Positions 1 through 64,000 of a stretch of 64,000 nucleotides of DNA are shown here, piece after piece (position 1 is the stretch's first letter; every line of letters starts with the position of its first letter). Source of the stretch: Fibrobacter sp. UWH4. GTDB lineage: Bacteria; Fibrobacterota; Fibrobacteria; Fibrobacterales; Fibrobacteraceae. The notes under the pieces were generated by a model that saw only the letters and a program-made list of their open reading frames with translations, did not search any database and was not told the DNA's origin. The stretch is taken from NCBI RefSeq assembly GCF_900142475.1, contig NZ_FRAY01000002.1, positions 1 through 64,000 of the forward strand, written 5' to 3'. The position numbers were made by a program, and so were the translations under genes.

Positions 1-94
1 AAGTCGGGTCGATATTCTTGAGGCCGGCCTTGCCACCGCAACCAATGAGGGAGAGGGAAGCTGCGCAGAGGAGAAGCGCTGCAAATTTTTTCAT
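1..94 (-). CDS. Lipoprotein, N-terminal fragment (runs off the window)
   Basis: Only the first 31 codons are present; the gene continues past the left edge. The start ATG (92-94) is preceded by a strong AGGAGGAC ribosome binding site at 101-108. The protein begins with Lys-Lys, a hydrophobic stretch and a lipobox-like LIGC ending at about residue 19, followed by Gly-Gly, so it should be exported and lipid-anchored. Nothing can be said about its mature domain. Confidence is good that it is a lipoprotein start and nil on function. Confidence 0.75.
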   Translation of the reverse strand, partial: MKKFAALLLCAASLSLIGCGGKAGLKNIDPT

Positions 95-316
95 GATAAA
101 GTCCTCCTAATGGAGATTTTTTTAGAAAACGACATTGTTTTCTTGACGGCACAAGATAGGAAAAATTTGTTCTAAAATTGAGAAGTTTGGACTGAAAACA
201 GAAATTTTTTTAACTTTTCGAGCAGAAATTTTTCTATATGACTCAACCTGAGACATATACGACACAGAACGTCAAAGCAGTACAAAAAAGGATTCCTAAA
301 CCCTGTTTTAGCGATC

Positions 317-1117
317 TTACTCGTGGCAGATCGGCAGCGGGGCGAACGGCGGTTCAAGCTCGATGCTGATCGGGCAATGGTCCGAACCCATGACATCGGA
401 ATGGATTTCGGCACTCACGATATTCGGCACCAGGCCTTCGTCTACAAAGGCGTAGTCAATGCGCCACCCTACGTTGCGCTTGCGGGCGCCAAAGCGGTTG
501 GACCACCAAGAATAGCGGTCGCGTTCATCGGGATGCAGCTTGCGGAACGAATCCACGAATCCATTTTCTACATACTTGTCCATCCAGGCGCGTTCGATAG
601 GCAAAAAGCCGCTCACGTCCTCGTTATCCTTGGGCCGTGCAATATCGATTTCCTTGTGACAAGTGTTATAGTCGCCGACAGTCACCACATGCTTGCCATC
701 CGCCACCCAGCGTTTGCTGTTCTCGAGGAACGCATCATAAAAGCGAAGCTTGTAGTCCAGGCGGTCGTCGCCCTGGCCACCATTCGGGAAATAAATGGAA
801 TTCAGCACCCAATCCGGGAACACGAGCTGGAGCACGCGGCCCTCTTCGTCGAATTCCTCGATGTCGAAACCGTAGTTCACACGGTCGGGTTCAATCTGCG
901 TATAGATGCCTACCCCGCTGTAGCCTTTCTTGCGGCGGCACGGGTTCCAGTAGGCAAAGTATCCTTCGGGCTTAGCGACCTCGTCGGGAATCTGGTCCAC
1001 TTCGGCACGAACTTCCTGCAAGCACAGGATATCCGGCTTCGTTGCGGCAAACCAATCCGAAAAGCCCTTCTTGAGGGCGGAGCGGAGGCCATTTACGTTC
1101 CAACTGTAAATATTCAT
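317..1117 (-). CDS. xth: Exodeoxyribonuclease III / AP endonuclease
   Basis: Base-excision-repair enzyme of the exonuclease III (EEP fold) family, cutting DNA at abasic sites and degrading from 3' ends in the cytoplasm. The protein starts at MNIYSWNVNGLRS, the typical family N-terminus with the metal-binding Asn. LCLQE supplies the catalytic Glu, VGDYNTCH the GDxN motif, and GSDHCPI the terminal His/Asp pair. The start at 1117 is preferred over the upstream in-frame codon at 1144 because MNIYSWN is the canonical beginning. About 266 residues, usual for the family. It is divergent from the lipoprotein gene at 1328. Confidence 0.93.
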   Translation of the reverse strand: MNIYSWNVNGLRSALKKGFSDWFAATKPDILCLQEVRAEVDQIPDEVAKPEGYFAYWNPCRRKKGYSGVGIYTQIEPDRVNYGFDIEEFDEEGRVLQLVFPDWVLNSIYFPNGGQGDDRLDYKLRFYDAFLENSKRWVADGKHVVTVGDYNTCHKEIDIARPKDNEDVSGFLPIERAWMDKYVENGFVDSFRKLHPDERDRYSWWSNRFGARKRNVGWRIDYAFVDEGLVPNIVSAEIHSDVMGSDHCPISIELEPPFAPLPICHE

Positions 1118-1327
1118 ATAAACCCAAATCTTAATCCGCGCCAAAAATACATTTTTTTACTGCACAAATGCGTAAAAACTTTTCGATATTGCCGCGAAAC
1201 GGAAAACTGGCTCAAATTTCACTCAAACGGCAAGAGTGATAAACAAAATTTACAAACTTTATTCAAATTTTATCACAATTCTAAAGAAAAAATATGCCAA
1301 ACTGAATAATAAAATTATATTTAGCGT

Positions 1328-1912
1328 ATGAAATCTTCAATTTTGTTCTTCTCTGGTATCGCTTTGCTCTCCCTCCTTTCCGCCTGTGCCGGTTCAAATT
1401 CGGGCGAAAACCTGGAAGTTCCCACCAACATGCCTCCCATCTGCCGCGAAATTGACTTCGTCGAACAGCCCGACATGCGAGAAATGTGCGGGGTCCGCAC
1501 GGTTCGCACTTTTGCCTATAAGAACATCCCGCAGCAGCGCTACCTGATCAAGCCGCAAGAAACCTCCATCGTCAAGTCCAACGGCCAGCTGGAGCTCCGT
1601 TTCCAGAACAACCTTCCGCTGTATCTGGACGGCCCGATTATGGACGAAATTGAATTCACCCAGCAGAAGCGACTTGAAAAAATCCGCAACACCTACGATT
1701 ACCACGAAATTTACAACAAGGGTGCAGAACGCATCCGCATCTTCAAGATGGGCATCCCGACCGACAAGGGCAACACCTACGAATACTGCTTCCGCATTCC
1801 CGAAAAGAGGGGTAACGCCCGTACGCGTAGCGTCGCCATGGGTAACCACATCGAGGCCTTGAGTTGCGCCGACTTCGACAAGCTCGTTGCCGAAAACGCA
1901 AAGACGAAGTAA
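1328..1912 (+). CDS. Lipoprotein of unknown function
   Basis: 194 residues. A signal peptide with lipobox LLSAC (Cys about residue 20) is followed by a short Gly/Ser/Asn linker, so it should be a lipid-anchored exported protein. The mature part has two Cys in the sequence around residues 37-52 and a stretch that looks beta-rich. No catalytic motif is recognisable. It is divergent from xth across a 210-bp AT-rich spacer, and a strong terminator at 1979-2011 closes the transcript. Probably a lineage-restricted protein. Confidence 0.8.
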   Translation: MKSSILFFSGIALLSLLSACAGSNSGENLEVPTNMPPICREIDFVEQPDMREMCGVRTVRTFAYKNIPQQRYLIKPQETSIVKSNGQLELRFQNNLPLYLDGPIMDEIEFTQQKRLEKIRNTYDYHEIYNKGAERIRIFKMGIPTDKGNTYEYCFRIPEKRGNARTRSVAMGNHIEALSCADFDKLVAENAKTK

Positions 1913-1915
1913 TTT

Positions 1916-2041
1916 CAGATTTCTGAGTTCAGATTTCGGAATTGACGCCTACGGCGTATTTCATATTAAATTATTCCTAATTCGTCTAAGTAAAATTAGA
2001 CGAATTTTTTTGATAAAAAACGAATTCTGAATTCCGAATTA
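1916..2041. repeat. Two clusters of degenerate 7-bp repeats flanking a terminator
   Basis: 1916-1943 reads as four consecutive heptamers (CAGATTT, CTGAGTT, CAGATTT, CGGAATT). 2021-2041 reads as three (CGAATTC, TGAATTC, CGAATTA). The terminator at 1979-2011 lies between them. The same words recur inside hrpA (59797-59824, 61553-61580) and after the pseudouridine synthase (53926-53988). Confidence 0.7.
1979..2011 (+). terminator. Rho-independent terminator of the 1328 lipoprotein gene
   Basis: A perfect 11-bp stem (AATTCGTCTAA / TTAGACGAATT) with a 6-nt loop is followed directly by a T7 run. Confidence 0.9.
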
Positions 2042-2076
2042 ACCCAAGTTCTTTTTTTATTGAATTTAGACGTTTT

Positions 2077-2111
2077 CTAAGTTCTAAGCTCTAAGTCCTA
2101 AAATCTAAAAT
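2077..2111. repeat. Five tandem heptamers of the CTAAGTT type
   Basis: Units CTAAGTT, CTAAGCT, CTAAGTC, CTAAAAT, CTAAAAT lie end to end, 20 bp before the start of the RNase Z-like gene. Almost the same words recur at 12704-12738, also just upstream of a start codon. Confidence 0.75.
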
Positions 2112-2131
2112 GCTACATTTGTTCCCACGTC

Positions 2132-3019
2132 ATGGCTGAAAGCAAGTACATTCATAACGCATTAAAGCAGGTTCACCTAGAGACTTCGTGCACGACCGTC
2201 TCCGGCTTTTCGATTTCGGGACTGGCGACCTACATTCAGCTTCCCGAGTTGGATTTCTGCATCGACATGGGCGAATGCCCGCTTTCGGCAACCTCCATCA
2301 ACCATGTGTTCTTGACTCACGCGCACGGTGATCACGCGCGTTGCCTGATGCGTCACCACAGCCTGCGCAAGATGATGGGCGTTGAACGCGAAAGTGTCTA
2401 CTACATGCCCGAATACATTTGCGACGGAGCCCGCGACTGGATCCGTTCCGAAGCCATGTTCGAAGGCGTGCCCGAAAACAAGTTCCGCTACCCCGACATC
2501 GTCCCCGTGACGGCGGGCGACATCCAGTTCCTGGAACACCGCAAGGACCTTGCATTCGAAGCATTCAACGTCAAGCATTCGATTCCTGCCATGGGCGGCA
2601 CACTGTACTATTACAAGAAGAAACTCAAGGACGAATATCTGGGACTTTCTGCCGACGAAATCATCAAGTTGCGCACAAGCGGCACCGAAATCACCCGCGA
2701 AGTCTACGATCCGCTGGTGAGCTTCATGGGTGACTGCATGGGCGAAAGTCTCCTGGAAAACTATCGCGTATTCCAGTCCAAGGTGCTGATTACGGAATGT
2801 ACCTTCCTCGCCCCCGAAGACTACGAAATGAGCCATAAGAAAGGACACACGCATATCCGCCAGATAGCCGACGCCCTGAACCGCATGGGTGACCGCGTAG
2901 AATGCGAAAAAATTATCCTCGCGCACTTTTCGATGAAGTATTCCGAAAAATACATCCGCGAAATGATCGCTAAAGAAATCCCGGAGAGGTTTATAGATAG
3001 AATCGTAGCATTTATTTAA
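2132..3019 (+). CDS. RNase Z-like metallo-beta-lactamase fold hydrolase
   Basis: 295 residues of the metallo-beta-lactamase superfamily. The zinc motif THAHGDHAR is at residues 62-70, further metal ligands are probably the His near residue 150 (KHSIPAMGG) and the Asp in MGDCMGES, and AHFSMKYS near the C-terminus resembles the tRNase Z HFSxRY element. This points to a tRNA 3'-processing type enzyme acting in the cytoplasm, which is plausible because the two tRNA genes in this window lack an encoded CCA. A related hydrolase with another substrate is possible. It stands alone, between heptamer repeats and a palindromic repeat. Confidence 0.75.
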   Translation: MAESKYIHNALKQVHLETSCTTVSGFSISGLATYIQLPELDFCIDMGECPLSATSINHVFLTHAHGDHARCLMRHHSLRKMMGVERESVYYMPEYICDGARDWIRSEAMFEGVPENKFRYPDIVPVTAGDIQFLEHRKDLAFEAFNVKHSIPAMGGTLYYYKKKLKDEYLGLSADEIIKLRTSGTEITREVYDPLVSFMGDCMGESLLENYRVFQSKVLITECTFLAPEDYEMSHKKGHTHIRQIADALNRMGDRVECEKIILAHFSMKYSEKYIREMIAKEIPERFIDRIVAFI

Positions 3020-3032
3020 AAGAGACCAATCA

Positions 3033-3112
3033 GGATCCCCTCCCGTTGGTCAAGGATGACGCATCTATTTAAGTCATCTTAGAATGTAGCGAAGCAAAAT
3101 GACGGGATCCAC
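3033..3112. repeat. Pair of dispersed palindromic repeats (GGATCC...GGATGAC family)
   Basis: 3033-3060 runs from GGATCCCCTCCC to GGATGAC. 3073-3111 is a second copy in the opposite orientation, GTCATCTTAG to GGGATCCA. Together they fill the spacer before trmB. The same family recurs at 8108, 10326, 27976-28286, 39965 and inside several genes. Confidence 0.75.
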
Positions 3113-3141
3113 AGGTGAACGATTTTTTTAAGAAAAAGAAT

Positions 3142-3885
3142 ATGAGCGATATCGAAAACATTGAAGACGTTGAAAAGGAAGTCATCATTCCCGAATTCTA
3201 CCGCGACCTGAAGGAAGATCCGGAATCGAAGGGACTATGGCACTACGTGTTCCGCACGCACGGCGACCGAAAGCCGATTGCAACACCCGACGGACTCCCC
3301 CACAAACTTGACTTTGAGTGGAAGGACATGTTCCCGCAAATCGCAGGCAAGGCCGACGCCCGCGTGGAAGTCGAAATCGGAAGCGGCAAGGGCGGTTTCC
3401 TTTCCGAATACGCCCCCAAGCACCCGGACCTCGTAATCATGGGTAGCGAATGGGACTACACCTGGGCCAAGTTCGCCCAGCGCAAGATGGACAAGGCGGG
3501 CGCACTCGCCAACGCCACTATGCTCCGCGGAGATGTTTTCTACTTCTTGCGCGACTGCGTCAAGGACAACACCGTCGACGCATTTCACATGTATTTCCCG
3601 GACCCCTGGCCGAAAGAACGCCACCACAAGAACCGCCTCTTGCGTCCTGATTTTCTCAAGGAAGTCGCTCGCGTACTTAAGCCGGGCAAGCGCATTTTTT
3701 ACTGGGGAACCGACCATCAGGAATACAACGAGGTCGCCCTCGAGGTTTTCGACAACTTCAAGGGCTGCAAGATTTTGCAACGCAACACGGCCGAACCCAC
3801 CGAAGGAATCATGACCGGCTTCGAAAAGAAATATCGCAAGGAAGGCCGTCCCATTTACAGAAGCGTCATTGAGTTCGAAAAATGA
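3142..3885 (+). CDS. trmB: tRNA (guanine-N7)-methyltransferase
   Basis: Methylates G46 in the tRNA variable loop using S-adenosylmethionine. VEIGSGKGGFL is the SAM-binding motif I, and YFPDPWPKERHHKNRL is the diagnostic TrmB signature, near residues 150-165. The C-terminal TEGIMTGFEKKYRKEGRPIYR is typical. I start at ATG 3142 (247 aa). An in-frame GTG at 3115 would add nine residues rich in Lys and lies at the edge of a repeat. It heads a probable transcription unit with recN, 38 bp downstream. Confidence 0.93.
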   Translation: MSDIENIEDVEKEVIIPEFYRDLKEDPESKGLWHYVFRTHGDRKPIATPDGLPHKLDFEWKDMFPQIAGKADARVEVEIGSGKGGFLSEYAPKHPDLVIMGSEWDYTWAKFAQRKMDKAGALANATMLRGDVFYFLRDCVKDNTVDAFHMYFPDPWPKERHHKNRLLRPDFLKEVARVLKPGKRIFYWGTDHQEYNEVALEVFDNFKGCKILQRNTAEPTEGIMTGFEKKYRKEGRPIYRSVIEFEK

Positions 3886-3923
3886 CACTTCGTGTCAAAC
3901 GAATTTGCTAGTTTATAGTCACC

Positions 3924-5567
3924 ATGCTCAAGCACCTGTCGATTAGTGGATTTACTTTGATTGCGCAAGCGGAAGTTCCCTTCCGCGAAGGTTTTACAGC
4001 GATTACCGGCGAGACCGGCGCTGGAAAATCGGTACTTCTTAAAGCACTCCGCATCGTATGCGGCGACAAGGCCCAGGCCTCGATGGTCCGCACCGGCGAA
4101 GAGAAAGCCGTGGTCGAAGCGTCCTTCGACATTTCGAACGAGCCGCAGGTGAAGAAGGTTCTTGAAGAACTGGAACTGGACGAGGGCGACGAACTCATTA
4201 TCCGCCGCGAAATCCAGGAGAACGGCAAGAGCCGCGCCCGCGTGAACGGAGCGATTGTCGCACTCCCCGACTTGCAGCGTCTGGGCGAAGAACTTATCCA
4301 GATGCACGGCCAGAGCGAACAGCTCCTGCTTCGCGACACGCGTACCCACACCAAGATGCTTGACGACTTTGCAGGGAACGGCGAACTGCTCAGGGAATAC
4401 GGGACGCACTGGACCCAGTGGAACAAAATCCAGGATGAAATCAGGGTGACCGAAGAACGGGCGAAAAATCTCGCCGCGCAAAAGGATTTTTTAAAATTCC
4501 AGTTCGATGAACTTTCGAAAGCAGCCCTCAAGGAAGGCGAAGAAGAAGCCCTCGAAGAAAAAGTCAACAGCGCAAGCAAGCAGGAAGCAGAAACCCGCTA
4601 CCTGAACGAAATCCAGGGAATGCTCGGCGGAGAAAACGGTCTCCTGGACCAAGTGCAAATTCTCACGTCCAAGCTGCGCTCCTTGGCGACAAAGCTTCCC
4701 GACTACGAAGATTATTTGAAGTCGCTCGAAGAAGTGACCGACCCCTACGAAAGCGTCTGCAAGGACCTGCTGAGGCTCCGCCCCGCTGCGGCCATGAGTG
4801 CTGCCGATATCGACCGCGCCAACGCCCGCATCGCCGCGATCCAGAAACTCAAGCGCAAGTACCGCACCGACGTCGCGGGCCTAATCGCCTTGACCGAACA
4901 ACGCGGCGAAGAACTTTCGAGTCTCGAGAACCTAGATGCCGACCTCGAAGAACTCGCAAGGCAATCCAAAAAGGCGCTCGATGCGTTGCAGGCGACCGCC
5001 CTCAAGCTGACGGCATCCCGCCAGGAAGCCGCCGCCCGTTACGACAAGGCGGTAAGCGACATTTTGCACACGCTCGGCATGCCGAAGGCCATCTTTACGA
5101 CCGCGATTACAATGCAGCCCCTGTCGCCGAACGGTGCGGACAAGATTGAATTCACGCTCGCCCCAAACCCCGGCGAAGGTTTCAAGAGCCTGCAAAAGGC
5201 GGTTTCGGGCGGCGAACTTTCCCGCGTATTGCTTTCCATCAAGAGTGTCATGGCCGACCTCGACCGCGTCCCCCTCTTGATATTCGATGAAGTAGACTCC
5301 GGCATCAGCGGCGAAGTCGGCAACAGCATCGGCATCGCACTCAAGAACTTAGGCAAACACCACCAGGTGCTCACGATTACGCACCTGCACCAGGTGGCAA
5401 GTCGCGCCGTAAACCAGCTCGCCGTCAGCAAGGACGAAATCGACGGACGCACTTACACGCATGTAAAGGAACTCGACCACGAAGGCCGAGTGAATGAACT
5501 TTCTCGCATGCTCGGCGGCGAAAGCGACACCGTTCGCGAACACGCAAGACAACTTTTAGAGGCTTAA
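3924..5567 (+). CDS. recN: DNA repair protein RecN
   Basis: SMC-like ATPase that acts at double-strand breaks during recombinational repair. Walker A GETGAGKS is at residues 29-36. Two coiled-coil arms, rich in Glu, Lys and Ala, occupy roughly residues 150-370. The C-terminal lobe has the ABC signature SGGELSR, Walker B LLIFDEVDSGISGEVG and a switch His in ITHLHQVA. At 547 residues it is full length. The stop codon abuts the next start (5568), so the two genes are translationally coupled. Confidence 0.95.
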   Translation: MLKHLSISGFTLIAQAEVPFREGFTAITGETGAGKSVLLKALRIVCGDKAQASMVRTGEEKAVVEASFDISNEPQVKKVLEELELDEGDELIIRREIQENGKSRARVNGAIVALPDLQRLGEELIQMHGQSEQLLLRDTRTHTKMLDDFAGNGELLREYGTHWTQWNKIQDEIRVTEERAKNLAAQKDFLKFQFDELSKAALKEGEEEALEEKVNSASKQEAETRYLNEIQGMLGGENGLLDQVQILTSKLRSLATKLPDYEDYLKSLEEVTDPYESVCKDLLRLRPAAAMSAADIDRANARIAAIQKLKRKYRTDVAGLIALTEQRGEELSSLENLDADLEELARQSKKALDALQATALKLTASRQEAAARYDKAVSDILHTLGMPKAIFTTAITMQPLSPNGADKIEFTLAPNPGEGFKSLQKAVSGGELSRVLLSIKSVMADLDRVPLLIFDEVDSGISGEVGNSIGIALKNLGKHHQVLTITHLHQVASRAVNQLAVSKDEIDGRTYTHVKELDHEGRVNELSRMLGGESDTVREHARQLLEA

Positions 5568-6725
5568 ATGACAGAAGAACAGACATCCGACATCCGGTTA
5601 CGCACTCGCATCTGGAGCGTATTGCGCGCGGCAGTCTTTATCGCGGTCATCGTATTTATCTGGATGGGCATGGCCAAAATCGCCTGCGCCCTGGTCGCTG
5701 TAGCCCTTATTATGGGTTGGGTTAACTTGTACCAACTCCGTTCGCAGGAAATTGAAAAGCCCTATTACAGACTTTGGCTGAACGTAATCGATGGTTTCCT
5801 TTCATTCGCCGTGATGACAAGCATTTTCGTGCGCGACCTGTTGCAAAACGACCAGACCGAAAAACTGCTCGCCGTCGGATGTGTATTCCTGCTCGCGCGC
5901 CTAGTCGCCCACACACTGTTCAGCCTCGGGGTTCTCCGCGAAGGAAAGTCGCTCCCCCGCAAGCGACGCTGGAGCAAGCTTTCGAACATCGTCATCACCA
6001 TTACGATGGGCGTCTACCTGCTGAACCTCGAAGACTACCAGCAGATTTGCATGGTATCCTCGATCCTCCTGATTATCGCATCGACCGTCGCTTACGCCTA
6101 CTGGTACTACCGCGATCCTGCTCACCGTAAGCCGCTTTCAATTGCAAGCCAGCTCACCATGAGCCGCATCGTACTCACGCCATTCTTTTTGTGGGTATTC
6201 TTCTACGACAACGACCTCGATTACAGCAACAACAGCATCGTTTTCAAGAGCCTAGCCCTCATCATGGTGCTAGGGTTCATGCTTACCGATTTTCTCGACG
6301 GAAAACTCGCCCGTGCAATGGGCGAAGTCAGCACGCTCGGCAAGTACCTTGACCCGTTCAGCGACAAAATATCGAACATGACGATTTTTATGTGCTTTAT
6401 CGCTACGGGATACGCCCCGGTGTGGATGGTCGCCCTGATTTACTTCCGCGAGTCGAGTGTAGAGACGCTCCGCACGCTCGCCGCAAGCGAAGGCCTCATC
6501 ATGCCGGCCCGCCGTAGCGGAAAATGGAAAACGGCCCTGCAAGGCATCGGGATTGTCGCCATTCTCGTTGGGGCACTCAACCCAATGGAATCAATTATCC
6601 CCAATTACCAGGCTTTCTGGAACGTATTCCCGAAGACCGTGATGGGGTGCATAACAGCGATTACCATCATTAGCGGAATCGACTATTTCGTCGCCAGCAA
6701 GCACATTCTGAAAAAATTCGTTTAG
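5568..6725 (+). CDS. CDP-alcohol phosphatidyltransferase with long N-terminal membrane extension
   Basis: Integral membrane enzyme transferring a phosphatidyl group from CDP-diacylglycerol to an alcohol, probably glycerol-3-phosphate as in PgsA. The family signature is read at about residues 241-267: D-G-(x2)-A-R-(x8)-G-(x3)-D-(x3)-D in DFLDGKLAR ... GKYLDPFSDK. It is 385 residues, roughly twice a normal PgsA: about 190 residues with several hydrophobic helices precede the catalytic domain. It starts at the base following the recN stop. The acceptor alcohol cannot be decided from sequence alone. Confidence 0.88.
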   Translation: MTEEQTSDIRLRTRIWSVLRAAVFIAVIVFIWMGMAKIACALVAVALIMGWVNLYQLRSQEIEKPYYRLWLNVIDGFLSFAVMTSIFVRDLLQNDQTEKLLAVGCVFLLARLVAHTLFSLGVLREGKSLPRKRRWSKLSNIVITITMGVYLLNLEDYQQICMVSSILLIIASTVAYAYWYYRDPAHRKPLSIASQLTMSRIVLTPFFLWVFFYDNDLDYSNNSIVFKSLALIMVLGFMLTDFLDGKLARAMGEVSTLGKYLDPFSDKISNMTIFMCFIATGYAPVWMVALIYFRESSVETLRTLAASEGLIMPARRSGKWKTALQGIGIVAILVGALNPMESIIPNYQAFWNVFPKTVMGCITAITIISGIDYFVASKHILKKFV

Positions 6726-6731
6726 CAACCC

Positions 6732-6760
6732 TTGACATGGGTATTAAAAATTTCTATATA
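6732..6760 (+). promoter_or_regulatory. Promoter of the initiator tRNA gene
   Basis: TTGACA (6732-6737), a 17-nt spacer and TATATA (6755-6760) form a near-consensus housekeeping promoter. The predicted start, about 6767, is 8 nt before the mature tRNA. Confidence 0.85.
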
Positions 6761-6774
6761 TGGGCTAACTTCGA

Positions 6775-6847
<73 letters not shown>

Positions 6848-6856
6848 CTAATAAGA

Positions 6857-6887
6857 AATCCGTCCTTCAAGGGGCGGATTCTTTTTT
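6857..6887 (+). terminator. Terminator of the initiator tRNA gene
   Basis: Stem AATCCGTCC / GGGCGGATT (one G-T pair) followed by CTTTTTT, 10 nt after the tRNA end. Confidence 0.88.
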
Positions 6888-6983
6888 AATTATTGTATTA
6901 CTTTAGACTGTACACCTCTTTTTTTTCACCACGAAAATAGACATTTCTGTTCTCACCCGCTTTTTTGTAAATTTACACCATAT

Positions 6984-8024
6984 ATGTCACGCCTTACAGA
7001 ATCCGAAGCATTAGACTTATTCTTGAACGCCCCGCTCGACGAACTCTGCGTCCGAGCAAACGCAGAAAAAGAACGTCGCCACGGCAAGTCCGTGTACTGG
7101 GTGAATAACCGCCAGATTAATTACACCAACGTGTGCGTGCTACACTGCAAGTTCTGCGCGTTTTCAAAAATCAAGAAGGATTCCCCTACCGCCTACGACT
7201 GGGACTACGATACGATTCGAAACAAGGCTGCCGAAGCGATTGCAGGCGGAGCCCGTGAACTGCATATTGTAGGAGGGCTCCATCCGGACCATCCGTTCGA
7301 CTACTACATCGAAATGTTGCGCAAGCTCCGCGTGGAATTCCCTAAAGTGAACCTGAAGGCGTTTACCGCCGTAGAAATTTGCCACTTCGCGAAACTTTCG
7401 GGGCAGACGCCGCTGCAAATTATGACGACGCTGAAAGAAGCAGGCCTTGACGCACTGCCTGGCGGTGGCGCCGAAATCCTGGTGCAAGACGTCCGCGACC
7501 AGATATGCCCTGGCAAGGAAACCGGCGAGGAATGGCTGGATGTTCACCGTGCGGCCCACAAGATTGGCATTCCGACAAACGCGACGATGCTTTTCGGGCA
7601 CATCGAAAAAATTGAAGATCGCATTGCCCACATGAAGATGCTTCGCGACTTGCAGGATGAAGCTCCGGGCTTTTTCGCCTTCATTCCGCTGGTGTACCAC
7701 CCGGAACATAACGCGCTGCACAAGATTGTCCCGAACATCACCAGCGAAGAAGACATTCTGCGTACGGTCGCCGTCGCAAGGCTTTTCCTCGACAATTTCC
7801 CGCACATAAAAGCCTACTGGATTCAAATGGGCATCGAGACCGCGATGAAGGCGCTCCACGCCGGCGCCTCTGATTTGGACGGAACGATTATCGAAGAAAA
7901 GATTACGCACGCCGCCGGCGCCACGGTCCCCGTGGGCATGAGCCCCGAGCGCATGAAGTCCCTGATTTTGAATGAAGGATTGGAACCGGTCGAACGCGAT
8001 GCATTATATGAAAGATTCTCTTAA
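6984..8024 (+). CDS. mqnE: Aminofutalosine synthase (menaquinone, futalosine pathway)
   Basis: Radical SAM enzyme that joins the adenosyl radical to a chorismate-derived enolpyruvyl benzoate to give aminofutalosine. The [4Fe-4S] motif Cys51-x3-Cys55-x2-Cys58 sits in INYTNVCVLHCKFCAF. LKAFTAVEI, LPGGGAEI and NATMLFGHIE are characteristic of MqnE rather than its relative MqnC. 346 residues, normal length. It is monocistronic here, ended by the shared terminator at 8065-8094. The rest of the pathway is not in this window. It implies that menaquinone is made by the futalosine route. Confidence 0.9.
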   Translation: MSRLTESEALDLFLNAPLDELCVRANAEKERRHGKSVYWVNNRQINYTNVCVLHCKFCAFSKIKKDSPTAYDWDYDTIRNKAAEAIAGGARELHIVGGLHPDHPFDYYIEMLRKLRVEFPKVNLKAFTAVEICHFAKLSGQTPLQIMTTLKEAGLDALPGGGAEILVQDVRDQICPGKETGEEWLDVHRAAHKIGIPTNATMLFGHIEKIEDRIAHMKMLRDLQDEAPGFFAFIPLVYHPEHNALHKIVPNITSEEDILRTVAVARLFLDNFPHIKAYWIQMGIETAMKALHAGASDLDGTIIEEKITHAAGATVPVGMSPERMKSLILNEGLEPVERDALYERFS

Positions 8025-8064
8025 CGAGAATCGTTCGTAGAAAAAAATGCGTAGAATTTCATCG

Positions 8065-8094
8065 AAAAAGGCCGCGATTGTTTCGCGGTCTTTT
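8065..8094. terminator. Bidirectional terminator between mqnE and htpG
   Basis: AAAAAGGCCGCGA, a short loop and TCGCGGTCTTTT form a stem with A runs on one side and T runs on the other, so it can end both converging transcripts. Confidence 0.85.
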
Positions 8095-8107
8095 GTATGT
8101 AATCGTA

Positions 8108-8140
8108 TGGATTCCCTCGTGCATAGCACTCGAGAATGAC
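8108..8140. repeat. Dispersed palindromic repeat (GGATTCC...GAATGAC)
   Basis: GGATTCCCTCG, a short centre, then CTCGAGAATGAC. Followed at 8166-8190 by a TTCGACAAACTCAG element related to the one inside the 46928 gene. Fills the space downstream of htpG. Confidence 0.65.
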
Positions 8141-8197
8141 GCCAAAGGCGGCACTTCGGCAATGCTTCGACAAACTCAGCGCACCGGCACAGTGACC

Positions 8198-10084
8198 TTA
8201 CTTCACGCTGGCGGTCAGCAGTTTTGTAATCGCGGACACGTATTCAGCCGGGTTGGGGAGCGGAGTGCCTTCGGCAAGCAATGCCTGACCGTAGAGGGCC
8301 TTCGGCCAATCGCCCAGGTCTTCCTTGGCTTCGGCTTTCTTCTTGAGCATTTCGCAAATCGGGTGCGTCGGGTTGATTTCCAGGATGCGCTTGCTCTTCG
8401 GCAAGTTCTTCTGGCCCATGGCCTTCATCATGCGTTCCATCTGGGCGCTCATGGCGTCTTCGCTGGTCACGAGGCAGCAGGGGCTATCTTTGAGGCGGCT
8501 AGACACGCGGACTTCCTTGATATCTTCGTCCAAGACCTTCTGCAGGTTTTCGCAGAGTCCCTTGAAGATGCCCTTGTTAGCTTCTTCGGCCTTCTTTTCG
8601 TCTTCGGTCTTTTCGAAGTCCACGTCGCCGCAGGCGATGTCGTGGAACTTCTTGTCGCCGAATTCGGTGAGGCTCGACATCATGAATTCGTCGATGCCGT
8701 CGCTCATGAGCAACACTTCGTAACCCTTGGCCTTGAAGGCTTCGAGCATCGGGTTAGACTTCACGGCGTTCTTGTCGCCGATGAGGTAGTAGATTTCCTT
8801 CTGGCCTTCCGGCATGCGCTTCACGTATTCGTCGAGGCCCACGAGAGCGTCGCCTTCCGTCTTGGTGCTTTCGAAACGGAGCAACTTCTTGAGTTCGTCA
8901 AGATGTTCCCAGTTCATGTAGAAGCCTTCCTTCAGCACCATGCCGAGTTCGCGCCACCAGGCATTGTACTTGGCGGCATCCTTGTCGGCCATGTTCTGTA
9001 AGGTGTCGAGCACCTTCTTGATCACGTGCTTACGAATGTTGGTGATAATCTTGTTGTTCTGCAAGATTTCACGGGACACGTTCAGCGGCAAGTCTTCACT
9101 ATCCACCACGCCGCGCACAAAGCGGAGCCACGGCGGCAGCAAGTCCTTGCAGTCGTCCATGATAAAGACTTTCTTCACGTACAGCTTGAGGCCGTGCAGT
9201 GCGTCGTTGTGCCAGATGTTGAACGGGGCCTTCGACGGAATGTACACGAGGCTCCAGAATTCCTGGGAACCTTCGGCGTGGCTGTGGCTCCAGGCGGCCG
9301 GTTCGTCGGCTTCGTGGCTGATAACGTTGTAGAAGTCCTTGTACTGTTCCTCGGTGACTTCCTTTTCGCTCTGGCGCCACAAGGCCTGCTTTTCGTTCAA
9401 ACGTTCTTCGGGCTTTTCTTCGAGTTCGCCCTTGTCATTCTTGGTCGGCTCCGGGTGGAAGTAGATGCCGTAGCTCACGAAGCCGCTGTACTTCTGGACG
9501 ATGTCCTTGATCTTCCATTCGCTGGCGAAGTCGACCGCGTCTTCGTCGTCCTTCAGGTACAAGGTGATCTTGGTGCCCACCTTGTCGCGCGGGGCTTCAG
9601 AAATCTCGAATTCGCCTGTGCCTTCGGAAGACCACAGGTAGCCCTGCTTTTCGCCGGCCTTGAGCGTGAGGACTTCGACCTTCTTCGCGACCATGAACAC
9701 GGAGTAGAAACCTACACCGAACTGGCCGATGAGATCGACGCTGCCCTTGTCGCCTTCCTTCAAATTCTTGATGAAGTTCTTGGTGCCGCTACGGGCAATG
9801 GTACCCAGGCAGTTGATCAAGTCTTCCTTGTTCATGCCGATACCGTTGTCTTCCACAACGATTCTCTTGCCTTCCTTGTTCACCGAGATGTCGATGCGGA
9901 GCTGCGTGCCCTGCGGAAGCAAGTCGGCGTTAGAAAGCGAGAGGAAACGGCGCTTGTCCAGTGCGTCCGCCGCGTTCGAAACGAGTTCGCGGAGGAAGAT
10001 TTCCTTGTTGCTGTAAAGGGAGTTGATCATCAAGTTCAGCATGTCGCGAACTTCGGTCTGGAATTCCATCTTCTCTGTTGCCAT
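8198..10084 (-). CDS. htpG: Molecular chaperone HtpG (Hsp90)
   Basis: Cytoplasmic ATP-dependent chaperone. The N-terminal GHKL ATPase domain shows the ATP-site Asn/Glu in FLRELVSNAADAL, the VEDNGIGM motif and GQFGVGFYS. Middle and C-terminal dimerisation domains follow. 628 residues, standard length, no insertions. The start at 10084 gives MATEKMEFQTEV with an AGGAG-like site just upstream (GATCTCC on the plus strand at 10088-10094). It is preceded by a repeat-rich spacer containing a candidate operator at 10229-10245. Confidence 0.97.
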   Translation of the reverse strand: MATEKMEFQTEVRDMLNLMINSLYSNKEIFLRELVSNAADALDKRRFLSLSNADLLPQGTQLRIDISVNKEGKRIVVEDNGIGMNKEDLINCLGTIARSGTKNFIKNLKEGDKGSVDLIGQFGVGFYSVFMVAKKVEVLTLKAGEKQGYLWSSEGTGEFEISEAPRDKVGTKITLYLKDDEDAVDFASEWKIKDIVQKYSGFVSYGIYFHPEPTKNDKGELEEKPEERLNEKQALWRQSEKEVTEEQYKDFYNVISHEADEPAAWSHSHAEGSQEFWSLVYIPSKAPFNIWHNDALHGLKLYVKKVFIMDDCKDLLPPWLRFVRGVVDSEDLPLNVSREILQNNKIITNIRKHVIKKVLDTLQNMADKDAAKYNAWWRELGMVLKEGFYMNWEHLDELKKLLRFESTKTEGDALVGLDEYVKRMPEGQKEIYYLIGDKNAVKSNPMLEAFKAKGYEVLLMSDGIDEFMMSSLTEFGDKKFHDIACGDVDFEKTEDEKKAEEANKGIFKGLCENLQKVLDEDIKEVRVSSRLKDSPCCLVTSEDAMSAQMERMMKAMGQKNLPKSKRILEINPTHPICEMLKKKAEAKEDLGDWPKALYGQALLAEGTPLPNPAEYVSAITKLLTASVK

Positions 10085-10105
10085 ATAGATCTCCTATTTG
10101 GGTCG

Positions 10106-10165
10106 CACTTCGTGCTTTGAGGTCGCTGCGCTTTGAGGTCGGACGTTGACCCTTTGAGGTTTGGG
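10106..10165. repeat. GAGGTC...CTTT mini-repeats upstream of htpG
   Basis: Three or four degenerate units begin GAGGTC or GGGTCG and end CTTT, enclosing small palindromes such as GCACTTCGTGC. A clearly related pair of units lies inside the coding sequence of hrpA at 62002-62055. Confidence 0.65.
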
Positions 10166-10228
10166 CAGCGAAAAGCTCTATTCGCGAAGGCTTGATGTTT
10201 AATTTTCGAGCGGTCTAGGCCACCATAA

Positions 10229-10245
10229 TGTTTCAAAATGAAACA
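10229..10245. promoter_or_regulatory. Candidate operator: perfect dyad upstream of htpG
   Basis: TGTTTCA-AAA-TGAAACA, a 7-bp inverted repeat with a 3-nt centre, about 145 bp before the htpG start. It is not the CIRCE element (TTAGCACTC-N9-GAGTGCTAA). Its regulator is unknown. Confidence 0.4.
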
Positions 10246-10639
10246 AAATAACGGTCCTGCCTTGTTTTCGCTATAGAAGATGCAAGAACCGTGCCAAACG
10301 AGACGTGAGAACGGGTCTGCGCCATGTCATCCTCGATACGATGCGGAGGGAATCTTTAAAACGATAAACGTGATTATTATTTTAAAGATGATAATCATAA
10401 ATAGGATAAAGAGGGGGAGGAATCCCCCTCGCTTCTGCCGCCTGCGGCATACGCTACCCCTACTGCGGGTCTCAGATGCCGACCCGCAACGCCCGGCTTA
10501 TCGTTTTCCTCTGCTCACAAAGAGCCTCTATAAGACCAAAAATAAAAACAAAATGTAATGTTTATCATTTTTTACTTTTTGTGTTTTTCAATAAACTTTT
10601 CTTTTTGCTTCCCCTATTGAATAATTCAAATATAAAAAG
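10246..10639. other. Gene-free spacer with palindromic elements
   Basis: No credible gene. It holds a dispersed palindromic repeat (10326-10354, GTCATCCTCG to GAGGGAATC), a GC-rich hairpin GAGGGGGAGG/AATCCCCCTC (10411-10430) and nested palindromes around 10433-10490 (TGCCGC/GCGGCA, GCGGGTC/GACCCGC), then an AT-rich stretch. Short open frames here lack a ribosome binding site and coding bias. Confidence 0.6.
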
Positions 10640-10664
10640 AAAAGGTGCTTTGTCAGCACCTTTT
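10640..10664. terminator. Terminator after the Ser-rich lipoprotein gene
   Basis: AAAAGGTGCT / AGCACCTTTT, a perfect stem with a 5-nt loop and A/T runs both sides, 24 bp beyond the stop of the 10688-11737 gene. Confidence 0.9.
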
Positions 10665-10687
10665 AAAAATTAGTTTAATGATTATAC

Positions 10688-11737
10688 TTAGTTATAAAAC
10701 TGTATTCTTTCAACACCCCTATCAGAACCCCATTTCCAACCAACAAAATTACTTTTATCATTTTCCGTAGCTGTAATGTTTTTTATTTCACCTCTACAAG
10801 TTTCTGCATTATTTTTAATTTCATAAATTGCTTTTTCCTTTACACTATTTGCTTTAATTGTGTACATAATGGTACTATCAGCAACACCGACTAAATTGCA
10901 ACCAATTCTATAAGTTACATTGATTTGCATTGTGTAATTAGTGTTATTTTCCCAAGAAAGATAGGCTATGTTATTTTCAACTCTAAACCCATTAAGTTTC
11001 AATTCATCTAATTCTACATAATGAGGTTCTGTACTCTTCGGTTCATTTTCATCAATATAATCATCATTATCACTAGAAGAACTATTCACAATTTTTTCCG
11101 AAGAACTACTTTCAACAATTTTACTAGAAGAACTGCTTTCTACTTTCTTTTCGCTAGAACTACTTACAATAAGTTCACTAGAAGAGCTACTTTCAACATT
11201 CTTTTCACTTGAAGAACTAACGGTAACCTTTTCACTAGAAGAACTTACATTTTTCTTTTCCATAGAAGAACTACTTTCTTCTTTCTTATCATTGATACTG
11301 CTACTGCTTTTATCTTCAACCTTGCTACTACTACTTTCAACCACCGTATCTTTCTTTGTGCTACTACTTGTAACTTCGTTACTATTGCTACTTTCGATGC
11401 TGGATGAGGAAACTATTGTCGTTGACGAGGATGTTCCGATACTAGATGAAGATTCAATGGCACTGGAGAAGGATTCATTTGCGCTAGAATAAGATTCTGA
11501 GACATTGGATGGCACCGAGGATTCACTAGAGATAGTGTGCTGCCTGGAACTACTTTCGACAGAGTCGGAGTCAGCTGAACTATTGATTGTGGGCTCAATG
11601 TATTCTATGCTGCTAGAAGATTCTATTGGCGAATCTGTGGCACTGGAACTGTTATCGTCTCCGCATGCAGAGATAAAAATTGCAGACATCAGTGCGATAC
11701 AAGAACTAAGAAATGGTCTACTTGAAATAGTCTTCAT
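10688..11737 (-). CDS. Lipoprotein with long Ser-rich linker
   Basis: 349 residues. Signal peptide and lipobox (ISAC, Cys about residue 25) are followed by about 200 residues dominated by SSSS runs, as in a flexible stalk, then a C-terminal domain of about 115 residues with two Cys. Ser-rich post-lipobox linkers are a habit of Fibrobacter surface lipoproteins. The terminal domain is not recognised. The gene is much more AT-rich than htpG and uppP beside it. Repetitive Ser codons make it prone to slippage, so length variation between strains is likely. Confidence 0.8.
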   Translation of the reverse strand: MKTISSRPFLSSCIALMSAIFISACGDDNSSSATDSPIESSSSIEYIEPTINSSADSDSVESSSRQHTISSESSVPSNVSESYSSANESFSSAIESSSSIGTSSSTTIVSSSSIESSNSNEVTSSSTKKDTVVESSSSKVEDKSSSSINDKKEESSSSMEKKNVSSSSEKVTVSSSSEKNVESSSSSELIVSSSSEKKVESSSSSKIVESSSSEKIVNSSSSDNDDYIDENEPKSTEPHYVELDELKLNGFRVENNIAYLSWENNTNYTMQINVTYRIGCNLVGVADSTIMYTIKANSVKEKAIYEIKNNAETCRGEIKNITATENDKSNFVGWKWGSDRGVERIQFYN

Positions 11738-11764
11738 ATAAAGATCCTTTTCTACATATAAAGT

Positions 11765-12646
11765 CTATTTCATGAAAATCAATCCGAAGATACCCACGGC
11801 CCATACGTACCAGGCGAAGTGCTGGAACTTTCCCTTCTGCAAGAAGGTCATGAGCCACTTGAGGGCGATGATGCCGAAGATGAAGGATACCAACATCCCC
11901 ACCAGAAGTTCGGGGGTAAAACCACCGGCCATGGCGCACCTCATCGCCTTTTCAGAAATGTCCTGCGCCTGTTCCGGCGTCGCATTTTCAAGCGCAAGCT
12001 TGACACTTTCACCGGTCATCGACTGGCATTTGATCCACTTGATGCAGTCGAGGAGTGCGGCACCACCCACGGCAGGGATACTCATCAGGAAGCTGAATTC
12101 ACCCGCGTACTTGCGGTTCACGCCCATGAACATCATCGCGCTAATGGTAGAGCCGCTGCGGCTGATACCCGGGATGCAGGCAATGCCCTGCACGACGCCC
12201 GTCACCAACGCACGCCACCAGTTCATCTTGACGCCTTCGTTATCCGGATGCTTGGCACCGGTTGCGCCCCACTGCGAGGTAAACAGGAGCAAGCCCGTAA
12301 AGAGTTCCGCCACGCACACGGCACGCGGATTTTCAAACAGGCCTTCAAGCAAGTCCTTGAAGCCGAGGCCGATCATCGCCGTCGGAATGCTCGCGAGAAC
12401 GATGTAGCCCGCTTCACGGAGCTGTTCGGGATTCCTACGGATACAACCCACAATGATGTCGGTAATCTTCTTGTGGAACACCACGAAGATGGAAAGAAGC
12501 GTTCCGGCGTGGAGCATGATGTCGAAGAACATGCCCGCTTCGTTCATGCCTAAAAGTTCGTGTCCGATAACGAGGTGACCGGAACTGGAGATGGGTAGAA
12601 ATTCAGCGAGGCCCTGCAAGAAGCCGAGAATAATAGATTCAATCAT
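11765..12646 (-). CDS. uppP: Undecaprenyl-diphosphatase
   Basis: Integral membrane phosphatase of the BacA/UppP family, recycling undecaprenyl pyrophosphate to the lipid carrier for peptidoglycan and O-antigen synthesis. Family motifs QGLAEFLPISSSGH (near residue 10) and IPGISRSGST (near residue 155) carry the catalytic Glu, Ser and Arg. 293 residues with 7-8 hydrophobic segments. It stands 27 bp upstream of the Ser-rich lipoprotein gene on the same strand and could share a transcript with it. Confers bacitracin tolerance in other bacteria. Confidence 0.95.
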   Translation of the reverse strand: MIESIILGFLQGLAEFLPISSSGHLVIGHELLGMNEAGMFFDIMLHAGTLLSIFVVFHKKITDIIVGCIRRNPEQLREAGYIVLASIPTAMIGLGFKDLLEGLFENPRAVCVAELFTGLLLFTSQWGATGAKHPDNEGVKMNWWRALVTGVVQGIACIPGISRSGSTISAMMFMGVNRKYAGEFSFLMSIPAVGGAALLDCIKWIKCQSMTGESVKLALENATPEQAQDISEKAMRCAMAGGFTPELLVGMLVSFIFGIIALKWLMTFLQKGKFQHFAWYVWAVGIFGLIFMK

Positions 12647-12664
12647 AAGTGGAAATTTAGCAAA

Positions 12665-12738
12665 AGTTGGTAGAACTTAGTTGGTAGAGCTTAGAATAAT
12701 AATCTAAGTTCTAAACTCTAAGATCTAAGCTCTAATTA
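12665..12738. repeat. Two opposed heptamer arrays in the uppP / DUF2334 divergent spacer
   Basis: 12665-12699 reads as AGTTGGT, AGAACTT, AGTTGGT, AGAGCTT, AGAATAA. 12704-12738 reads as CTAAGTT, CTAAACT, CTAAGAT, CTAAGCT, CTAATTA. The two halves are largely reverse complements, so a hairpin centred near 12700 can form between two divergent start codons. Confidence 0.75.
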
Positions 12739-12751
12739 CTATATTAATTGC

Positions 12752-13486
12752 ATGGCTCGTAAATTTCTTCTCTGCTTTCACGATTTCAGCGTCTGGAATT
12801 ACCAGAAGGTGACCCCAATCCTCGAAAAGCTCAAGGACCTTGCCGGAGCCCCATTCAGCATACTCGTCATTCCCGACACCGAGACCGCCCCTTCGGACAC
12901 CGTCCGCGATTTTCGAGCCACACTCACCCAGCTAAAATCAGAAGGCTTCGAGCTCGCTCTCCACGGATTCAAGCACAAGGCAGAATTCAGCCAGGGCCGC
13001 AGCTACGCCGGGCTTATCGCCATGAATCTTACCCAAGGCGAAGCGGAATTCGCGGGCCTCAGCGAATTTGAATCCAGCAGACTCCTACATGCAGGACTCG
13101 ACGCCTGGGAAAAACTTTTCGAGGTTCCGGGTCAGGTCCGGAATGACATTGAAAAGCCCACCGCATTCATTCCTCCGACCTGGTACAGCAACAAGTTCCT
13201 GCCCACGCAAGTCCACGCCGAAAAGATGCTCTACGAGGACAGGTTCGCGCTCGTGACTTCTCGTGGCAAACGCTACGCCTCACCTGTCGCAAGTTTCGCA
13301 GGCATCCCCGATTTCATGACGAAGACCGCTTTCAAATTCGGAGACATCATCCTGAAAGTTCCGGTGGGCCTCCCCCGCATCGCACTGCATCCGGTGGACT
13401 TTCCTCAGCACGAGATTCAAATCAAGAACCTCATCCGCACGGCCCTCGGTTGCGGAAGAAGACTTACACAATACAAAGACCTGTAA
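12752..13486 (+). CDS. DUF2334-type polysaccharide deacetylase-like protein
   Basis: 244 residues, no signal peptide. MARKFLLCFHDFS at the N-terminus and LALHGFKHKAEF near residue 70 match the DUF2334 group of the carbohydrate esterase 4 / NodB-like fold, where HDxx and HGxxH supply the metal site. The substrate is unknown. Residues about 124-133 (VPGQVRNDIE) are encoded by an in-frame copy of a dispersed palindromic repeat (13121-13150), so this segment is probably a surface loop added later. Ends before a bidirectional terminator. Confidence 0.75.
   Translation: MARKFLLCFHDFSVWNYQKVTPILEKLKDLAGAPFSILVIPDTETAPSDTVRDFRATLTQLKSEGFELALHGFKHKAEFSQGRSYAGLIAMNLTQGEAEFAGLSEFESSRLLHAGLDAWEKLFEVPGQVRNDIEKPTAFIPPTWYSNKFLPTQVHAEKMLYEDRFALVTSRGKRYASPVASFAGIPDFMTKTAFKFGDIILKVPVGLPRIALHPVDFPQHEIQIKNLIRTALGCGRRLTQYKDL
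13121..13150. repeat. Dispersed palindromic repeat inside the DUF2334 gene
   Basis: TTCCGG (13125-13130) and CCGGAA (13138-13143) enclose seven bases and are followed by TGAC, the same outline as intergenic members ending GAATGAC. The reading frame stays open and gives VPGQVRNDI. Confidence 0.7.
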
Positions 13487-13512
13487 TCAAGGACCAATTA
13501 TCAGCAAATAGA

Positions 13513-13540
13513 AAAACCGGCTGCGAGAGCAACCGGTTTT
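13513..13540. terminator. Bidirectional terminator between convergent genes
   Basis: AAAACCGGCTGC / GCAACCGGTTTT, a 12-bp stem with one mismatch and a 4-nt loop, with A and T runs on the two sides. It separates the 12752 (+) and 13562 (-) genes. Confidence 0.88.
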
Positions 13541-13561
13541 CAAATTTCAAGCGAGACTAGA

Positions 13562-14419
13562 TTACTTAACCAGGAAGTAGTAGGTCTGCAAGGTCTTGCC
13601 ATCCTGAGAGAGCTGAATAATCTGCTTGCCCTTCGGAAGGTTGCCCGTCACCTGGAACAGGTTTTCAGCCTTGTATTCCACGTTCAGAGTCGTGCCCTTG
13701 GCCTTGTCCACAAAGAGACCGGTCTTTTCGTCGGCACCGAAGCCCTGGCAGTCAGCATGGTCAGCCACCTTGCCTTCCACAGCCGGGAAGGAAGTCACGA
13801 CCAGCGGAGAAGTCACGGAGCTAGCATTCACGTAGAACACGTTGAGTGCTGCGTCCACAGCCAACGGAGCCGGGAGGTTAGAAACCTTGGCGCCCTTGTC
13901 AGCCTTTTTCTTCTTCTTGTCCTTCTTGCCCGGAACCTTGGCGGCATCCGTAGCAATGGGCATCGTCAAACGGTAACCGGCAACGGATTCGCTGCAGCTC
14001 GTAGAATAGACAACCCACTGGTTATCAATCTTTTCGGGGCCTTCGGTCGTGCCGCTCTTGTAGAGACCCGGCTTGATCTGGTCGCTGTATTCGTACAGAG
14101 TCACAGAGAGGTTCGGGTTCTTTTCGTCGGTCGTAATCTTCTGCTGGCCGAGAATATACTTGGAACGGCGAGCCTTGATCAGGTATTCGCCAACGGGAAC
14201 CTTTTCAAACTTGAACTTACCCTGCTGGAGATCAGCCTTGTACGGGTACTTCGGGTTCTGCGTACCGAAGATGGTAGAATCCATCCAAACGGTCGGCATT
14301 TCAACAGCCTTGCCAGTAAACGGATCGAGGACGACACCTTCGATGGTGCCGGTCTTCTGGCAACCGGTCATAGCCATGGCCACGAGAGCGGCTGCACCAA
14401 TAAAGAGTTGCTTCTTCAT
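13562..14419 (-). CDS. Lipoprotein with carboxypeptidase-regulatory-like domain
   Basis: 285 residues from ATG 14419 (MKKQLFIGAAAL), which is a normal lipoprotein signal with TGCQ lipobox. An in-frame upstream start would place charged residues before the signal and is unlikely. Residues about 25-110 (GTIEGVVLDPFTGKAV ... GKFKFEKVPVGEYLIKARR) look like a carboxypeptidase regulatory-like / CnaB beta-sandwich. A Lys-rich tract (KKDKKKKKADK) lies near residue 180, and a second beta-rich region ends the protein. Envelope function is inferred, substrate unknown. Confidence 0.8.
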   Translation of the reverse strand: MKKQLFIGAAALVAMAMTGCQKTGTIEGVVLDPFTGKAVEMPTVWMDSTIFGTQNPKYPYKADLQQGKFKFEKVPVGEYLIKARRSKYILGQQKITTDEKNPNLSVTLYEYSDQIKPGLYKSGTTEGPEKIDNQWVVYSTSCSESVAGYRLTMPIATDAAKVPGKKDKKKKKADKGAKVSNLPAPLAVDAALNVFYVNASSVTSPLVVTSFPAVEGKVADHADCQGFGADEKTGLFVDKAKGTTLNVEYKAENLFQVTGNLPKGKQIIQLSQDGKTLQTYYFLVK

Positions 14420-14433
14420 GAGAATCCTTTTTG

Positions 14434-14467
14434 AAAAAAAGGCCCCCTTCACTTAAGCAGGGAGCCC
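14434..14467 (-). terminator. Terminator of rpmE2
   Basis: On the minus strand GGGCTCCCT, a 10-nt loop and AGGGGGCC precede a TTTTTTT run. It falls just upstream of the next lipoprotein start. Confidence 0.8.
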
Positions 14468-14480
14468 AATTTGTATGTAA

Positions 14481-14783
14481 TTATTCGGCGTCTTCAGCCT
14501 TGGCGGGCGCAGCCTTGCGGGTCTTGCGCTTTGCACCAGTGATGTTGCCAGCGAAACGCTTGTTGAAGCGATCGATACGGCCAGCCGTATCCACGCGATG
14601 CTGCTTGCCCGTCCAGAACGGATGGGTATCAGCCGTAATTTCGAGAGAAATTACGCTATATTCAACACCATCGATAGTCTTCTTTTCGGCGGAAGACTTC
14701 GTGGAGCGGGTGATGTATTCTTTACCCGTATTCGCATCGACGAACACGACCGGTTGATAGTTAGGGTGGATACCTTCTTTCAT
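14481..14783 (-). CDS. rpmE2: 50S ribosomal protein L31, type B
   Basis: Large-subunit ribosomal protein. MKEGIHPNYQPVVFVD and ITADTHPFWTGKQ are typical of L31, and the absence of the CxxC zinc ligands marks the zinc-independent type B. 100 residues with an Ala/Lys-rich tail (KTRKAAPAKAEDAE) beyond the usual 80-90. Type B copies often serve during zinc limitation, but no zinc-dependent partner is visible here. Monocistronic, ended by the terminator at 14434-14467. Confidence 0.92.
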   Translation of the reverse strand: MKEGIHPNYQPVVFVDANTGKEYITRSTKSSAEKKTIDGVEYSVISLEITADTHPFWTGKQHRVDTAGRIDRFNKRFAGNITGAKRKTRKAAPAKAEDAE

Positions 14784-14872
14784 TTTAAACTTCCTATGAA
14801 GTAGTTGATTTTGAGAGCCTAAATTTAGAAGAATTTAGCCATTTTGGCAAGGGAAATAGTATTTTTGGAAGC

Positions 14873-15469
14873 ATGAAGACATTGTGGACGGCACTTTTTA
14901 TTGGATTTCCAGCGATTTTCACCGGCTGCGGGAACGAAGCTCCCGTGGCAAAAATCATCGTCACAGATCAAAAGATGCCTCTCACCGAATGGCCCGACAG
15001 CGCCTACGTTGCAGGACTAGATTCAATTCTCGCCCTGGAGCCTATCAAGAAGAACGCCGAAACCGAAGCGAACATCAACATGAACGTTTTCGAGGTACCC
15101 GTCTTCAAACTGCCGGGGTCGGTCACCGGCAAAAAAGAGGCTTCCGCGAAGGCGAACCACGCAGGGAAGTCGGCGGGAACAAAACAAGCGAACGCAGCAA
15201 AGCCGGCCGACAACAGCGCCGAAGCGTTTGCCGACAAATTCGCCACGGCACTTTCCAAGTTGCAGTCCGATCCGAGTAACGCTAGCTTATACAAAACGGC
15301 CACCGCAAACGAAGGCGACGACCTGTTCAAGCTGTTGAAACGCACCTACGGCGCCGGAGTCCAAGGACTCCCCCGCTTCTATGTACTCTCCGCCCTACAA
15401 TCAGTAAACGCCGGCGTCGTGCTGGAGCGCTTGAACGCCGGCGATAAAGTCAGAGTACCTAGGATATAG
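14873..15469 (+). CDS. Lipoprotein with C-terminal LysM-like domain
   Basis: 198 residues. Signal peptide and lipobox FTGC (Cys about 19). An Ala/Lys-rich low-complexity linker spans about 85-125. The last 60 residues (EGDDLFKLLKRTYG ... SVNAGVVLERLNAGDKVRVP) follow the LysM pattern: a GDxLxxLxxRTYG start, an N near the middle and a final LxxGxxVxVP. LysM domains bind peptidoglycan, so the protein may tether the outer membrane to the wall. The LysM match is by eye. Confidence 0.75.
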   Translation: MKTLWTALFIGFPAIFTGCGNEAPVAKIIVTDQKMPLTEWPDSAYVAGLDSILALEPIKKNAETEANINMNVFEVPVFKLPGSVTGKKEASAKANHAGKSAGTKQANAAKPADNSAEAFADKFATALSKLQSDPSNASLYKTATANEGDDLFKLLKRTYGAGVQGLPRFYVLSALQSVNAGVVLERLNAGDKVRVPRI

Positions 15470-15472
15470 TAT

Positions 15473-15574
15473 ACAGTGGTTAGTAAACAGTGGTTAGTAA
15501 ACAGTGGTTAGGCCGTCAGGCCGTAAACAGGATAAAATCCTAACCACTAACCACCAACCACTAACCACTAAAGC
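15473..15574. repeat. Opposed heptamer arrays forming a long inverted repeat
   Basis: The left half holds 14-mer ACAGTGGTTAGTAA about 2.5 times (15473-15507). The right half has CTAACCA, CTAACCA, CCAACCA, CTAACCA, CTAAAGC (15540-15574). GTGGTTAG and CTAACCAC words pair across a 30-nt centre. It lies between the converging LysM and hisB genes and reaches into the hisB stop codon, so it may act as their terminator. Confidence 0.75.
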
Positions 15575-16152
15575 ACGCCTTTGCTGCTGGGGATGCCTTT
15601 CACGTTGCGGCTCGGAGCAATCGCCATCGCAACGGCACGGGCAAATGCCTTGAAGATCGATTCCAGGCAATGATGGTTGTCGTTGCCGTAGAACAGTTCC
15701 ACATGCAAGTTCATGCGGGCATTTTCGCACAGGCTCTTGAAGAAGTGTTCAAACATCGAGGCTTCGATACCGCCAGCCATGGCAGCCGGGAGTTTCACGT
15801 TCCACACAAAGCCGATGCGGTTGCTGAAGTCGATGCATACGCGACTCAAGGCTTCGTCCATCGGCACAAAGTAGAAACCGTAGCGTTCGATTCCCTTCTT
15901 GTCGCCGAGGCATTCCACTAACGCCTGGCCAAGCACAATCGCGATATCTTCCATGCTATGGTGCATATCAACATGCACATCGCCCTTGCAATTCAAATCC
16001 AGGTGAATGCCTCCGTGAATTTGGAACAAGTTAAGCATGTGATCCAGGAAACCATTACCGGAGCTGATCTGCCCCGGCGTAGAATCATCCAGATTCAGGG
16101 ACAACGTAATGTCGGTTTCGCCGGTCTTACGAGAAATCGTCGAACTGCGCAT
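15568..16152 (-). CDS. hisB: Imidazoleglycerol-phosphate dehydratase
   Basis: Histidine biosynthesis step 6, manganese-dependent. All metal-binding His motifs are present: GFLDHMLNLFQIHGG, DVHVDMHHSMEDIAIVLG and NDNHHCLESIFKAFARA. 194 residues, the monofunctional form without a HolPase domain. The start at ATG 16152 has GAGGTCC upstream; an in-frame TTG at 16167 directly adjoins the rodZ stop. It is the last gene of a maf-rodZ-hisB group, an unusual partnership for a histidine gene, and no other his gene is in the window. Confidence 0.93.
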   Translation of the reverse strand: MRSSTISRKTGETDITLSLNLDDSTPGQISSGNGFLDHMLNLFQIHGGIHLDLNCKGDVHVDMHHSMEDIAIVLGQALVECLGDKKGIERYGFYFVPMDEALSRVCIDFSNRIGFVWNVKLPAAMAGGIEASMFEHFFKSLCENARMNLHVELFYGNDNHHCLESIFKAFARAVAMAIAPSRNVKGIPSSKGVL

Positions 16153-16167
16153 AAACAAGGACCTCAA

Positions 16168-17154
16168 TTATTTAACGATACGGCCACCGAACACGCGGAA
16201 ACGCGTAACACGGCCAAACTTCATTTCGGGAAGCGGAGTTTCGACTCCGTTCAGGTACATTTTAGCAATCGCCTTGGGTTCGCCGATGGTCACGCACAAA
16301 GTATCGTTCGTGTTGTACACCATCTTGACACCCGCCCTGGAGATGTTCGCTTCCTTGAGGAAAGAATTCGAATCTTCACGGCGCTTGAGCCCAACCCAAG
16401 AAAGAGCTTCACCCGAACCGACCAGCAAGAAATTCGTCTTCTTGGTCTTCGGAGCTTCTTCAACTGCAACAGAATCCTTCTTGGAATCCGAAGAAATGAA
16501 AATCGTTGCAGATGCAGGCAAATCAGACTTTTTCACCGCTTCGTCTACCACCGCCTGGCTCACCGTCGCATTGACCGCAAAACGGTCTGCAGCGGAGTCC
16601 TTTGCGGCAGAATCATTCACCAGGGAATCGGCGGGCACCGCTTCGGCACCATCAGGAATTTCCTGAGTCATCGAATCTTCAACAGCGGCAGGAACATTTT
16701 CAGCGGGCTGCTGCTCGCTAGACTGTTTCGTCGCCAAAGATTCCAAATCAAGGAAGTGAGACGCAACTAGGAATGCCAGTACGAGAAGCACGAGCACCAC
16801 AGGCACGGCCATGCTCTTTTTCTTGATTTCGCCATCCTTGAGGGGAGCAAGCTTCTGGCCGCCCGAAACGTCTTCAAAATCATTTTGAGCCGGGGCACCG
16901 CTTTCGGCATTGTAAGCCTTGAGCACCTGCTGCTGATCCAAATTCAACTTGTTACTAATGGAATGCAGATAACCGCGAACGTACGCCGCTACCGGGAAGG
17001 CCTTCCAGTCTCCCGCTTCAATGGACTTGATATAAGCGACAGACACCTTGGTCGCCGCAGAAAGTTCTTCGACACTCATGCCGCGTTCTTCGCGGACTCT
17101 TGCAATAAACGCGCCCAGCTTTTCATCGGGGCTTTTTTCTGCCGGATTCGACAT
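16168..17154 (-). CDS. rodZ: RodZ-like membrane protein with HTH domain
   Basis: Bitopic inner membrane protein of the RodZ family, which links the MreB cytoskeleton to cell-wall synthesis. N-terminal helix-turn-helix (residues about 10-75: IARVREERGMSVEELSAATKVSVAYIKSIEAGDW, with YVRGYLHSIS). One transmembrane helix near 120-140 (AVPVVLVLLVLAFLVASHF). An Ala/Glu/Asp-rich periplasmic linker. A C-terminal DUF4115-like beta domain ending RVFGGRIVK. 328 residues. It overlaps maf by one base and precedes hisB. Confidence 0.85.
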   Translation of the reverse strand: MSNPAEKSPDEKLGAFIARVREERGMSVEELSAATKVSVAYIKSIEAGDWKAFPVAAYVRGYLHSISNKLNLDQQQVLKAYNAESGAPAQNDFEDVSGGQKLAPLKDGEIKKKSMAVPVVLVLLVLAFLVASHFLDLESLATKQSSEQQPAENVPAAVEDSMTQEIPDGAEAVPADSLVNDSAAKDSAADRFAVNATVSQAVVDEAVKKSDLPASATIFISSDSKKDSVAVEEAPKTKKTNFLLVGSGEALSWVGLKRREDSNSFLKEANISRAGVKMVYNTNDTLCVTIGEPKAIAKMYLNGVETPLPEMKFGRVTRFRVFGGRIVK

Positions 17155-17729
17155 TATACCTCTACCTTCAAATCACCCAACATCTGGAGCATCCTCGCCA
17201 CAGGGAGTCCCACAACGTTGTAATAACACCCCCGAATTGCCTTGATAAGCCTTGCGCCACCAGTCTGAATTCCGTAAGCGCCCGCCTTATCCATCGGGTC
17301 CCTAGAATTTACATATTTTTCGAGTTCCTGATCGGAACAGTTTCTAAAAATGACCTCTGTTTCCTCGCATTCCGCCTTGAGAATTTGCCCACCATGGGCA
17401 ATGGCGACACCGGTAATTACTTTGTGCGAACGATTGTTCAACTTTCGTAGCATATCCAGCGCCTCCGCTTCGGAGTGAGGCTTTCCGAGGGGCACTCCAT
17501 CCAGAAACACGAGCGTATCAAAGCCGAGAACAATTTCAGCGGGCATCTTGCGCGAAACGGCAAGCGCCTTGATTGACGCATTTTCTTTCGGAAAATCGAG
17601 GGGATTCGTCGAAGTCGGCTTTTCTTCTTCGTTCGAAACAACCACTTCAAAATTGACGCCGATCAACTGCAAAATTTCTCTGCGTCGCGGCGACCCACTC
17701 GCTAAAATCACTTTCGTTTTTCCCATCAT
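17154..17729 (-). CDS. maf: Maf-like nucleotide pyrophosphatase
   Basis: Maf/HAM1-fold enzyme hydrolysing non-canonical nucleoside triphosphates (dTTP/UTP class). VILASGSPRRREIL is the phosphate-binding N-terminal motif, LGFDTLVFLDG carries the catalytic Asp, and KPHSEAEALDMLRKLNNRSHKVITGVAI is standard. 191 residues. The second Met (17726) is an equally possible start. The ATG/TGA overlap with rodZ indicates coupling; maf genes commonly lie near cell-shape genes. Confidence 0.92.
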   Translation of the reverse strand: MMGKTKVILASGSPRRREILQLIGVNFEVVVSNEEEKPTSTNPLDFPKENASIKALAVSRKMPAEIVLGFDTLVFLDGVPLGKPHSEAEALDMLRKLNNRSHKVITGVAIAHGGQILKAECEETEVIFRNCSDQELEKYVNSRDPMDKAGAYGIQTGGARLIKAIRGCYYNVVGLPVARMLQMLGDLKVEV

Positions 17730-17805
17730 AGCATCCTTTTTTACTCAGAGGGAGCTTTCTGCGACCGACCTCACTGCTCAAAGCACCGCAGGTGCGCCCT
17801 CATCG

Positions 17806-20271
17806 CTAATTCGTCTCCGTACTACCCGCATTCAGCTTGATGTCCGGCAAATCCCTCACGTAAATCGAGAAACTCCAGCCTGCGGCAGGCCCCGTAGGCG
17901 TCCAGCTAAAGTCAAGCTGCCAGCAATGCAGCGTTCGGTTAAAGGTAAAGCTATGCGTCACGAAGCGGCCTTCGTTATAGTTGTAACGGGTGCTGTAAGT
18001 CATTTCCCAGTTGCGTGTCGGCTGCAGGCTCGCGCTGATTCCCGTCGAATGCGTCACACGATCCTGGAACAAGTCGCGCGCTACGCGAGTGCTGCTAAAG
18101 CTATAGCTATAGTCGAAGCCGAAGGTCCACTTAAGCATTTCGTACTTGCCCATCTGCGACGGAAGGCCTCCGTTGAAATCGCCACTCCAACTAAAGCGTT
18201 TCGAAAAATCGTAGCCCCAGTAGGTCAGCTCCGGCACCTGCACCTTGTTCGGCTCGTCCGTGAATTTATGGTAAACGCTATGACGCGTATTAATCGTAAA
18301 CAGGTAATCGGGCAAAATCTGAAAACCGAAAGAAGATGTGATATCCGAGAACTGCAGGGAATCTGCCGCGAAGTTATACGAGACATTATGGCGAGTGGTG
18401 AGCAAGCGACGAGTCCCATACTGATCCTCGACCGCCTTCGCCGTATCGCCCTTGGTGGTATCGGCCGCATGTCCCACCACCTTCAGGTACTTGATGTCGA
18501 AATCGTTGTTGAGGCCAAAGCCCACCGTTTTCTGTTCAATCTGGTAAGGCGTCTGTCCCAACAGCGGATGCGGCGCAAATTTTTTCACCGTATCAATTTC
18601 AGGCGCATACGTATAGGACACGCTCGGCGAAAGCACATGTCGTGCCCCGGTAAACCGTCCGATTTCAGGGACCCAAATACCGTAAAGTTTTGTATCCGCC
18701 GTGATGCTGTAATTGTGGTTGTAGGCCACCTGGCCATATTCATCGTGTTCAGGATCAAGGCTCATATAGCGCTTGCGGTACTTCAGCGAATCCTCGGGAT
18801 TGATCCACCCCGTTCCCGTCCAGTAACCCGTAAAGCTTGCGCGCGGCGTAATGTTGATGACATCGAAAAGCGAGCCCGAATAATCCAAGGAATATGTTCC
18901 CGTGTAGCCCACATATTCAGCAGTCGTATCGACCGCATTCACCGTGTCGCGCGCCCGCTTGGTGTAATAGTTGAAACGGTTGTTGAAGCTATAGTTGAAC
19001 TTTTCCATGTAGCTGATGAACGAACCGTCCTCGTAGGCTTCCTCGTCCTCGTCGACCTCGAAGGTAAAAAGCTGACCGCTCATACGGTACTGGATATCAG
19101 GGATTTCGCGTTCCATCATGTCGGTCACCAGGTTGTGGCTCTGACGAGCCTTAATCGTCAGGCTCTTGTTAGTACCGAACTTTCCCGAATAAGTCAGCTG
19201 AGCGTTCGCCTGCTGGTTCAGGATGGTTTCCGCATCAAGCGCCTTGTCCTTACGGATACTCTGGCTCGAAACGAACGAGCCCGAACCGCTCAAGGTCTGC
19301 TTGCCGTCGGGAGTCAAGTTCTGGTTATGCGTAAAGCGGATGTCGTACCCACTATTTCCCAGATCAAACTCTTCAAGATACGCCGTATAGGAGAGGTTTC
19401 CATCGAGCACGTAGCGTTTCTTGTAGCGGACTTCACCTGTGAGTGTCGAACGTTCAAAGCGAGCTTCGTCGCCTTCAATAATGTCACCCTTGACCGTCGC
19501 ATCCCAGTAGTCGTTCGGTGCATAATAGAAGCCGATATTACTCATGTAGTAACCCTGCTTCTGGTCACCGCCGAACTTAGGCGTCAAAAGACCCGACTTG
19601 CGCCCGCTCTTCAAGGGAGCAACAATCATCGGGAGCACCGCCACGGGCACATCGGCAATATTCAACACCACCGGACGCGCGGTAATGGTTTCCTTGGGCT
19701 TCACCACCATACGGCGGCCGTAGAAATAAAAGTGCTGGTGCGTCGAATCGTTACAGGTACTAAAGTCTCCGCGCGCAATTTGAATTCGCTGGTCCGGAAG
19801 CCTACGCACTTCCATGCCGTTCAGTTGCTGGTTGTCCTGATAAGTGGTCGCATAGTAGATTTCACCGATGCGACTTTTCATGTTGTACTTGAGTCGCATG
19901 CCCGAAAGCGACGGATTCTTGGTTTCGCGAAGGACCGGATCACCGCTCGCCGCCAAGATGCTGTTCTCCTGGTCGAACATAATCGTATCGGCATCCAGGG
20001 TCGCCGTGCGGTACTTGAGCTGAGCGCTATTGTTCAAGTTAAAGGTCGACTTGTCCACATCGTAAACGAGGTCCACCGCACGGTACTCGATCGTGTCGAC
20101 ACCGGTCGTGTCATTCATCCAGTCGACCTCGGTCGTGTCCTCTTCTTCCTGCACCCGTTCTTCGAGTTCAAAGCGGGTCATCTCCTGGCCGAAGGCGGTC
20201 GGAGCGGCGATGGACATAATCCATAATGCCAAAAAGGCCCACAGAATACGATGGGTTCCAGATAAAATCAC
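17806..20271 (-). CDS. lptD: LptD-like outer membrane protein (LPS assembly)
   Basis: Large outer-membrane beta-barrel of the LptD/OstA type that inserts lipopolysaccharide into the outer leaflet. After the signal peptide comes an OstA-like periplasmic beta region (residues about 60-170: DADTIMFDQENSILAASGDPVLRE, RLKYNMKSRIGEIYYA) and then about 600 residues of alternating aromatic strands with an IVAPLKSGRKSGLLTPKFGG turn typical of the plug region. I use GTG 20271 because ILSGTHRILWAFLALW... then forms one clean signal peptide ending AFGQ (821 aa). The frame stays open to 20409 with an ATG at 20367. No LptE is adjacent. Confidence 0.8.
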   Translation of the reverse strand: MILSGTHRILWAFLALWIMSIAAPTAFGQEMTRFELEERVQEEEDTTEVDWMNDTTGVDTIEYRAVDLVYDVDKSTFNLNNSAQLKYRTATLDADTIMFDQENSILAASGDPVLRETKNPSLSGMRLKYNMKSRIGEIYYATTYQDNQQLNGMEVRRLPDQRIQIARGDFSTCNDSTHQHFYFYGRRMVVKPKETITARPVVLNIADVPVAVLPMIVAPLKSGRKSGLLTPKFGGDQKQGYYMSNIGFYYAPNDYWDATVKGDIIEGDEARFERSTLTGEVRYKKRYVLDGNLSYTAYLEEFDLGNSGYDIRFTHNQNLTPDGKQTLSGSGSFVSSQSIRKDKALDAETILNQQANAQLTYSGKFGTNKSLTIKARQSHNLVTDMMEREIPDIQYRMSGQLFTFEVDEDEEAYEDGSFISYMEKFNYSFNNRFNYYTKRARDTVNAVDTTAEYVGYTGTYSLDYSGSLFDVINITPRASFTGYWTGTGWINPEDSLKYRKRYMSLDPEHDEYGQVAYNHNYSITADTKLYGIWVPEIGRFTGARHVLSPSVSYTYAPEIDTVKKFAPHPLLGQTPYQIEQKTVGFGLNNDFDIKYLKVVGHAADTTKGDTAKAVEDQYGTRRLLTTRHNVSYNFAADSLQFSDITSSFGFQILPDYLFTINTRHSVYHKFTDEPNKVQVPELTYWGYDFSKRFSWSGDFNGGLPSQMGKYEMLKWTFGFDYSYSFSSTRVARDLFQDRVTHSTGISASLQPTRNWEMTYSTRYNYNEGRFVTHSFTFNRTLHCWQLDFSWTPTGPAAGWSFSIYVRDLPDIKLNAGSTETN

Positions 20272-20379
20272 GTTGCGGCATAATGTAGCAAATAGGAGAC
20301 CATTAAAAACAACAAAAAACACTTTGTTCCCTAAGAATGAGCTTCTTGGAGGCCTCCAAAAGGGCATTTTTCCAACACT

Positions 20380-20419
20380 GTACCTATAAACGCAACCAAA
20401 TGACAGCATTTATAGGCAC
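20380..20419. promoter_or_regulatory. 40-bp dyad, copy 1
   Basis: GTACCTATAAA (20380-20390), an 18-nt centre, TTTATAGGCAC (20409-20419). One of three elements with identical geometry upstream of lptD. The centre sequence differs in each copy. Confidence 0.7.
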
Positions 20420-20465
20420 GATATTACTTTGTACAAACTTGCCATGAGCATTGCATCATCTTTTT

Positions 20466-20505
20466 TTACCTATAAACAGCTAAAGATTCCGGTTTTTATA
20501 GGTAC
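20466..20505. promoter_or_regulatory. 40-bp dyad, copy 2
   Basis: TTACCTATAAA (20466-20476), an 18-nt centre, TTTATAGGTAC (20495-20505). The outermost base of the left arm departs from the other copies. Confidence 0.7.
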
Positions 20506-20570
20506 AACATTTCATTTCCTTTACAATAGGGCTTACAAAGAGCTGTTAGTTTATTCAAAAATTCTAAAAT

Positions 20571-20610
20571 GTACCTATAAGACTCCGTGTTCAGACCATT
20601 TTATAGGTAC
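20571..20610. promoter_or_regulatory. 40-bp dyad, copy 3
   Basis: GTACCTATAAG (20571-20581), an 18-nt centre, TTTATAGGTAC (20600-20610), with a G-T pair at the inner end. Between and around the copies (20272-20685) I see no gene, only AT-rich sequence. Confidence 0.7.
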
Positions 20611-20685
20611 ACCCTGCCAAAAACAGGTCTTTTTTTTCCAATTACCCCCTCAACCAACACCATCCCAGCAGTTCGTACAAAAATG

Positions 20686-20710
20686 AGGCCCCCGACTTCG
20701 TCGGGAGCCT
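20686..20710 (-). terminator. Terminator of the PDZ-protein gene
   Basis: On the minus strand AGGCTCCCGAC, loop GAA, GTCGGGGGCCT, then TCATTTTTG, 38 bp beyond the stop at 20749. One internal mismatch in the stem. Confidence 0.8.
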
Positions 20711-20748
20711 ACATCAATAGCGACTAATCAGCAATTAAAGGCGATCAA

Positions 20749-21558
20749 CTACTTCAGAACGGCGTTCTTGCCAGAGACAGAGCCGTTGTGGTCAATACGA
20801 ACAAGGTAGCGGCCGCTCGGGACATTTTCACCGTTCCAGCGGAGCGTGTTGAAACCCGGCTGGGCGTTGTCGGCGCGGAGGGTTGCCACTTCAGCACCAT
20901 CGGAGTTCAAGATCGTAACGACAGCATTCCCCGCAGAAGACAGGTTGAAGCTGATAGACTTGCGGTTGAAGCCCTTAAGCGAAGAAGAGGCAGGCTTGTT
21001 CAGCTGCTTGCTCGCCTTGGGAGCGAATTCATTCGCGCGTTGCACATAAATGCCGTTCAGGTTCGTGGCATTCACGTTCTTGTCGGTAGCGACCAGCGAA
21101 CCCTGCTGGAGCACGGCAACGAGCTGCTTGCTATTGCTTTCGGTAGCGGCAGCATAGGTTTCAAGTTCCTGAGCGTTGAACTCAGACTTCTTGTACCAGG
21201 ATTCCACCTTTTCGCTTTCCAGATCCTTCACGGTAATCTGGGCGCGGCGGATGACAGTCGTATAAGATTCACCTTCGCTCGTATAAGTAATTTCGAGAGG
21301 CTTGTTCACCTGACCGCGGAGCATAGACTTGGACTGTTCGATGTCGTTGCCCTTGAGGCTCACACCGTCGACGGCAGTAATCACGTCGCCGGCCTGAAGT
21401 TTGGTTTCGGCGGCGGGAGTGCCCGGAATAACTTCCGCCACCTTGACACCGTCGCGAGTCTGGTAAATTGTCACGCCGATACCGCCGAACTCTTCGTCAG
21501 CCATAATCGGAGCCGCAAGCATCGCTGCAACAAGAGAAGCCTTGATAAACTTGTTCAT
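20749..21558 (-). CDS. Exported PDZ-domain protein with FlgD-like C-terminal domain
   Basis: 269 residues from ATG 21558 (MNKFIKASLVAAMLAAPIMA), preceded by AAGGAG. Signal peptide, then a PDZ domain at about 20-105 (GGIGVTIYQTRDGVKVAEVIPGTPA, AGDVITAVDGVSL). A middle helical part follows, then a C-terminal beta-sandwich (VVTILNSDGAEVATLRADNAQPGFNTLRWNGENVPSGRYLVRI) like FlgD Ig / type IX-type sorting-domain neighbours. No protease domain is present, so it is an adaptor or scaffold rather than a DegP. Substrate unknown. Confidence 0.82.
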   Translation of the reverse strand: MNKFIKASLVAAMLAAPIMADEEFGGIGVTIYQTRDGVKVAEVIPGTPAAETKLQAGDVITAVDGVSLKGNDIEQSKSMLRGQVNKPLEITYTSEGESYTTVIRRAQITVKDLESEKVESWYKKSEFNAQELETYAAATESNSKQLVAVLQQGSLVATDKNVNATNLNGIYVQRANEFAPKASKQLNKPASSSLKGFNRKSISFNLSSAGNAVVTILNSDGAEVATLRADNAQPGFNTLRWNGENVPSGRYLVRIDHNGSVSGKNAVLK

Positions 21559-21808
21559 AAATTCTCCTTGAAAATCCATTCAACCTAAATATATATTATT
21601 TAATCGTTTCGGCAACTCCATTTGTCAAGAAAACATCCCAAAACGGCAAACAGTTGACAAAAACGAAAGAAGAAACGCATCCTTTATTCCATAACCGATC
21701 CTCAGGGGCCGGTTTTCACGATTTTAGGTCGCTTTTTTACAACAAAATCGACAAGTGTCATCTTTTGCCATTCCAAAAATCTATATTTTGGATGAAAATA
21801 GAGTTTTT
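21559..21808. other. AT-rich spacer with one terminator-like hairpin
   Basis: Upstream of the PDZ gene. AACCGATCC / GGGCCGGTT followed by TTTTC near 21697-21720 looks like an imperfect terminator for a plus-strand transcript, and TTGACA occurs at 21651-21656, but no matching -10 box is clear. No gene seen. Confidence 0.4.
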
Positions 21809-21849
21809 GCTCTTGTTCTCCTCTTGAAAACTAGACACTTTCATGGTTG
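21809..21849. repeat. 41-bp direct repeat, copy A
   Basis: Nearly identical (about 38 of 40 positions) to 22095-22135. Contains CTCTTGAAAACTAGACACTT, which recalls the boxA-adjacent tract of rRNA leaders and spacers in some bacteria. Each copy precedes a stretch that ends in a terminator-like hairpin. Confidence 0.75.
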
Positions 21850-22035
21850 CGGAGAATGGGGCGGACGCTCACGTCTGCGACCGGCGCAAGCCTGCCGCAT
21901 CGTTTTGGTACATGCATATTTTATAAATCTGCCTGTAGGCAAGCGGCCTTTATGGGGCGTGAGTTGTTTGCGCTTATTGTAACCAGGCAGTCTAGGCCTT
22001 CAAGAGGTAAGTGCATTCAACTCCACGCCTTTTTT
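21850..22035 (+). ncRNA. Candidate structured RNA ending in a terminator
   Basis: From 21955 to 22029 the sequence can fold into a long stem: GGCGTGAGTT pairs with AACTCCACGCC (one bulge), inside it GCGCTTA with TAAGTGC (one G-T pair), and AGGC with GCCT at the top. A TTTTTT run follows (22029 onward). A smaller hairpin GCGGACG/CGTCTGC lies near 21861-21878. No protein-coding frame fits. It could be a small RNA gene or only a decorated terminator; it matches no RNA family I can name. Confidence 0.4.
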
Positions 22036-22094
22036 ATATCCAGAAAAAGCTTGGAAGAGTCTGCAAGAACGAGGGTGAACGCTCGTTGAGTATC

Positions 22095-22135
22095 GCTCTT
22101 GTTCTTCTCTTGAAAACTAGACACTTTCACGGTTA
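22095..22135. repeat. 41-bp direct repeat, copy B
   Basis: Second copy of the 21809-21849 element, 286 bp downstream, again in plus orientation and again followed (at 22312-22348) by a terminator hairpin. Confidence 0.75.
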
Positions 22136-22224
22136 TAAGAATAAGACAATGACTCGCCGTCGCCCATGGATTGCATGGGCGTAGTGTACCCTGGGCGTAT
22201 TGTATCCGCCTGGGATGTTTTGCA

Positions 22225-22265
22225 ACGTCATTGCGAACCCTGAAAGGGTGAAGCAATCCATTGCA
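22225..22265. repeat. Dispersed palindromic repeat (CGTCATTGCGA...AAGCAATCCA)
   Basis: Reverse-complement form of the TGGATTGCTTC...CGCAATGACG type element, present also at 54688-54720 between ftsE and the SurA-like gene. Confidence 0.65.
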
Positions 22266-22311
22266 AGATTGTGCGGGTGTATTGTATTCTTTTGAAAATG
22301 TCGCGCTTTTA

Positions 22312-22348
22312 GGCGAGGAGTGAGTCGGCTCCCCGCCTTTTCTTTTTT
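22312..22348 (+). terminator. Terminator-like hairpin before the methylase gene
   Basis: GGCGAGGAG, 8-nt loop, CTCCCCGCC (one mismatch), then TTTTCTTTTTT. It would end any transcript from the 22095 repeat region 70 bp before the methylase start. Confidence 0.8.
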
Positions 22349-22393
22349 GCCCGCACCCCGGTCACGCGAATCGGCTAGAACCGCTCCCGCGAG

Positions 22394-22409
22394 AGTGAAC
22401 TCGTTCACT
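22394..22409. promoter_or_regulatory. Inverted repeat over the methylase translation-initiation region
   Basis: AGTGAAC-TC-GTTCACT ends 6 bp before the ATG at 22416, where a ribosome binding site would lie; no good AGGAG is visible. It may be an operator for autoregulation of the restriction-modification genes, or an RNA hairpin masking initiation. Confidence 0.45.
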
Positions 22410-22415
22410 TTCAAA

Positions 22416-23579
22416 ATGGAGCGAAAAGTGCCGAGTAAAAAGGTTGTCAAGGACGACAAAAGCAAACCGAAGTTCAAGTTCATCGATTTGTTTGCTGGTA
22501 TCGGAGGATTCCACACAGCAATGCATTCCGTTGGTGGGAAATGCGTTTTTGCAAGTGAATGGGACAAGAACGCTCGCATAACTTATGAAGAAAATTACAA
22601 GGCCATTGAGCCATCTCTTTTTGAAAAAGATAGCGAAGGTAATTACAAGTTTTTTAATGCTGACATAAACGACGTTCAATTGGATAAGGTTCCAGACTTT
22701 GATGTTCTGTGCGGCGGTTTCCCGTGTCAAGCTTTTTCGATTGCGGGGAAACGCAAAGGTTTTGAAGACACTCGTGGAACTCTCTTTTTTAACATCGCCG
22801 CTATAGTTGACCATAAAATAAAGACTGGAAAAAAGCCGAAAGTACTCTTCCTTGAAAATGTCAAAGGTCTGAAAAATCATGATCATGGGAAGACTCTTGA
22901 AACATTATTACGAGTGTTAAAAGATGATTTGGAATATGAAGTCAGAACGATGGTTTTAAATGCCAAGTATTTTGGCGTGCCGCAAAATAGAGAAAGGCTC
23001 TTTTTTGTTTGTTGGGACAAAAAGCAATGCCCCGTAGATGACTTTATGTTTCCGATTGGTTTAGATTCGAACTTGAAATCCATCTTTGATAAGGATTCTT
23101 TAGATAAATCCATACCGACAAAAGTTGGTGATATTTTGGAACCGGATGCATCCCTTCCTGAGAAGATGACCATCAGCGATAAAATGTGGATAGGACATCA
23201 GCTCAGGAAAGAACGAAATCGTGCAAACGGGAAAGGCTTCGGTTATTCGCTGTTTAAGGAAAACGCGACCTATTGCAGCACCATTTCAGCACGCTACTGG
23301 AAAGACGGTAGTGAAATTCTTATAGATCAATCTGATAAAAATAAAAATCCTCGAAAACTAACGCCTGTTGAGGCCGGTCGATTGCAGGGCTATAAGATTG
23401 TTGGCAATGGTTGGAAGTATGCTGAAGCGGCAGAGAATCAGAACAACAAGAATCGGCTGCCAACGATGAGAATTGTTGTATCGGATAAAGAAGCTTACCA
23501 TCAATTTGGCAATAGTGTCGCTGTTCCTGTGATTAGAACGCTTGCGAAAGAAATTAAGAAACAATTACTGAAGGTGTAA
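22416..23579 (+). CDS. DNA (cytosine-5)-methyltransferase
   Basis: Modification enzyme of a restriction-modification island. Conserved motifs in order: FAGIGG (residues 26-31, SAM binding), CGGFPCQAFS with catalytic Cys at 104, LFLENVKGL, FGVPQNRERLF, a variable target-recognition region (about 210-330), and FGNSVAVPV near the end. 387 residues from ATG 22416; the frame is open upstream but runs through the terminator hairpin. AT-richer than neighbouring housekeeping genes. Two bases separate it from the McrB-like gene, forming one operon with the nuclease. Target sequence not predictable by eye; LlaJI relatives recognise GACGC and carry two methylases, here only one is seen. Confidence 0.93.
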   Translation: MERKVPSKKVVKDDKSKPKFKFIDLFAGIGGFHTAMHSVGGKCVFASEWDKNARITYEENYKAIEPSLFEKDSEGNYKFFNADINDVQLDKVPDFDVLCGGFPCQAFSIAGKRKGFEDTRGTLFFNIAAIVDHKIKTGKKPKVLFLENVKGLKNHDHGKTLETLLRVLKDDLEYEVRTMVLNAKYFGVPQNRERLFFVCWDKKQCPVDDFMFPIGLDSNLKSIFDKDSLDKSIPTKVGDILEPDASLPEKMTISDKMWIGHQLRKERNRANGKGFGYSLFKENATYCSTISARYWKDGSEILIDQSDKNKNPRKLTPVEAGRLQGYKIVGNGWKYAEAAENQNNKNRLPTMRIVVSDKEAYHQFGNSVAVPVIRTLAKEIKKQLLKV

Positions 23580-23580
23580 G

Positions 23581-25563
23581 ATGAAAACACTTGCAAACTA
23601 TTTAAATGAATTGGAAAGCCTGTTTCCACTCAATATAACAACAACCTCTTTTTGTCTAAGCATGTCTAATAGCGGACGACGTGGAGCAGCAAAGGAATTT
23701 TATCTTACATCGGGAAGTCTTATGACTTCTTTAAAAGACATTCGAGATCATCTTGATGCATTCCCAGAGAATTATATAGAATCTCAATGGCGAGATTCTT
23801 CTGAAAAATATTTCTCAGATAATCATGCAAAATCATTATGTGGTGTACAGACAAGACCTTTTTTTGAAACGGTCAATAAAGTTGTTTCTTGGGCGAATGA
23901 TTTAGAGTATCGTGAAGGTGTAATCCAATTGTCGGTAGAAACCGTTGACAAGGCCCTGCTGGAAATAAAAAAATGTAGCCATCAAAAAATTTTTAAGTAT
24001 CCGTTGGTCGATGATTCTTTTCTTAATGGATTGAATGAAGATCAGGTTGTTGATGTTCTTGCGGAAAGATTAAAAGAAGCAAGAGAAACATCTCGAGGGG
24101 CTCAATATTATGGTTTTAAATATTCGCAAATTTTAGATCGATTTGAAAAAAAAGTAATAGATAAAACAATCGCTAAAACGGGAATATCCGATAAATTATA
24201 TTCCGAAATAGACAAAGGTCGAGGTGTTTTTAAAAGGGCTGTTCAAGAAGGAGAGCTAACAGAATCTTTTTATCAAAATAGCGGCATTGTTTATCCTGAT
24301 ATTCAAGTACAGAATGATGATTTTGATGAAGATGATGAAATCGAAAATGATAATTCGACTTTTCAAGTTCCCTTCACCCCCACCCAAACCATCTACTACG
24401 GTGTTCCGGGATGCGGCAAGAGCCATGAAATAAAGAAAAAACTAAAAAATGTTCCTGATTACAACAAAATACGAACGGTCTTTCACCCGGAATATAGCAA
24501 TGCAGATTTTGTAGGACAAATTCTTCCCGAAGTCAACATCGATACAAACGGTCGCTCGATAGTCGAGTATAAATTCAAGCCAGGTCCATTTACGGAGATT
24601 GTTCGTCGGGCCTACCTCAATCCCGATGAGAATTTTTACTTAGTAATTGAAGAAATTAATCGTGGTAATGCTGCTGCCATATTTGGCGAAATGTTCCAAC
24701 TATTGGATCGACTTGATGCTGATGAAAATGCAGATGAGGTATCTTCGGAACACATCTATGGAAAAGGATGGAGTTCTTATGGCGTAGATAATCAGGATGT
24801 AAATGCATATATCAGAAGTCAAGTTGTCATTTCACAAGAAAAACCTGAGCATTGTTCGAATGTTACCGGCTCTGCGGGAGACTTAAATCCAAGACTTTAT
24901 AAATCCATGGATATTGAATCTGAAAATGTGACGGTCACATGGAGAGAAAAGAACGAAAATGGCTTTACACCCAAATCTAAACATATTCATTTTACGGCCA
25001 ATACGGCCATTCGTCTTCCGCCGAATCTTTCCATCTATGCAACGATGAACACCAGCGACCAGAATGTGTTTACGCTTGACAACGCATTCCAGCGCCGTTG
25101 GGAAATGAAACAAATCCCGAATGACTTGAAAAATACAGGAGATTCTGCTGCTCAATACGGTCGAATAATTAAAAAGGTCAAAAAGACCGAAAGCGGAGAA
25201 GAAACTATTGACACAAATGTCCAGTGGGGCGACTTCCGTAAGGCGATAAACGAAGTCATCATGGATTCCGCACAGGCGAATGGCCTTTCTAGTATGGAAG
25301 ACAAGCGGCTTGGCGGATGGTTCTATACGGAATCGGACAATTTTGCCGAAAAGGTGCTCAAGTACCTTTGGGACGATGCGTTCAAGTTTGATAGGCCGAA
25401 CCAATTCAATGATGTAACTACATTGGAAGAACTGGTTGAGAAATTCAATGGGGATGATGGATTCAATGTGTTTAAAGATGGGCGCATAAGCGAATTACAG
25501 AATGATTCTTTGACTACGCCTGACACCCCCGCTCAAAATGATACTTCCGTAACAAATGGCTAA
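23581..25563 (+). CDS. McrB-like AAA+ GTPase subunit of a restriction system
   Basis: 660 residues. The N-terminal 260 residues match nothing I recognise and would be the DNA-binding part. They end in an acidic linker (FDEDDEIEND). The AAA+ motor has Walker A GVPGCGKS (274-281), Walker B YLVIEEINRGNAAAIFGEMFQLLD and the McrB GTP-binding element MNTSDQNVFTLDNAFQRRW. In McrBC and LlaJI systems this subunit hydrolyses GTP to drive translocation for the nuclease partner. The N-terminal coding part is strikingly AT-rich, whereas codons around the Walker A motif look like the host genome. The last 8 bp overlap the next gene. Confidence 0.9.
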   Translation: MKTLANYLNELESLFPLNITTTSFCLSMSNSGRRGAAKEFYLTSGSLMTSLKDIRDHLDAFPENYIESQWRDSSEKYFSDNHAKSLCGVQTRPFFETVNKVVSWANDLEYREGVIQLSVETVDKALLEIKKCSHQKIFKYPLVDDSFLNGLNEDQVVDVLAERLKEARETSRGAQYYGFKYSQILDRFEKKVIDKTIAKTGISDKLYSEIDKGRGVFKRAVQEGELTESFYQNSGIVYPDIQVQNDDFDEDDEIENDNSTFQVPFTPTQTIYYGVPGCGKSHEIKKKLKNVPDYNKIRTVFHPEYSNADFVGQILPEVNIDTNGRSIVEYKFKPGPFTEIVRRAYLNPDENFYLVIEEINRGNAAAIFGEMFQLLDRLDADENADEVSSEHIYGKGWSSYGVDNQDVNAYIRSQVVISQEKPEHCSNVTGSAGDLNPRLYKSMDIESENVTVTWREKNENGFTPKSKHIHFTANTAIRLPPNLSIYATMNTSDQNVFTLDNAFQRRWEMKQIPNDLKNTGDSAAQYGRIIKKVKKTESGEETIDTNVQWGDFRKAINEVIMDSAQANGLSSMEDKRLGGWFYTESDNFAEKVLKYLWDDAFKFDRPNQFNDVTTLEELVEKFNGDDGFNVFKDGRISELQNDSLTTPDTPAQNDTSVTNG

Positions 25564-26884
25564 TCAGGAACCGAAACATTCCCGTCCGAAACTGAGCGAT
25601 GTTTGTGTCTATGGACTCAAGCAGGAGGACGAGTTTGTCGGCATCCGTTATAATGACGGCGACTTGAAGGTCTATTTCCCATTCGGCTATTCAAGACCAT
25701 CCTCTGATGAGGAACAAAAATATCGTGACGACATTTTGAACCTTGTCTCGGTGCTTTCCGCATATTCCAAGGAAAGCTTGGGCGTAGGTGAAAATCGCAT
25801 GCTGAATGACGAAAATGTCCACTTCCCGATACATGCCTACATCCACGTCTTCAACTATTTTCTGAATCATGGCTATTACGTGGAAAACGAGCCGGTTTAC
25901 AAGCGTGCGAAGGGCGGAAAAATAAATTGGTCGAAAACAATCAAGCAGGTGCGTCCGCAAATTGCCGGAGATTTTCCGAACGAGAGCGTTGTCTATCTTG
26001 ATTTTGTGACAAAGAAGTCAGCTCACAATGAAAATGAACTGATAACGCAGATTCACAAGTTCTGCGTCTATGAGGCGTACGAAAAGATTGGCTGTCTTTT
26101 TGGCTTTATGCAGCCCGAGAAGGCGATCGTGCCGTTCAACGCGGAGCTTTTTGTCTCAGTGCTGCGCACGCGCATGGCGAACACTTTCAACGAAAAGCAT
26201 CTGCTGCTATTCCAGAACATGCTCGACATCATCTGCTATATGGGCAAGCGCGAGGATAACCGCAAGGCGAGTTTCGGCACGAACGACTTTGAATATGTAT
26301 GGGAAGGTCTGATTGACCATGTGTTTGGTATAGATGACAAGGATAAGTATTTCCCGCATTGCACCTGGAAAATCGACAATGATGAAAAATCGCTTGACTG
26401 GCGGAGCGAAAAGCGGACCGCCTTGCGGCCTGACACGATCATGGAGTTGACTGACGATTGCAAGAAGATATTTATTCTCGATGCGAAATATTACCAGTAT
26501 CCAAGAACATTGCCAGGAACAGGGTCCATTCTCAAGCAAATCGCCTATGCGGAATTTATTGAGACCCAGTTAAGGGATATTCCCGACCAAGCCGGGAATG
26601 ACATCTTTAATGCGTTTATTTTGCCGTATGCGGCAGAAGACGGGCGTAATGTTGAGACCAGTTATCGTCTAGAAAATTTTGGTTATGCGGAATGTGATTG
26701 GCGAAAGGGCGATGCGCAAGACGCAAAGCCCTATGAACGCATCTACGGGATCCTGCTAGATGTCCGCTCCATTATGCAGCGGCATCCCAAGTCCTCTGAC
26801 AAGGATATTGCGGAGCTTGCCGCAAAAATTGACAACTATTCAAACATCATGCCTTCGTCTTCATCGCTTTCGCCGTCGTCGTAG
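25556..26884 (+). CDS. LlaJI-type restriction endonuclease subunit
   Basis: 442 residues. Partner nuclease of the McrB-like GTPase. A PD-(D/E)xK core is read at about residues 290-312: RPDTIMEL ... IFILDAKYYQ, with Asp, Asp and Lys in place. Overall it resembles the RE_LlaJI group more than classical McrC. The start ATG lies inside the stop region of the previous gene (ATGGCTAA). Residues about 342-350 (IPDQAGNDI) come from an in-frame dispersed repeat at 26579-26602. The last 49 bp overlap, tail to tail, the exported-protein gene on the other strand, and the Ser/Pro tail (PSSSSLSPSS) is simply the antisense of its acidic tail. Confidence 0.85.
   Translation: MANQEPKHSRPKLSDVCVYGLKQEDEFVGIRYNDGDLKVYFPFGYSRPSSDEEQKYRDDILNLVSVLSAYSKESLGVGENRMLNDENVHFPIHAYIHVFNYFLNHGYYVENEPVYKRAKGGKINWSKTIKQVRPQIAGDFPNESVVYLDFVTKKSAHNENELITQIHKFCVYEAYEKIGCLFGFMQPEKAIVPFNAELFVSVLRTRMANTFNEKHLLLFQNMLDIICYMGKREDNRKASFGTNDFEYVWEGLIDHVFGIDDKDKYFPHCTWKIDNDEKSLDWRSEKRTALRPDTIMELTDDCKKIFILDAKYYQYPRTLPGTGSILKQIAYAEFIETQLRDIPDQAGNDIFNAFILPYAAEDGRNVETSYRLENFGYAECDWRKGDAQDAKPYERIYGILLDVRSIMQRHPKSSDKDIAELAAKIDNYSNIMPSSSSLSPSS
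26579..26602. repeat. Dispersed palindromic repeat inside the nuclease gene
   Basis: ATTCCCG (26579-26585) and CGGGAAT (26593-26599) with seven bases between, followed by GAC. Read in frame as IPDQAGND. Confidence 0.7.
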
Positions 26885-27951
26885 TCATCCATAGACTTGT
26901 CGCCGCCGGGGACGATAATAAGGCCGAGCGTCACGGGATCGCCCTTCATGTTCAAGTAAGCTTCGAGCCACAAATTCGTGGAAAGGCGGAGTAGGCGCAA
27001 GTCAAGCATGGTGCCGCCCTTGTGGATGCTTTTCGGATTCAAGTTGAAGAAAAGGAACTTCTTGTTAATGTACTCGAAGCGATCCTGCTCATAGTTGATT
27101 GCCCATTCGGAGTTGCCGTCGTTTTCCTGGCGGTAGGTGCAGCGGTCGTTATCGAAGTCACATTCGAAGCTTGCACTTTCGTGGTAGCGCTTGTTCCATT
27201 CGCGGCTAAAGGCGCAGCTCTGCACGCGGCCAGCCCCGTTGCGTTGCTTGTTCAGCTGGTCGTTAATGACCACATAGTCCATCTTCTGATTTTTAACTTG
27301 TTCGTAGACATTCATCAAGATGATATACGCTTCGATATCCTTGGGGCATTTGCCGGTCAAGTTCACGTCTTCGTGGGCTTTCAGGAGCGTCTGTTGCAAG
27401 TCGATATCGATAGCATCGGGAATTTCGCTTTCCTTGATTTTATCGAGCACTTTCTTAGGCGGAACAAAGACAACCTTGTCACCTTTCTTGATGGCGTAAC
27501 CAAGTTGGTCTCGCACATAATCCAGGCACTGCTGCACGTGAATGTGCACCGTATTGGAACCGCCAGAAACAAAGTCCACGCCAATGCGCACGTTCCACTC
27601 GCCGGCGGTATTGCCTGCATTCTTGTCAATTTCGCAGAAGGGGTCTTCGCGAATACCGTCAATAAAGATGACTTTTGCGTTAAGCTTGGTTACAAGAGAA
27701 GCTTCCTTGTCGAGCGCGCCACCCAAACTCCAAAAATTAGGATTCAGGCGAAGCACCTCGGCAAAGGCCTTGTCGCCATCAAGGGCAGGCAATAGTGAAT
27801 CGTTGCGGGCATTCTTTTCTTTTAAAAGTTCAGAATACTCCGTCACGACAGTCATGTTGCTAAAGCCGTTGCGCTTAGCAGGTTCAGGCATTGCGGCGGC
27901 AAAAGACACCGCCAAAAGGCAAATTACAGCAAATAGAGTAGAAAACTTCAT
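26836..27951 (-). CDS. Exported protein of unknown function
   Basis: 371 residues from ATG 27951 (MKFSTLFAVICLLAVSFAAA, a clean signal peptide). The mature protein has six or so Cys in pairs suggesting disulfides, several beta-rich segments, and an acidic C-terminal tail (DDYDDGESDEDEGMMFE). A region near residues 120-135 (GVDFVSGGSNTVHIHVQQC) and the ending LRLSTNLWLEAYLNMKGDPVTLGL suggest a binding protein, but no family is recognised. Its 3' end overlaps the restriction island by 49 bp. Confidence 0.75.
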   Translation of the reverse strand: MKFSTLFAVICLLAVSFAAAMPEPAKRNGFSNMTVVTEYSELLKEKNARNDSLLPALDGDKAFAEVLRLNPNFWSLGGALDKEASLVTKLNAKVIFIDGIREDPFCEIDKNAGNTAGEWNVRIGVDFVSGGSNTVHIHVQQCLDYVRDQLGYAIKKGDKVVFVPPKKVLDKIKESEIPDAIDIDLQQTLLKAHEDVNLTGKCPKDIEAYIILMNVYEQVKNQKMDYVVINDQLNKQRNGAGRVQSCAFSREWNKRYHESASFECDFDNDRCTYRQENDGNSEWAINYEQDRFEYINKKFLFFNLNPKSIHKGGTMLDLRLLRLSTNLWLEAYLNMKGDPVTLGLIIVPGGDKSMDDYDDGESDEDEGMMFE

Positions 27952-27975
27952 ACAGGAAATAAAATACAAAATCTT

Positions 27976-28286
27976 GGATCCCGTCGCTACGCTCCAGGAT
28001 GACTGAAGCTAGGCAATTCAGCCCTTCGGCCTCGCACTCGCTCCAGGATGACTGAAGCTGGGCAATTCAGTTCTTCGGCCACTCCACACTCCAGGATGAC
28101 TGCATATTAAAAAGTCATCCTCGACAGAAACAGCCCGCACCTTCCCCGAAACGTCATCTTCGACCAAGCGTCAGCGCGGGAGGGGATCCACACTGGATCC
28201 CGTCGCTACGCTCCAGGATGACTGATGCTGGGCAATTCAGCCCTTCGGCCACTCCACACTCCAAGATGACTAATGCTAGGCAATTT
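27976..28286. repeat. Cluster of dispersed palindromic repeats
   Basis: The whole 320-bp spacer is built of repeats. At least four copies of CTCCAGGATGACTGA are joined to GCTGGGCAATTCAG and CCCTTCGGCC segments, plus two GGATCCCGTCGCTACGCTCC units and two CACTCCACACTCCA heptamer pairs. No gene. The copies point the same way, so they are both interspersed and locally duplicated. Confidence 0.85.
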
Positions 28287-28935
28287 GTAAATCGCGTAAA
28301 TTGAGCAAATGCGGAATGTGATAATCCACCCAATCGGGGGTGTCAGGGGTCGGATTCACGAAAATCGTCGTCCAGCCGCGTCGATGTGCAGGTTCCAGGT
28401 TACGGAGCGAATCCTCGAGCAGCACAATTTCGCGCGAATCCTTGGGCATTTCAACCCCCATATCAGCAAGCCTTTCGGCAAGCCACTTTTCCATTTTTTC
28501 GTAGGCGCTGTCGTGGGGCTTTCCGACCCAATCAAGCTGTTTTAGATCAAATACGCCATCAATCGCCGAATCGATTCCCATGTGAGCCATGCCCGCTTCG
28601 CTCCAATCGTGACGGCCGTTCGTAAAAACGAAATGCGGTCCCTTAAGACTTTGTAACAAGGCGAGCTTTTCGGGCGATTTTTTCGGGTAAATCAAATATT
28701 CCGGCTCATGAATGAAATCAAAAAAATCGTCGGGATCCGTACCATGCATCGCCATCAGCCCCGAAAGGGTCGTGCCAAAACGTTCCAGGTAATCGGTGCG
28801 CACCTTATGGGCCGATTCAAAATCACCACCCACAGTCTTTTGCACAAACAGCGAAATACGGTGGTCCAAGGAATTAATGACACACCGTTCCTCGGTTCCG
28901 TATAAAGTTAAATCGTAATCAAACAGCCAAACCAT
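28276..28935 (-). CDS. HAD-family pyrimidine 5'-nucleotidase-like hydrolase
   Basis: 219 residues. The HAD motif I DYDLTLYG at residues 6-13 carries the nucleophile/acid Asp pair, motif II Thr/Ser is in FVFTNG, and motif III-IV Lys and Asp pair are in GKPHDSAYEK and VLLEDSLRNLEPA. The arrangement matches the SDT1/yeast-type pyrimidine 5'-nucleotidase group, which dephosphorylates UMP/CMP-like nucleotides. It begins 6 bp after the dGTPase stop on the same strand, so both are likely one operon for nucleotide-pool control. Confidence 0.82.
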   Translation of the reverse strand: MVWLFDYDLTLYGTEERCVINSLDHRISLFVQKTVGGDFESAHKVRTDYLERFGTTLSGLMAMHGTDPDDFFDFIHEPEYLIYPKKSPEKLALLQSLKGPHFVFTNGRHDWSEAGMAHMGIDSAIDGVFDLKQLDWVGKPHDSAYEKMEKWLAERLADMGVEMPKDSREIVLLEDSLRNLEPAHRRGWTTIFVNPTPDTPDWVDYHIPHLLNLRDLQIA

Positions 28936-28941
28936 ACGGAC

Positions 28942-30249
28942 TTAATATCCCATGGCAAGGCCGCCAATCTGGCGCGCCAGGTAAGTCGCGTAGTTGTCCG
29001 TCATGCCACTCACAAAGTCGAGCACCTGGTGGTAGGCCTCGGCAACCGTCACGCTTTGGCCAATTTTCGCCTGACCAATGAGTCGCACAATGCGGTCGGC
29101 GCGGTAGGAATTATTTCCGTTCAGGCGGTAGTCGTAAACGCCGTTGATAAAGGCATCGAGCACGGTGGCAAGCGTCGTGTAGCTACCGACTTCGAGTTCG
29201 GTCTTGCGGCGGTCGGGGTAGATGCGTTCGACACCCAGGCGTTTCGCAATGCGAATCCCTTCCATCACGTCGGAGCGGGAAAGATTCGTCAAATGCTTGA
29301 CGCGTTCGCCACTCATAATCGCTTCGTAATTGTTCACGAAGGTGACCGCCACATCGTCAATCAAGTTCTGAATTGCTAAACCGCGCACGCTGCTCAAGAA
29401 GTCGCGGAAATTCTGACCGTTTTCCTGGAACTCGCGGTCAATATCCACGTCGGGGCCGCACAAATAACTGAACATGCCACGCACATCGCCGTAACTCAAG
29501 ATGCCAAGCTCGATGGCGTCTTCCACATCCAAGATGCTGTAGCAGATGTCGTCGGCAGCTTCCATCAGGTAAACCAGCGGATGGCGCACCCACTTGCCCG
29601 TTTCCACTTCGGGAATTCCAAGTGTATAAGCGGTCACTCGATAAAGATCCGCCTCTGTCGAAAAAAGACTTGTGGGCTGACCAAACTTAGCCAACTGCGG
29701 ATACTTAATCATGGCACCCAAAGTCGCATAAGTCAAGCGCATGCCGCCATCTAAAAAGTGGTATTCCAGCTTGCTCAAAATGCGGTGGCCCTGGGCGTTG
29801 CCGTCAAAGTTTTCAAAGTCGGCGATTTCGGTTTCACTCAAGTCACGAAGCGGTGCGGAATTACGGTTCTTGCGGAACCATTCGCGAATGGCCGCTTCGC
29901 CGGCGTGACCAAAAGGCGGATTTCCGATATCGTGCGCAAGACAGGCGGACTGCACGATCGTTCCGAAATGGTATTCGTTAATGTACTTGGGCAGATACTT
30001 TTTAATCAAATGATACACCGTAATCGCAAGGCTGCGGCCCACGCTCGACACTTCAATACTGTGCGTAAGACGGCTGTGTACATGGTCGTTCACCGAGAAC
30101 GGGTGCACCTGAGTCTTGCGGCCAAGGCGCCTGAACGCTGTCGAAAAAACAATACGGTCGTAATCGCGGTGAAAGTCAGAACGGTTCGGGTCCAAATCGG
30201 CGGGGTGCCCGTAGCGCGTCGCAGAAAGCAAAGTATCCCATTGAAGCAT
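28942..30249 (-). CDS. dgt: Deoxyguanosinetriphosphate triphosphohydrolase
   Basis: HD-superfamily enzyme removing tripolyphosphate from dGTP. HD-domain signature: THSIEVSSVGRSLA supplies the first His, CLAHDIGNPPFGHAGE the HD pair, and later Asp in MEAADDICYSILDVEDA. The N-terminus RSDFHRDYDRIVFSTAFRRLGRKTQVHP is the standard Dgt opening. 435 residues from ATG 30249; the frame extends to 30300 without a better start. First gene of the dgt-nucleotidase pair, divergent from the prenyltransferase. Confidence 0.93.
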   Translation of the reverse strand: MLQWDTLLSATRYGHPADLDPNRSDFHRDYDRIVFSTAFRRLGRKTQVHPFSVNDHVHSRLTHSIEVSSVGRSLAITVYHLIKKYLPKYINEYHFGTIVQSACLAHDIGNPPFGHAGEAAIREWFRKNRNSAPLRDLSETEIADFENFDGNAQGHRILSKLEYHFLDGGMRLTYATLGAMIKYPQLAKFGQPTSLFSTEADLYRVTAYTLGIPEVETGKWVRHPLVYLMEAADDICYSILDVEDAIELGILSYGDVRGMFSYLCGPDVDIDREFQENGQNFRDFLSSVRGLAIQNLIDDVAVTFVNNYEAIMSGERVKHLTNLSRSDVMEGIRIAKRLGVERIYPDRRKTELEVGSYTTLATVLDAFINGVYDYRLNGNNSYRADRIVRLIGQAKIGQSVTVAEAYHQVLDFVSGMTDNYATYLARQIGGLAMGY

Positions 30250-30320
30250 ACGTAAAAAGATAGTAATTCGCATTGCCCAACTTAGGATTTCGCCGTGCAT
30301 CTTTTACTAAATTACTGTAT

Positions 30321-31214
30321 ATGATATTCCACCTTCTAAAAATGACCCGTCCCGTCAACATCGTCATCGCCATGGTGACGCTCGCAATCGGCTACTACCT
30401 GCTTTCGGCCATGCCGACCCAAAGTGCGGGCATCAGCTGGACAACGCTGATTTTGCAGAGCATCGGGTTCGCCTTTGCGATTGGATTTGCAAACATCCAA
30501 AACGACATTCTCGACCTGGATAGTGACCGTCTGAATCGCCCGGAGCGCCCCCTTGTAAGCGGGAAAGTTTCGGTGAATGTGGCGCGGAGGGCGTGGATTA
30601 CCCTGACTGTCTTGACTGTTGTTTGCGGAATCGCCGAAAGCCTAGTCGCAAAGACAGGTTTCACTTCTACCCTTTTCTTTATCCTGCTCAGTCTTGTTCT
30701 AACAGCCTACAACAAGTGGCTTAAGCACATTCCCCTACTCAAGAACATGACCGTAGCCTTTTTATGTGCGACCCCCCTTATCCTTTGCCTGTTCTATCCC
30801 ACCGGATACAAGGAAACCGAAGATTTTGCGATGGATTTTGCCGACAAAATCGGCTTTCTCTATCCCGCTATGTTATTTGCATTTTTATTAACAACATCTC
30901 GCGAAATTTACAAGGATCTCGAAGACGAAACCGGAGACCTCAAGGCAGGAATCATGACATTCCCGCTGATTGCAGGAACAAAAACGGCAAGACGCCTCGC
31001 CGCCTTTATCACCATTTTCTGCTGGGCAATCCTCCCGCTCCCCGTCGTTCAAGGGTACTACCCGATGCTGTTCCTTTATATCACGGGAGCAGCCTTTACC
31101 CCGATTCTTGCAGCCATACTCGTATTTGCGCACAAGAGAAACTACCGACGCGCCCAAAAACTCGTAAAGGTCGCGATGTTTGCCGGCCTCGTCGCACTCG
31201 TCGTCAGCTGTTAG
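30321..31214 (+). CDS. UbiA-family prenyltransferase
   Basis: Membrane enzyme attaching a polyprenyl chain to an aromatic or glycerol-phosphate acceptor. First Asp-rich motif NIQNDILDLDSDRLNRPERPL near residue 70 and second motif YKDLEDETGDLKAG near residue 210, both magnesium/diphosphate sites. About eight hydrophobic helices, 297 residues from ATG 30321. Because the organism appears to make menaquinone by the futalosine route (mqnE), an MqnP-like role is possible, but the acceptor is not deducible. It stands alone, divergent from dgt. Confidence 0.85.
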   Translation: MIFHLLKMTRPVNIVIAMVTLAIGYYLLSAMPTQSAGISWTTLILQSIGFAFAIGFANIQNDILDLDSDRLNRPERPLVSGKVSVNVARRAWITLTVLTVVCGIAESLVAKTGFTSTLFFILLSLVLTAYNKWLKHIPLLKNMTVAFLCATPLILCLFYPTGYKETEDFAMDFADKIGFLYPAMLFAFLLTTSREIYKDLEDETGDLKAGIMTFPLIAGTKTARRLAAFITIFCWAILPLPVVQGYYPMLFLYITGAAFTPILAAILVFAHKRNYRRAQKLVKVAMFAGLVALVVSC

Positions 31215-31239
31215 GCTGACGAACGGTTAGCTACATCCA

Positions 31240-32568
31240 TTAGCGGTGTTCGTTCGTAGTCGGATTCAGCCCGCGGAAAAAGGCCAATCCGTCAAAATCA
31301 TTTTTCAAGGCCTGAACCGTTTCGCCTATCATATAGAGGCTCCCCGTCACCAGCACGGGGACATCTTTATTTTCGGCAGAAGCAGTCTCTGCGACTCGAT
31401 CTAAAAATTTGCGGCTGAGTTCGCCTTCGCTAGCCACTTTCAATCCAAGGCCTGTCAGCAAACCACGCAAATCATCCAGTTCCCGGAATCTCGGATACGG
31501 AGTCTTGGTAATATGCCAATGACTCACGTGCGGGGCCATGAGCTTTAACATTTCTCCCACGTCCTTGTCCTTGAGCGCACCGAAAACGCAGTGGAATTTG
31601 ACCCCGGGATAATACTCCGCCAATGTTTCTACAAGGCGCTTGACTGCATGGGAATTGTGCGCTCCGTCAAGAATATAGCAGACACGCCCCGAGGCATCCG
31701 TCAATTTCTGCATGCGCCCTGCCCACGAACGCGTCCTGAGAGCGGAAAGCGCAAGGGCATCATCATAGGTGCAACGACCGCTCCCGTTTATAAAACGCTC
31801 CGCAGCCGCCAAAGAAAGGCTTGCATTCTCGATATAATGATGTCCCAAGTTCGGGAGTTCGATATCGTCGCGGATTTTCGGGACAATACAGTCGGCATTG
31901 TGCGAGGTGGCAAACTGACGTGCTTCGGCAAGCAGGCTTTCAGAAAGTCCCCCTACAATAAAAGTCTTCCGGATTATTTCGCTCTTCGAGCCCGCCACGA
32001 CGCTCTGTTCAGAAGCATCCACAACGGCCATTTTTTCCTTAAGAATGGCGCTTTCGGTAGGTCCCAAAACCTCGGTATGTTCAAGTCCGATACTCGTAAG
32101 CACCACAAAATTGCCGCATGCCACCGCCGTACTGTCTAGACGCCCGCCCATTCCCGCTTCCATGGCCACCACGTCTACGCCCTGTTCCGCATAATACAGG
32201 AACGACACTAGGGTCAGCACTTCAAAAAAAGTCGGTTCCACTTGAGCCTTTGCGGCAGCATCGCGCACGCAGAGCAGTAGGCGATCCAAATCTTCGTCGC
32301 TGATGGGCGCATCGTTGACACGGATGCGTTCACGGAGACTGACCAGGTGCGGGCTCGTAAAAAGGCCGGTCTTGAACCCGTGCGCCTGCAGAATACCCGA
32401 CAGATAATAACTCGTGGAGCCTTTGCCGTTCGTACCGACAATGTGAATGGTCTTGAACTTGGCTTGCGGATTTCCGAGGATTTCGCAAAGTTTTCTTGTT
32501 GATTCAAGCCCCGGCACCATACCGAACATAAGCCGGGAATTCAAATAATCCATACCGAGAGATTGCAT
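31240..32568 (-). CDS. folC: Dihydrofolate synthase / folylpolyglutamate synthase
   Basis: Mur-ligase-type ATP-dependent enzyme adding glutamate to dihydropteroate and folates. P-loop GTNGKGS at residues 45-51, SPHLVSLRERIRVN, EAGMGGRLDSTAV, LTSIGLEHTEVLG and ILDGAHNSHAVK are all family landmarks. 442 residues. The Lys of the carbamylated loop region is conserved as ILKEKMAVV. No accD or other folate gene beside it. Its upstream region is the 12-unit heptamer array. Confidence 0.92.
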   Translation of the reverse strand: MQSLGMDYLNSRLMFGMVPGLESTRKLCEILGNPQAKFKTIHIVGTNGKGSTSYYLSGILQAHGFKTGLFTSPHLVSLRERIRVNDAPISDEDLDRLLLCVRDAAAKAQVEPTFFEVLTLVSFLYYAEQGVDVVAMEAGMGGRLDSTAVACGNFVVLTSIGLEHTEVLGPTESAILKEKMAVVDASEQSVVAGSKSEIIRKTFIVGGLSESLLAEARQFATSHNADCIVPKIRDDIELPNLGHHYIENASLSLAAAERFINGSGRCTYDDALALSALRTRSWAGRMQKLTDASGRVCYILDGAHNSHAVKRLVETLAEYYPGVKFHCVFGALKDKDVGEMLKLMAPHVSHWHITKTPYPRFRELDDLRGLLTGLGLKVASEGELSRKFLDRVAETASAENKDVPVLVTGSLYMIGETVQALKNDFDGLAFFRGLNPTTNEHR

Positions 32569-32622
32569 ACGACAAATGTAGAAAAGATTTTAGCCGGTAG
32601 AACTTAAAAAAAAGATGAAACT

Positions 32623-32706
32623 CTAACCACTAACCACCAACCACTAACCACCAACCACTAACCACCAACCACTAACCACCAACCACTAACCACCAACCAC
32701 TAACCA
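32623..32706. repeat. Twelve-unit heptamer array (CTAACCA / CCAACCA)
   Basis: Perfect alternation from unit 2 on: CTAACCA and CCAACCA occur in turn for 84 bp without a single slip. It occupies the divergent spacer between folC and the endonuclease I gene, 40 bp before the latter's start. The same words form one arm of the 15473-15574 element. Confidence 0.9.
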
Positions 32707-32746
32707 CTAGTATTCTATATTTCTAACGTTACTACATAGTTTTTAT

Positions 32747-33472
32747 ATGAAAAGAATTGGTACATTACTGCTTTTAGCGGTTTTTATTGCTATCGCCTGG
32801 TCACGCGTCGATCCCGAAGAGGCGCCGCATCACTACAACTACAAGCAGGCTTCGCAGCAGATGCGCCGTATTTATTACGGCGACCTTCAAGAAACCCTTT
32901 ACTGCGGCTGCCGCTACCAAGACAAAAAACACGTCGATTTTTCTACCTGCGATTTTGCACCGCGCGACAATCCGAAGCGCAAGAGCTTTAAGCGGGCCCA
33001 GTCTATCGAATGGGAACACATGGTAACCGCCCACAATATGGGACAGCATCTCCCTTGCTGGCGCGATGGAGGACGCAAGAATTGCAGCGCGAACGACACG
33101 ACCTTCAAGCTGATGGAAGGCGACCTTCACAACCTCTACCCCGCCATTGGCGAAGTGAACGGCGACCGAAACAATTTTATGTATAGCCAGTGGACCAACA
33201 ATCCGGAACCCATGTACGGCAAGTGCAAGACGATTGTCGATTTCAAGCTCAAGAAGGCTCAACCCCGTGAAGAAGCCCGCGGAATTATCGCGCGCGCCTA
33301 CTTTTACATGGAAAAGACATACGGTGTTAATTTGTCCAAGCAAGACCGCAAGCTGTTCGAGGCATGGGACAAGATGTATCCCGTCACCGAAAAGGAATGC
33401 GAGCGCGACCGCCGCATTTTCAAGGTGCAGGGGGACCACAATCCGTTCGTGTACGAAAAATGCAAGCAATAA
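32747..33472 (+). CDS. Exported endonuclease I family nuclease
   Basis: 241 residues. N-terminal signal peptide (RIGTLLLLAVFIAIAWS). The beta-beta-alpha metal nuclease motif is SIEWEHMVTAHNMGQH (residues 86-101), followed by MEGDLHNLYPAIGEVNGDRNNF with the metal-binding Asn and His. Cys residues at about 53/55 and others indicate disulfides, as in Vibrio Dns/EndA. It would degrade extracellular or periplasmic DNA for nutrition or DNA removal. Monocistronic, with the heptamer array in its promoter region. Confidence 0.92.
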   Translation: MKRIGTLLLLAVFIAIAWSRVDPEEAPHHYNYKQASQQMRRIYYGDLQETLYCGCRYQDKKHVDFSTCDFAPRDNPKRKSFKRAQSIEWEHMVTAHNMGQHLPCWRDGGRKNCSANDTTFKLMEGDLHNLYPAIGEVNGDRNNFMYSQWTNNPEPMYGKCKTIVDFKLKKAQPREEARGIIARAYFYMEKTYGVNLSKQDRKLFEAWDKMYPVTEKECERDRRIFKVQGDHNPFVYEKCKQ

Positions 33473-33616
33473 TTAATCTTTTTTAATTGGTGCTTAACTT
33501 CATCCATAGCCCAAGACCTGCGTATTCGCCTTCATTTTTCATTTTTAATTCTTCATTCTTCGTTTTCCTCATACCCACCCCTCTTTTTTATATATATATT
33601 TACATTAGAGGTCTGT

Positions 33617-36600
33617 ATGAATAAAGCCCTGTTTCTTTTTATTGTCTTTTTTGCGATTTCGGCGTTCGCCCAGGTGGAATTTCCCATGGGCTCCAAGATT
33701 GTCAATGTCACTAAAGATCCCTATTTTGCAAAGGGTGACGGCAAGAACGATGACACCGAAGCCATTCAGAAAGCTCTGAACGACCATCCCGACGGCGACT
33801 ACATTATCTACCTTCCGCACGGCATTTACAAGATTACCGACGGTCTTGTCTGGCCCACCACCAAAAAAGAGGAATCGTCCAGCAGAAGGACCATTTTGCA
33901 GGGACAGAGCATGGGCGGAACAATTATCCAGCTCGCCGACAGTACCTACGGTTTCGACAATCCCGATTTTCCCAAGGCACTCATTTTTACAGGCGAAGGC
34001 CCCTCTCCCAAATACAGAAACGCCATCCGCGACCTCACCCTGCGCACCGGCAAGGCAAACCCCGGTGCCATCGGTATTCAGTTTAACGCGTCTAACCAGG
34101 GCACCATCAACAACGTGAAGGTTTATTCCGGTGACTCCACGGGTGTTTACGGCATCGACCTCGGCTTTACCGAGGGAATCGGTCCCCTGCTTTTGAAGAA
34201 CGTAGAAGTCCGCGGATTCAATGTCGGCGTCTATGCCAAGGGTGAAAACGGGGTCGCAACCCTGGAACACGTGACACTGGGCGGGCAACGCAAATACGGA
34301 CTTGAAAACGAAAATATGAACCTGTCCGTGCGCTCGTTGCGTTTCAAGGGATACACTCCCGCCGTATTCAACCACGGTGAATACGCCATCATGAGCCTGG
34401 TCGACGGCCTGCTCGAATTCGACAACGACAAGAAGAAAGTCAAGCCGACCACCGCTATCGTCAACGAGAGCCACCTGTTCGCAAGATCCATGAAGGTCTC
34501 GCGCTACAAGACCATGATCCAGTCCAAGAAAAAGGGCTATAACGAAGAAATGATCCAAGGCGAGATCGTCGAATTCGCTACGCAAGAAACTCACCAGCTC
34601 TGCCACAGCCCGAAACAGTCCATGAGACTCGCCGTTGCAGAAACGCCGAACTACCCGGAGCAGAAAGCCGACAACTGGATTACGATCGCAGGCGACTACG
34701 GTGGAAAATCGAATACGGGTGCCGACGATTCCAAGGCCATTCAAGAAGCGATTGACGACGGTGCAGAAACGATCTATTTCCCGCCCGGCGGCCGCTGGAC
34801 CATTAACCGCGATATCTACATCCGTAACCGTGTCCGCCGGATTTTGGGTATCGAAGGACGCATTGACGGCAAGGGCAAGTTCATCATCGAAAGCGGAGCT
34901 TTCGGCGAACTCACGATTGAACGTTTCTCGGAATTCGGAAGCGGCATCATCCTGAAATCCAAGCGCAACCTGTTGCTCAAGAATATGATGGTACGCGCCC
35001 TTGAAACCGACGAACTCGGTGGAGGCGATGTCTTCCTGGAAGACGTGACCATCGGGACCATCCAGCTAAACTACCAGAAGCTCTGGGGCCGTCAGGTGAC
35101 CATGATGGGCGACACCAAGGGGCCCAAGATTACGAATAACGGTGGAGACATTTGGATTCTCGGTCTCACCGCCAAGAAGGGCAACACGATTCTCCAGAAC
35201 TTCAACAAGGCGAACGCCGAACTCATCGGTGTCGAGATTGTCGCAAGCGACAAGGCGAAAGACCGCCCCATGTTCATCAACGACAATTCCGGACTTTCGA
35301 TTATGGGTCTCCGCGAAACCCTCACCCGCGGAAACGCCTACCAGAAAATCGTCGAAGAATCGAGAAAGGCATCCGCCATCAAGTCGCTCTACAGCACGGA
35401 CCTGTTAAAGACGCCTAACGGAGGCACGCTCCTTCCGCTATTCGTCGGATATGCCCCCAAGCAAGGCGCCAACGAAAAGCCTATCGCAAAGATTCCACAC
35501 GAAATGCTTATCGTGCAGCCCGACCTGCTCCGCATCAAGGGTAGCATCGAAGATGACGGACGCGGCGACGGCCTCTGTGAGGACCCCGTGCGCTGGAAAA
35601 AGGGCCTGGGCCCCGGCAAGGTCGTTTTCTCGGACAGTATGGCCTACGAAACGGATGTGTCATTTACCGCCAGCGGCCGCTACAACATCATCTTTACCGG
35701 CGATGACGGTTACCAGACCGGCTCCGACACCGGCAAGGTCTACGTATTCGACAAGCGCTACACCACGCTCGACAACACCGGCGACGGTCTCCCGAGCGGA
35801 CGCGGAGCCGCCACCTGGATTTCGGAATTCGACAACTACAGCCCGCACAATTCCGACCCCGAAATCCATATTGCAAACGTTTCGGGAGGCAATGCAGGCA
35901 AGCTTTACCTGCGCTTCGATCTTTCCGCACTTCCGGGAGCCCTTTTCGACGCGGCCCTGAAGCTGGAATTCAACCAGGACTCCGTCAAGAAGCCGATTCA
36001 GCTCAACATTTTCGGATTGAAGGAAAATTCCAAGGAAATGAACTTCGGCGACCAGAAACTCGGCGTCGACTGGGCGGACTTCGAACTCACATGGGAAAAC
36101 GCCCCGGCAAACATCCCGCAGGCGGGCGGCCAGTTCAACATCCGTAAAAATTCGGGTGGCGGCGTCGATACCAAGTACGCCGACTTCCTGGGCATCATCA
36201 CCTTGAATCCGAAGGCTCCGCTGGGCGCATTCCTGCGCACTCCCTCGCTCACGGAATTTTTCAAGCGCAAGCACGCCTCTAACCTGTACACGCTGATTTT
36301 GACCGCTGTCGAACAAGGAGAAACCATTCTTCCCTCTGCCGCAGCAGGCAGGGAATTCGCGCCGTCTCTTTATATCGGCTACTTCGACAACACGCGTTCC
36401 GTCGGTGGCGAAGCCATGGACGGCGGTTACACGCTTTCGAAAGTGAACATAGACATCTACAGCCTCGAATGCAATTTCGACCTGACCGTGGGTTACCCGC
36501 AGTTCGTGCAGATCGAAATCGTGAACGAATTCGGCAAGCGCATGCTGACCGTTGCGGCCCGCGACTTGGCTGGCGAAAAGAAAACCAACTTCAAATTCAA

Positions 36601-36688
36601 GGCGATGGCATTCCCGACCGGCAAATACGTGCTGCGAGTCATTGGCGAAGCCTTTACCGCCGAACAACCTTTCTACATCTTGAACTAG
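33617..36688 (+). CDS. Secreted protein with two pectate-lyase-type beta-helix domains
   Basis: 1023 residues with signal peptide (ending AFAQ). Two pectate_lyase_3 / GH55-like right-handed beta-helices are read by their matched openings: KGDGKNDDTEAIQKAL near residue 35, and NTGADDSKAIQEAIDDGAETIYFPPG near 365. A beta-sandwich resembling a DNRLRE domain follows near 715-900 (DGLPSGRGAATWISEFD, KLYLRFDLS, WENAP), and a C-terminal domain of about 85 residues ends in a beta-hairpin like secretion-sorting domains. Probably acts on plant or surface polysaccharide; the catalytic residues cannot be assigned. Followed 7 bp later by a lipoprotein gene, likely one operon. Confidence 0.8.
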   Translation: MNKALFLFIVFFAISAFAQVEFPMGSKIVNVTKDPYFAKGDGKNDDTEAIQKALNDHPDGDYIIYLPHGIYKITDGLVWPTTKKEESSSRRTILQGQSMGGTIIQLADSTYGFDNPDFPKALIFTGEGPSPKYRNAIRDLTLRTGKANPGAIGIQFNASNQGTINNVKVYSGDSTGVYGIDLGFTEGIGPLLLKNVEVRGFNVGVYAKGENGVATLEHVTLGGQRKYGLENENMNLSVRSLRFKGYTPAVFNHGEYAIMSLVDGLLEFDNDKKKVKPTTAIVNESHLFARSMKVSRYKTMIQSKKKGYNEEMIQGEIVEFATQETHQLCHSPKQSMRLAVAETPNYPEQKADNWITIAGDYGGKSNTGADDSKAIQEAIDDGAETIYFPPGGRWTINRDIYIRNRVRRILGIEGRIDGKGKFIIESGAFGELTIERFSEFGSGIILKSKRNLLLKNMMVRALETDELGGGDVFLEDVTIGTIQLNYQKLWGRQVTMMGDTKGPKITNNGGDIWILGLTAKKGNTILQNFNKANAELIGVEIVASDKAKDRPMFINDNSGLSIMGLRETLTRGNAYQKIVEESRKASAIKSLYSTDLLKTPNGGTLLPLFVGYAPKQGANEKPIAKIPHEMLIVQPDLLRIKGSIEDDGRGDGLCEDPVRWKKGLGPGKVVFSDSMAYETDVSFTASGRYNIIFTGDDGYQTGSDTGKVYVFDKRYTTLDNTGDGLPSGRGAATWISEFDNYSPHNSDPEIHIANVSGGNAGKLYLRFDLSALPGALFDAALKLEFNQDSVKKPIQLNIFGLKENSKEMNFGDQKLGVDWADFELTWENAPANIPQAGGQFNIRKNSGGGVDTKYADFLGIITLNPKAPLGAFLRTPSLTEFFKRKHASNLYTLILTAVEQGETILPSAAAGREFAPSLYIGYFDNTRSVGGEAMDGGYTLSKVNIDIYSLECNFDLTVGYPQFVQIEIVNEFGKRMLTVAARDLAGEKKTNFKFKAMAFPTGKYVLRVIGEAFTAEQPFYILN

Positions 36689-36695
36689 GAGAACC

Positions 36696-38417
36696 ATGAA
36701 AATCAGTCCCATTTTTCCACTCGGTTTCGTCATTTCCAGCCTCGCCCTTTTCGCGGCCTGCGGAGATGATTCCAGTTCTTCGGCCAGCGACGAAAGTAGT
36801 TCGTCCGTAGCTTCCTTCAGGTCCAGCAGCTCACTCTCGACCCGTGCGGACATCAACTACAAGGACACCCTGAAACTCGGCGACACCACCCGCGTTTACA
36901 TAGAGCTCTTTGACGGCGACAGTTCCAAGATGGACGAAAGCGAAATCTACATCGACAGTTTCGCCACAAGTGTTCCTCTGTACTTGGGAGAATTCACCAA
37001 GGGCAGCCGCATCAAGGTTTACGCCTACGCATCGGACATCGGCGAAGACCGTATACGCATCAAGAGCGAATTCGGCGACTATATGCCGGCATTGACCGCC
37101 GTTCCGAAAAAGGAAGCCGGCAAAGACTCCGTCTACGGCAATTATCTTGCAGCAAGCCTCGGTTCCGACACGAGCGCCATATTCAAGGATTCCAACCAGT
37201 TCGTTATTTTTAGCGACAACCACTATTACCTAGAAATCGGCGGAGCTTTCAACAATGAATCCAGCCTGCGCCTCAAGGTAACGGTCGATACCGCCTACTA
37301 TAAATATACAGGCGATGAAGAAAACATCTCAATGAAAATGAGCGACACGCTACGCGGCATCATTGACATCGACAACAGTCCCGAAGATATTTCCATCGAA
37401 TTCTCGGCAACCGAAGGCTACAGCATCAACCTGAAGACAACGGGCAGAAGCATTGTTCAATACAAATTAACAAGCAACGATTCCCTACTCAGCGAATTCG
37501 CAAGCAACATCGACACAATGCTTGTTACCAAGGACTCCATCCGCTGGAACCTCAAGGTTTCCGCAGAATCATTCTCCAACTTCTTAACCGGCCCCTACGC
37601 CTTCTTCGAAGCGACAACCAAGGCGCGCGAACTGGAACAGGGCGAATACTTTTCGAAACCAGATTCCATCCCGTATCCGGGCGAAGCCTACTTACGCTCC
37701 CGTCCCAAGGACGACCCCAACAAGGCCATTTACAAGTATAACCTGCGTCAGGAACAGTTCGTGTGGATTGGCGACTATAAGAAGGGCGATTCCGTCCTCG
37801 TAAAGCATTGGATTGAAAATTACAGCGACGACGGATTCACAAGCCCGGTCACCTACGAAATTCTGGACAAGAACCAGAAAGTTCAGGGAACCATCAGTAG
37901 CACCTATGGCGGAGCCTTCTCCGTCAAGGGAGACATGCCCGACGGCCCCTACTACCTGCACTACCTCCGCCTGAATTCCGATCCGCTCGACCAGGTTTAC
38001 GACAGCCTGCGTTACGTGTTGCAGCTTTACACCATGGTACAGCAGCCGGGCCTGCTCAAGACACTAGAATTCTACAACGGCGAAACGGACAATACCTACG
38101 ACAAGACGACACTTTCTGCAGGTGACACCATCCGTTTCAGCAACATTGAATTTATGATGGAACCCGTCAAGGAAACCGGATGGAAAATCATCGGGTCTGA
38201 CATTTCCTGGTTCGTGCCTTGCGAATCGCTCGCTTTCCTGAACAACAGCAGCAACTACAAGGCGGAAAACTGCGAGGTTGAACAGGATATTTCTTCGGAT
38301 TACCTGATTGCGCAGGAAGCTGGCATCGGAGAAACGGCTATTCTCATCGCCCAAAGCGTTGCGGACCCCGCCAAGCGAGACACGCTGAAAATTTCGATTA
38401 TCGCCAAGGCGAATTAA
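36696..38417 (+). CDS. Lipoprotein with Ser-rich linker, unknown function
   Basis: 573 residues. Signal and lipobox FAAC (Cys about 22), then a short Ser-rich stalk (SSSSASDESSSS), then a long beta-rich region with repeated strands. It follows the beta-helix protein by 7 bp with an AGGAG site (36688-36692) and is probably co-expressed, so it may hold that protein at the surface or bind the same polymer. No domain recognised. Confidence 0.8.
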   Translation: MKISPIFPLGFVISSLALFAACGDDSSSSASDESSSSVASFRSSSSLSTRADINYKDTLKLGDTTRVYIELFDGDSSKMDESEIYIDSFATSVPLYLGEFTKGSRIKVYAYASDIGEDRIRIKSEFGDYMPALTAVPKKEAGKDSVYGNYLAASLGSDTSAIFKDSNQFVIFSDNHYYLEIGGAFNNESSLRLKVTVDTAYYKYTGDEENISMKMSDTLRGIIDIDNSPEDISIEFSATEGYSINLKTTGRSIVQYKLTSNDSLLSEFASNIDTMLVTKDSIRWNLKVSAESFSNFLTGPYAFFEATTKARELEQGEYFSKPDSIPYPGEAYLRSRPKDDPNKAIYKYNLRQEQFVWIGDYKKGDSVLVKHWIENYSDDGFTSPVTYEILDKNQKVQGTISSTYGGAFSVKGDMPDGPYYLHYLRLNSDPLDQVYDSLRYVLQLYTMVQQPGLLKTLEFYNGETDNTYDKTTLSAGDTIRFSNIEFMMEPVKETGWKIIGSDISWFVPCESLAFLNNSSNYKAENCEVEQDISSDYLIAQEAGIGETAILIAQSVADPAKRDTLKISIIAKAN

Positions 38418-38425
38418 AAAGCGAA

Positions 38426-38626
38426 TTAATCTTCCCAGATCTGGTTCGGAAGTTTACCGATATCGCGGAAGTCTAGAAGTCCCGTCGACGGAGCATTCAC
38501 GCTTACGAGGCGGGCCAAGGGCTTACCCGCACGCTCGATAACAATTTCCTCGTCCTTGATTGAAACCTGATTCAAGAGCGAGCCGAAATTCTGGCGGACT
38601 TCCATGGCAGAAACTACTTTAGACAT
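38426..38626 (-). CDS. Phd/YefM-family antitoxin without a toxin partner
   Basis: 66 residues: MSKVVSAMEVRQNFGSLLNQV and EEIVIERAGKPLARLV are the standard Phd/YefM DNA-binding N-terminal domain, followed by a short tail. Antitoxins of this group bind their own promoter and neutralise a PIN, Doc or RelE toxin. Here the stop at 38426 is 8 bp from the converging lipoprotein stop and the start is 25 bp from divergent xseA, so there is no room for a toxin. It may be a remnant or a solitary regulator, possibly of xseA. Confidence 0.85.
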   Translation of the reverse strand: MSKVVSAMEVRQNFGSLLNQVSIKDEEIVIERAGKPLARLVSVNAPSTGLLDFRDIGKLPNQIWED

Positions 38627-38651
38627 GCCCTAAAAATAGTATATTCTGCGT

Positions 38652-39950
38652 ATGGAAACCGAAAACAAGTCCTATACCGTCACCCAATACATGAAGGCCC
38701 TGAAGCAGAAGGTGGAATCGACCCCTGCCGTTTGGGTGCGTGGCGTGATTACCCAGATTAACGAGAAGGCGCGCGTCGTCTATCTGAGCATTGCGGACTT
38801 TGAAGAAGGGAACGTGAACCCGCTTGCGACGGTTCCCCTGTATTGCTATTCGGCAAAATTCGCCGCCATTCGAGCCAAGGTTGAAAATTACCCGCAGCCG
38901 TTCACGCTCAAGGAACAGCTCAAGGTGAGTTTCTTGATCAAGGCGGACCTTTATGTGCCTTACGGAAAATTGCAGGCACAGATTCTGGATATTGACCCCG
39001 TTTACACGCTCGGGGAACTAGCTCTTACCAAAAGCGCCATCTTAAAGAGGCTCGCGCTCGAAGGCTTGTTAGAAAAGAACAAGGCGTTGACACTTGCCGA
39101 TGTTCCCATTCGCGTGGGACTTATTACCGGCGAAGGGACGGCCGCCTACAAGGATTTTACCACCAAGCTCGCTGAATCGCCTTTTAATTTCAAGGTGAAA
39201 ACGGCTTATGCCAAAATGCAGGGCGCAGACACCGAGCCCACGGTACTTGCCGCCCTCGAGGAACTCGCCAAGGATTCAGAACTGGACGTCGTGTGCATTA
39301 TCCGCGGAGGTGGCAGCAAAACCGACCTAAACTTTTTCGACAGCGAAGCATTGTGCCGCGCCGTTGCGAACTTTCCGCTACCGGTGTTTACCGGAATCGG
39401 TCATGAAATTGACCGCAGCCTTTTGGACGAAGTCGCCTACCAGTCCTGCATTACGCCGACCGATACCGCGAAACGCCTGATTGACCGCGTCACCGACAGT
39501 TGGAACCGTATGCTTTCGCTTGCGCAAAGCATTGCATTACAGACAAAAGAAACACTTGTCTCCGTCAACCGCGACCTGACCTACAAGGGGAACCGCCTGC
39601 AGCAAAAGGTGAACGCCCTTATTCAAAAAGAAGCGATGAAACTTTCGCTGTACAAGGGCAACCTACAAAAAGACTTGCAGTTTATCTTTAGAGGCGAACG
39701 CGAACGCATCGCCCGCGACACCGAAGGTCTGCACCAAGGATCCCGCAAAATTCTGGACCTTGAAAAATCTAAATTCAACCTCATCGAACTCCGCGTCAAA
39801 AACGCCGACCCCGAGACCACGCTTTCTAAAGGCTACACGCTTACGCTTGACGCCAACGGCAAGTTCATACGCAACAAGAATCAGCTAAAGCCCGGCGACA
39901 CCCTGACCACAAGGTTCAAAGACGGCTGCGTACAGTCAATCGTGAAATAA
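38652..39950 (+). CDS. xseA: Exodeoxyribonuclease VII large subunit
   Basis: Single-strand-specific exonuclease subunit. N-terminal OB-fold (residues about 8-110), catalytic core with VGLITGEGTAAYKDF, IIRGGGSKTDLNFFDSEALCRAVANFPLPVFTGIGHEIDRSLLDEVA, then a coiled-coil region (about 290-390) and the C-terminal GYTLT...PGDTLTTRFKDG module. 432 residues. The small subunit xseB, usually adjacent, is not seen in the window. Divergent from the Phd antitoxin gene with only 25 bp between starts. Confidence 0.93.
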   Translation: METENKSYTVTQYMKALKQKVESTPAVWVRGVITQINEKARVVYLSIADFEEGNVNPLATVPLYCYSAKFAAIRAKVENYPQPFTLKEQLKVSFLIKADLYVPYGKLQAQILDIDPVYTLGELALTKSAILKRLALEGLLEKNKALTLADVPIRVGLITGEGTAAYKDFTTKLAESPFNFKVKTAYAKMQGADTEPTVLAALEELAKDSELDVVCIIRGGGSKTDLNFFDSEALCRAVANFPLPVFTGIGHEIDRSLLDEVAYQSCITPTDTAKRLIDRVTDSWNRMLSLAQSIALQTKETLVSVNRDLTYKGNRLQQKVNALIQKEAMKLSLYKGNLQKDLQFIFRGERERIARDTEGLHQGSRKILDLEKSKFNLIELRVKNADPETTLSKGYTLTLDANGKFIRNKNQLKPGDTLTTRFKDGCVQSIVK

Positions 39951-39964
39951 AATATGCCCCAAAG

Positions 39965-39997
39965 TCATTCTGGAGCCTTCGGCGACGGAATCCAGCA
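39965..39997. repeat. Dispersed palindromic repeat downstream of xseA
   Basis: GTCATTCTGGAGCC, TTCGGC, GACGGAATCCA. Almost identical in build to the copy encoded within the pseudouridine synthase gene at 53580-53610. Confidence 0.7.
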
Positions 39998-40004
39998 CCG
40001 ACAT

Positions 40005-40433
40005 TTAAGCACTAAAAGCGGGAAGCTTATCTATTTTCTGGAAACGCTTGGTGGCGGCATCCAGCGCAAAGTAGCGCACGGCATCGCCTAGCGATAGCAT
40101 CACGTACTTAGGCGTCAGTACCTGCAAATACTTGTTCAACTGCACCTGGAGCGCTTGCCACGTGTACTCGCCCGGAGCCTTGCATTCCACCAAAAGCCAC
40201 GGATGCTTCAAGTCTGCGCCATCCTTAAAGTCCTGCACCAGAATGTCCACGCGGTCATCTGTAGAAGACTCCACCGTCGAAAGTGCAAACTCCACCGCAA
40301 TCAGGTTCTGCGGCACCTTGACTTCATCCATCAGGAATTTAACCGTCGCCTGACGCACGAGTTCTTCGGGCGTAGCGGGCACCTCTTTTTGGCGAATGGG
40401 GTCGAATAAGGTTTGATGCTTGAGGTTGTTCAC
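40005..40433 (-). CDS. Solitary HsdR N-terminal-like nuclease domain protein
   Basis: 142 residues. PEELVRQATVKFLMDEVKVPQNLIAVE followed by DDRVDILVQDF...WLLVECKAP has the order of the type I restriction HSDR_N_2 domain: Glu, Asp and ExK of a PD-(D/E)xK fold are present. No helicase motor, specificity subunit or methylase accompanies it. Solo proteins of this kind are common in Bacteroidota and Fibrobacterota and their role is unclear. The start is GTG 40433 with a weak ribosome site. Confidence 0.75.
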   Translation of the reverse strand: MNNLKHQTLFDPIRQKEVPATPEELVRQATVKFLMDEVKVPQNLIAVEFALSTVESSTDDRVDILVQDFKDGADLKHPWLLVECKAPGEYTWQALQVQLNKYLQVLTPKYVMLSLGDAVRYFALDAATKRFQKIDKLPAFSA

Positions 40434-40442
40434 TTTGCAGAA

Positions 40443-40491
40443 GGAATGTGGAGTGTGAAGTGTGGAGTGTGTGATGAGAGGTGAGATGTGT
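40443..40491. repeat. Degenerate heptamer array (GGAGTGT type)
   Basis: Units GGAATGT, GGAGTGT, GAAGTGT, GGAGTGT, then decaying GTGATGA, GAGGTGA, GATGTGT. Its reverse complement (CACTCCA pairs) occurs in the 27976-28286 repeat cluster. Confidence 0.7.
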
Positions 40492-40522
40492 TTTTTCAGT
40501 AAAATAAAAAATTCCTATAGAC

Positions 40523-40552
40523 TTGACAATTTCCCTATTTTCAAACTATATT
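40523..40552 (+). promoter_or_regulatory. Promoter of the alanine attenuator leader
   Basis: TTGACA (40523-40528), an 18-nt spacer, TATATT (40547-40552). The predicted start is about 40559, one base before the leader ATG. Confidence 0.75.
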
Positions 40553-40559
40553 TGATTAT

Positions 40560-40679
40560 ATGAATAAAATCTTTGGACAGAACATCGCAGCAGCAGCCAT
40601 CGTAGCAATGGCAGCAAGCCCGGCAGCAGCCCGAGCTATTGTGGGGCTGTCCAGAGAAACCAAAATCTGTAAAGCGTAA
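40560..40679 (+). CDS. Alanine-rich leader peptide (39 aa)
   Basis: Short frame reading MNKIFGQNIAAAAIV, then AMAASPAAARA and ending ETKICKA. Twelve of 39 codons are Ala, using GCA, GCC, GCT and GCG, clustered between codons 10 and 26. Such biased leaders are control peptides: ribosome stalling at the codons reports charging of the matching tRNA. The upstream -10 box places the transcript start at or one base before the ATG, so the leader would be translated without a 5' untranslated region. It overlaps attenuator segments 1 and 2. It is shorter than most annotation cut-offs. Confidence 0.75.
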   Translation: MNKIFGQNIAAAAIVAMAASPAAARAIVGLSRETKICKA

Positions 40680-40737
40680 CGCTAAAATCCAGATTAAAAG
40701 TTTCAAGGGCAGCCCCGTAAAAGGCTGTCCTTTTTTT
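40627..40737 (+). promoter_or_regulatory. Transcription attenuator with antiterminator and terminator
   Basis: Four segments can pair in mutually exclusive ways. Segment 1 CAGCCC (40627-40632) pairs with GGGCTG inside segment 2. Segment 2 GGGGCTGTCC (40643-40652) pairs over all 10 bp (one G-T) with segment 3 GGGCAGCCCC (40707-40716): antiterminator. Segment 3 pairs over 8 bp with segment 4 GGCTGTCC (40723-40730), followed by T7 (40731-40737): terminator. Stalling at the Ala codons would cover segment 1 and favour 2:3, allowing read-through; completed translation favours 1:2 plus 3:4 and termination. Confidence 0.75.
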
Positions 40738-40877
40738 GACCGCTCGTTCTCACGAGCTAACGTTTTTACCCCAATTTCAACCATAAACCACAAGGAACAA
40801 CGAAAATTCTAAAAATTATATTCTATTATTACATTGTAAAATAATGAGAATTTTCGATCCCTATACAGGAGCTTAAA

Positions 40878-42179
40878 ATGCGCAGAAGACTATTGAGCGA
40901 AGGTGCCAAGGAACTCTCTTACGAAATCCGTGAGATCGTGAAGAAGGCAAACCAGCTCAAGGCACTCGGCCTCCCCATTCATTGGGAAAATATTGGAGAC
41001 CCCATTGAAAAGAAATGTCAGATTCCTGACTGGATTAAGGATATTGTAGTTGACCTCGCCAAGACAAACCGCAGCTACGGTTACTGTCCGTCCAAGGGGA
41101 TGCTCGAAACCCGCGAATTCCTGGTGAAAGAAAACAACAAGCTGGGCGGCGCCCAGATCAATGTCGATGACATTCTGTTCTTCAACGGCCTCGGCGACGC
41201 CATCGCCACGATTTACGGTCTTCTTTCGATGACGACCCGCATTATCGGACCGGCACCGGCCTACTCCACTCACAGCTCTGCTGAAGCGGCTCATGCCCAC
41301 ACGGCCCCGATTACTTACCGCTTGCAGCCAGAAAACCACTGGTATCCGGATTTGGAAGAACTCGAAAACAAGGTGAAGTACAACCCGAGTATCGCGGGCA
41401 TCTTGATTTTGAACCCGGACAATCCGACAGGCATGGTCTACCCGCTCGAGATTCTCCAGAAAATCGTGGATATCGCCAAGCGCTACAACCTGTTCATCAT
41501 CTGCGACGAAATCTACAACAAGATTACATACAACGGAGCGCACGCTTACGCGCTCGCCGAATACATTGGCGACGTGCCGGGTATCGCCCTCAAGGGCATT
41601 TCCAAGGAATACCCGTGGCCGGGCGCTCGTTGCGGCTGGGCTGAATATTACAACCGCGACAAGGACGAACAGTTCGACGCATTCTGCCGCGCTTTGGACA
41701 ACGCGAAGATGGTGGAAGTCTGCTCAACCACGCTACCGCAGATGACGATTCCCCGCGTGCTTGGCGACAAGCGCTTCAAGGAACACCGCGATGCGTTAAA
41801 CGAAAAAATCGGCCGCCGTAGCGCCATCATCAACGAAATCCTTTCCGATATTCCGGAGCTGTATTTCAACCCGACTTATGGTGCCTTCTACAACACCATC
41901 ATCTTCCGCGAAGGGACGCTCAACAGCCACCAGACCTTGAAGATCGACAACCCGATTATCAAGAAGAAGGTGGAAGAATGGTGCAGCAAGACAACGAACC
42001 TCGACTACCGCTTCGTGTACTACCTGCTGGGCGCGAAGGGAATCTGCGTGGTGCCGAGCACGAGTTTCTGTACCGACCTCAAGGGCTTCCGCGTGACGCT
42101 TCTCGAAGAAGACGAAGAGGAACTGAGGGAAGTGTTCACCACGATTCACGATGCAATCGTGGAATACTTGCACAGCTAG
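40878..42179 (+). CDS. alaA: PLP-dependent aminotransferase, probably alanine aminotransferase
   Basis: 433 residues, class I/II fold. NPDNPTGMVYP holds the substrate-binding Asn, ICDEIYNKITY the Asp and Tyr that contact pyridoxal phosphate, and GISKEYPWPGARCGW the Schiff-base Lys and phosphate-binding Arg. The N-terminal SYEIREIVKKANQL and GYCPSKGMLETREFL resemble AlaA (glutamate-pyruvate aminotransferase). An AGGAG site (40867-40871) precedes the ATG. The alanine-rich leader and attenuator directly upstream independently point to alanine synthesis. A strong terminator follows, so it is monocistronic. Confidence 0.88.
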   Translation: MRRRLLSEGAKELSYEIREIVKKANQLKALGLPIHWENIGDPIEKKCQIPDWIKDIVVDLAKTNRSYGYCPSKGMLETREFLVKENNKLGGAQINVDDILFFNGLGDAIATIYGLLSMTTRIIGPAPAYSTHSSAEAAHAHTAPITYRLQPENHWYPDLEELENKVKYNPSIAGILILNPDNPTGMVYPLEILQKIVDIAKRYNLFIICDEIYNKITYNGAHAYALAEYIGDVPGIALKGISKEYPWPGARCGWAEYYNRDKDEQFDAFCRALDNAKMVEVCSTTLPQMTIPRVLGDKRFKEHRDALNEKIGRRSAIINEILSDIPELYFNPTYGAFYNTIIFREGTLNSHQTLKIDNPIIKKKVEEWCSKTTNLDYRFVYYLLGAKGICVVPSTSFCTDLKGFRVTLLEEDEEELREVFTTIHDAIVEYLHS

Positions 42180-42208
42180 ATTAACGGATCAAGCTTCAAT
42201 TCAATTTT

Positions 42209-42241
42209 ACACTGCCTGTAACAAGGCAGTGTTTTTTTTTA
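42209..42241 (+). terminator. Terminator of the aminotransferase gene
   Basis: ACACTGCCT / AGGCAGTGT perfect stem, 6-nt loop, then T9-10. Confidence 0.92.
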
Positions 42242-42332
42242 AAAGGGTACATATCCTATCTAAAATTTACAGAAATAGTGTGATTTAATGTCAAAGTTTT
42301 CTTATATTCTTGTTACATTGAGGATTTTTGAC

Positions 42333-43403
42333 ATGAAAACGCGATTTTCTACACTACTCATTGTTTTATTTTGTTTTTGGGCAACAATTCTCTTCTGCGG
42401 TTGCGGTGATAAACATCAGCATCATCCCAAGACTATTTCCGTCTTGACCTATAGCGAATACTTCGCCCAAGAAATGATTACGGACTTCCAGATGAAAACG
42501 GGCTACCAGTTGCAACTAGACCTCTACGAAGCCCAGGAAGAAATGATAAACAGACTTCGCACCAAAGGGACCAATAAATACGATCTCATTATCGCATCTG
42601 ACGTCGTCATCCAGGAAATGGTGCGGTTAGGGCTCATCGCCCCCATCGACACGAACAAGGTTCCCAACAGAATCAACATCGCCGACCAATTCAAGAAGCC
42701 CGCCTACGACCCCACCAACACCTATACGCTTCCCTACTTATGGGGAACCACGGGTATCCTTTACCGCGACACCACCATCAGCGTAGACAGCGTAACCTAC
42801 GACATGTTGTTTGATTCCAAGCAGACCAAGGGTAACTTCAGCCTGCTCGAAGAGGAAAGGTCCATGCTTTCGATGGCGCTGCTAGCAAAAGGGTTTAGCG
42901 CAAACAGCACGAAAATGGACGAAATCAACCAGGCTGTCGAACATATCCTTCATGCAAAGAAGGACCCCCATTTTATTGGATTCGACCCCTCCGAAATTTC
43001 CAAGGACAAGGTTCTTGCCAAGATTGACTGGGCAGCCATCGTCTTCAACGGCGAAGCCATGGACGCCATTAACGAAGACTCCACGTTGCAGTACGCCATT
43101 CCGAAGGAAGGAAGCTTTATGTGGGTAGATGCCATGACCCTCAGCAGTAAAGCAGATAATCCTGAAGGGGCTTACGCCTTCATGAATTACATTCTTGATG
43201 CCCAAGTCGGAGCCTACCTCGCCAGGTCGGTCAACTTCGCAAGTCCCAACAAGGCGAGCAGCAAGTACCTCAACGAGCAGTTCAAGAAAAACCGCGTCAT
43301 TAACCCGACCAAGGAAGAAATCGACCGTATGGTATTCCTGCGCGACCTGGGCGACGCCTCCAAGCTCTTCGATGCAGCTTGGACAACCGTCAAGACGCAC
43401 TAA
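42333..43403 (+). CDS. PotD-like spermidine/putrescine-binding lipoprotein
   Basis: 356 residues from ATG 42333 (MKTRFSTLLIVLF), which gives a lipoprotein signal with lipobox FCGC. The mature part has the periplasmic-binding-protein II features of PotD: SVLTYSEYFAQEMITDF, YDLIIASDVVIQEMVRLGLI, LPYLWGTTGILYRD, and a C-terminal DRMVFLRDLGDASKLFDAAW. It would bind polyamines for an ABC importer. The permease and ATPase genes (PotABC) are not beside it, so it either works with distant genes or the importer is elsewhere. Confidence 0.85.
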   Translation: MKTRFSTLLIVLFCFWATILFCGCGDKHQHHPKTISVLTYSEYFAQEMITDFQMKTGYQLQLDLYEAQEEMINRLRTKGTNKYDLIIASDVVIQEMVRLGLIAPIDTNKVPNRINIADQFKKPAYDPTNTYTLPYLWGTTGILYRDTTISVDSVTYDMLFDSKQTKGNFSLLEEERSMLSMALLAKGFSANSTKMDEINQAVEHILHAKKDPHFIGFDPSEISKDKVLAKIDWAAIVFNGEAMDAINEDSTLQYAIPKEGSFMWVDAMTLSSKADNPEGAYAFMNYILDAQVGAYLARSVNFASPNKASSKYLNEQFKKNRVINPTKEEIDRMVFLRDLGDASKLFDAAWTTVKTH

Positions 43404-43455
43404 ATAACGAAGCCAGAGTATTTTCTAAATTTGCGGTCGCAATAAAGGGACCGCT

Positions 43456-44850
43456 ATGAATTTTAGAGATTTTGGCAAATACAACCAATTCAAGGAACAG
43501 TTCGCCGGCATGTCTCCCGAAATGAAGGAGCAGATGATGCGCATGGCGAAAGAACAGATGAAGGCGCGATTAAACGCCTTTGCGCAAAAGTGGCTTTCGC
43601 AGCCTGTACTGATTATAGTCGCCCTATTCCTCGGAGCCCTAGTCGGAGCGCTGACAGCCTTCTTCGGTCAGGTGCTGCTAGCTGTTTCTGCCTTGCGCGA
43701 CGCGCATCCTATCTACTGGATTCCTGGACTTGCGCTCATCGGCATCGCCATCGTTCTTGGATACAAGAAGTTCGGCAAGGGCACCGAGCGCGGCATGGAC
43801 ATGGTCTTCGGAGTCGCTCACGGAAAAGAAAGCGAAATTCCCCTGCGCATGATTCCGATGGTTGCCGTAAGCACCTGGCTTACGCATTTGTTCGGCGGTA
43901 GCGCCGGCCGCGAAGGAGTCGCGATGCAGATTGGTGCGACGCTCGGGCACAACATCAGCAAGAAAATCCATGTCGAAAAAGCGGGTAAGGTCCTGCTGGT
44001 TGCAGGAATGGCGGCCGGCTTCGCGGGACTTTTCCAGACACCCCTTGCGGCGATTGCGCTCGCCCTTGAAGTATTGTTAGTCGGTTACCTGGAACTTTCC
44101 GCGCTGTTGCCAGCTGCGGTCGCCGCTTTCACGGCCTACAAGGTTTCCGAAATGCTCGGACTCGAAAAATTTTCCGTTGATTTGCACACGCTTTTCCCTG
44201 ATTATAATGTTGCGAATTTGCTCTGGAACGAAAACGGATTCGACATCCATTTTGTGTTGAAGCTTGCACTGCTCGGCGTACTGTTCGGAATCGTAGGAGG
44301 CGGGTTTGCCAAGTTGCTTTCACTCGCGAAAAAATTTGCGGCGAACAAGTTGCCGAACCCGGTCAAGCGCATCGCCTTCGTCGGCATTGGAATCAGCCTC
44401 TTACTGTTGGTATTTTGGCAGGGCCGCTACGCAGGGCTCGGAACTAACCTGATTGACCTTTGCTTTGCTGGCTCGCAGGCCGCAGATGTAAATGCCGCGG
44501 GAAACGCCGCAACAGTTTTCGCCTACGACTGGATTCTGAAATTTGCACTTACGATTGCAACAATCGCCGTCGGATTCAAGGGCGGCGAAGTCACGCCGTT
44601 ATTCGCCATTGGAGCCACATTCGGTGCGTGGGTCGCCACGATGGTCGGTGTTCCTCTGCCGCTTGCAGCAGCCCTCGGATACGCAGCCGTCTTTGGCGGA
44701 GCAACCAATACGCTGTTTGCCCCCATCTTTATCGGTGCAGAAATTTTCGGTTTCGACACCTTGCCCGCATTTTTCATCGTATGCGTAGTCGCCTTTGCCT
44801 GCAACGGCGGCCAAAGCATCTACGCGCAGAAAAAACTAAGACTTAAATAA
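43456..44850 (+). CDS. CLC-family anion transporter, fluoride (CLC-F)-like
   Basis: 464 residues with about ten or more membrane helices. GGSAGREGVAMQIG is the GREGx anion motif in the form found in CLC-F fluoride/proton antiporters (GREGP in chloride types). GFAGLFQTPLAAIALALE, YAGLGTNLI and GFKGGEVTPLFAIGATFG also fit CLC-F. A cytoplasmic N-terminal helix rich in Met, Lys and Glu precedes the channel. No CrcB fluoride riboswitch is visible upstream. The radical SAM gene starts 3 bp after its stop, implying one transcript. Confidence 0.85.
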   Translation: MNFRDFGKYNQFKEQFAGMSPEMKEQMMRMAKEQMKARLNAFAQKWLSQPVLIIVALFLGALVGALTAFFGQVLLAVSALRDAHPIYWIPGLALIGIAIVLGYKKFGKGTERGMDMVFGVAHGKESEIPLRMIPMVAVSTWLTHLFGGSAGREGVAMQIGATLGHNISKKIHVEKAGKVLLVAGMAAGFAGLFQTPLAAIALALEVLLVGYLELSALLPAAVAAFTAYKVSEMLGLEKFSVDLHTLFPDYNVANLLWNENGFDIHFVLKLALLGVLFGIVGGGFAKLLSLAKKFAANKLPNPVKRIAFVGIGISLLLLVFWQGRYAGLGTNLIDLCFAGSQAADVNAAGNAATVFAYDWILKFALTIATIAVGFKGGEVTPLFAIGATFGAWVATMVGVPLPLAAALGYAAVFGGATNTLFAPIFIGAEIFGFDTLPAFFIVCVVAFACNGGQSIYAQKKLRLK

Positions 44851-44853
44851 AGC

Positions 44854-45855
44854 ATGAATGCGGTCTATATCGAAATCACGGACGTTTGCAACTTGAATTG
44901 CAGCTTTTGCCCTTGCGGCAAGGCGAATTCATCGGCAGTATCCCTTTCGACAAAAAGACCCCGCGAATTCATGAACACGGAGCTTTTCAAACGTTGCATC
45001 ACAGAGGCGGCGACCGTTGCCGAAAACGTCTACTTTCATGTGCTTGGCGAACCCACGCTGCACCCGGGATTCGGGCATTTCCTGAAAAAACTGGAAGCGA
45101 CTCCGCTCAAGCTGAACCTGACAACTAACGGAACCACGATTGCGCGGGTTTCGCAACGACTTTTGGAATGCCCCGCCGTGCGGCAGGTGAACTTTTCAAC
45201 GCACGCCTACACCGAGCTACCACAGGAAACGGCACTTGCGCACCTTCAAGACGTCCTTGACTTTTGCAAAATGGCAAATGCGGTGCGTCCCGACCTGTAC
45301 ATCAACTTAAGGCTCTGGAACGTAGGCGATGATTCCAGCGATGCCTGGAACCGCACCATGCTCGCCAAGGTAGGCGAGGCTTTCGGTTCCAATATCGAAC
45401 TAGGTCATTTCTGCAGCCGCCACAAAAGTTTCAATGTCACCGGACGAATCTACCTGCATCAGGACAGCCGATTTGAATGGCCCGCCGCGTCATCCTCGAC
45501 CGAACGATTACCCGTCACGTCATCCCCGACTGAACGAAGTGATGGAGGGGATCCGTCAATTACAAGCACAAATTATAGTGTATGGATTCCGTCGGGGCAA
45601 AGCCCCTCCAGAATGACTGCTGCGGGAACATGCCGCGCGCTTGACACCCATGTAGCAATCCTGCACGACGGCCGCGTTGTCGCCTGTTGCCTAGACCATA
45701 GCGGACAAATAACTCTTGGAAAAATCACCGACCAAAGTCTTGCGGAAATTCTTGACTCGCCCATGGCAACAAACCTCCGCGAAGGTTTCGAAAAACACGA
45801 ATTGCGCCACCCGTTTTGCCAGAGTTGCTCCTTCTGCAAGCGTTTCGGAAAATAA
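44854..45855 (+). CDS. Radical SAM protein with SPASM-type C-terminus, carrying repeat-derived insert
   Basis: 333 residues. The iron-sulfur motif CNLNCSFCPCG sits at residues 12-22 and VLGEPTLHPGF is the glycine-containing motif. C-terminal Cys cluster GTCRALD...VACCLDHS...CQSCSFCKRF corresponds to a SPASM auxiliary-cluster domain. Between them, about residues 210-255, lies a low-complexity stretch (PAASSSTERLPVTSSPTERSD and on) encoded by three dispersed palindromic repeats (45488-45617). The frame is kept. Substrate unknown; such enzymes modify peptides or other enzymes. Coupled to the CLC gene. Confidence 0.82.
   Translation: MNAVYIEITDVCNLNCSFCPCGKANSSAVSLSTKRPREFMNTELFKRCITEAATVAENVYFHVLGEPTLHPGFGHFLKKLEATPLKLNLTTNGTTIARVSQRLLECPAVRQVNFSTHAYTELPQETALAHLQDVLDFCKMANAVRPDLYINLRLWNVGDDSSDAWNRTMLAKVGEAFGSNIELGHFCSRHKSFNVTGRIYLHQDSRFEWPAASSSTERLPVTSSPTERSDGGDPSITSTNYSVWIPSGQSPSRMTAAGTCRALDTHVAILHDGRVVACCLDHSGQITLGKITDQSLAEILDSPMATNLREGFEKHELRHPFCQSCSFCKRFGK
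45488..45617. repeat. Three palindromic repeat copies inside the radical SAM gene
   Basis: Copies at 45488-45506 (GTCATCCTCGACCGAACG, partial), 45518-45555 (GTCATCCCCGACTGAACG to GGGGATCC) and 45582-45617 (TGGATTCCGTCGGGGC to CCAGAATGAC). Same family as intergenic copies. They fall between the catalytic core and the SPASM domain. Confidence 0.85.
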
Positions 45856-45945
45856 TAGAAAGCCAAGTTCTTTATCAAGCGGCATCTTTCCTTTTTGATT
45901 TAAATAGACTTTGCTATATTTCTTTTCAAAGAGGAGTTTATACAA

Positions 45946-46941
45946 ATGAGAAAAATGTTCTTTACCATTATCGCCGGAGCCCTTTTGCTTGCGGCCTGCG
46001 ATGACAGTTCCACCTCGGCAAATTCAACAGATTCGCCACAATCTTCCGGTACAAACACATCTATTTCTTCGGATTCAAAGACGCCGACTTCCAATTCGGG
46101 CGCTGCAAAATCTACGGGAAAATGTTCCAATGCCTCGGATGATCTAGTGGATTCTCGCGACGGTCAAATTTACAAGACCGTAAAAATTGGCGACCAAATT
46201 TGGATGGCCGAAAACATGAATTATGCAAGTCCTAATAGCTGGACAAACGACAGCCTCGACAAGGACGGATCCATCTTCGGCAGATTCTACTATAGGGGAA
46301 CCTCCTTGGAAGCATGCCCAGAAGGATGGCATCTGCCCACTAAAGAAGAAATGAGAACGCTCATTGAAACTGCCGGGGGAATCGAAAATGCGGGCAAGCA
46401 ATTAAAAGCGACCTCGACATGGAACAAAAACGAAGACGGCAAAGACGGTAACGGAGACGACAGTTTCTGCTTCGGCGCAAAAGCCGCAGGAGAATCGCAA
46501 GAGGAGACAAAAGGAGCCTATGATGTTGGTGAATACACCACTTTCTGGACTAAAGACGTCTACACTGAACCGCCTCAAGTAGACTTTTATACGGGCATGC
46601 AAAAAGTCACCTTCGATGAATACTACTACTTGAAGATTAGGAACGATTCCGCATGGATTGAAAGAAGTTCGTCCCATGATGGCAGAAATATACGATGCCT
46701 AAAAGGCGACCCGGAACCCGAGCCGCCACTCCCAGAAAACATATCCGCACCACTCCCCGATTCAGTACAGAAAGAACTTGATAAGGCCATACGAATAGAG
46801 CGCCTCAACAATCAAATTGCAAAATTGACGAACTTATCGGAATGTGAAACCATCGAGTCCATCACCGAAGATGAAATCGCATATTGCAGGACAAGATTCT
46901 GCTTACTTCATCCTGAATTGTTTGAATGTGAAGAGTATTAA
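45946..46941 (+). CDS. Lipoprotein with Fibrobacter major paralogous domain
   Basis: 331 residues. Lipobox LAAC (Cys about 18) and a Ser/Thr-rich linker, then the Fibrobacter succinogenes major paralogous domain at about residues 65-245: DGQIYKTVKIGDQIWMAENMNY, GRFYYRGTSLEACPEGWHLPTKEEM, GRNIRCLK. This domain is found in many copies in Fibrobacter surface proteins; its role is not settled. A Pro-rich spacer and a helical Cys-containing tail follow. AGAGGAG lies before the start. The last 14 bp overlap the next gene. Confidence 0.92.
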   Translation: MRKMFFTIIAGALLLAACDDSSTSANSTDSPQSSGTNTSISSDSKTPTSNSGAAKSTGKCSNASDDLVDSRDGQIYKTVKIGDQIWMAENMNYASPNSWTNDSLDKDGSIFGRFYYRGTSLEACPEGWHLPTKEEMRTLIETAGGIENAGKQLKATSTWNKNEDGKDGNGDDSFCFGAKAAGESQEETKGAYDVGEYTTFWTKDVYTEPPQVDFYTGMQKVTFDEYYYLKIRNDSAWIERSSSHDGRNIRCLKGDPEPEPPLPENISAPLPDSVQKELDKAIRIERLNNQIAKLTNLSECETIESITEDEIAYCRTRFCLLHPELFECEEY

Positions 46942-47794
46942 AATTACCGTCCAAGATTTCACTGGCGTTTACGCAGAGCAGCCCTTTATGCAGGGGCTGC
47001 GAAAAGCTGCCTCAACTGACGGCGAAATCCGCTGGTTTGACTGTACCCGAATTGACGGTACCGATTGCTACTGCGACGACGAAGCGCAGGCAATTCTCCG
47101 CAAGCAAATTGAATTCAGCAAAACACCGGCCCTTCGACAGGCTCAGGGACCTAGTTCAATAAGTACGCCGGGCATTCATTTTTTTGACAACGGCAATTAC
47201 CATTACATGAGCAAGCTCTGGACGGATTCAATCCGCGAGCCGTTTGACCTTGTGGTGTTTGACCATCACCCCGATATGCAACCGCCCCGCTTCGAAGGAA
47301 TATTAAGTTGCGGAGGCTGGATAAAAGAAGTTCTCGACAACAATAAATTCGTGCAGAATGTCACCGTTATCGGAGTCGCCGACCACCTGATTGAGGAAAT
47401 CCACGAAGACCTTTCGCAAGCAAACGCCGCCGACATTTTGGATCGCGTCACTTTTATCCGCGAAAGTGAACTAACCGCTGTCACCCTGGAGGGGCGTAGC
47501 CCCGATAGGGTCCATCTCACATCACACACCACACCCGTCTACATTTCTATCGACAAGGACGCCCTCAACACGCAAGAGGCCGCCACGAACTGGGACCAAG
47601 GTTCACTCACCTTTGAACAACTCGCCGAAACACTCCAAGCGCTCGCCCAGAACCGAAAAATTCTAGGAATCGACATCTGCGGGGAACGCGCCCGCGACAT
47701 GGGTTTCGAGGATACCGCCGCGGCAGACGCGCTGAACAACACGCTAAACGAAAAACTGTATAATCAGCTTCAAAGCATCCATTACATCATATAA
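46928..47794 (+). CDS. Arginase-fold protein with two repeat-derived inserts
   Basis: About 288 residues from GTG 46928 (a longer frame begins at 46844 inside the previous gene and is unlikely). Metal-site motifs of the arginase/agmatinase fold: VVFDHHPDMQ and YISIDKDALN, and GIDICGERARD near the end. The usual SxDxDxxDP Pro is absent. Residues about 68-76 (ALRQAQGPS) and about 187-196 (LEGRSPDRVH) come from dispersed palindromic repeats at 47130-47151 and 47486-47514. Substrate unknown. Confidence 0.7.
   Translation: MKSIKITVQDFTGVYAEQPFMQGLRKAASTDGEIRWFDCTRIDGTDCYCDDEAQAILRKQIEFSKTPALRQAQGPSSISTPGIHFFDNGNYHYMSKLWTDSIREPFDLVVFDHHPDMQPPRFEGILSCGGWIKEVLDNNKFVQNVTVIGVADHLIEEIHEDLSQANAADILDRVTFIRESELTAVTLEGRSPDRVHLTSHTTPVYISIDKDALNTQEAATNWDQGSLTFEQLAETLQALAQNRKILGIDICGERARDMGFEDTAAADALNNTLNEKLYNQLQSIHYII
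47130..47151. repeat. Palindromic repeat 1 inside the arginase-fold gene
   Basis: CCCTTCGACAGGCTCAGGG followed by ACC, a hairpin element kept in frame (ALRQAQGP). A relative is at 8166-8190 downstream of htpG. Confidence 0.75.
47486..47514. repeat. Palindromic repeat 2 inside the arginase-fold gene
   Basis: CTGGAGGGGCGTAGCCCCG plus GATAGGGTCCA; reverse-complement form of the unit at 45582-45617 in the radical SAM gene. Confidence 0.75.
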
Positions 47795-47871
47795 ACATAA
47801 ACTTGACAATAGGGACAACGCATATTTTATTTCTACGGGATCTCCCTTGTTAGTGTAGTGCCATAAAAAAT

Positions 47872-48534
47872 CTATCTAAATGTTATGTCACCATATATAA
47901 AAATACTATCTGTTTTCATTGAGCTTTGATTAGCCAAATATAACTTAAAGCCATAACTTTTTCCCCAAGAAGAATCGGTGCCGACAATAACGGACTTTTG
48001 CTCTGTACTTTGATAATTGCATGCAAAAATACCCTGACATAAGCTATCATAAATTCTATGGGTACTACAATAAGGACACGCAATTGAAATTTCGGTAGTC
48101 CCATTTTCCGGCATTTTTATTTCTACGGAATCGCCTTTGAATGTGTAGGAATGGAGTATTTCGGAAAGGTCGATGTCATACGATTTTTCAACATTGTTCT
48201 TGTCAAAAAGCGAAAAACGGACATGCTCGTCAGAATCCAAAATGTTGTACAAGGTACTATTTTTATGGATTTTTTCTGTTGTATTTTTTGACACAAATTT
48301 ATATTCGTAATCTGCGTAACATAAATGAGAAGAATCAGAATGGTATACTGACCCAAAAAACAAAGACGAATATATTAAATCTATTCGAAGTTGTAACATT
48401 TGAGGATGAATTTTCAATGTTCCTTTACATTCCCACGCAGGAGGAGGGTCTACACCTACCGTAGAAAACAATTCGGAAAACCCGCAGGAACAAAGGCTTA
48501 TGAATAAACTCAAAATTAAAATAAAACGTTGCAT
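47872..48534 (-). CDS. Small lipoprotein of unknown function
   Basis: 220 residues. Signal peptide with lipobox SLCSC (Cys 15-17). The mature part has several Cys (ACPYCSTHR, LCQGIFACN), suggesting disulfides. No domain recognised. AT-rich relative to neighbouring housekeeping genes. It begins 15 bp after the stop of the large heparinase-like gene on the same strand, so the two are likely co-transcribed. Confidence 0.75.
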   Translation of the reverse strand: MQRFILILSLFISLCSCGFSELFSTVGVDPPPAWECKGTLKIHPQMLQLRIDLIYSSLFFGSVYHSDSSHLCYADYEYKFVSKNTTEKIHKNSTLYNILDSDEHVRFSLFDKNNVEKSYDIDLSEILHSYTFKGDSVEIKMPENGTTEISIACPYCSTHRIYDSLCQGIFACNYQSTEQKSVIVGTDSSWGKSYGFKLYLANQSSMKTDSIFIYGDITFR

Positions 48535-48549
48535 AAAAAAATCCTTTAG

Positions 48550-51500
48550 TTATTGGCGTAGTAAAATTATGTTTGCAGGCAAGTAAATAGAATTATGTTT
48601 TCGAGAAACCGCAGAACCATTTAGTTTTTCGTAAAGAAATGTCCTTCGGGATAATTTTACTGATTTCAATTTGACTTCGCTCCCATTTTCTTCTGTAGTC
48701 AACTCGCCATCCAAGATTAAGTCTAAATTTGAAATCCATTCTTTATTTGACGATTTAACGAGCATCGTAATTGCAGAAGACTTTCCGTTGTCGGTACATT
48801 CATTTTTTGGCACAGCATCACACAATTCAAATTTTTCATTCAATGGAGGAATTATTATACGCTTATCCTTGGTGCTATTTTCAAAACATTTGCAAGAAGT
48901 GGGACAATTTTCAGTTACCTTGGCAAAAACACTATCAACTGCGTAGGTCATTACAAATGTATTCGTATTTTTGTCACGAACAGAATATGAGTTAAGAGTC
49001 AAATCTTTTGTATTTTTCTCTTTATCCCAATAATCATTTCTTGCCACCTTTTGATCGATCTGTATGGTTTCTACAGCCACCTTGCTAGAATCGATTTCAG
49101 AAGAACCATAAAGATGCAATCCAGCATTATTTATATCAGTCCATTTTACAATCGGAGAATTTGCAAGCCACGTGAGGTCTGTCGTATTCGCGCGGTCAAT
49201 TACCCAGAAACTTCCGCCAAAATATAAAATGGAACGATGGTTTTCTATTTTGGTGGGGTTGCTACCATACAAGTGGGTTGTTGCTGTATAACCCACAACG
49301 CCTTTTTCAGGGCTATCTATGAAATGTTCGCCAACAGAAGCTTCGGCACCGCCGGCAACGGCAATAGAATAATCCTTTTCCTTAGAAAAAAGTCCTTCAA
49401 AAAGCAGGTACAGATAAGACAAACCCGTTTGTGTTCCACCAGAAAAATTCTTTGCAAAAGCCTGCACCCGTTTTCGTATTTCCGAACCGGAAATACGTTC
49501 GTTGTCTGGTTGGTCATATCCCTTCGGAATGACTACATTATGGTTTGAATATCGATGGAATTTTTTTTGTGTTCGTTCCCCGAAACCTGTATACCCCCTA
49601 TCCTGGATAATAAAGCCGCTCTTGTTACCGGCCAGCGTTATCGACAGGTTATCCTGCTGGTCATGGGCCTGGCCATTCTCCCACAGATCTCCCTTTTCTG
49701 CAACCATCGAAAGTGCAACCGTATCGGCATCTGAACTATCTCCGTGTACAGCAGTAATCATGAGCAGGCCGTCCTTGTTGCTCCCCCAAAGTTTACCACG
49801 CTTTGGTATTTGTATTTTGTTCACTTGTTGTTCTGCATACTTAACAAGATTGGGAAAACCAAATGCCACCAGCACATTCTTTTTTTCGGCATCACGCAGG
49901 GGGGCATATTCACTCATCGCCAAATACCTGGAATCATTCTTCAATTTCGCCCATACCCGGTAATCAGGATTGTAGGTACACCCGTCATCGATTTCCACGG
50001 GAATAAAGCCATAGTAAGAACCATCAGCACTTTTGCCGACTGGCCTTGAGAATTCAAATATGTAGTCCGGAGATTTCAGGAACTTTTCTTCAATTTTCAG
50101 TTTTTCTCCATTCGAGGCATAAGCGTCCTTCAATGCGCCCAACACGTATGGAACATCATCCCAGATATACTGGGAATAGCCCATCCCCTCCGAGTATCCA
50201 CCGTGTTCGCCATAGTGTTTCTTTAAGGATTCGTTCAACAGGTTCATCTTCGTCGCTCCTCCCGTAAAAATATACTCATAAAGCGACAAGCTTGCGCTTG
50301 CCTTTGCAACGATGTTATTACTAATCAAGAACGGATCAGCCAATTCAAGCCATTCATGCAAGCCGTCATAAGCTCTTTGATAGGCTAAATGCAGAAAATC
50401 TCTAAAAACGGTTTTATCCAGCCAGGCTAACAGGGACACTCGAACCATCACCTCAGATATGGCGATAAGTTTATCGTCTTTTTTATCCATCATTTCACCG
50501 GATCCATATTCCCGCCATACATTTTGCAACGAGAACTGGGCACAGCTAAAGCCATTGTCAGCCACCTCTTCCGCGGTTCCCGCCAAATCGGCAGCCTTGA
50601 AAAAAGCCTGGCATACGGAAGTATAGTTTTTGAAACTGCTTGTAAAATCAATCCATTTCTGTACCGCAATCCCGTCCGCATTTACGAACCCCAGGCAGTC
50701 CCGGAGCCCCTTGACAAACCAGCCGGAACGTTCTACGAAAGGACTTATTGTCTTAAAATAATCCTTGAATACTATTGCATTTCCTGCATTATTTTTCAGG
50801 AGGAATTGCTTTTTATTCGTATCGTAATAAGCTTGTTTGTATTTTCTGGCGAACCCTTTGGGTTTCAGACCGTCAGCTCTTTGCGCAATAATGACTTCCG
50901 CCAAAAGTATGTCTAAATTATCTCTTGTCGTCCTCCATTCGCAGACTTCCTTGTCGTCACTATTTTTACATGCATCTTCCAAATTTTGAGGAACATCATT
51001 CATCCTGGAAATCAATATGTTGTAAATTTCTAAAAAGCCTGGGTCGTTTCCCGGCCAAATAGAATTGAAATCCAGACGTCCTGCCGGGACGCCGATCCAC
51101 TCATCCGTCTTTTCATCTTCAAACAACCGCTTAAATCCATCCTTGTCAAGACAGACCGCATCGGTCCCCATGTCCTTTAACTTCTCGTAGAAGAAGTCCG
51201 TGGCCGATTTGAAGTCTCTTACTGGTTGAGTAAAATCGCCTGCCGCATCACGACATGTCTCCGAAACAAGGTAACTAAAAGGGCCTCCTGCGCTACACGC
51301 GGCGTTTTTGCCTTCACCATATAACCAGCTCCATGGAGAGAATCTAGTCGTCTTGAAGTAGGCAAAGCCATTAACGACGCTATCGACAGGAACCGTAGCC
51401 CACTTGTCATTCTCCTGGTGCATCATGACAAGGGAGTCTTTTTCCGGATTATACTTAAAATCCAGTGGCAGGGCAAAGGTTACAGGTTCGGGGTTTGCCA

Positions 51501-52488
51501 GTTCCGCGTTTATATCATATACATCGCCGGGACTCACATACGATTTCAGAGAATCAACCCTAAACACGCCATTAGGATTGAATTCCAATTTTTTTACCGT
51601 AGGAATTTTTCCATTAACAAAATCGTCTTTGCGGAATCTTAAGGCCACATTCCGGTTATGATGAGTTGAATTTTCAAACGTGTAAACAGCTTCAACAGAA
51701 TCCCCCATATCCTTTGCGACCAATTTGACAGGTTCTTCTTTTGGAGAATCTTTCTCGGCCCACCACTTCAACCTGACTTTTCGATATTCGGGGAAAACCA
51801 GTTCGAAAACAACAGGAAAATCAGTTTTTAAAATCAGGGGGATATTGGCAGACCATCCGGCAACCTTACTTTGTTGCGACCTCGAATACAGGTATCCATC
51901 CAGTTCGCGACCATCCATCGGCTCCACCTGAATATAAATGCGGTTAAAGTTCCATTCAGGGAGAGACGTTATCTTGAACATGCCAGACGGGCCTTCGAAG
52001 CCGGTAGTAAATTCTACAGGGCCTAGATCTTTATATTTGGCAGTCTTTGTTGCAAACAGAAACTTCATCCGATCTTTTTCGGCTTGCCACAAGGAATCCT
52101 TTTTCAGTACATTTTCTGCATTTTCGCATTTAGCCGTCAAAGATGCGGAATCAACCCACCCCTGAATTTGAATTTGTTGAGTCGGTCCATAATACCTTGC
52201 TGAGACGCCATTCTCAATGCCAAAGTCAACCAGTTTATAATAGCCATTTAATCTATACGCACAATTTCTAACAACAAAACGTCCGGTCAATTTGTTTGGG
52301 GAGACCGAATTGACTCCTAAGGCGACACGAGAAAAGTTCCAGTCCGAAGGCAATTTCGAAAGAGTGATTACATCCCCGTCTTGCAAGACAATAGTCGAAG
52401 GCGAATTCATTTCAACAAAATGGTCAAATGCAAAAACATTTGACGCAGCCAGAATAAAAGCAACAAGAAGGAGCACTTTACTATTCAT
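48550..52488 (-). CDS. Large exported protein with heparinase II/III-like domains
   Basis: 1312 residues with a signal peptide (ending VFA). N-terminal 370 residues are beta-rich. From about 400 to 800 a helical region includes EHGGYSEGMGYSQYIWDDVPYVLGALKDAY, resembling the alpha-toroid of polysaccharide lyases. Residues about 920-1150 resemble the heparinase II/III beta-sandwich (GQAHDQQDNLSITLAG...FIIQDRGYTGFGERTQ, NHNVVIP), where His and Tyr act in catalysis. A role in uronic-acid polymer cleavage is inferred. AT-rich. Flanked by two small exported proteins in one minus-strand operon. Confidence 0.65.
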   Translation of the reverse strand: MNSKVLLLVAFILAASNVFAFDHFVEMNSPSTIVLQDGDVITLSKLPSDWNFSRVALGVNSVSPNKLTGRFVVRNCAYRLNGYYKLVDFGIENGVSARYYGPTQQIQIQGWVDSASLTAKCENAENVLKKDSLWQAEKDRMKFLFATKTAKYKDLGPVEFTTGFEGPSGMFKITSLPEWNFNRIYIQVEPMDGRELDGYLYSRSQQSKVAGWSANIPLILKTDFPVVFELVFPEYRKVRLKWWAEKDSPKEEPVKLVAKDMGDSVEAVYTFENSTHHNRNVALRFRKDDFVNGKIPTVKKLEFNPNGVFRVDSLKSYVSPGDVYDINAELANPEPVTFALPLDFKYNPEKDSLVMMHQENDKWATVPVDSVVNGFAYFKTTRFSPWSWLYGEGKNAACSAGGPFSYLVSETCRDAAGDFTQPVRDFKSATDFFYEKLKDMGTDAVCLDKDGFKRLFEDEKTDEWIGVPAGRLDFNSIWPGNDPGFLEIYNILISRMNDVPQNLEDACKNSDDKEVCEWRTTRDNLDILLAEVIIAQRADGLKPKGFARKYKQAYYDTNKKQFLLKNNAGNAIVFKDYFKTISPFVERSGWFVKGLRDCLGFVNADGIAVQKWIDFTSSFKNYTSVCQAFFKAADLAGTAEEVADNGFSCAQFSLQNVWREYGSGEMMDKKDDKLIAISEVMVRVSLLAWLDKTVFRDFLHLAYQRAYDGLHEWLELADPFLISNNIVAKASASLSLYEYIFTGGATKMNLLNESLKKHYGEHGGYSEGMGYSQYIWDDVPYVLGALKDAYASNGEKLKIEEKFLKSPDYIFEFSRPVGKSADGSYYGFIPVEIDDGCTYNPDYRVWAKLKNDSRYLAMSEYAPLRDAEKKNVLVAFGFPNLVKYAEQQVNKIQIPKRGKLWGSNKDGLLMITAVHGDSSDADTVALSMVAEKGDLWENGQAHDQQDNLSITLAGNKSGFIIQDRGYTGFGERTQKKFHRYSNHNVVIPKGYDQPDNERISGSEIRKRVQAFAKNFSGGTQTGLSYLYLLFEGLFSKEKDYSIAVAGGAEASVGEHFIDSPEKGVVGYTATTHLYGSNPTKIENHRSILYFGGSFWVIDRANTTDLTWLANSPIVKWTDINNAGLHLYGSSEIDSSKVAVETIQIDQKVARNDYWDKEKNTKDLTLNSYSVRDKNTNTFVMTYAVDSVFAKVTENCPTSCKCFENSTKDKRIIIPPLNEKFELCDAVPKNECTDNGKSSAITMLVKSSNKEWISNLDLILDGELTTEENGSEVKLKSVKLSRRTFLYEKLNGSAVSRKHNSIYLPANIILLRQ

Positions 52489-52496
52489 TTCAGAAA

Positions 52497-53000
52497 CTAG
52501 TTTTCAGATAAAGTGATCGACATGATCGGACAATGTATTGAATAGGGAATGTCGTCAACGCGATTCACATAGCACTGTTGGCTCTTGGTATTCGCCTTGT
52601 AGCTGCTTTCGTTCTTGAGCAGCTTTGCCGCCGGATTCATAAAAATAACTTTCACGGAAGCCCTTGATGCATAGGCCGTATGAATCAATGACATCGCAGC
52701 ATTGTAGCCAACATCGCTCGAGAGAATAAAAAAACGTATGGGTAAGACGGGTGCATTTTGGTCCAAGGGAACACTTGCAGACGAAGGCAATGCATCCTTG
52801 GAAATCAGCAAGTCCGCAACATCGAAGAAAAACATGTTTGTACCACTAGTGCCAAAATTCTGGCCAAAACTAAACCGAGAAAACGTTATCGAACAGGAAT
52901 TTTGAGGATTTCCGACAATATTGCAATCGGCATTTTCAAACACTGTTTGCGAATGTGCGAACAGTACGGATAGCAGCACTAGCAGAATCGCCTTCTTCAT
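52497..53000 (-). CDS. Small exported protein of unknown function
   Basis: 167 residues from ATG 53000 (MKKAILLVLLSVLFAHSQ, a signal peptide) with GGAGATGAT upstream. Cys pairs at about 26/36 and near the end (QQCYVNRV, HCPIM). Mostly beta pattern, no recognised family. The frame is open back to 53108, but the upstream part runs into the divergent pseudouridine synthase gene. It is the first gene of the minus-strand group with the heparinase-like protein, 8 bp before it. Confidence 0.72.
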   Translation of the reverse strand: MKKAILLVLLSVLFAHSQTVFENADCNIVGNPQNSCSITFSRFSFGQNFGTSGTNMFFFDVADLLISKDALPSSASVPLDQNAPVLPIRFFILSSDVGYNAAMSLIHTAYASRASVKVIFMNPAAKLLKNESSYKANTKSQQCYVNRVDDIPYSIHCPIMSITLSEN

Positions 53001-53077
53001 ATCATCTCCTTCTGTTATTTTTTTATAAAATAAAAAATATTCATTTTCTTGGCAAAGAAAAAAATTATTTTTCATGT

Positions 53078-53941
53078 ATGGATTTTCACTGCAAGCATAG
53101 CAAAGCAAGTAAGCAAGGCGCCCACGGCGTCGCCCGCGTGATTTCCAAGCGCGGGTATTGTAGCCGGAGCCAGGCGGAAAAGCTGGTTCGCGAAGGCCAC
53201 GTAATTCTCCGGGGCAAGCCTGTGCGCGACCCCGAATCGCCCGCCTACGAAAACGACGAAATTCTCGTCAACGGCAAGCCCGTCACCGCAAGCGATTTCG
53301 TCTACTTTGCCATGAACAAGCCTCGCGGAATCGTCACCACCGCAAGCGACGAGAAGGGGCGCAAGACCGTGATGGATTTATTCCGCGAAGAATACGCCAA
53401 AATGTTTCCCGGCAAACCCATGCCGCACATTGCGCCCGTAGGGCGCCTCGACGCTGCAAGCGAAGGCTTGCTGCTATTTACCAACGACACCAAGTGGGCA
53501 GATTCGATGCTACAGGCGAGAGAGTCTCGCGATTCAAACATCATCCTGAGCGGCCCTTCGGCAAGTTCTTCAACCTTCTGTCATTCTGGAGCCGAAGGCG
53601 ATAGAATCCATAAAACGCAACATCTCAAAATCTACCGCGTACAAGTCAAGGGCAAGCCCTCCGCCACCGAGCTTTCTCAAATGGAAAAAGGCTTCAACGT
53701 CGCGCCCCGCGTATTCGGCGAAAAAAAAGAATTTATGCACGCCGAGCGCGCCGTACTCCACAGCGACGGAGAAAAGAACTGCTGGCTAGAAATTACTTTG
53801 TCCGAAGGCAAGAACCGCGAAATCCGCCGGATGCTCGCCCACTTGGGTTACGAGGTTCTGCGCCTCATGCGCATCCAGTTCGATAAATTTAAATTGGAAG
53901 ATTTAAAGCCCGGGAAAATCAAAATAATTCAGAGTTCATAA
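53078..53941 (+). CDS. RsuA/RluB/RluE-type pseudouridine synthase with inserts
   Basis: 287 residues. S4 RNA-binding domain (ARVISKRGYCSRSQAEKLVREGHVILRG) followed by the catalytic domain: PVGRLDAASEGLLLFTND carries the catalytic Asp, and LSEGKNREIRRMLAHLGYEVLRLMRI is the family signature. Isomerises uridines in rRNA. About 30 residues after SMLQARES (through GDRIHKTQH) are absent from typical members and are encoded by two dispersed repeats (53541-53610). The last codons and stop fall in a heptamer array. Start ATG 53078 gives a normal N-terminus. Confidence 0.9.
   Translation: MDFHCKHSKASKQGAHGVARVISKRGYCSRSQAEKLVREGHVILRGKPVRDPESPAYENDEILVNGKPVTASDFVYFAMNKPRGIVTTASDEKGRKTVMDLFREEYAKMFPGKPMPHIAPVGRLDAASEGLLLFTNDTKWADSMLQARESRDSNIILSGPSASSSTFCHSGAEGDRIHKTQHLKIYRVQVKGKPSATELSQMEKGFNVAPRVFGEKKEFMHAERAVLHSDGEKNCWLEITLSEGKNREIRRMLAHLGYEVLRLMRIQFDKFKLEDLKPGKIKIIQSS
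53541..53610. repeat. Two palindromic repeat copies inside the pseudouridine synthase gene
   Basis: TCATCCTGAGCGGCCCTTCG at 53541-53560 and TCATTCTGGAGCCGAAGGCG at 53581-53600 running on to GAATCCA. Frame preserved, giving a Ser-rich loop (SGPSASSSTFCHSGAEGD). Confidence 0.8.
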
Positions 53942-53988
53942 TTCAGAACTAATTCGATTCCGAAATTCAACATCTGAATCCCGAATTA
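53926..53988. repeat. Degenerate heptamer array covering a stop codon
   Basis: Nine units such as AATTCAG, AGTTCAT, AATTCAG, AACTAAT, TCGATTC, CGAAATT, CAACATC, TGAATCC, CGAATTA. The array begins inside the last codons of the pseudouridine synthase and ends at the ftsE stop codon. Confidence 0.65.
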
Positions 53989-54675
53989 AATCAAATCTCT
54001 GTTCAAGAGTTCGCCGTGGTCAAGCACCAGGCGGCGGAAGGGGCTGTTCAGGTAAAAGTCCGGATTATGCGTCGCCATCACCACGGTGGTGCCGCGGGCA
54101 TTGATTTCCTTGAAAATCTTGAACACTTCTTCGGCATTTTTAGGGTCCAGGTTACCGGTCGGTTCGTCCGCCAAAAGCAGATACGGGTTGTGCACCATGG
54201 CGCGCGCAATCGCCACGCGCTGCTGTTCACCGCCCGAAAGCGTGTAAGGCATCGCAAAGCGCTTCTGGCTAATGCCCACGAGCGCCAAGGCATCGAACAC
54301 CGCGGCATTAATCAACTTGCTCGGAGTTCCTACGATGCGTAGCGCAAGCGCCACATTCTCGAAAACATTGCGGTCCGGCAGCAGTTTGAAGTCCTGGAAG
54401 ATGATTCCCATCTTGCGTCGAAGCGACTGGATTTTGCTATCGGGAGTGTTCTTGCTGTCATACAGACAATCGCCCGTAAACTTCACCATCACCTGGCCGC
54501 CGCGTTCTTCGTCGGGGCGTTCGTCCATGTAAATCAGCTTCAACAAAGTCGACTTACCGGCACCCGAATGCCCCGTCAAGAAGACAAATTCACCTTTATG
54601 AATACGCAACGTCACATTGGAAAGCGCCTTCCAATTATCCTCGTAGGTTTTAGTGACGTGGTTAAAGTGAATCAT
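53986..54675 (-). CDS. ftsE: Cell division ATP-binding protein FtsE
   Basis: ABC ATPase that with FtsX controls septal peptidoglycan hydrolases. [11 protein letters not shown] start, Walker [10 protein letters not shown] (residues 35-43), signature [19 protein letters not shown], Walker [14 protein letters not shown], switch His in MATHNPD. 229 residues with all motifs intact. In most genomes ftsX overlaps or follows; here the next downstream gene is on the opposite strand and no ftsX is in the window. It follows the SurA-like genes on the same strand across a palindromic repeat. Confidence 0.92.
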
Positions 54676-54687
54676 AAGAGCCTTTTA

Positions 54688-54720
54688 AACAATGGATTGC
54701 TTCGCTGCGCTCGCAATGAC
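54688..54720. repeat. Dispersed palindromic repeat between ftsE and the SurA-like gene
   Basis: AATGGATTGCTTC, GCTGCGC, TCGCAATGAC: same element as the reverse-oriented copy at 22225-22265. Confidence 0.75.
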
Positions 54721-54724
54721 GTTT

Positions 54725-56014
54725 TTACTCCGTCATGCGGATTTCGATGTGGACTTCCTCGCGCCATTTCTTCACGAGCGCCTGGAGCTTCTGATTTTCA
54801 AGATGCGTTGCCGCCATCTGTTCAATCTTGCTGTAATCTTCGTCGAGGTTCAAGTCGCGGGTCTGGCGGGAATCGTCAAGACGGAACAAGTGGTACGCAC
54901 CGTCAATCAGCACGGGTTCCGAAATTTCACCCACGTTCAAGTTCGCCACCGGATCCACATAGGCAGGTTCCATTTCATTACGCTGGAACCAACCGAGGCG
55001 TCCACCGGCAAAGTTGCTGGACTTGTCTTCACTATACTTCTTGGCCGCAGCGGCAAACGCTTCGGTCGTCTTAAGGTTCTTCTGCAAGGAATCCGCAAGC
55101 GCCACCACCGCCGCAGAGTCCTTCGCCGTCGGAATCGTACGGAGCAAAATCTGCGCCGAACGGACACCGTCTTCCTTACGGCCCAGCACACGCGGAATAT
55201 GCCAACCCAGCTTTGTCTTTACCGGGTTAGAGGCATACTGACCATTTTTCAGAGCATCAAGCGCGCGTTCAAAGGCGGGGTCCAGCTGACCGCGCTTAAA
55301 GTAACCGAGGTCGCCGCCCTTGGCCGCAGACGTATCCTGTGAATGCGCCTTCGCCAAAAGTTCAAAGCTCATACCCAGGTTCAGCGTATCGATCAGAGCA
55401 TCGGCAACCTTGCGTACCGAATCCACGATGGCAGAATCAGGAACAATCGGAAGTTGGATATGGCTCAGCAACACGCAGTTGAACTGCTGCGGGATGGAAT
55501 CCTTGTATTCGGCAAAGAACGCATCCACTTCCTTTTTCGTCGGGGTAATGACACCCACATGACGCTGGCGCACGCGGGTCATTTCGATGTGTCCGCGAAT
55601 CTGCTTGGCGAGCTGGTCACGATATTGCGCCATGCTAATCCCGAGCTGTGCGCGAATGGCCTTTTCAAGTGTCGCCAAGGTCGTATTCTGGCTGGCAGCA
55701 AGCTGCGACAAGTGAGCGTTTACGCGCTGGTCCACTTCGGCATCCGTTACCACGATCGAGTCACGGTCGATTCTACTCAGCAAGACCTTTTCTTCAATCA
55801 ACTGGTCCAGCACATACTTGCGCTGATCCGCTTCCGACATCGCGTTTCCTTCGGGAGTTTCCTGGTAGCGGTACAGGGCATTCAAGAATTCCGAACGCAT
55901 AATCGGCTTGCCGTCCACGACGGCCGCAACGCCTTCCATCAGCACAGGTTCAGCCATCGCAAGCGAGGCCACGCAACCAAATACAAAAGCAATCCGTTTG
56001 GCAAAGGACTTCAT
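54725..56014 (-). CDS. surA: SurA-like periplasmic peptidyl-prolyl isomerase
   Basis: 429 residues with signal peptide (ending AMA). SurA N-terminal chaperone domain at about 25-170 (VLMEGVAAVVDGKPIMRSEFLNAL, VLDQLIEEKVLLSRI), then two parvulin-type domains (about 175-280, with FELLAKAHSQDTSAAKGGDLGYFKRGQLDPAFERAL; and about 285-390, with FAGGRLGWFQRNEMEPAYVD). Folds outer-membrane proteins in the periplasm. The start overlaps the stop of the preceding lipoprotein gene, so they are coupled. Confidence 0.92.
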   Translation of the reverse strand: MKSFAKRIAFVFGCVASLAMAEPVLMEGVAAVVDGKPIMRSEFLNALYRYQETPEGNAMSEADQRKYVLDQLIEEKVLLSRIDRDSIVVTDAEVDQRVNAHLSQLAASQNTTLATLEKAIRAQLGISMAQYRDQLAKQIRGHIEMTRVRQRHVGVITPTKKEVDAFFAEYKDSIPQQFNCVLLSHIQLPIVPDSAIVDSVRKVADALIDTLNLGMSFELLAKAHSQDTSAAKGGDLGYFKRGQLDPAFERALDALKNGQYASNPVKTKLGWHIPRVLGRKEDGVRSAQILLRTIPTAKDSAAVVALADSLQKNLKTTEAFAAAAKKYSEDKSSNFAGGRLGWFQRNEMEPAYVDPVANLNVGEISEPVLIDGAYHLFRLDDSRQTRDLNLDEDYSKIEQMAATHLENQKLQALVKKWREEVHIEIRMTE

Positions 56015-56838
56015 TATTTTTCCTTTTCACTAAACACGTTCATCTGCGAGAAAATCGGGCGAGCCTTTTTCCATTCCTTTTTCAAGCGAGAAAGCACCGT
56101 TTTCTGGTGTTCCACCCAGGCTCGCGCCGCCACATCTTCGGCCACCTCGGCATAAGGCAACACATCGGCGGAATCCAGCCTCGACACGACAACCGCCATC
56201 TTGAGAGCCCCACCACAGACCTTCATCACCGAAAGTTGACCGAGCGTGGCATCCTTGATAGAGGGAATCATGCAACTATCGGGACTTACCGTCACCGAAT
56301 CAAAGGTCTCAATCTTTTTCACAAGCCAATGTTCTGCCGGCAGGGAATCATAGACAATCTTCTTGTGTCCCCTGTAATACTGGTCCGCCGACTGCCAGTC
56401 CCTAAAATAGAGGATCGCCCCCTTGACCATCGTTTGCCCGCGCAAGAACAGTTCCGGATGCGCCTGGTAAAAATCGAGCTTTTCGGCATCGCCAACCATC
56501 ATGGTATCGGCAAAACTCTGCAAGAAATGGTCGACCGTCATCTTGCGTTCGGTACGGCGGATTTGCGCCTGCAAGTCCTCGTCCTTCAGCATGCCGTTCG
56601 CCACAGCTTCCTGATAAATGGTCTCTTCGTCAATCCAATGTTCCAGGAACGTCAATTTTTCACGATCAGTCCAAGAATCCCATTCCGGAGCAACGCGGCG
56701 GATTTCCGATTCACGGAGTTTCGCTTCACCCACAGAAACAACAACAGGATCTTCCTTCGTAAACGGGACCTCGCATCCGGTCAATACGACCAGCGAACAC
56801 GCGCACAAAGTCAGCAAAAAACGGGAAATAAAATTCAT
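56014..56838 (-). CDS. SurA/PrsA-like lipoprotein chaperone lacking a clear isomerase domain
   Basis: 274 residues. Lipobox LTGC (Cys about 22). The N-terminal helical part (VVVSVGEAKLRESEIRRVAPEW, FLEHWIDEETIYQEAVANGML) is like the SurA_N/PrsA foldase domain. The parvulin domain is weak or degenerate: no GGDLG-type loop is visible. One-base overlap with surA. Probably a membrane-anchored co-chaperone for the same outer-membrane substrates. Function inferred from sequence and coupling. Confidence 0.78.
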   Translation of the reverse strand: MNFISRFLLTLCACSLVVLTGCEVPFTKEDPVVVSVGEAKLRESEIRRVAPEWDSWTDREKLTFLEHWIDEETIYQEAVANGMLKDEDLQAQIRRTERKMTVDHFLQSFADTMMVGDAEKLDFYQAHPELFLRGQTMVKGAILYFRDWQSADQYYRGHKKIVYDSLPAEHWLVKKIETFDSVTVSPDSCMIPSIKDATLGQLSVMKVCGGALKMAVVVSRLDSADVLPYAEVAEDVAARAWVEHQKTVLSRLKKEWKKARPIFSQMNVFSEKEK

Positions 56839-56904
56839 CGAGGCATAATTTAGAAAATTTGCAGGCCAGAGCCCATCAAAAAGGGAACTTTAAATCCCCA
56901 AACC

Positions 56905-57684
56905 CTACTTTCGAACCACCTTGATTACGAGACCGAACGACTTGGTGTTGAGCGGGACATCGTCAGCAGGCATATTTTTGCCCCTGTATTCGTCGCCTTC
57001 CTCGTTGTTAAACGAAAGGACCGTCTTGAACGCAATTCCCACAAAGAAGTGTTCCGTAAACCCCCAAAGGTAACCCAGCTCAAAGCGGAATGTCATTTCC
57101 CAGTCTTCGTAATCCATCCCGTATTTCTTTTCGGCCTTGTCCTGCCCATACAGGAATGTCGGTCCGAACGAGAAACCCGCATAGGTGCCGTTCAAGAAAG
57201 AATACGTCGATGTCGAATCAAAAATCAGGTTAAACGGAAAGAAAACCGATCCGGGACCTAAAAAATATCGGAGTCTGGAATCATGTTCCAAAAAATCTTC
57301 CTTATCCCGCGAATAGTACTTGTACCGGTAATCACCCTTGGCCAAGAACACATCGTTATCCAAGAATACACCCCAAAACCGAAACAGGTAAGCGCCCGCA
57401 CGGAACCCCACATTGTACGTCCATCCATCAAACTTCACAATATTGTAATGAAGGTTCTCATCATAGACCATCTCGTCTTTTTCCAGGTCGTGGTAATAGT
57501 TGATTACGGAAGCGGTCTCATTCCTTGAATTCGAATTCATCGCACCGCCGCTGACTTCAAAATAAGGCGAGAAGAAATCCGAGAGTGTATGGCGTTTACG
57601 CGGAGGAGCCTTTTCCGATGAATAGACGCTTGCTTCCGCCACGCATAACAGACAAAGTATTAGCAAAGCGATGCGTTTCATCAA
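56905..57684 (-). CDS. Outer membrane beta-barrel protein, unknown role
   Basis: 259 residues. Signal peptide (ending AEA). The mature part alternates aromatic-ended strands (YFEVSGGAMNS, YNVGFRAGAYLFRFWGVFLDND, FRFELGYLWGFTEHFFVGIAF), as in small OmpX/OmpW-like barrels, and ends in a strand with terminal basic residues. It overlaps the upstream lipoprotein gene by 4 bp (ATGA type), suggesting they act together. Confidence 0.75.
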   Translation of the reverse strand: MMKRIALLILCLLCVAEASVYSSEKAPPRKRHTLSDFFSPYFEVSGGAMNSNSRNETASVINYYHDLEKDEMVYDENLHYNIVKFDGWTYNVGFRAGAYLFRFWGVFLDNDVFLAKGDYRYKYYSRDKEDFLEHDSRLRYFLGPGSVFFPFNLIFDSTSTYSFLNGTYAGFSFGPTFLYGQDKAEKKYGMDYEDWEMTFRFELGYLWGFTEHFFVGIAFKTVLSFNNEEGDEYRGKNMPADDVPLNTKSFGLVIKVVRK

Positions 57685-58184
57685 TCCACGACTCCGCTAA
57701 TCTTAAGCACGGCGAAATTCACGAACTTGCCACAGGAAGTATCTTCGGGCGACAGAAACCTCTCCAACTTAAAAGACTTGTTCAATGGTTTTTCGCGTTC
57801 GTTGACTTCCCTAAAATAGTACGACAACGACTCGACTGAATCCACTTCCGCCCCATAAGACGGCAGCTCGATTGCACGTCCATTGCAATAAAAAGCGAGA
57901 CGAACTTCCAGTTCATTCTTCGCACCGAAATTGAGCGAATCATAATCATCACGATACACAGCCTTCGATGTATCCAAACTGCCGCTGCAATCCCTGTATA
58001 AAAGGGAATCCCCCAAATAGACCTGCATTTCGAGAGAATCGACACCGGTCGGTTTTACTGCAAACAAATTAATGGATTTCGGAGGATCTACCCACAAGTC
58101 CGGATCGCAGCTCATACCACACAGGCATAGCGCAAACGCCAACAAAAGCCCCAAAAAGGGAAAACGAACCCACCTCACTAACAT
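57681..58184 (-). CDS. Small lipoprotein of unknown function
   Basis: 167 residues. Signal peptide with lipobox GMSC (Cys 26). Mature part beta-rich with three Cys. First gene of a two-gene operon with the 56905 beta-barrel. No family recognised. Confidence 0.75.
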   Translation of the reverse strand: MLVRWVRFPFLGLLLAFALCLCGMSCDPDLWVDPPKSINLFAVKPTGVDSLEMQVYLGDSLLYRDCSGSLDTSKAVYRDDYDSLNFGAKNELEVRLAFYCNGRAIELPSYGAEVDSVESLSYYFREVNEREKPLNKSFKLERFLSPEDTSCGKFVNFAVLKISGVVD

Positions 58185-58264
58185 ACAAATAAAATAAACA
58201 AAGTCAAAAACGGAGTCAAGTAAAAAAAAAATACAATCAACTCCGCGCAGTCAACTACAACAGC

Positions 58265-61200
58265 CTACAACCGCCCAAATCGGCCCTTGAGTTTGGCGAG
58301 GGCATCGTCTTCGATCACCTCTTCGGAATCGTCGCCCTTGCGCTTGAATTTGAGGATTTCGAAGTCCTCGAGCATGGCGCAGGCCTGCAAGTAAAGTTCC
58401 GGGAATTCGGCTTCGTCAGCAGAGAGACGTTCCATTTTCGAAAGAAGGTCGCGCGCCTTTTTCAGTTCATGATCCTTCATGAATCGCGCCTTGAGGAAGG
58501 GGCGGAACTTTTCGCGGAGCGTGCGCACCGATAGTTCGGGTTTTAAGGGAGCCTTGTCTCGGAGCAGGTTCGGTGCGCCCGGAATCATCTCGCCCAGAAC
58601 GCAAAGCCGTTCGAACAGGGTCGTCTCCTTATCGGAGGTATAGAGGGCTATGATTTTACCGATGGATTTGTGGTTCGCCGTGATAACACCGAGGGCATCG
58701 CGGGCGTGCTCGCCACCTTGGCGCATGGCGACCGAGAATTCGCGGAGAATGTCCCAGAAGGTGACAAAAGCTTCGGCGCCAAGCAGGGCCGACTCGTAAG
58801 TCGCACGCACCAAGGCGAGGCGTACCTCGTCATCTTCGCTGCGGGAAGACACGGCCAAGTTCTTGAAATCGTTGATTTTCTTGCCGCGGGAGAATTCCAG
58901 ACCCGAAAAACGCACGCAGCGGTTCGCATCCAAATTGTCAGCAGCAAGGGACTTTAACACCCAGGCCTTGAGGGCCGTCTTGAAACCGTCGGCATAAAGT
59001 CCGCCGGTCTCAAGCAGGTTCAGACGATCGGTAATGAGCGTATCGGGCTCGGCCGGAACTTCAACACGTTTGCGGAACGCCTGCCAGAAAGAAGATTCCG
59101 CCGGAGTCATGAGGGCCGATTCGCCGAGGCGCCAGCCAAAACGCATTTCATCCAAGGCAAAGTCGATACCGAATGTCACCACCACCAGGCGAACCGCTGC
59201 AAATAGGTTAAAGCTCCCCCATTCCGGCGAAAGTTCAAACGAAAATTTAGGAGAAGTGTATGAAACCCCTCCCTCGCTACGCTCAGTCGAGGAAGACTTT
59301 TGGGCCTTGAATACCTTTATGTGAAGGCGCAAGTGATTTTCCTTTTCGGGAGTCACCGTCGGGATGTCGCAATCCAGCTGCTTCATACCCGCAAAGACTT
59401 CGTACAAGAGCAGGAGTGGCGATTTGTGCGGATTCGCCTTGAGCTTGTCGCAGAAGGCATCGTCGATAAAAGTGCGGCGATTTTCCAACTGTTTCTTGGC
59501 GGCCTTCGGCATTTCGCGAATAATCGATTCCGCCATCCATTCGCGCCATTGGTGAATCGAAAGCGCAAGTTTTGCAGGGGTCAGTTGCGGAATCAAGTCG
59601 TAGGGCAATTCCAGCGTAATACCGTCGTATTCCTTGGTAGCGTCAAAGACCATCTCGCCCACCACCATGCGACTGGAACCGTCAAGGCCTTCAACGCGGA
59701 ACTGTTCAATGGAACCGCCTGGCAAACTCGGATTTCGGATTTCGGATTTCGGAGTTTTCGTTAGTGGAATTTTCACACCAAATTTATTGGATTCAATTCT
59801 GAATTCTGAATTCTGAACTCCGAAATCATTCTGGTCCAGCCAAAATTTCGCATCAAATTTCAGGAACTGGTCGGTGTGTTCCTTGATGTAGTCCTTGAGC
59901 GTCTTGATGGAATTGACGCTGTGAGCGATGCGCACGTAATAATCCACCAGGGCGTCTTCGCTGGGGGCAAGCCCGAACTGGCGTTTGCGAGCCTCCAAGG
60001 CATGCAAGTCTTCGACCACGCGCTCGTTGTGCGTCATAAAGGCGAAGGGACGCGCCATTTGCCCAAGCACCACAGCCTCGCGCCAGAAAATTTCGGCACA
60101 TTCGTCGGGATTTACGCGGGCGTAATCCACCCGGTGTCCGCGACTGATGACAAGACCCCTGAAGCTCACTTCTTCAACCGCTTCCACGAATCCGCGTTCC
60201 TGGTTCCACATCGGCGAATACCATCGGCGGGTGCAGAAGGGTTCTGCCACCTGCATAATCCATTCGGGCTTGATTTCGGCACCCTTGTTCAAGAAGATGC
60301 GGCTCGTCTCGCGGACTTCGGCGCTAAAGAGCCATTCCACACTCTTGCCGTACAAATCGCTACCGGGGAACACATGCGTTTCACGACCGCTCACCAGTCG
60401 GTAGCAGCCGTTTTCGATATCGCGGCGGGCAATTCCCCCGAGGAAACCCGAAAGAAGCGCGATGTGCAAGTTATCGGCGTGGAAACTATCCAGCGGGCAG
60501 ACGCGGTTTTCGTATTTCACGTCGAGAATGCGGCCAAACTGTTCGTAAAGGTCAATCCATTCACGGCAACGCAAAAAATGGAAGCTGAACTTGTCGCAGA
60601 ATTTGCGCAACTTGTTCCAAGATTTTCCGTCCCATTCAGCGCAGAAGGCGTTCCACATGCAAATGTAGGTGAGAAAGTCGCTCTTGTGGCCCGCAAACTT
60701 GCGGTGCAGCTGACGGATTCGGGTGCGCTCCGGCTCCTCGCCGGGGACCACTCGCGGGTCCTGAATCGAGAGTGCCGAGCAGACAATTAACGCGGGTTGT
60801 AGCACTCCCGATTCGCGCGCCCGCAAAAGCACCGCCGAAAGCGCCACATCCATCGGGAGCCGCGTCATTTCACGGCCAAGCTTCGTCACATGGCCACTGG
60901 AATTATCCGCAGTCAACGCGCCGAGTTCAAAAAGCGTCTTGTACGCGCCGCGGAACGCCGAATGCGGTGGCGATTGCAAGAACGGGAAATTTTCCAGCTC
61001 CAGCCCGAGGCTTCTGAGTTGCAGAACCACGTTCGCGAGATTACTGCGCCGGATTTCCGGCTCCGTAAACTCGTCTCGCTTCTCGAAATCTTCGGGAGAA
61101 TAAAGTCTTATACATACGCCGGGCTTTACACGCCCCGCGCGTCCTGTACGTTGTCGCGCAGACGCTTTTGAAATTTCTTCGACCGGGAGTCCCTGAATAC

Positions 61201-62218
61201 GCGACTGCGCATTGTACCGCGAAATGCGGGCCATGCCCGTATCCACCACATAGGCAATTCCCGGTATCGTTAAGGAGGTCTCGGCAATATTTGTCGCAAG
61301 CACCACGCGGGTTTTGCCCGTATGCTTAAAGATGCGGCGCTGTTCATCGGGACTCATGCGGCCGTAAAGCGGAAAAATATCGAAACTCGCCGAATCCAGC
61401 TCGTGCGCAAGCTCCCCCGCTAAATCCTGAATGTCGCGTTCCGTCGGCAAAAAACACAGCAAATGGTCGCGATGGCGCGTTTCCAAATCGAGAATCGCAT
61501 CGCGGGCTTCATCCAGCAAACCGGAATCCCCTTTACCGCTGGCATCTCTCAATTCCGAATTCTGAATCCCGAATTCCGAATTAAAATAATACTCCACATC
61601 GACCGGGTACGTTCTTCCCTCGGCTTCGAGCACGCAACTGTTGTCGTAAAATTCCTCAAAAAGCTTCGCATCCAGCGTCGCGGAGGCCACAATCAGCTTG
61701 AACTCGGGGCGAGCCTGTAAAACCGTCTTGAAAATGCCAAGCAGGATATCGATATTCAGCGAACGCTCGTGCGCTTCGTCAATCACGATCGCCGAATACT
61801 GGCGGAACAGCCTGTCGCGGCGGAATTCCTGCAACAAGATACCGTCGGTCATCACCTTGATGGGCGCATCACTCTGGCCCTGTTCCCAGAAACGGATCTT
61901 GGTGCTGACGAGCGTTTCGTCCTTGAGTTCTTCGCGCAAGCGATCCGCAATAGAAATCGCAGCCAGGCGCCTCGGCTCCGTCACACCGATTTTAAAGGGG
62001 TTCTGAGGACGCGCTTCGCGCTCTGAGGTATGGGCTCGGACTTCGCCCTTTGAGGAATACCACTCTAGCAAAAACTTCGGCAACTGCGTCGACTTGCCCG
62101 AACCGGTGTCCGCCTTGACAATCACCACCTGATGCTTTTCAAGCAACTCAAAAAATTCTTCCCGATGTTCAACAACAGGAAGTTCCGGGTATTCGATTTT
62201 CAGCGAAGACAAATCCAT
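58265..62218 (-). CDS. hrpA: ATP-dependent RNA helicase HrpA with several in-frame repeat inserts
   Basis: 1317 residues, DEAH-box helicase of the HrpA type. Walker A TGSGKST (38-44), VIDEAHERSLNIDILLG, SATLDAKLF, TNIAETSLTIPGIAYVVDTG and QRTGRAGR are all present, then helicase-associated and OB domains and the long HrpA-specific C-terminus. Acts on RNA, for example in mRNA processing or ribosome rescue. Four segments look added: residues about 55-72 (RAHTSEREARPQNP), 213-222 (EFGIQNSEL), about 799-831 (GVQNSEFRIES ... KSEIRNP) and about 975-983 (STERSEGG). Each maps onto repeat DNA. Motifs are not disrupted. Confidence 0.93.
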   Translation of the reverse strand: MDLSSLKIEYPELPVVEHREEFFELLEKHQVVIVKADTGSGKSTQLPKFLLEWYSSKGEVRAHTSEREARPQNPFKIGVTEPRRLAAISIADRLREELKDETLVSTKIRFWEQGQSDAPIKVMTDGILLQEFRRDRLFRQYSAIVIDEAHERSLNIDILLGIFKTVLQARPEFKLIVASATLDAKLFEEFYDNSCVLEAEGRTYPVDVEYYFNSEFGIQNSELRDASGKGDSGLLDEARDAILDLETRHRDHLLCFLPTERDIQDLAGELAHELDSASFDIFPLYGRMSPDEQRRIFKHTGKTRVVLATNIAETSLTIPGIAYVVDTGMARISRYNAQSRIQGLPVEEISKASARQRTGRAGRVKPGVCIRLYSPEDFEKRDEFTEPEIRRSNLANVVLQLRSLGLELENFPFLQSPPHSAFRGAYKTLFELGALTADNSSGHVTKLGREMTRLPMDVALSAVLLRARESGVLQPALIVCSALSIQDPRVVPGEEPERTRIRQLHRKFAGHKSDFLTYICMWNAFCAEWDGKSWNKLRKFCDKFSFHFLRCREWIDLYEQFGRILDVKYENRVCPLDSFHADNLHIALLSGFLGGIARRDIENGCYRLVSGRETHVFPGSDLYGKSVEWLFSAEVRETSRIFLNKGAEIKPEWIMQVAEPFCTRRWYSPMWNQERGFVEAVEEVSFRGLVISRGHRVDYARVNPDECAEIFWREAVVLGQMARPFAFMTHNERVVEDLHALEARKRQFGLAPSEDALVDYYVRIAHSVNSIKTLKDYIKEHTDQFLKFDAKFWLDQNDFGVQNSEFRIESNKFGVKIPLTKTPKSEIRNPSLPGGSIEQFRVEGLDGSSRMVVGEMVFDATKEYDGITLELPYDLIPQLTPAKLALSIHQWREWMAESIIREMPKAAKKQLENRRTFIDDAFCDKLKANPHKSPLLLLYEVFAGMKQLDCDIPTVTPEKENHLRLHIKVFKAQKSSSTERSEGGVSYTSPKFSFELSPEWGSFNLFAAVRLVVVTFGIDFALDEMRFGWRLGESALMTPAESSFWQAFRKRVEVPAEPDTLITDRLNLLETGGLYADGFKTALKAWVLKSLAADNLDANRCVRFSGLEFSRGKKINDFKNLAVSSRSEDDEVRLALVRATYESALLGAEAFVTFWDILREFSVAMRQGGEHARDALGVITANHKSIGKIIALYTSDKETTLFERLCVLGEMIPGAPNLLRDKAPLKPELSVRTLREKFRPFLKARFMKDHELKKARDLLSKMERLSADEAEFPELYLQACAMLEDFEILKFKRKGDDSEEVIEDDALAKLKGRFGRL
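59271..59297. repeat. Palindromic repeat inside hrpA
   Basis: CCCTCGCTACGCTCAGTCGAGGAAGAC: CTCG/CGAG hairpin with the GAAGAC end, of the dispersed family. Encodes SSSTERSEGG on the minus strand. Confidence 0.65.
59729..59824. repeat. Two heptamer arrays inside hrpA
   Basis: CGGATTT three times plus CGGAGTT (59729-59756), and TTCTGAA three times plus CTCCGAA (59797-59824). Three heptamers equal seven codons, so unit gain or loss in threes keeps the frame. Confidence 0.8.
61553..61580. repeat. Heptamer array inside hrpA
   Basis: TTCCGAA, TTCTGAA, TCCCGAA, TTCCGAA. Encodes the extra NSEFGIQNSE stretch in the helicase core, between motifs. Confidence 0.78.
62002..62055. repeat. GAGGxC...CTTT repeat inside hrpA
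   Basis: TCTGAGGACGCGCTTCGCGC and CTCGGACTTCGCCCTTTGAGG-like units; the same class as 10106-10165 upstream of htpG. Encodes RAHTSEREARPQNP just after the Walker A segment. Confidence 0.65.
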
Positions 62219-62224
62219 CAGAAG

Positions 62225-62986
62225 CTACACCGACTTGACGAGTTTCGCGCAATAAATGGGGCCCCTGCCCTCGGAACGGTCCGGCAAGATATGCACACCA
62301 AATTCCGTGCGGTCTGCACCGGGCAGCAAGTTTTCAATCTCGACCATCCGCATCGACGGTCTTTTTTTCAAGATTTTCTTCACCACGTCGTCATTTTCCA
62401 TCGGCGACAGGGCACAAGTTCCATAGACAACCGTTCCCCCCGGTTTCAGCGCATCGACCGCCGAAGCAAGGAGCGCCCCCTGCTCCACCGATAGCCTTTT
62501 GACTCGCTTGGCTGACCACACCTCCAAATGCGCCGGGGAATTCAATACATGACGATCCGAAGAACAAGGCGCATCCAACAGAATCTTATCAAAGCATTCT
62601 TTCTTGTGGAGTCCAAACTTCATGCCGTCGTAGCCAGTCACCTTGATGATGCCGCGCCACGCTTCCGGCAGGGAATTTTCGATTACATGCTGCAACCGAA
62701 GCCTTCTATCGGGCGACCGGTCATTACTCTGCAAGGAACCTTCCCCTTTTAAAAGGGATGCGATTACCAGGGTCTTTCCACCAGGGGCCGCACACATATC
62801 GAGTACGTCATCTCCCGGTTGCACATCCAGGGCCTTCGCCGCAAAAACCGAAGCTTCATCCAAATAATACGGCTCAAGACCTTCGCCAAAACGCAATTCC
62901 GTCGCGCAACCATCCCCCTTCAGGGATTCCAGCAAGGCCGGCCAGCGTTCACCGAAAAGATTCTCGTAGTAGTCGAAAAATTCCAT
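62225..62986 (-). CDS. RsmB/NSUN-type RNA (cytosine-C5)-methyltransferase
   Basis: 253 residues from ATG 62986 (MEFFDYYENLFGERW). SAM-binding DMCAAPGGKT near residue 75, DAPCSSDRHV with one catalytic Cys and YGTCALSPMENDDVV with the second Cys. This is the two-cysteine arrangement of NOP2/Sun-family m5C methylases; the short form resembles NSUN4/RsmF cores without an N-terminal RNA-binding domain. Probably methylates rRNA or tRNA. It lies 6 bp upstream of hrpA on the same strand, so an RNA-related operon is likely. Confidence 0.9.
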   Translation of the reverse strand: MEFFDYYENLFGERWPALLESLKGDGCATELRFGEGLEPYYLDEASVFAAKALDVQPGDDVLDMCAAPGGKTLVIASLLKGEGSLQSNDRSPDRRLRLQHVIENSLPEAWRGIIKVTGYDGMKFGLHKKECFDKILLDAPCSSDRHVLNSPAHLEVWSAKRVKRLSVEQGALLASAVDALKPGGTVVYGTCALSPMENDDVVKKILKKRPSMRMVEIENLLPGADRTEFGVHILPDRSEGRGPIYCAKLVKSV

Positions 62987-63040
62987 AGCGCAAATATAGT
63001 AGACTGGAGCTAGGAGCAATCATCCTGGAAGGAGCATCTT

Positions 63041-63077
63041 AAAAAAAACTCTCTGCTCAGGGGTATGAGCAAAGAGT
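63041..63077 (-). terminator. Terminator of the tRNA-Gln gene
   Basis: On the minus strand ACTCTTTGCTCA, 6-nt loop, TGAGCAGAGAGT (12-bp stem, one G-T pair), then T7-8. It also lies just upstream of the methyltransferase gene. Confidence 0.92.
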
Positions 63078-63082
63078 CTTCG

Positions 63083-63153
63083 TTGAGCTACCAGGATTCG
63101 AACCTAGACAAACAGAGTCAGAATCTGTTGTGCTACCATTACACCATAGCTCA
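63083..63153 (-). tRNA. tRNA-Gln (anticodon CTG)
   Basis: Acceptor TGAGCTA/TAGCTCA, D stem GTGT/GCAC, anticodon stem AACAGA/TCTGTT around loop TTCTGAC (anticodon CTG, reads CAG), T stem CTAGG/CCTGG with one G-T pair. Discriminator A; no CCA is encoded. 71 nt without CCA. Confidence 0.93.
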
Positions 63154-63164
63154 GTGCGCCACCA

Positions 63165-63193
63165 AAGTTAGTAAATAAAAATCAGTTCGGCAA
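63165..63193 (-). promoter_or_regulatory. Promoter of the tRNA-Gln gene
   Basis: On the minus strand TTGCCG (63188-63193), 17-nt spacer, TAACTT (63165-63170), 12 nt before the mature tRNA. Confidence 0.6.
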
Positions 63194-63197
63194 GGGG

Positions 63198-64000
63198 TTA
63201 TTTGAAAATATTTTGACTTGGCGGCGTATAAGTCATCCATTGCTGCTGCTGGACACCCCCTTCAGGAAGCGTAACAGCCGTAAAAGTCACGTAAAACAGC
63301 ATCGGAACCTCCGATTTACGCAGCTTGTTCATCACCTTGGGGTCACCCGAATAGAGAACCACCTGCTGGTCTCCCGACGGAAGTCCGTCCAGCATGAGCA
63401 TATAGCAGGTCACATCGCGCACGAAATGCGAGGTTCCCTTGATACCCACCACCACGCTATTGACCATACAGTTGTTCGACTGCGTCGTATCTTCGCGGTC
63501 AACGACAAGGCTCACGCCACTCACCAGCGAAGAAGCCTTCGTGAGGGATGTTTTTCCGATATTCAAGGTATCCGTCAGCCCTTCAATTTCCTTTTTGGTC
63601 AAGTAACGGGAAATTCCGACTTGAGCCACCTTTTCGTCCTGAACCCAGCGGAATTCAAACCTGAAAGAGTCACCGGGCAACGAATCCGGGACAGGCAACC
63701 ACCAGCGACCGAGACTGTCCGTCGTTGTCTGCGCCACAAATTCCAAGGAATCGCCTTCAACGAATTCAAATCCGTAAATGTCGCGAATAGTCATCACCTC
63801 GACATTGGCACACGGGTCCCCGTTCTTGCAGAGCAACGTTCCTGAAATTCTCGCAACATTCTTCGTTTCCTTTTCCGATTCCTTGATTAAAGTATCCGCC
63901 TTGGCCGTCATACTCCACACGACAGGGCCAGGGCTCACGGTATCGCCTTCGTACATACGGTTCAAGTTCAAGCTGCGGTAGATCAGGCTATCCGCAAAAC
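63198..64000 (-). CDS. Exported or surface protein, 5' part outside the window
   Basis: The frame is open through the right edge, so the N-terminus is missing; 267 residues are visible. The part at about 50-110 (ISGTLLCKNGDPCANVEVMTIRDIYG ... TTDSLGRWWLPVPDSLPGDSFRFEF) has the layout of a carboxypeptidase-regulatory-like/CnaB beta-sandwich with a Cys pair. The remainder is beta-rich. Likely an envelope protein; function unknown. A Met at 63956 could tempt annotators, but the upstream frame reads naturally. Confidence 0.7.
   Translation of the reverse strand, partial: FADSLIYRSLNLNRMYEGDTVSPGPVVWSMTAKADTLIKESEKETKNVARISGTLLCKNGDPCANVEVMTIRDIYGFEFVEGDSLEFVAQTTTDSLGRWWLPVPDSLPGDSFRFEFRWVQDEKVAQVGISRYLTKKEIEGLTDTLNIGKTSLTKASSLVSGVSLVVDREDTTQSNNCMVNSVVVGIKGTSHFVRDVTCYMLMLDGLPSGDQQVVLYSGDPKVMNKLRKSEVPMLFYVTFTAVTLPEGGVQQQQWMTYTPPSQNIFK

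Follow-up and report, generated by a model that had tools for sequence, protein, structure and literature searches.

A short reading frame rich in alanine codons precedes a gene for an AlaA-like aminotransferase (alaA) in the 64,000-nucleotide stretch of Fibrobacter sp. UWH4 DNA analysed here (the window), and it raises the question of whether alanine synthesis in this organism is controlled in cis by a leader peptide. The initial annotation of the window had proposed a complete attenuator at this position, with the charging of tRNA-Ala setting read-through into the gene. Our analysis makes it highly probable that the element is a ribosome-mediated transcription attenuator, by which the aminotransferase gene is transcribed according to how much charged tRNA-Ala is available; the start of transcription, the translation of the leader, the stalling of the ribosome, the tRNA-Ala signal and the making of alanine by the enzyme are all parts of this reading that we infer. 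The features on which it rests are collected in Table 1.

Table 1. Features of the alanine leader region and of alaA, in positions of the window
Feature	Position	Strand	Details
Promoter P1	40523-40552	+	-35 TTGACA 40523-40528, 18-nt spacer, -10 TATATT 40547-40552
Leader peptide frame	40560-40679	+	ATG start, 39 codons, 12 Ala; MNKIFGQNIAAAAIVAMAASPAAARAIVGLSRETKICKA
Segment 1	40571-40580	+	CTTTGGACAG; partner of segment 2 (3' part)
Control region	40587-40637	+	Lies in the 1:2 loop; holds 11 of 12 Ala codons, most of them GCA
Segment 2	40643-40656	+	GGGGCTGTCCAGAG; common to 1:2 and 2:3
Antiterminator inner helices	40656-40704	+	GAAAC 40656-40660 with GTTTC 40700-40704; AATCTG 40664-40669 with CAGATT 40690-40695
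Segment 3	40707-40716	+	GGGCAGCCCC; common to antiterminator and terminator
Segment 4 and T7 tract	40723-40737	+	GGCTGTCC; together with segment 3 makes up the intrinsic terminator, whose stem begins at 40705
Second conserved hairpin	40801-40856	+	Arms CGAAAATTCT 40801-40810 and AGAATTTTCG 40847-40856; -10-like TATTAT of putative P2 at 40824-40829 in the loop
Shine-Dalgarno sequence of alaA	40867-40871	+	AGGAG; all 70 Fibrobacter loci have AGGAG or TGGAG
alaA, AlaA-like PLP-dependent aminotransferase	40878-42179	+	433 aa; own terminator 42209-42232

Comparative data

Orthologues of the enzyme were present in 78 of 80 Fibrobacter genomes and in 119 of 168 genomes of the phylum. Upstream regions from 110 loci were scanned for a leader frame, and 54 leaders were aligned. 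A covariance model of the element (R1) was built from 31 diverse leaders and run on the 168 phylum genomes.

Leader reading frame and codon use

The 39-codon frame with 12 Ala codons that had been described for the window was confirmed by direct reading. Eight of the 12 codons are GCA, and an Ala content this high has a binomial probability of ca. 3e-5 given the window's own Ala frequency of 7.8%. The conservation of Ala codons among relatives, which the initial annotation had put forward as a check, was also found, as all 54 leaders, chosen by a peptide-motif filter and therefore biased to intact frames, were Ala-rich, with 25-36% Ala codons each and a mean of 29%. Every strong match to the covariance model likewise carried an intact leader frame. 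The leaders resembled MNKIFGQNIAAAAIAASPAAARAIVGLSRETKICKA and occurred in many length variants, such as AADARIAAHAAIAANPAAARA, which differed in length and in their other residues but kept their Ala content. Loss of the frame among relatives had been named as evidence against the proposal and was not observed: the indels were all multiples of three, nine different spacings from segment 1 to the end of the Ala tract being represented, and differences among leaders fell on the third codon position about twice as often (2171) as on either of the other two (1218 and 1068).

The choice among synonymous codons was equally marked. GCA made up 64% of the Ala codons in the leaders, compared with 17% in the long frames of the window. 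In theory, a sensitive attenuator is expected to use one chosen synonymous codon (PMC1183508), and the strong preference for GCA fits that expectation.

Promoter P1 and start of the leader

The promoter that had been placed ahead of the Ala-rich frame can be read directly in the window, where P1 agrees with the consensus at 11 of 12 positions, and it was kept in relatives, with an 11/12 match in 33 of the 54 leaders and a 10/12 match in a further 14. The -10 box stands 7 nt ahead of the leader ATG in the window. The start codon was found exactly 7 nt past the -10 hexamer in 47 of the 54 leaders, a count composed of 44 as scored and three (L030, L043 and L054) read from an in-frame start two codons upstream. 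Six of the other seven leaders start 6-9 nt past the -10 box; for L016, the scan picked a different hexamer pair, and its TAAATT box also lies 7 nt before the ATG. Position -1 was a pyrimidine and position +1 a purine in 53 of the 54 leaders, and a motif resembling a Shine-Dalgarno sequence preceded the leader start in only 3 of the 54, so Shine-Dalgarno initiation of the Enterobacterial type is not what the Fibrobacter leader displays. Because of the 7-nt spacing, the bases at -1 and +1, and the scarcity of Shine-Dalgarno motifs, the first nucleotide of the transcript is most likely that of the leader start codon, and the leader appears to be translated from a leaderless mRNA whose 5' end is placed by this spacing.

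The divergent neighbour of the leader, at 40005-40433 on the reverse strand, is a 142-aa frame with an HSDR_N_2 domain (Pfam PF13588), and similar sequence was also seen upstream in several relatives.

Competing RNA pairings

Of the three alternative pairings in the initial annotation, 2:3 and 3:4 stood, and the partners given for 1:2 had to be replaced. Direct reading of the window confirmed the 2:3 pairing over 10 bp, formed by GGGGCTGTCC (40643-40652) with GGGCAGCCCC and including one G.U, as well as the 3:4 pairing of GGGCAGCCCC with GGCTGTCC over 8 bp (10 bp including AA:UU), which is followed by the T7 tract at 40731-40737. The local 1:2 helix noted earlier, CAGCCC:GGGCUG in the window, was broken in ca. 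12% of cells among relatives and had zero covariation. The conserved 1:2 pairing joins CUUUGGACAG (40571-40580) to CUGUCCAGAG (40647-40656) and holds the Ala codons in its loop. The RNA folded more stably than dinucleotide shuffles, with z = -3.5 for the whole leader and z = -5.2 for the region from segment 2 to segment 4.

In the 54-leader alignment, the share of paired cells was 96.3% for 1:2, 97.6% for the 2:3 core and 94.3% for 3:4, and when the partners were slid by one to three columns, it fell to 21-67%. The initial annotation had called for compensatory changes in segments 1-4, which were present in 1:2, 2:3 and 3:4, and had held that a 2:3 pairing broken without compensation would speak against attenuation, which the near-complete pairing of the core does not bear out. 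Cells changed on both sides, a count of sequences and not of independent events, numbered 10 for 1:2, 30 for the whole antiterminator and 12 for 3:4, and 0 of 500 shuffles reached values as high. For 1:2, a GC to AU compensation occurred in 8 sequences of one clade. Three cases stood out most clearly as separate. In the clade of L060-L070, the segment 1 sequence GAACAG was matched by CUGUUC in segment 2. In the sister genus, three adjacent 2:3 pairs were changed jointly (UCGAC:GUCGA compared with GGGGC:GCCCC), with 3:4 changing along, and L065 carried the compensated variant GAGGC:GCCUC. The 2:3 and 3:4 pairings are mutually exclusive and both conserved, as in an attenuator, and the protector pairing of an attenuator is provided by CUUUGGACAG:CUGUCCAGAG. 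A search of the locus against Rfam gave no family at gathering score, the best being an unrelated Listeria sRNA at 18.7 bits against a threshold of 45, and Rfam recognised no T-box core with specifier loop there.

Distribution, linkage to alaA and probable loss

The covariance model gave 62 strong matches (E <= 4e-18), from 58 of the 80 Fibrobacter genomes and from 4 genomes of a sister genus (g6) in the same family, whose enzyme is 76% identical. The strong match was single in each genome and always ahead of alaA, even where alaA was split over contigs; genomes that supplied sequences to the model match by construction, and the single-copy result is independent of that. Further copies in the source genome were sought with the same model, and the three other matches each came only at E > 2.

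The leader was missing from 18 of 70 Fibrobacter loci (L013 is truncated), and almost every other genus of the phylum lacked it. At several of these loci, such as L012, L029 and L071, an orphan terminator (3:4) remains before alaA, the leader and segments 1-2 being gone, and the deletion seems to span from just past a -35-like TTGACT to segment 3. Absence of the leader with such terminators is likely a secondary loss. Outside Fibrobacterota, a search for Ala-rich leaders at 50 AlaA-like genes, mostly from Bacteroidota, yielded one short Ala-containing frame that was unconvincing. In the source genome, a quick look upstream of the ilvB, hisG, trpE-type (chorismate-binding) and leuA-type genes, for which operon starts were not fully resolved, gave no obvious leader attenuators. 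The exact conserved core was not found in viral contigs.

The downstream gene and its putative role in alanine synthesis

The aminotransferase downstream of the leader had been described as closest to AlaA, and this held, as its best match by sequence among solved structures was E. coli AlaA (4cvq, E = 7e-41). The product is a class I aminotransferase that scored 700 bits against NCBIfam PRK06855, for which the cut-off is 443, and from this PRK06855/AlaA-like homology we infer that the enzyme makes alanine. It is unlikely that the enzyme is another transaminase, for example one with tyrosine- or aspartate-type substrates, to which alanine would be merely a proxy signal. Such a reading would draw on the NCBIfam label, which is the generic "PLP-dependent aminotransferase" only, and on PRK08363, the alanine aminotransferase model, to which the enzyme scored far under the cut-off; it is opposed by AlaA being the nearest solved relative, by the conservation of the N-terminal YxIR motif, and by the search of this genome with TIGR00518, which found no alanine dehydrogenase. 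Since alanine dehydrogenase was not found, it is plausible that AlaA is the main alanine route here. In E. coli, alaA is under the control of Lrp. Alanine synthesis in that organism is split over alaA, alaC, avtA and others (PMC9309667).

Proposed attenuation mechanism

Because the leader and the hairpins are conserved with compensation in dozens of relatives, the cell of these rumen Fibrobacter probably gauges alanine by the speed of the ribosome on the Ala codons, and the codon content and structure of the leader point to tRNA-Ala charging as what is sensed. Transcription from P1 would begin at or next to the leader start codon, so that loading of the ribosome at the 5' end would need no Shine-Dalgarno sequence. 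When Ala-tRNA is plentiful, the ribosome would pass the Ala codons toward the stop, and segment 2 would be kept in the 1:2 pairing behind it (or, in one clade, be covered by the ribosome itself at the stop), allowing 3:4 to form and transcription to terminate at ca. 40737. When Ala-tRNA is scarce, the ribosome would wait on the Ala codons with segment 1 covered or passed and segment 2 free; 2:3 would then form, 3:4 would be blocked, and RNA polymerase would enter alaA. If there is no translation, 1:2 would form, and transcription would terminate.

Each leader was folded with the RNA free downstream of a ribosome whose A site was set on each Ala codon or at the stop, or with no ribosome. At equilibrium, a ribosome on the Ala codons gave a mean P(2:3) of 0.69 and P(3:4) of 0.31, a ribosome at the stop codon gave a mean P(3:4) of 0.99, with 1:2 behind the ribosome at 0.79, and the free RNA gave a mean P(1:2) of 0.72 and P(3:4) of 0.75. 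The control codons favoured 2:3 and the stop favoured 3:4, an effect that was weak or absent in one clade; in most leaders, a stall ahead of segment 2 favoured the antiterminator, and from the last Ala codon on the terminator was back. Because the folding is an equilibrium one, assumes a ribosome footprint and ignores upstream RNA, it speaks for consistency with the mechanism only. In most members of a clade of 92% identity, a stalled ribosome still left the terminator favoured at equilibrium, so any antitermination in that clade would need to arise kinetically. Some leaders, L018, L041 and L053 among them, preferred 2:3 to 1:2 when free of ribosomes. The leader of the L060 clade ends just past segment 2, which a ribosome at the stop would cover directly, an arrangement nearer the trp layout.

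The folding also indicated that any halt before segment 2 tends to free that segment, and therefore the selectivity of the switch depends on the density of Ala codons. Attenuation could then be real and respond to general slow translation, whether from antibiotics, global starvation or arrest by an Ala-rich nascent chain, and not to tRNA-Ala specifically, a behaviour that has been proposed for uORFs of the whiB7 type. Most ribosome halts before segment 2 did give 2:3 in the folding scan, and the whiB7 uORF responds not only to amino acid starvation but also to many antibiotics (PMC11550727; PMC12121999). We nevertheless consider this quite unlikely, as Ala was kept while other residues and length varied, GCA was strongly preferred, the controlled gene encodes an alanine-type aminotransferase, and Ala codons were enriched (odds ratio 2.6) among the codons whose stalling yields 2:3. 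Sensing of tRNA-Ala charging remains the preferred reading of the signal.

Probable proximal promoter and second hairpin

A second promoter, P2, probably also serves alaA, as suggested by a -10-like box ca. 45 nt before the gene in 68 of 70 Fibrobacter loci, including loci that have no leader. With P2 present, the attenuator would govern the P1 share only, and some alaA transcription would bypass it. That the frame is a separate small-protein gene with its own terminator, leaving alaA to P2 alone, is very unlikely, even given the P2 box at leader-less loci and an insertion that widens the distance from terminator to alaA in some genomes: a plain terminator requires 3:4 alone, yet 1:2 and 2:3 are kept by compensation, a 10-nt insertion in one clade put the C-terminal third of the peptide out of frame and left the RNA segments unharmed, the element was never found apart from alaA, and the peptide had no match among phage protein families in the single library tried.

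Between the terminator of the attenuator and alaA, most loci with an uninterrupted interval from leader to gene carry a second hairpin with covarying arms and a stem of 10-16 bp. Across Fibrobacter, its arms varied as TCT/AGA, TCAC/GTGA and TCAAA/TTTGA, with G.U on one side, around a loop of ca. 33-36 nt. This covariation, with G.U on one side, suggests that the second hairpin acts as an RNA element. A single joint reading, by which an alanine-specific leaderless attenuator would read tRNA-Ala(UGC) via GCA and, with the second hairpin and promoter, would give a two-layer control of alanine, may hold, and we put it forward with considerable doubt.

Two further observations concern the same interval. 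In many Fibrobacter genomes, a GGATCCTTCGCCCTTTACAGGGCTCAGGATGAC-like repeat was inserted between the terminator and alaA (L009, L011, L021, L027, L028, L032, L041, L044, L050, L051 and others), and with the insertion the second hairpin has often lost its left arm. At L089-L100 and L114, from other genera of the family, a -10-like box of the TCTANATT type lies within ca. 10 nt of the alaA ATG, and this proximity suggests a leaderless alaA mRNA there.

Comparison with known systems

The attenuators trpL, hisL, leuL, thrL, ilvL and pheL of Enterobacteria also combine a short leader frame rich in the end product, mutually exclusive 1:2, 2:3 and 3:4 pairings, and a terminator before a biosynthetic gene. 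The Fibrobacter element has the testable structural features of a trp/his-type attenuator except Shine-Dalgarno initiation. It differs from the trpL type in its amino acid, alanine, in being found in Fibrobacterota, and in a putative start at the 5' end that lacks a Shine-Dalgarno sequence, and its control codons occupy the 1:2 loop, whereas those of classical attenuators lie inside segment 1.

To our knowledge, the amino acids usually listed as controlling the gene for their own synthesis through a leader-peptide attenuator in cis do not include alanine. Our search of the open full-text literature found no such attenuator at a gene for alanine synthesis. A survey of 2010 noted that leader-peptide attenuators had been known only in Proteobacteria and Actinobacteria before it added Firmicutes (PMC2965389), and the Fibrobacter case would add one amino acid and one phylum. 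Leaderless initiation would here serve an attenuator with a complete terminator and antiterminator pair. For a family named by NCBI only as an aminotransferase, the attenuator would also give a strong prediction of function, namely alanine synthesis. Close relatives differ naturally in having the intact switch, the terminator only or neither, so that what the switch costs and what it gains could be tested by comparing them.

The alaS T-box of Firmicutes senses tRNA-Ala charging by direct binding of the tRNA. As proposed for Fibrobacter, charging is sensed at an intrinsic terminator; the T-box RNA binds tRNA directly and works without a leader peptide, whereas the Fibrobacter element has one. 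Leader peptides that are rich in the sensed residue and leaderless or without a Shine-Dalgarno sequence are also reported from mycobacteria, as leaderless polycysteine sORFs (Canestrari 2020), and from C. glutamicum, where the ilvBNC leader reportedly needs no ribosome binding site (Morbach 2000); both concern other amino acids and another phylum than the Fibrobacter leader. For the mycobacterial cys leaders, conserved terminator hairpins were not found (PMC1262725).

The nearest known system is the whiB7/wblC uORF of Actinobacteria, which is reported likewise to couple uORF-controlled intrinsic termination to alanine starvation (Lee 2022 and Poulton 2024, as cited in PMC13236596 and PMC11550727). 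The whiB7 uORF is reported to respond to alanine starvation and to reach alanine synthesis (aspC) indirectly via WhiB7 (PMC13236596; PMC11550727). The gene under that uORF encodes a transcription factor for antibiotic resistance, and the uORF answers to many antibiotics, whereas the Fibrobacter leader would act directly in cis on an alanine enzyme.
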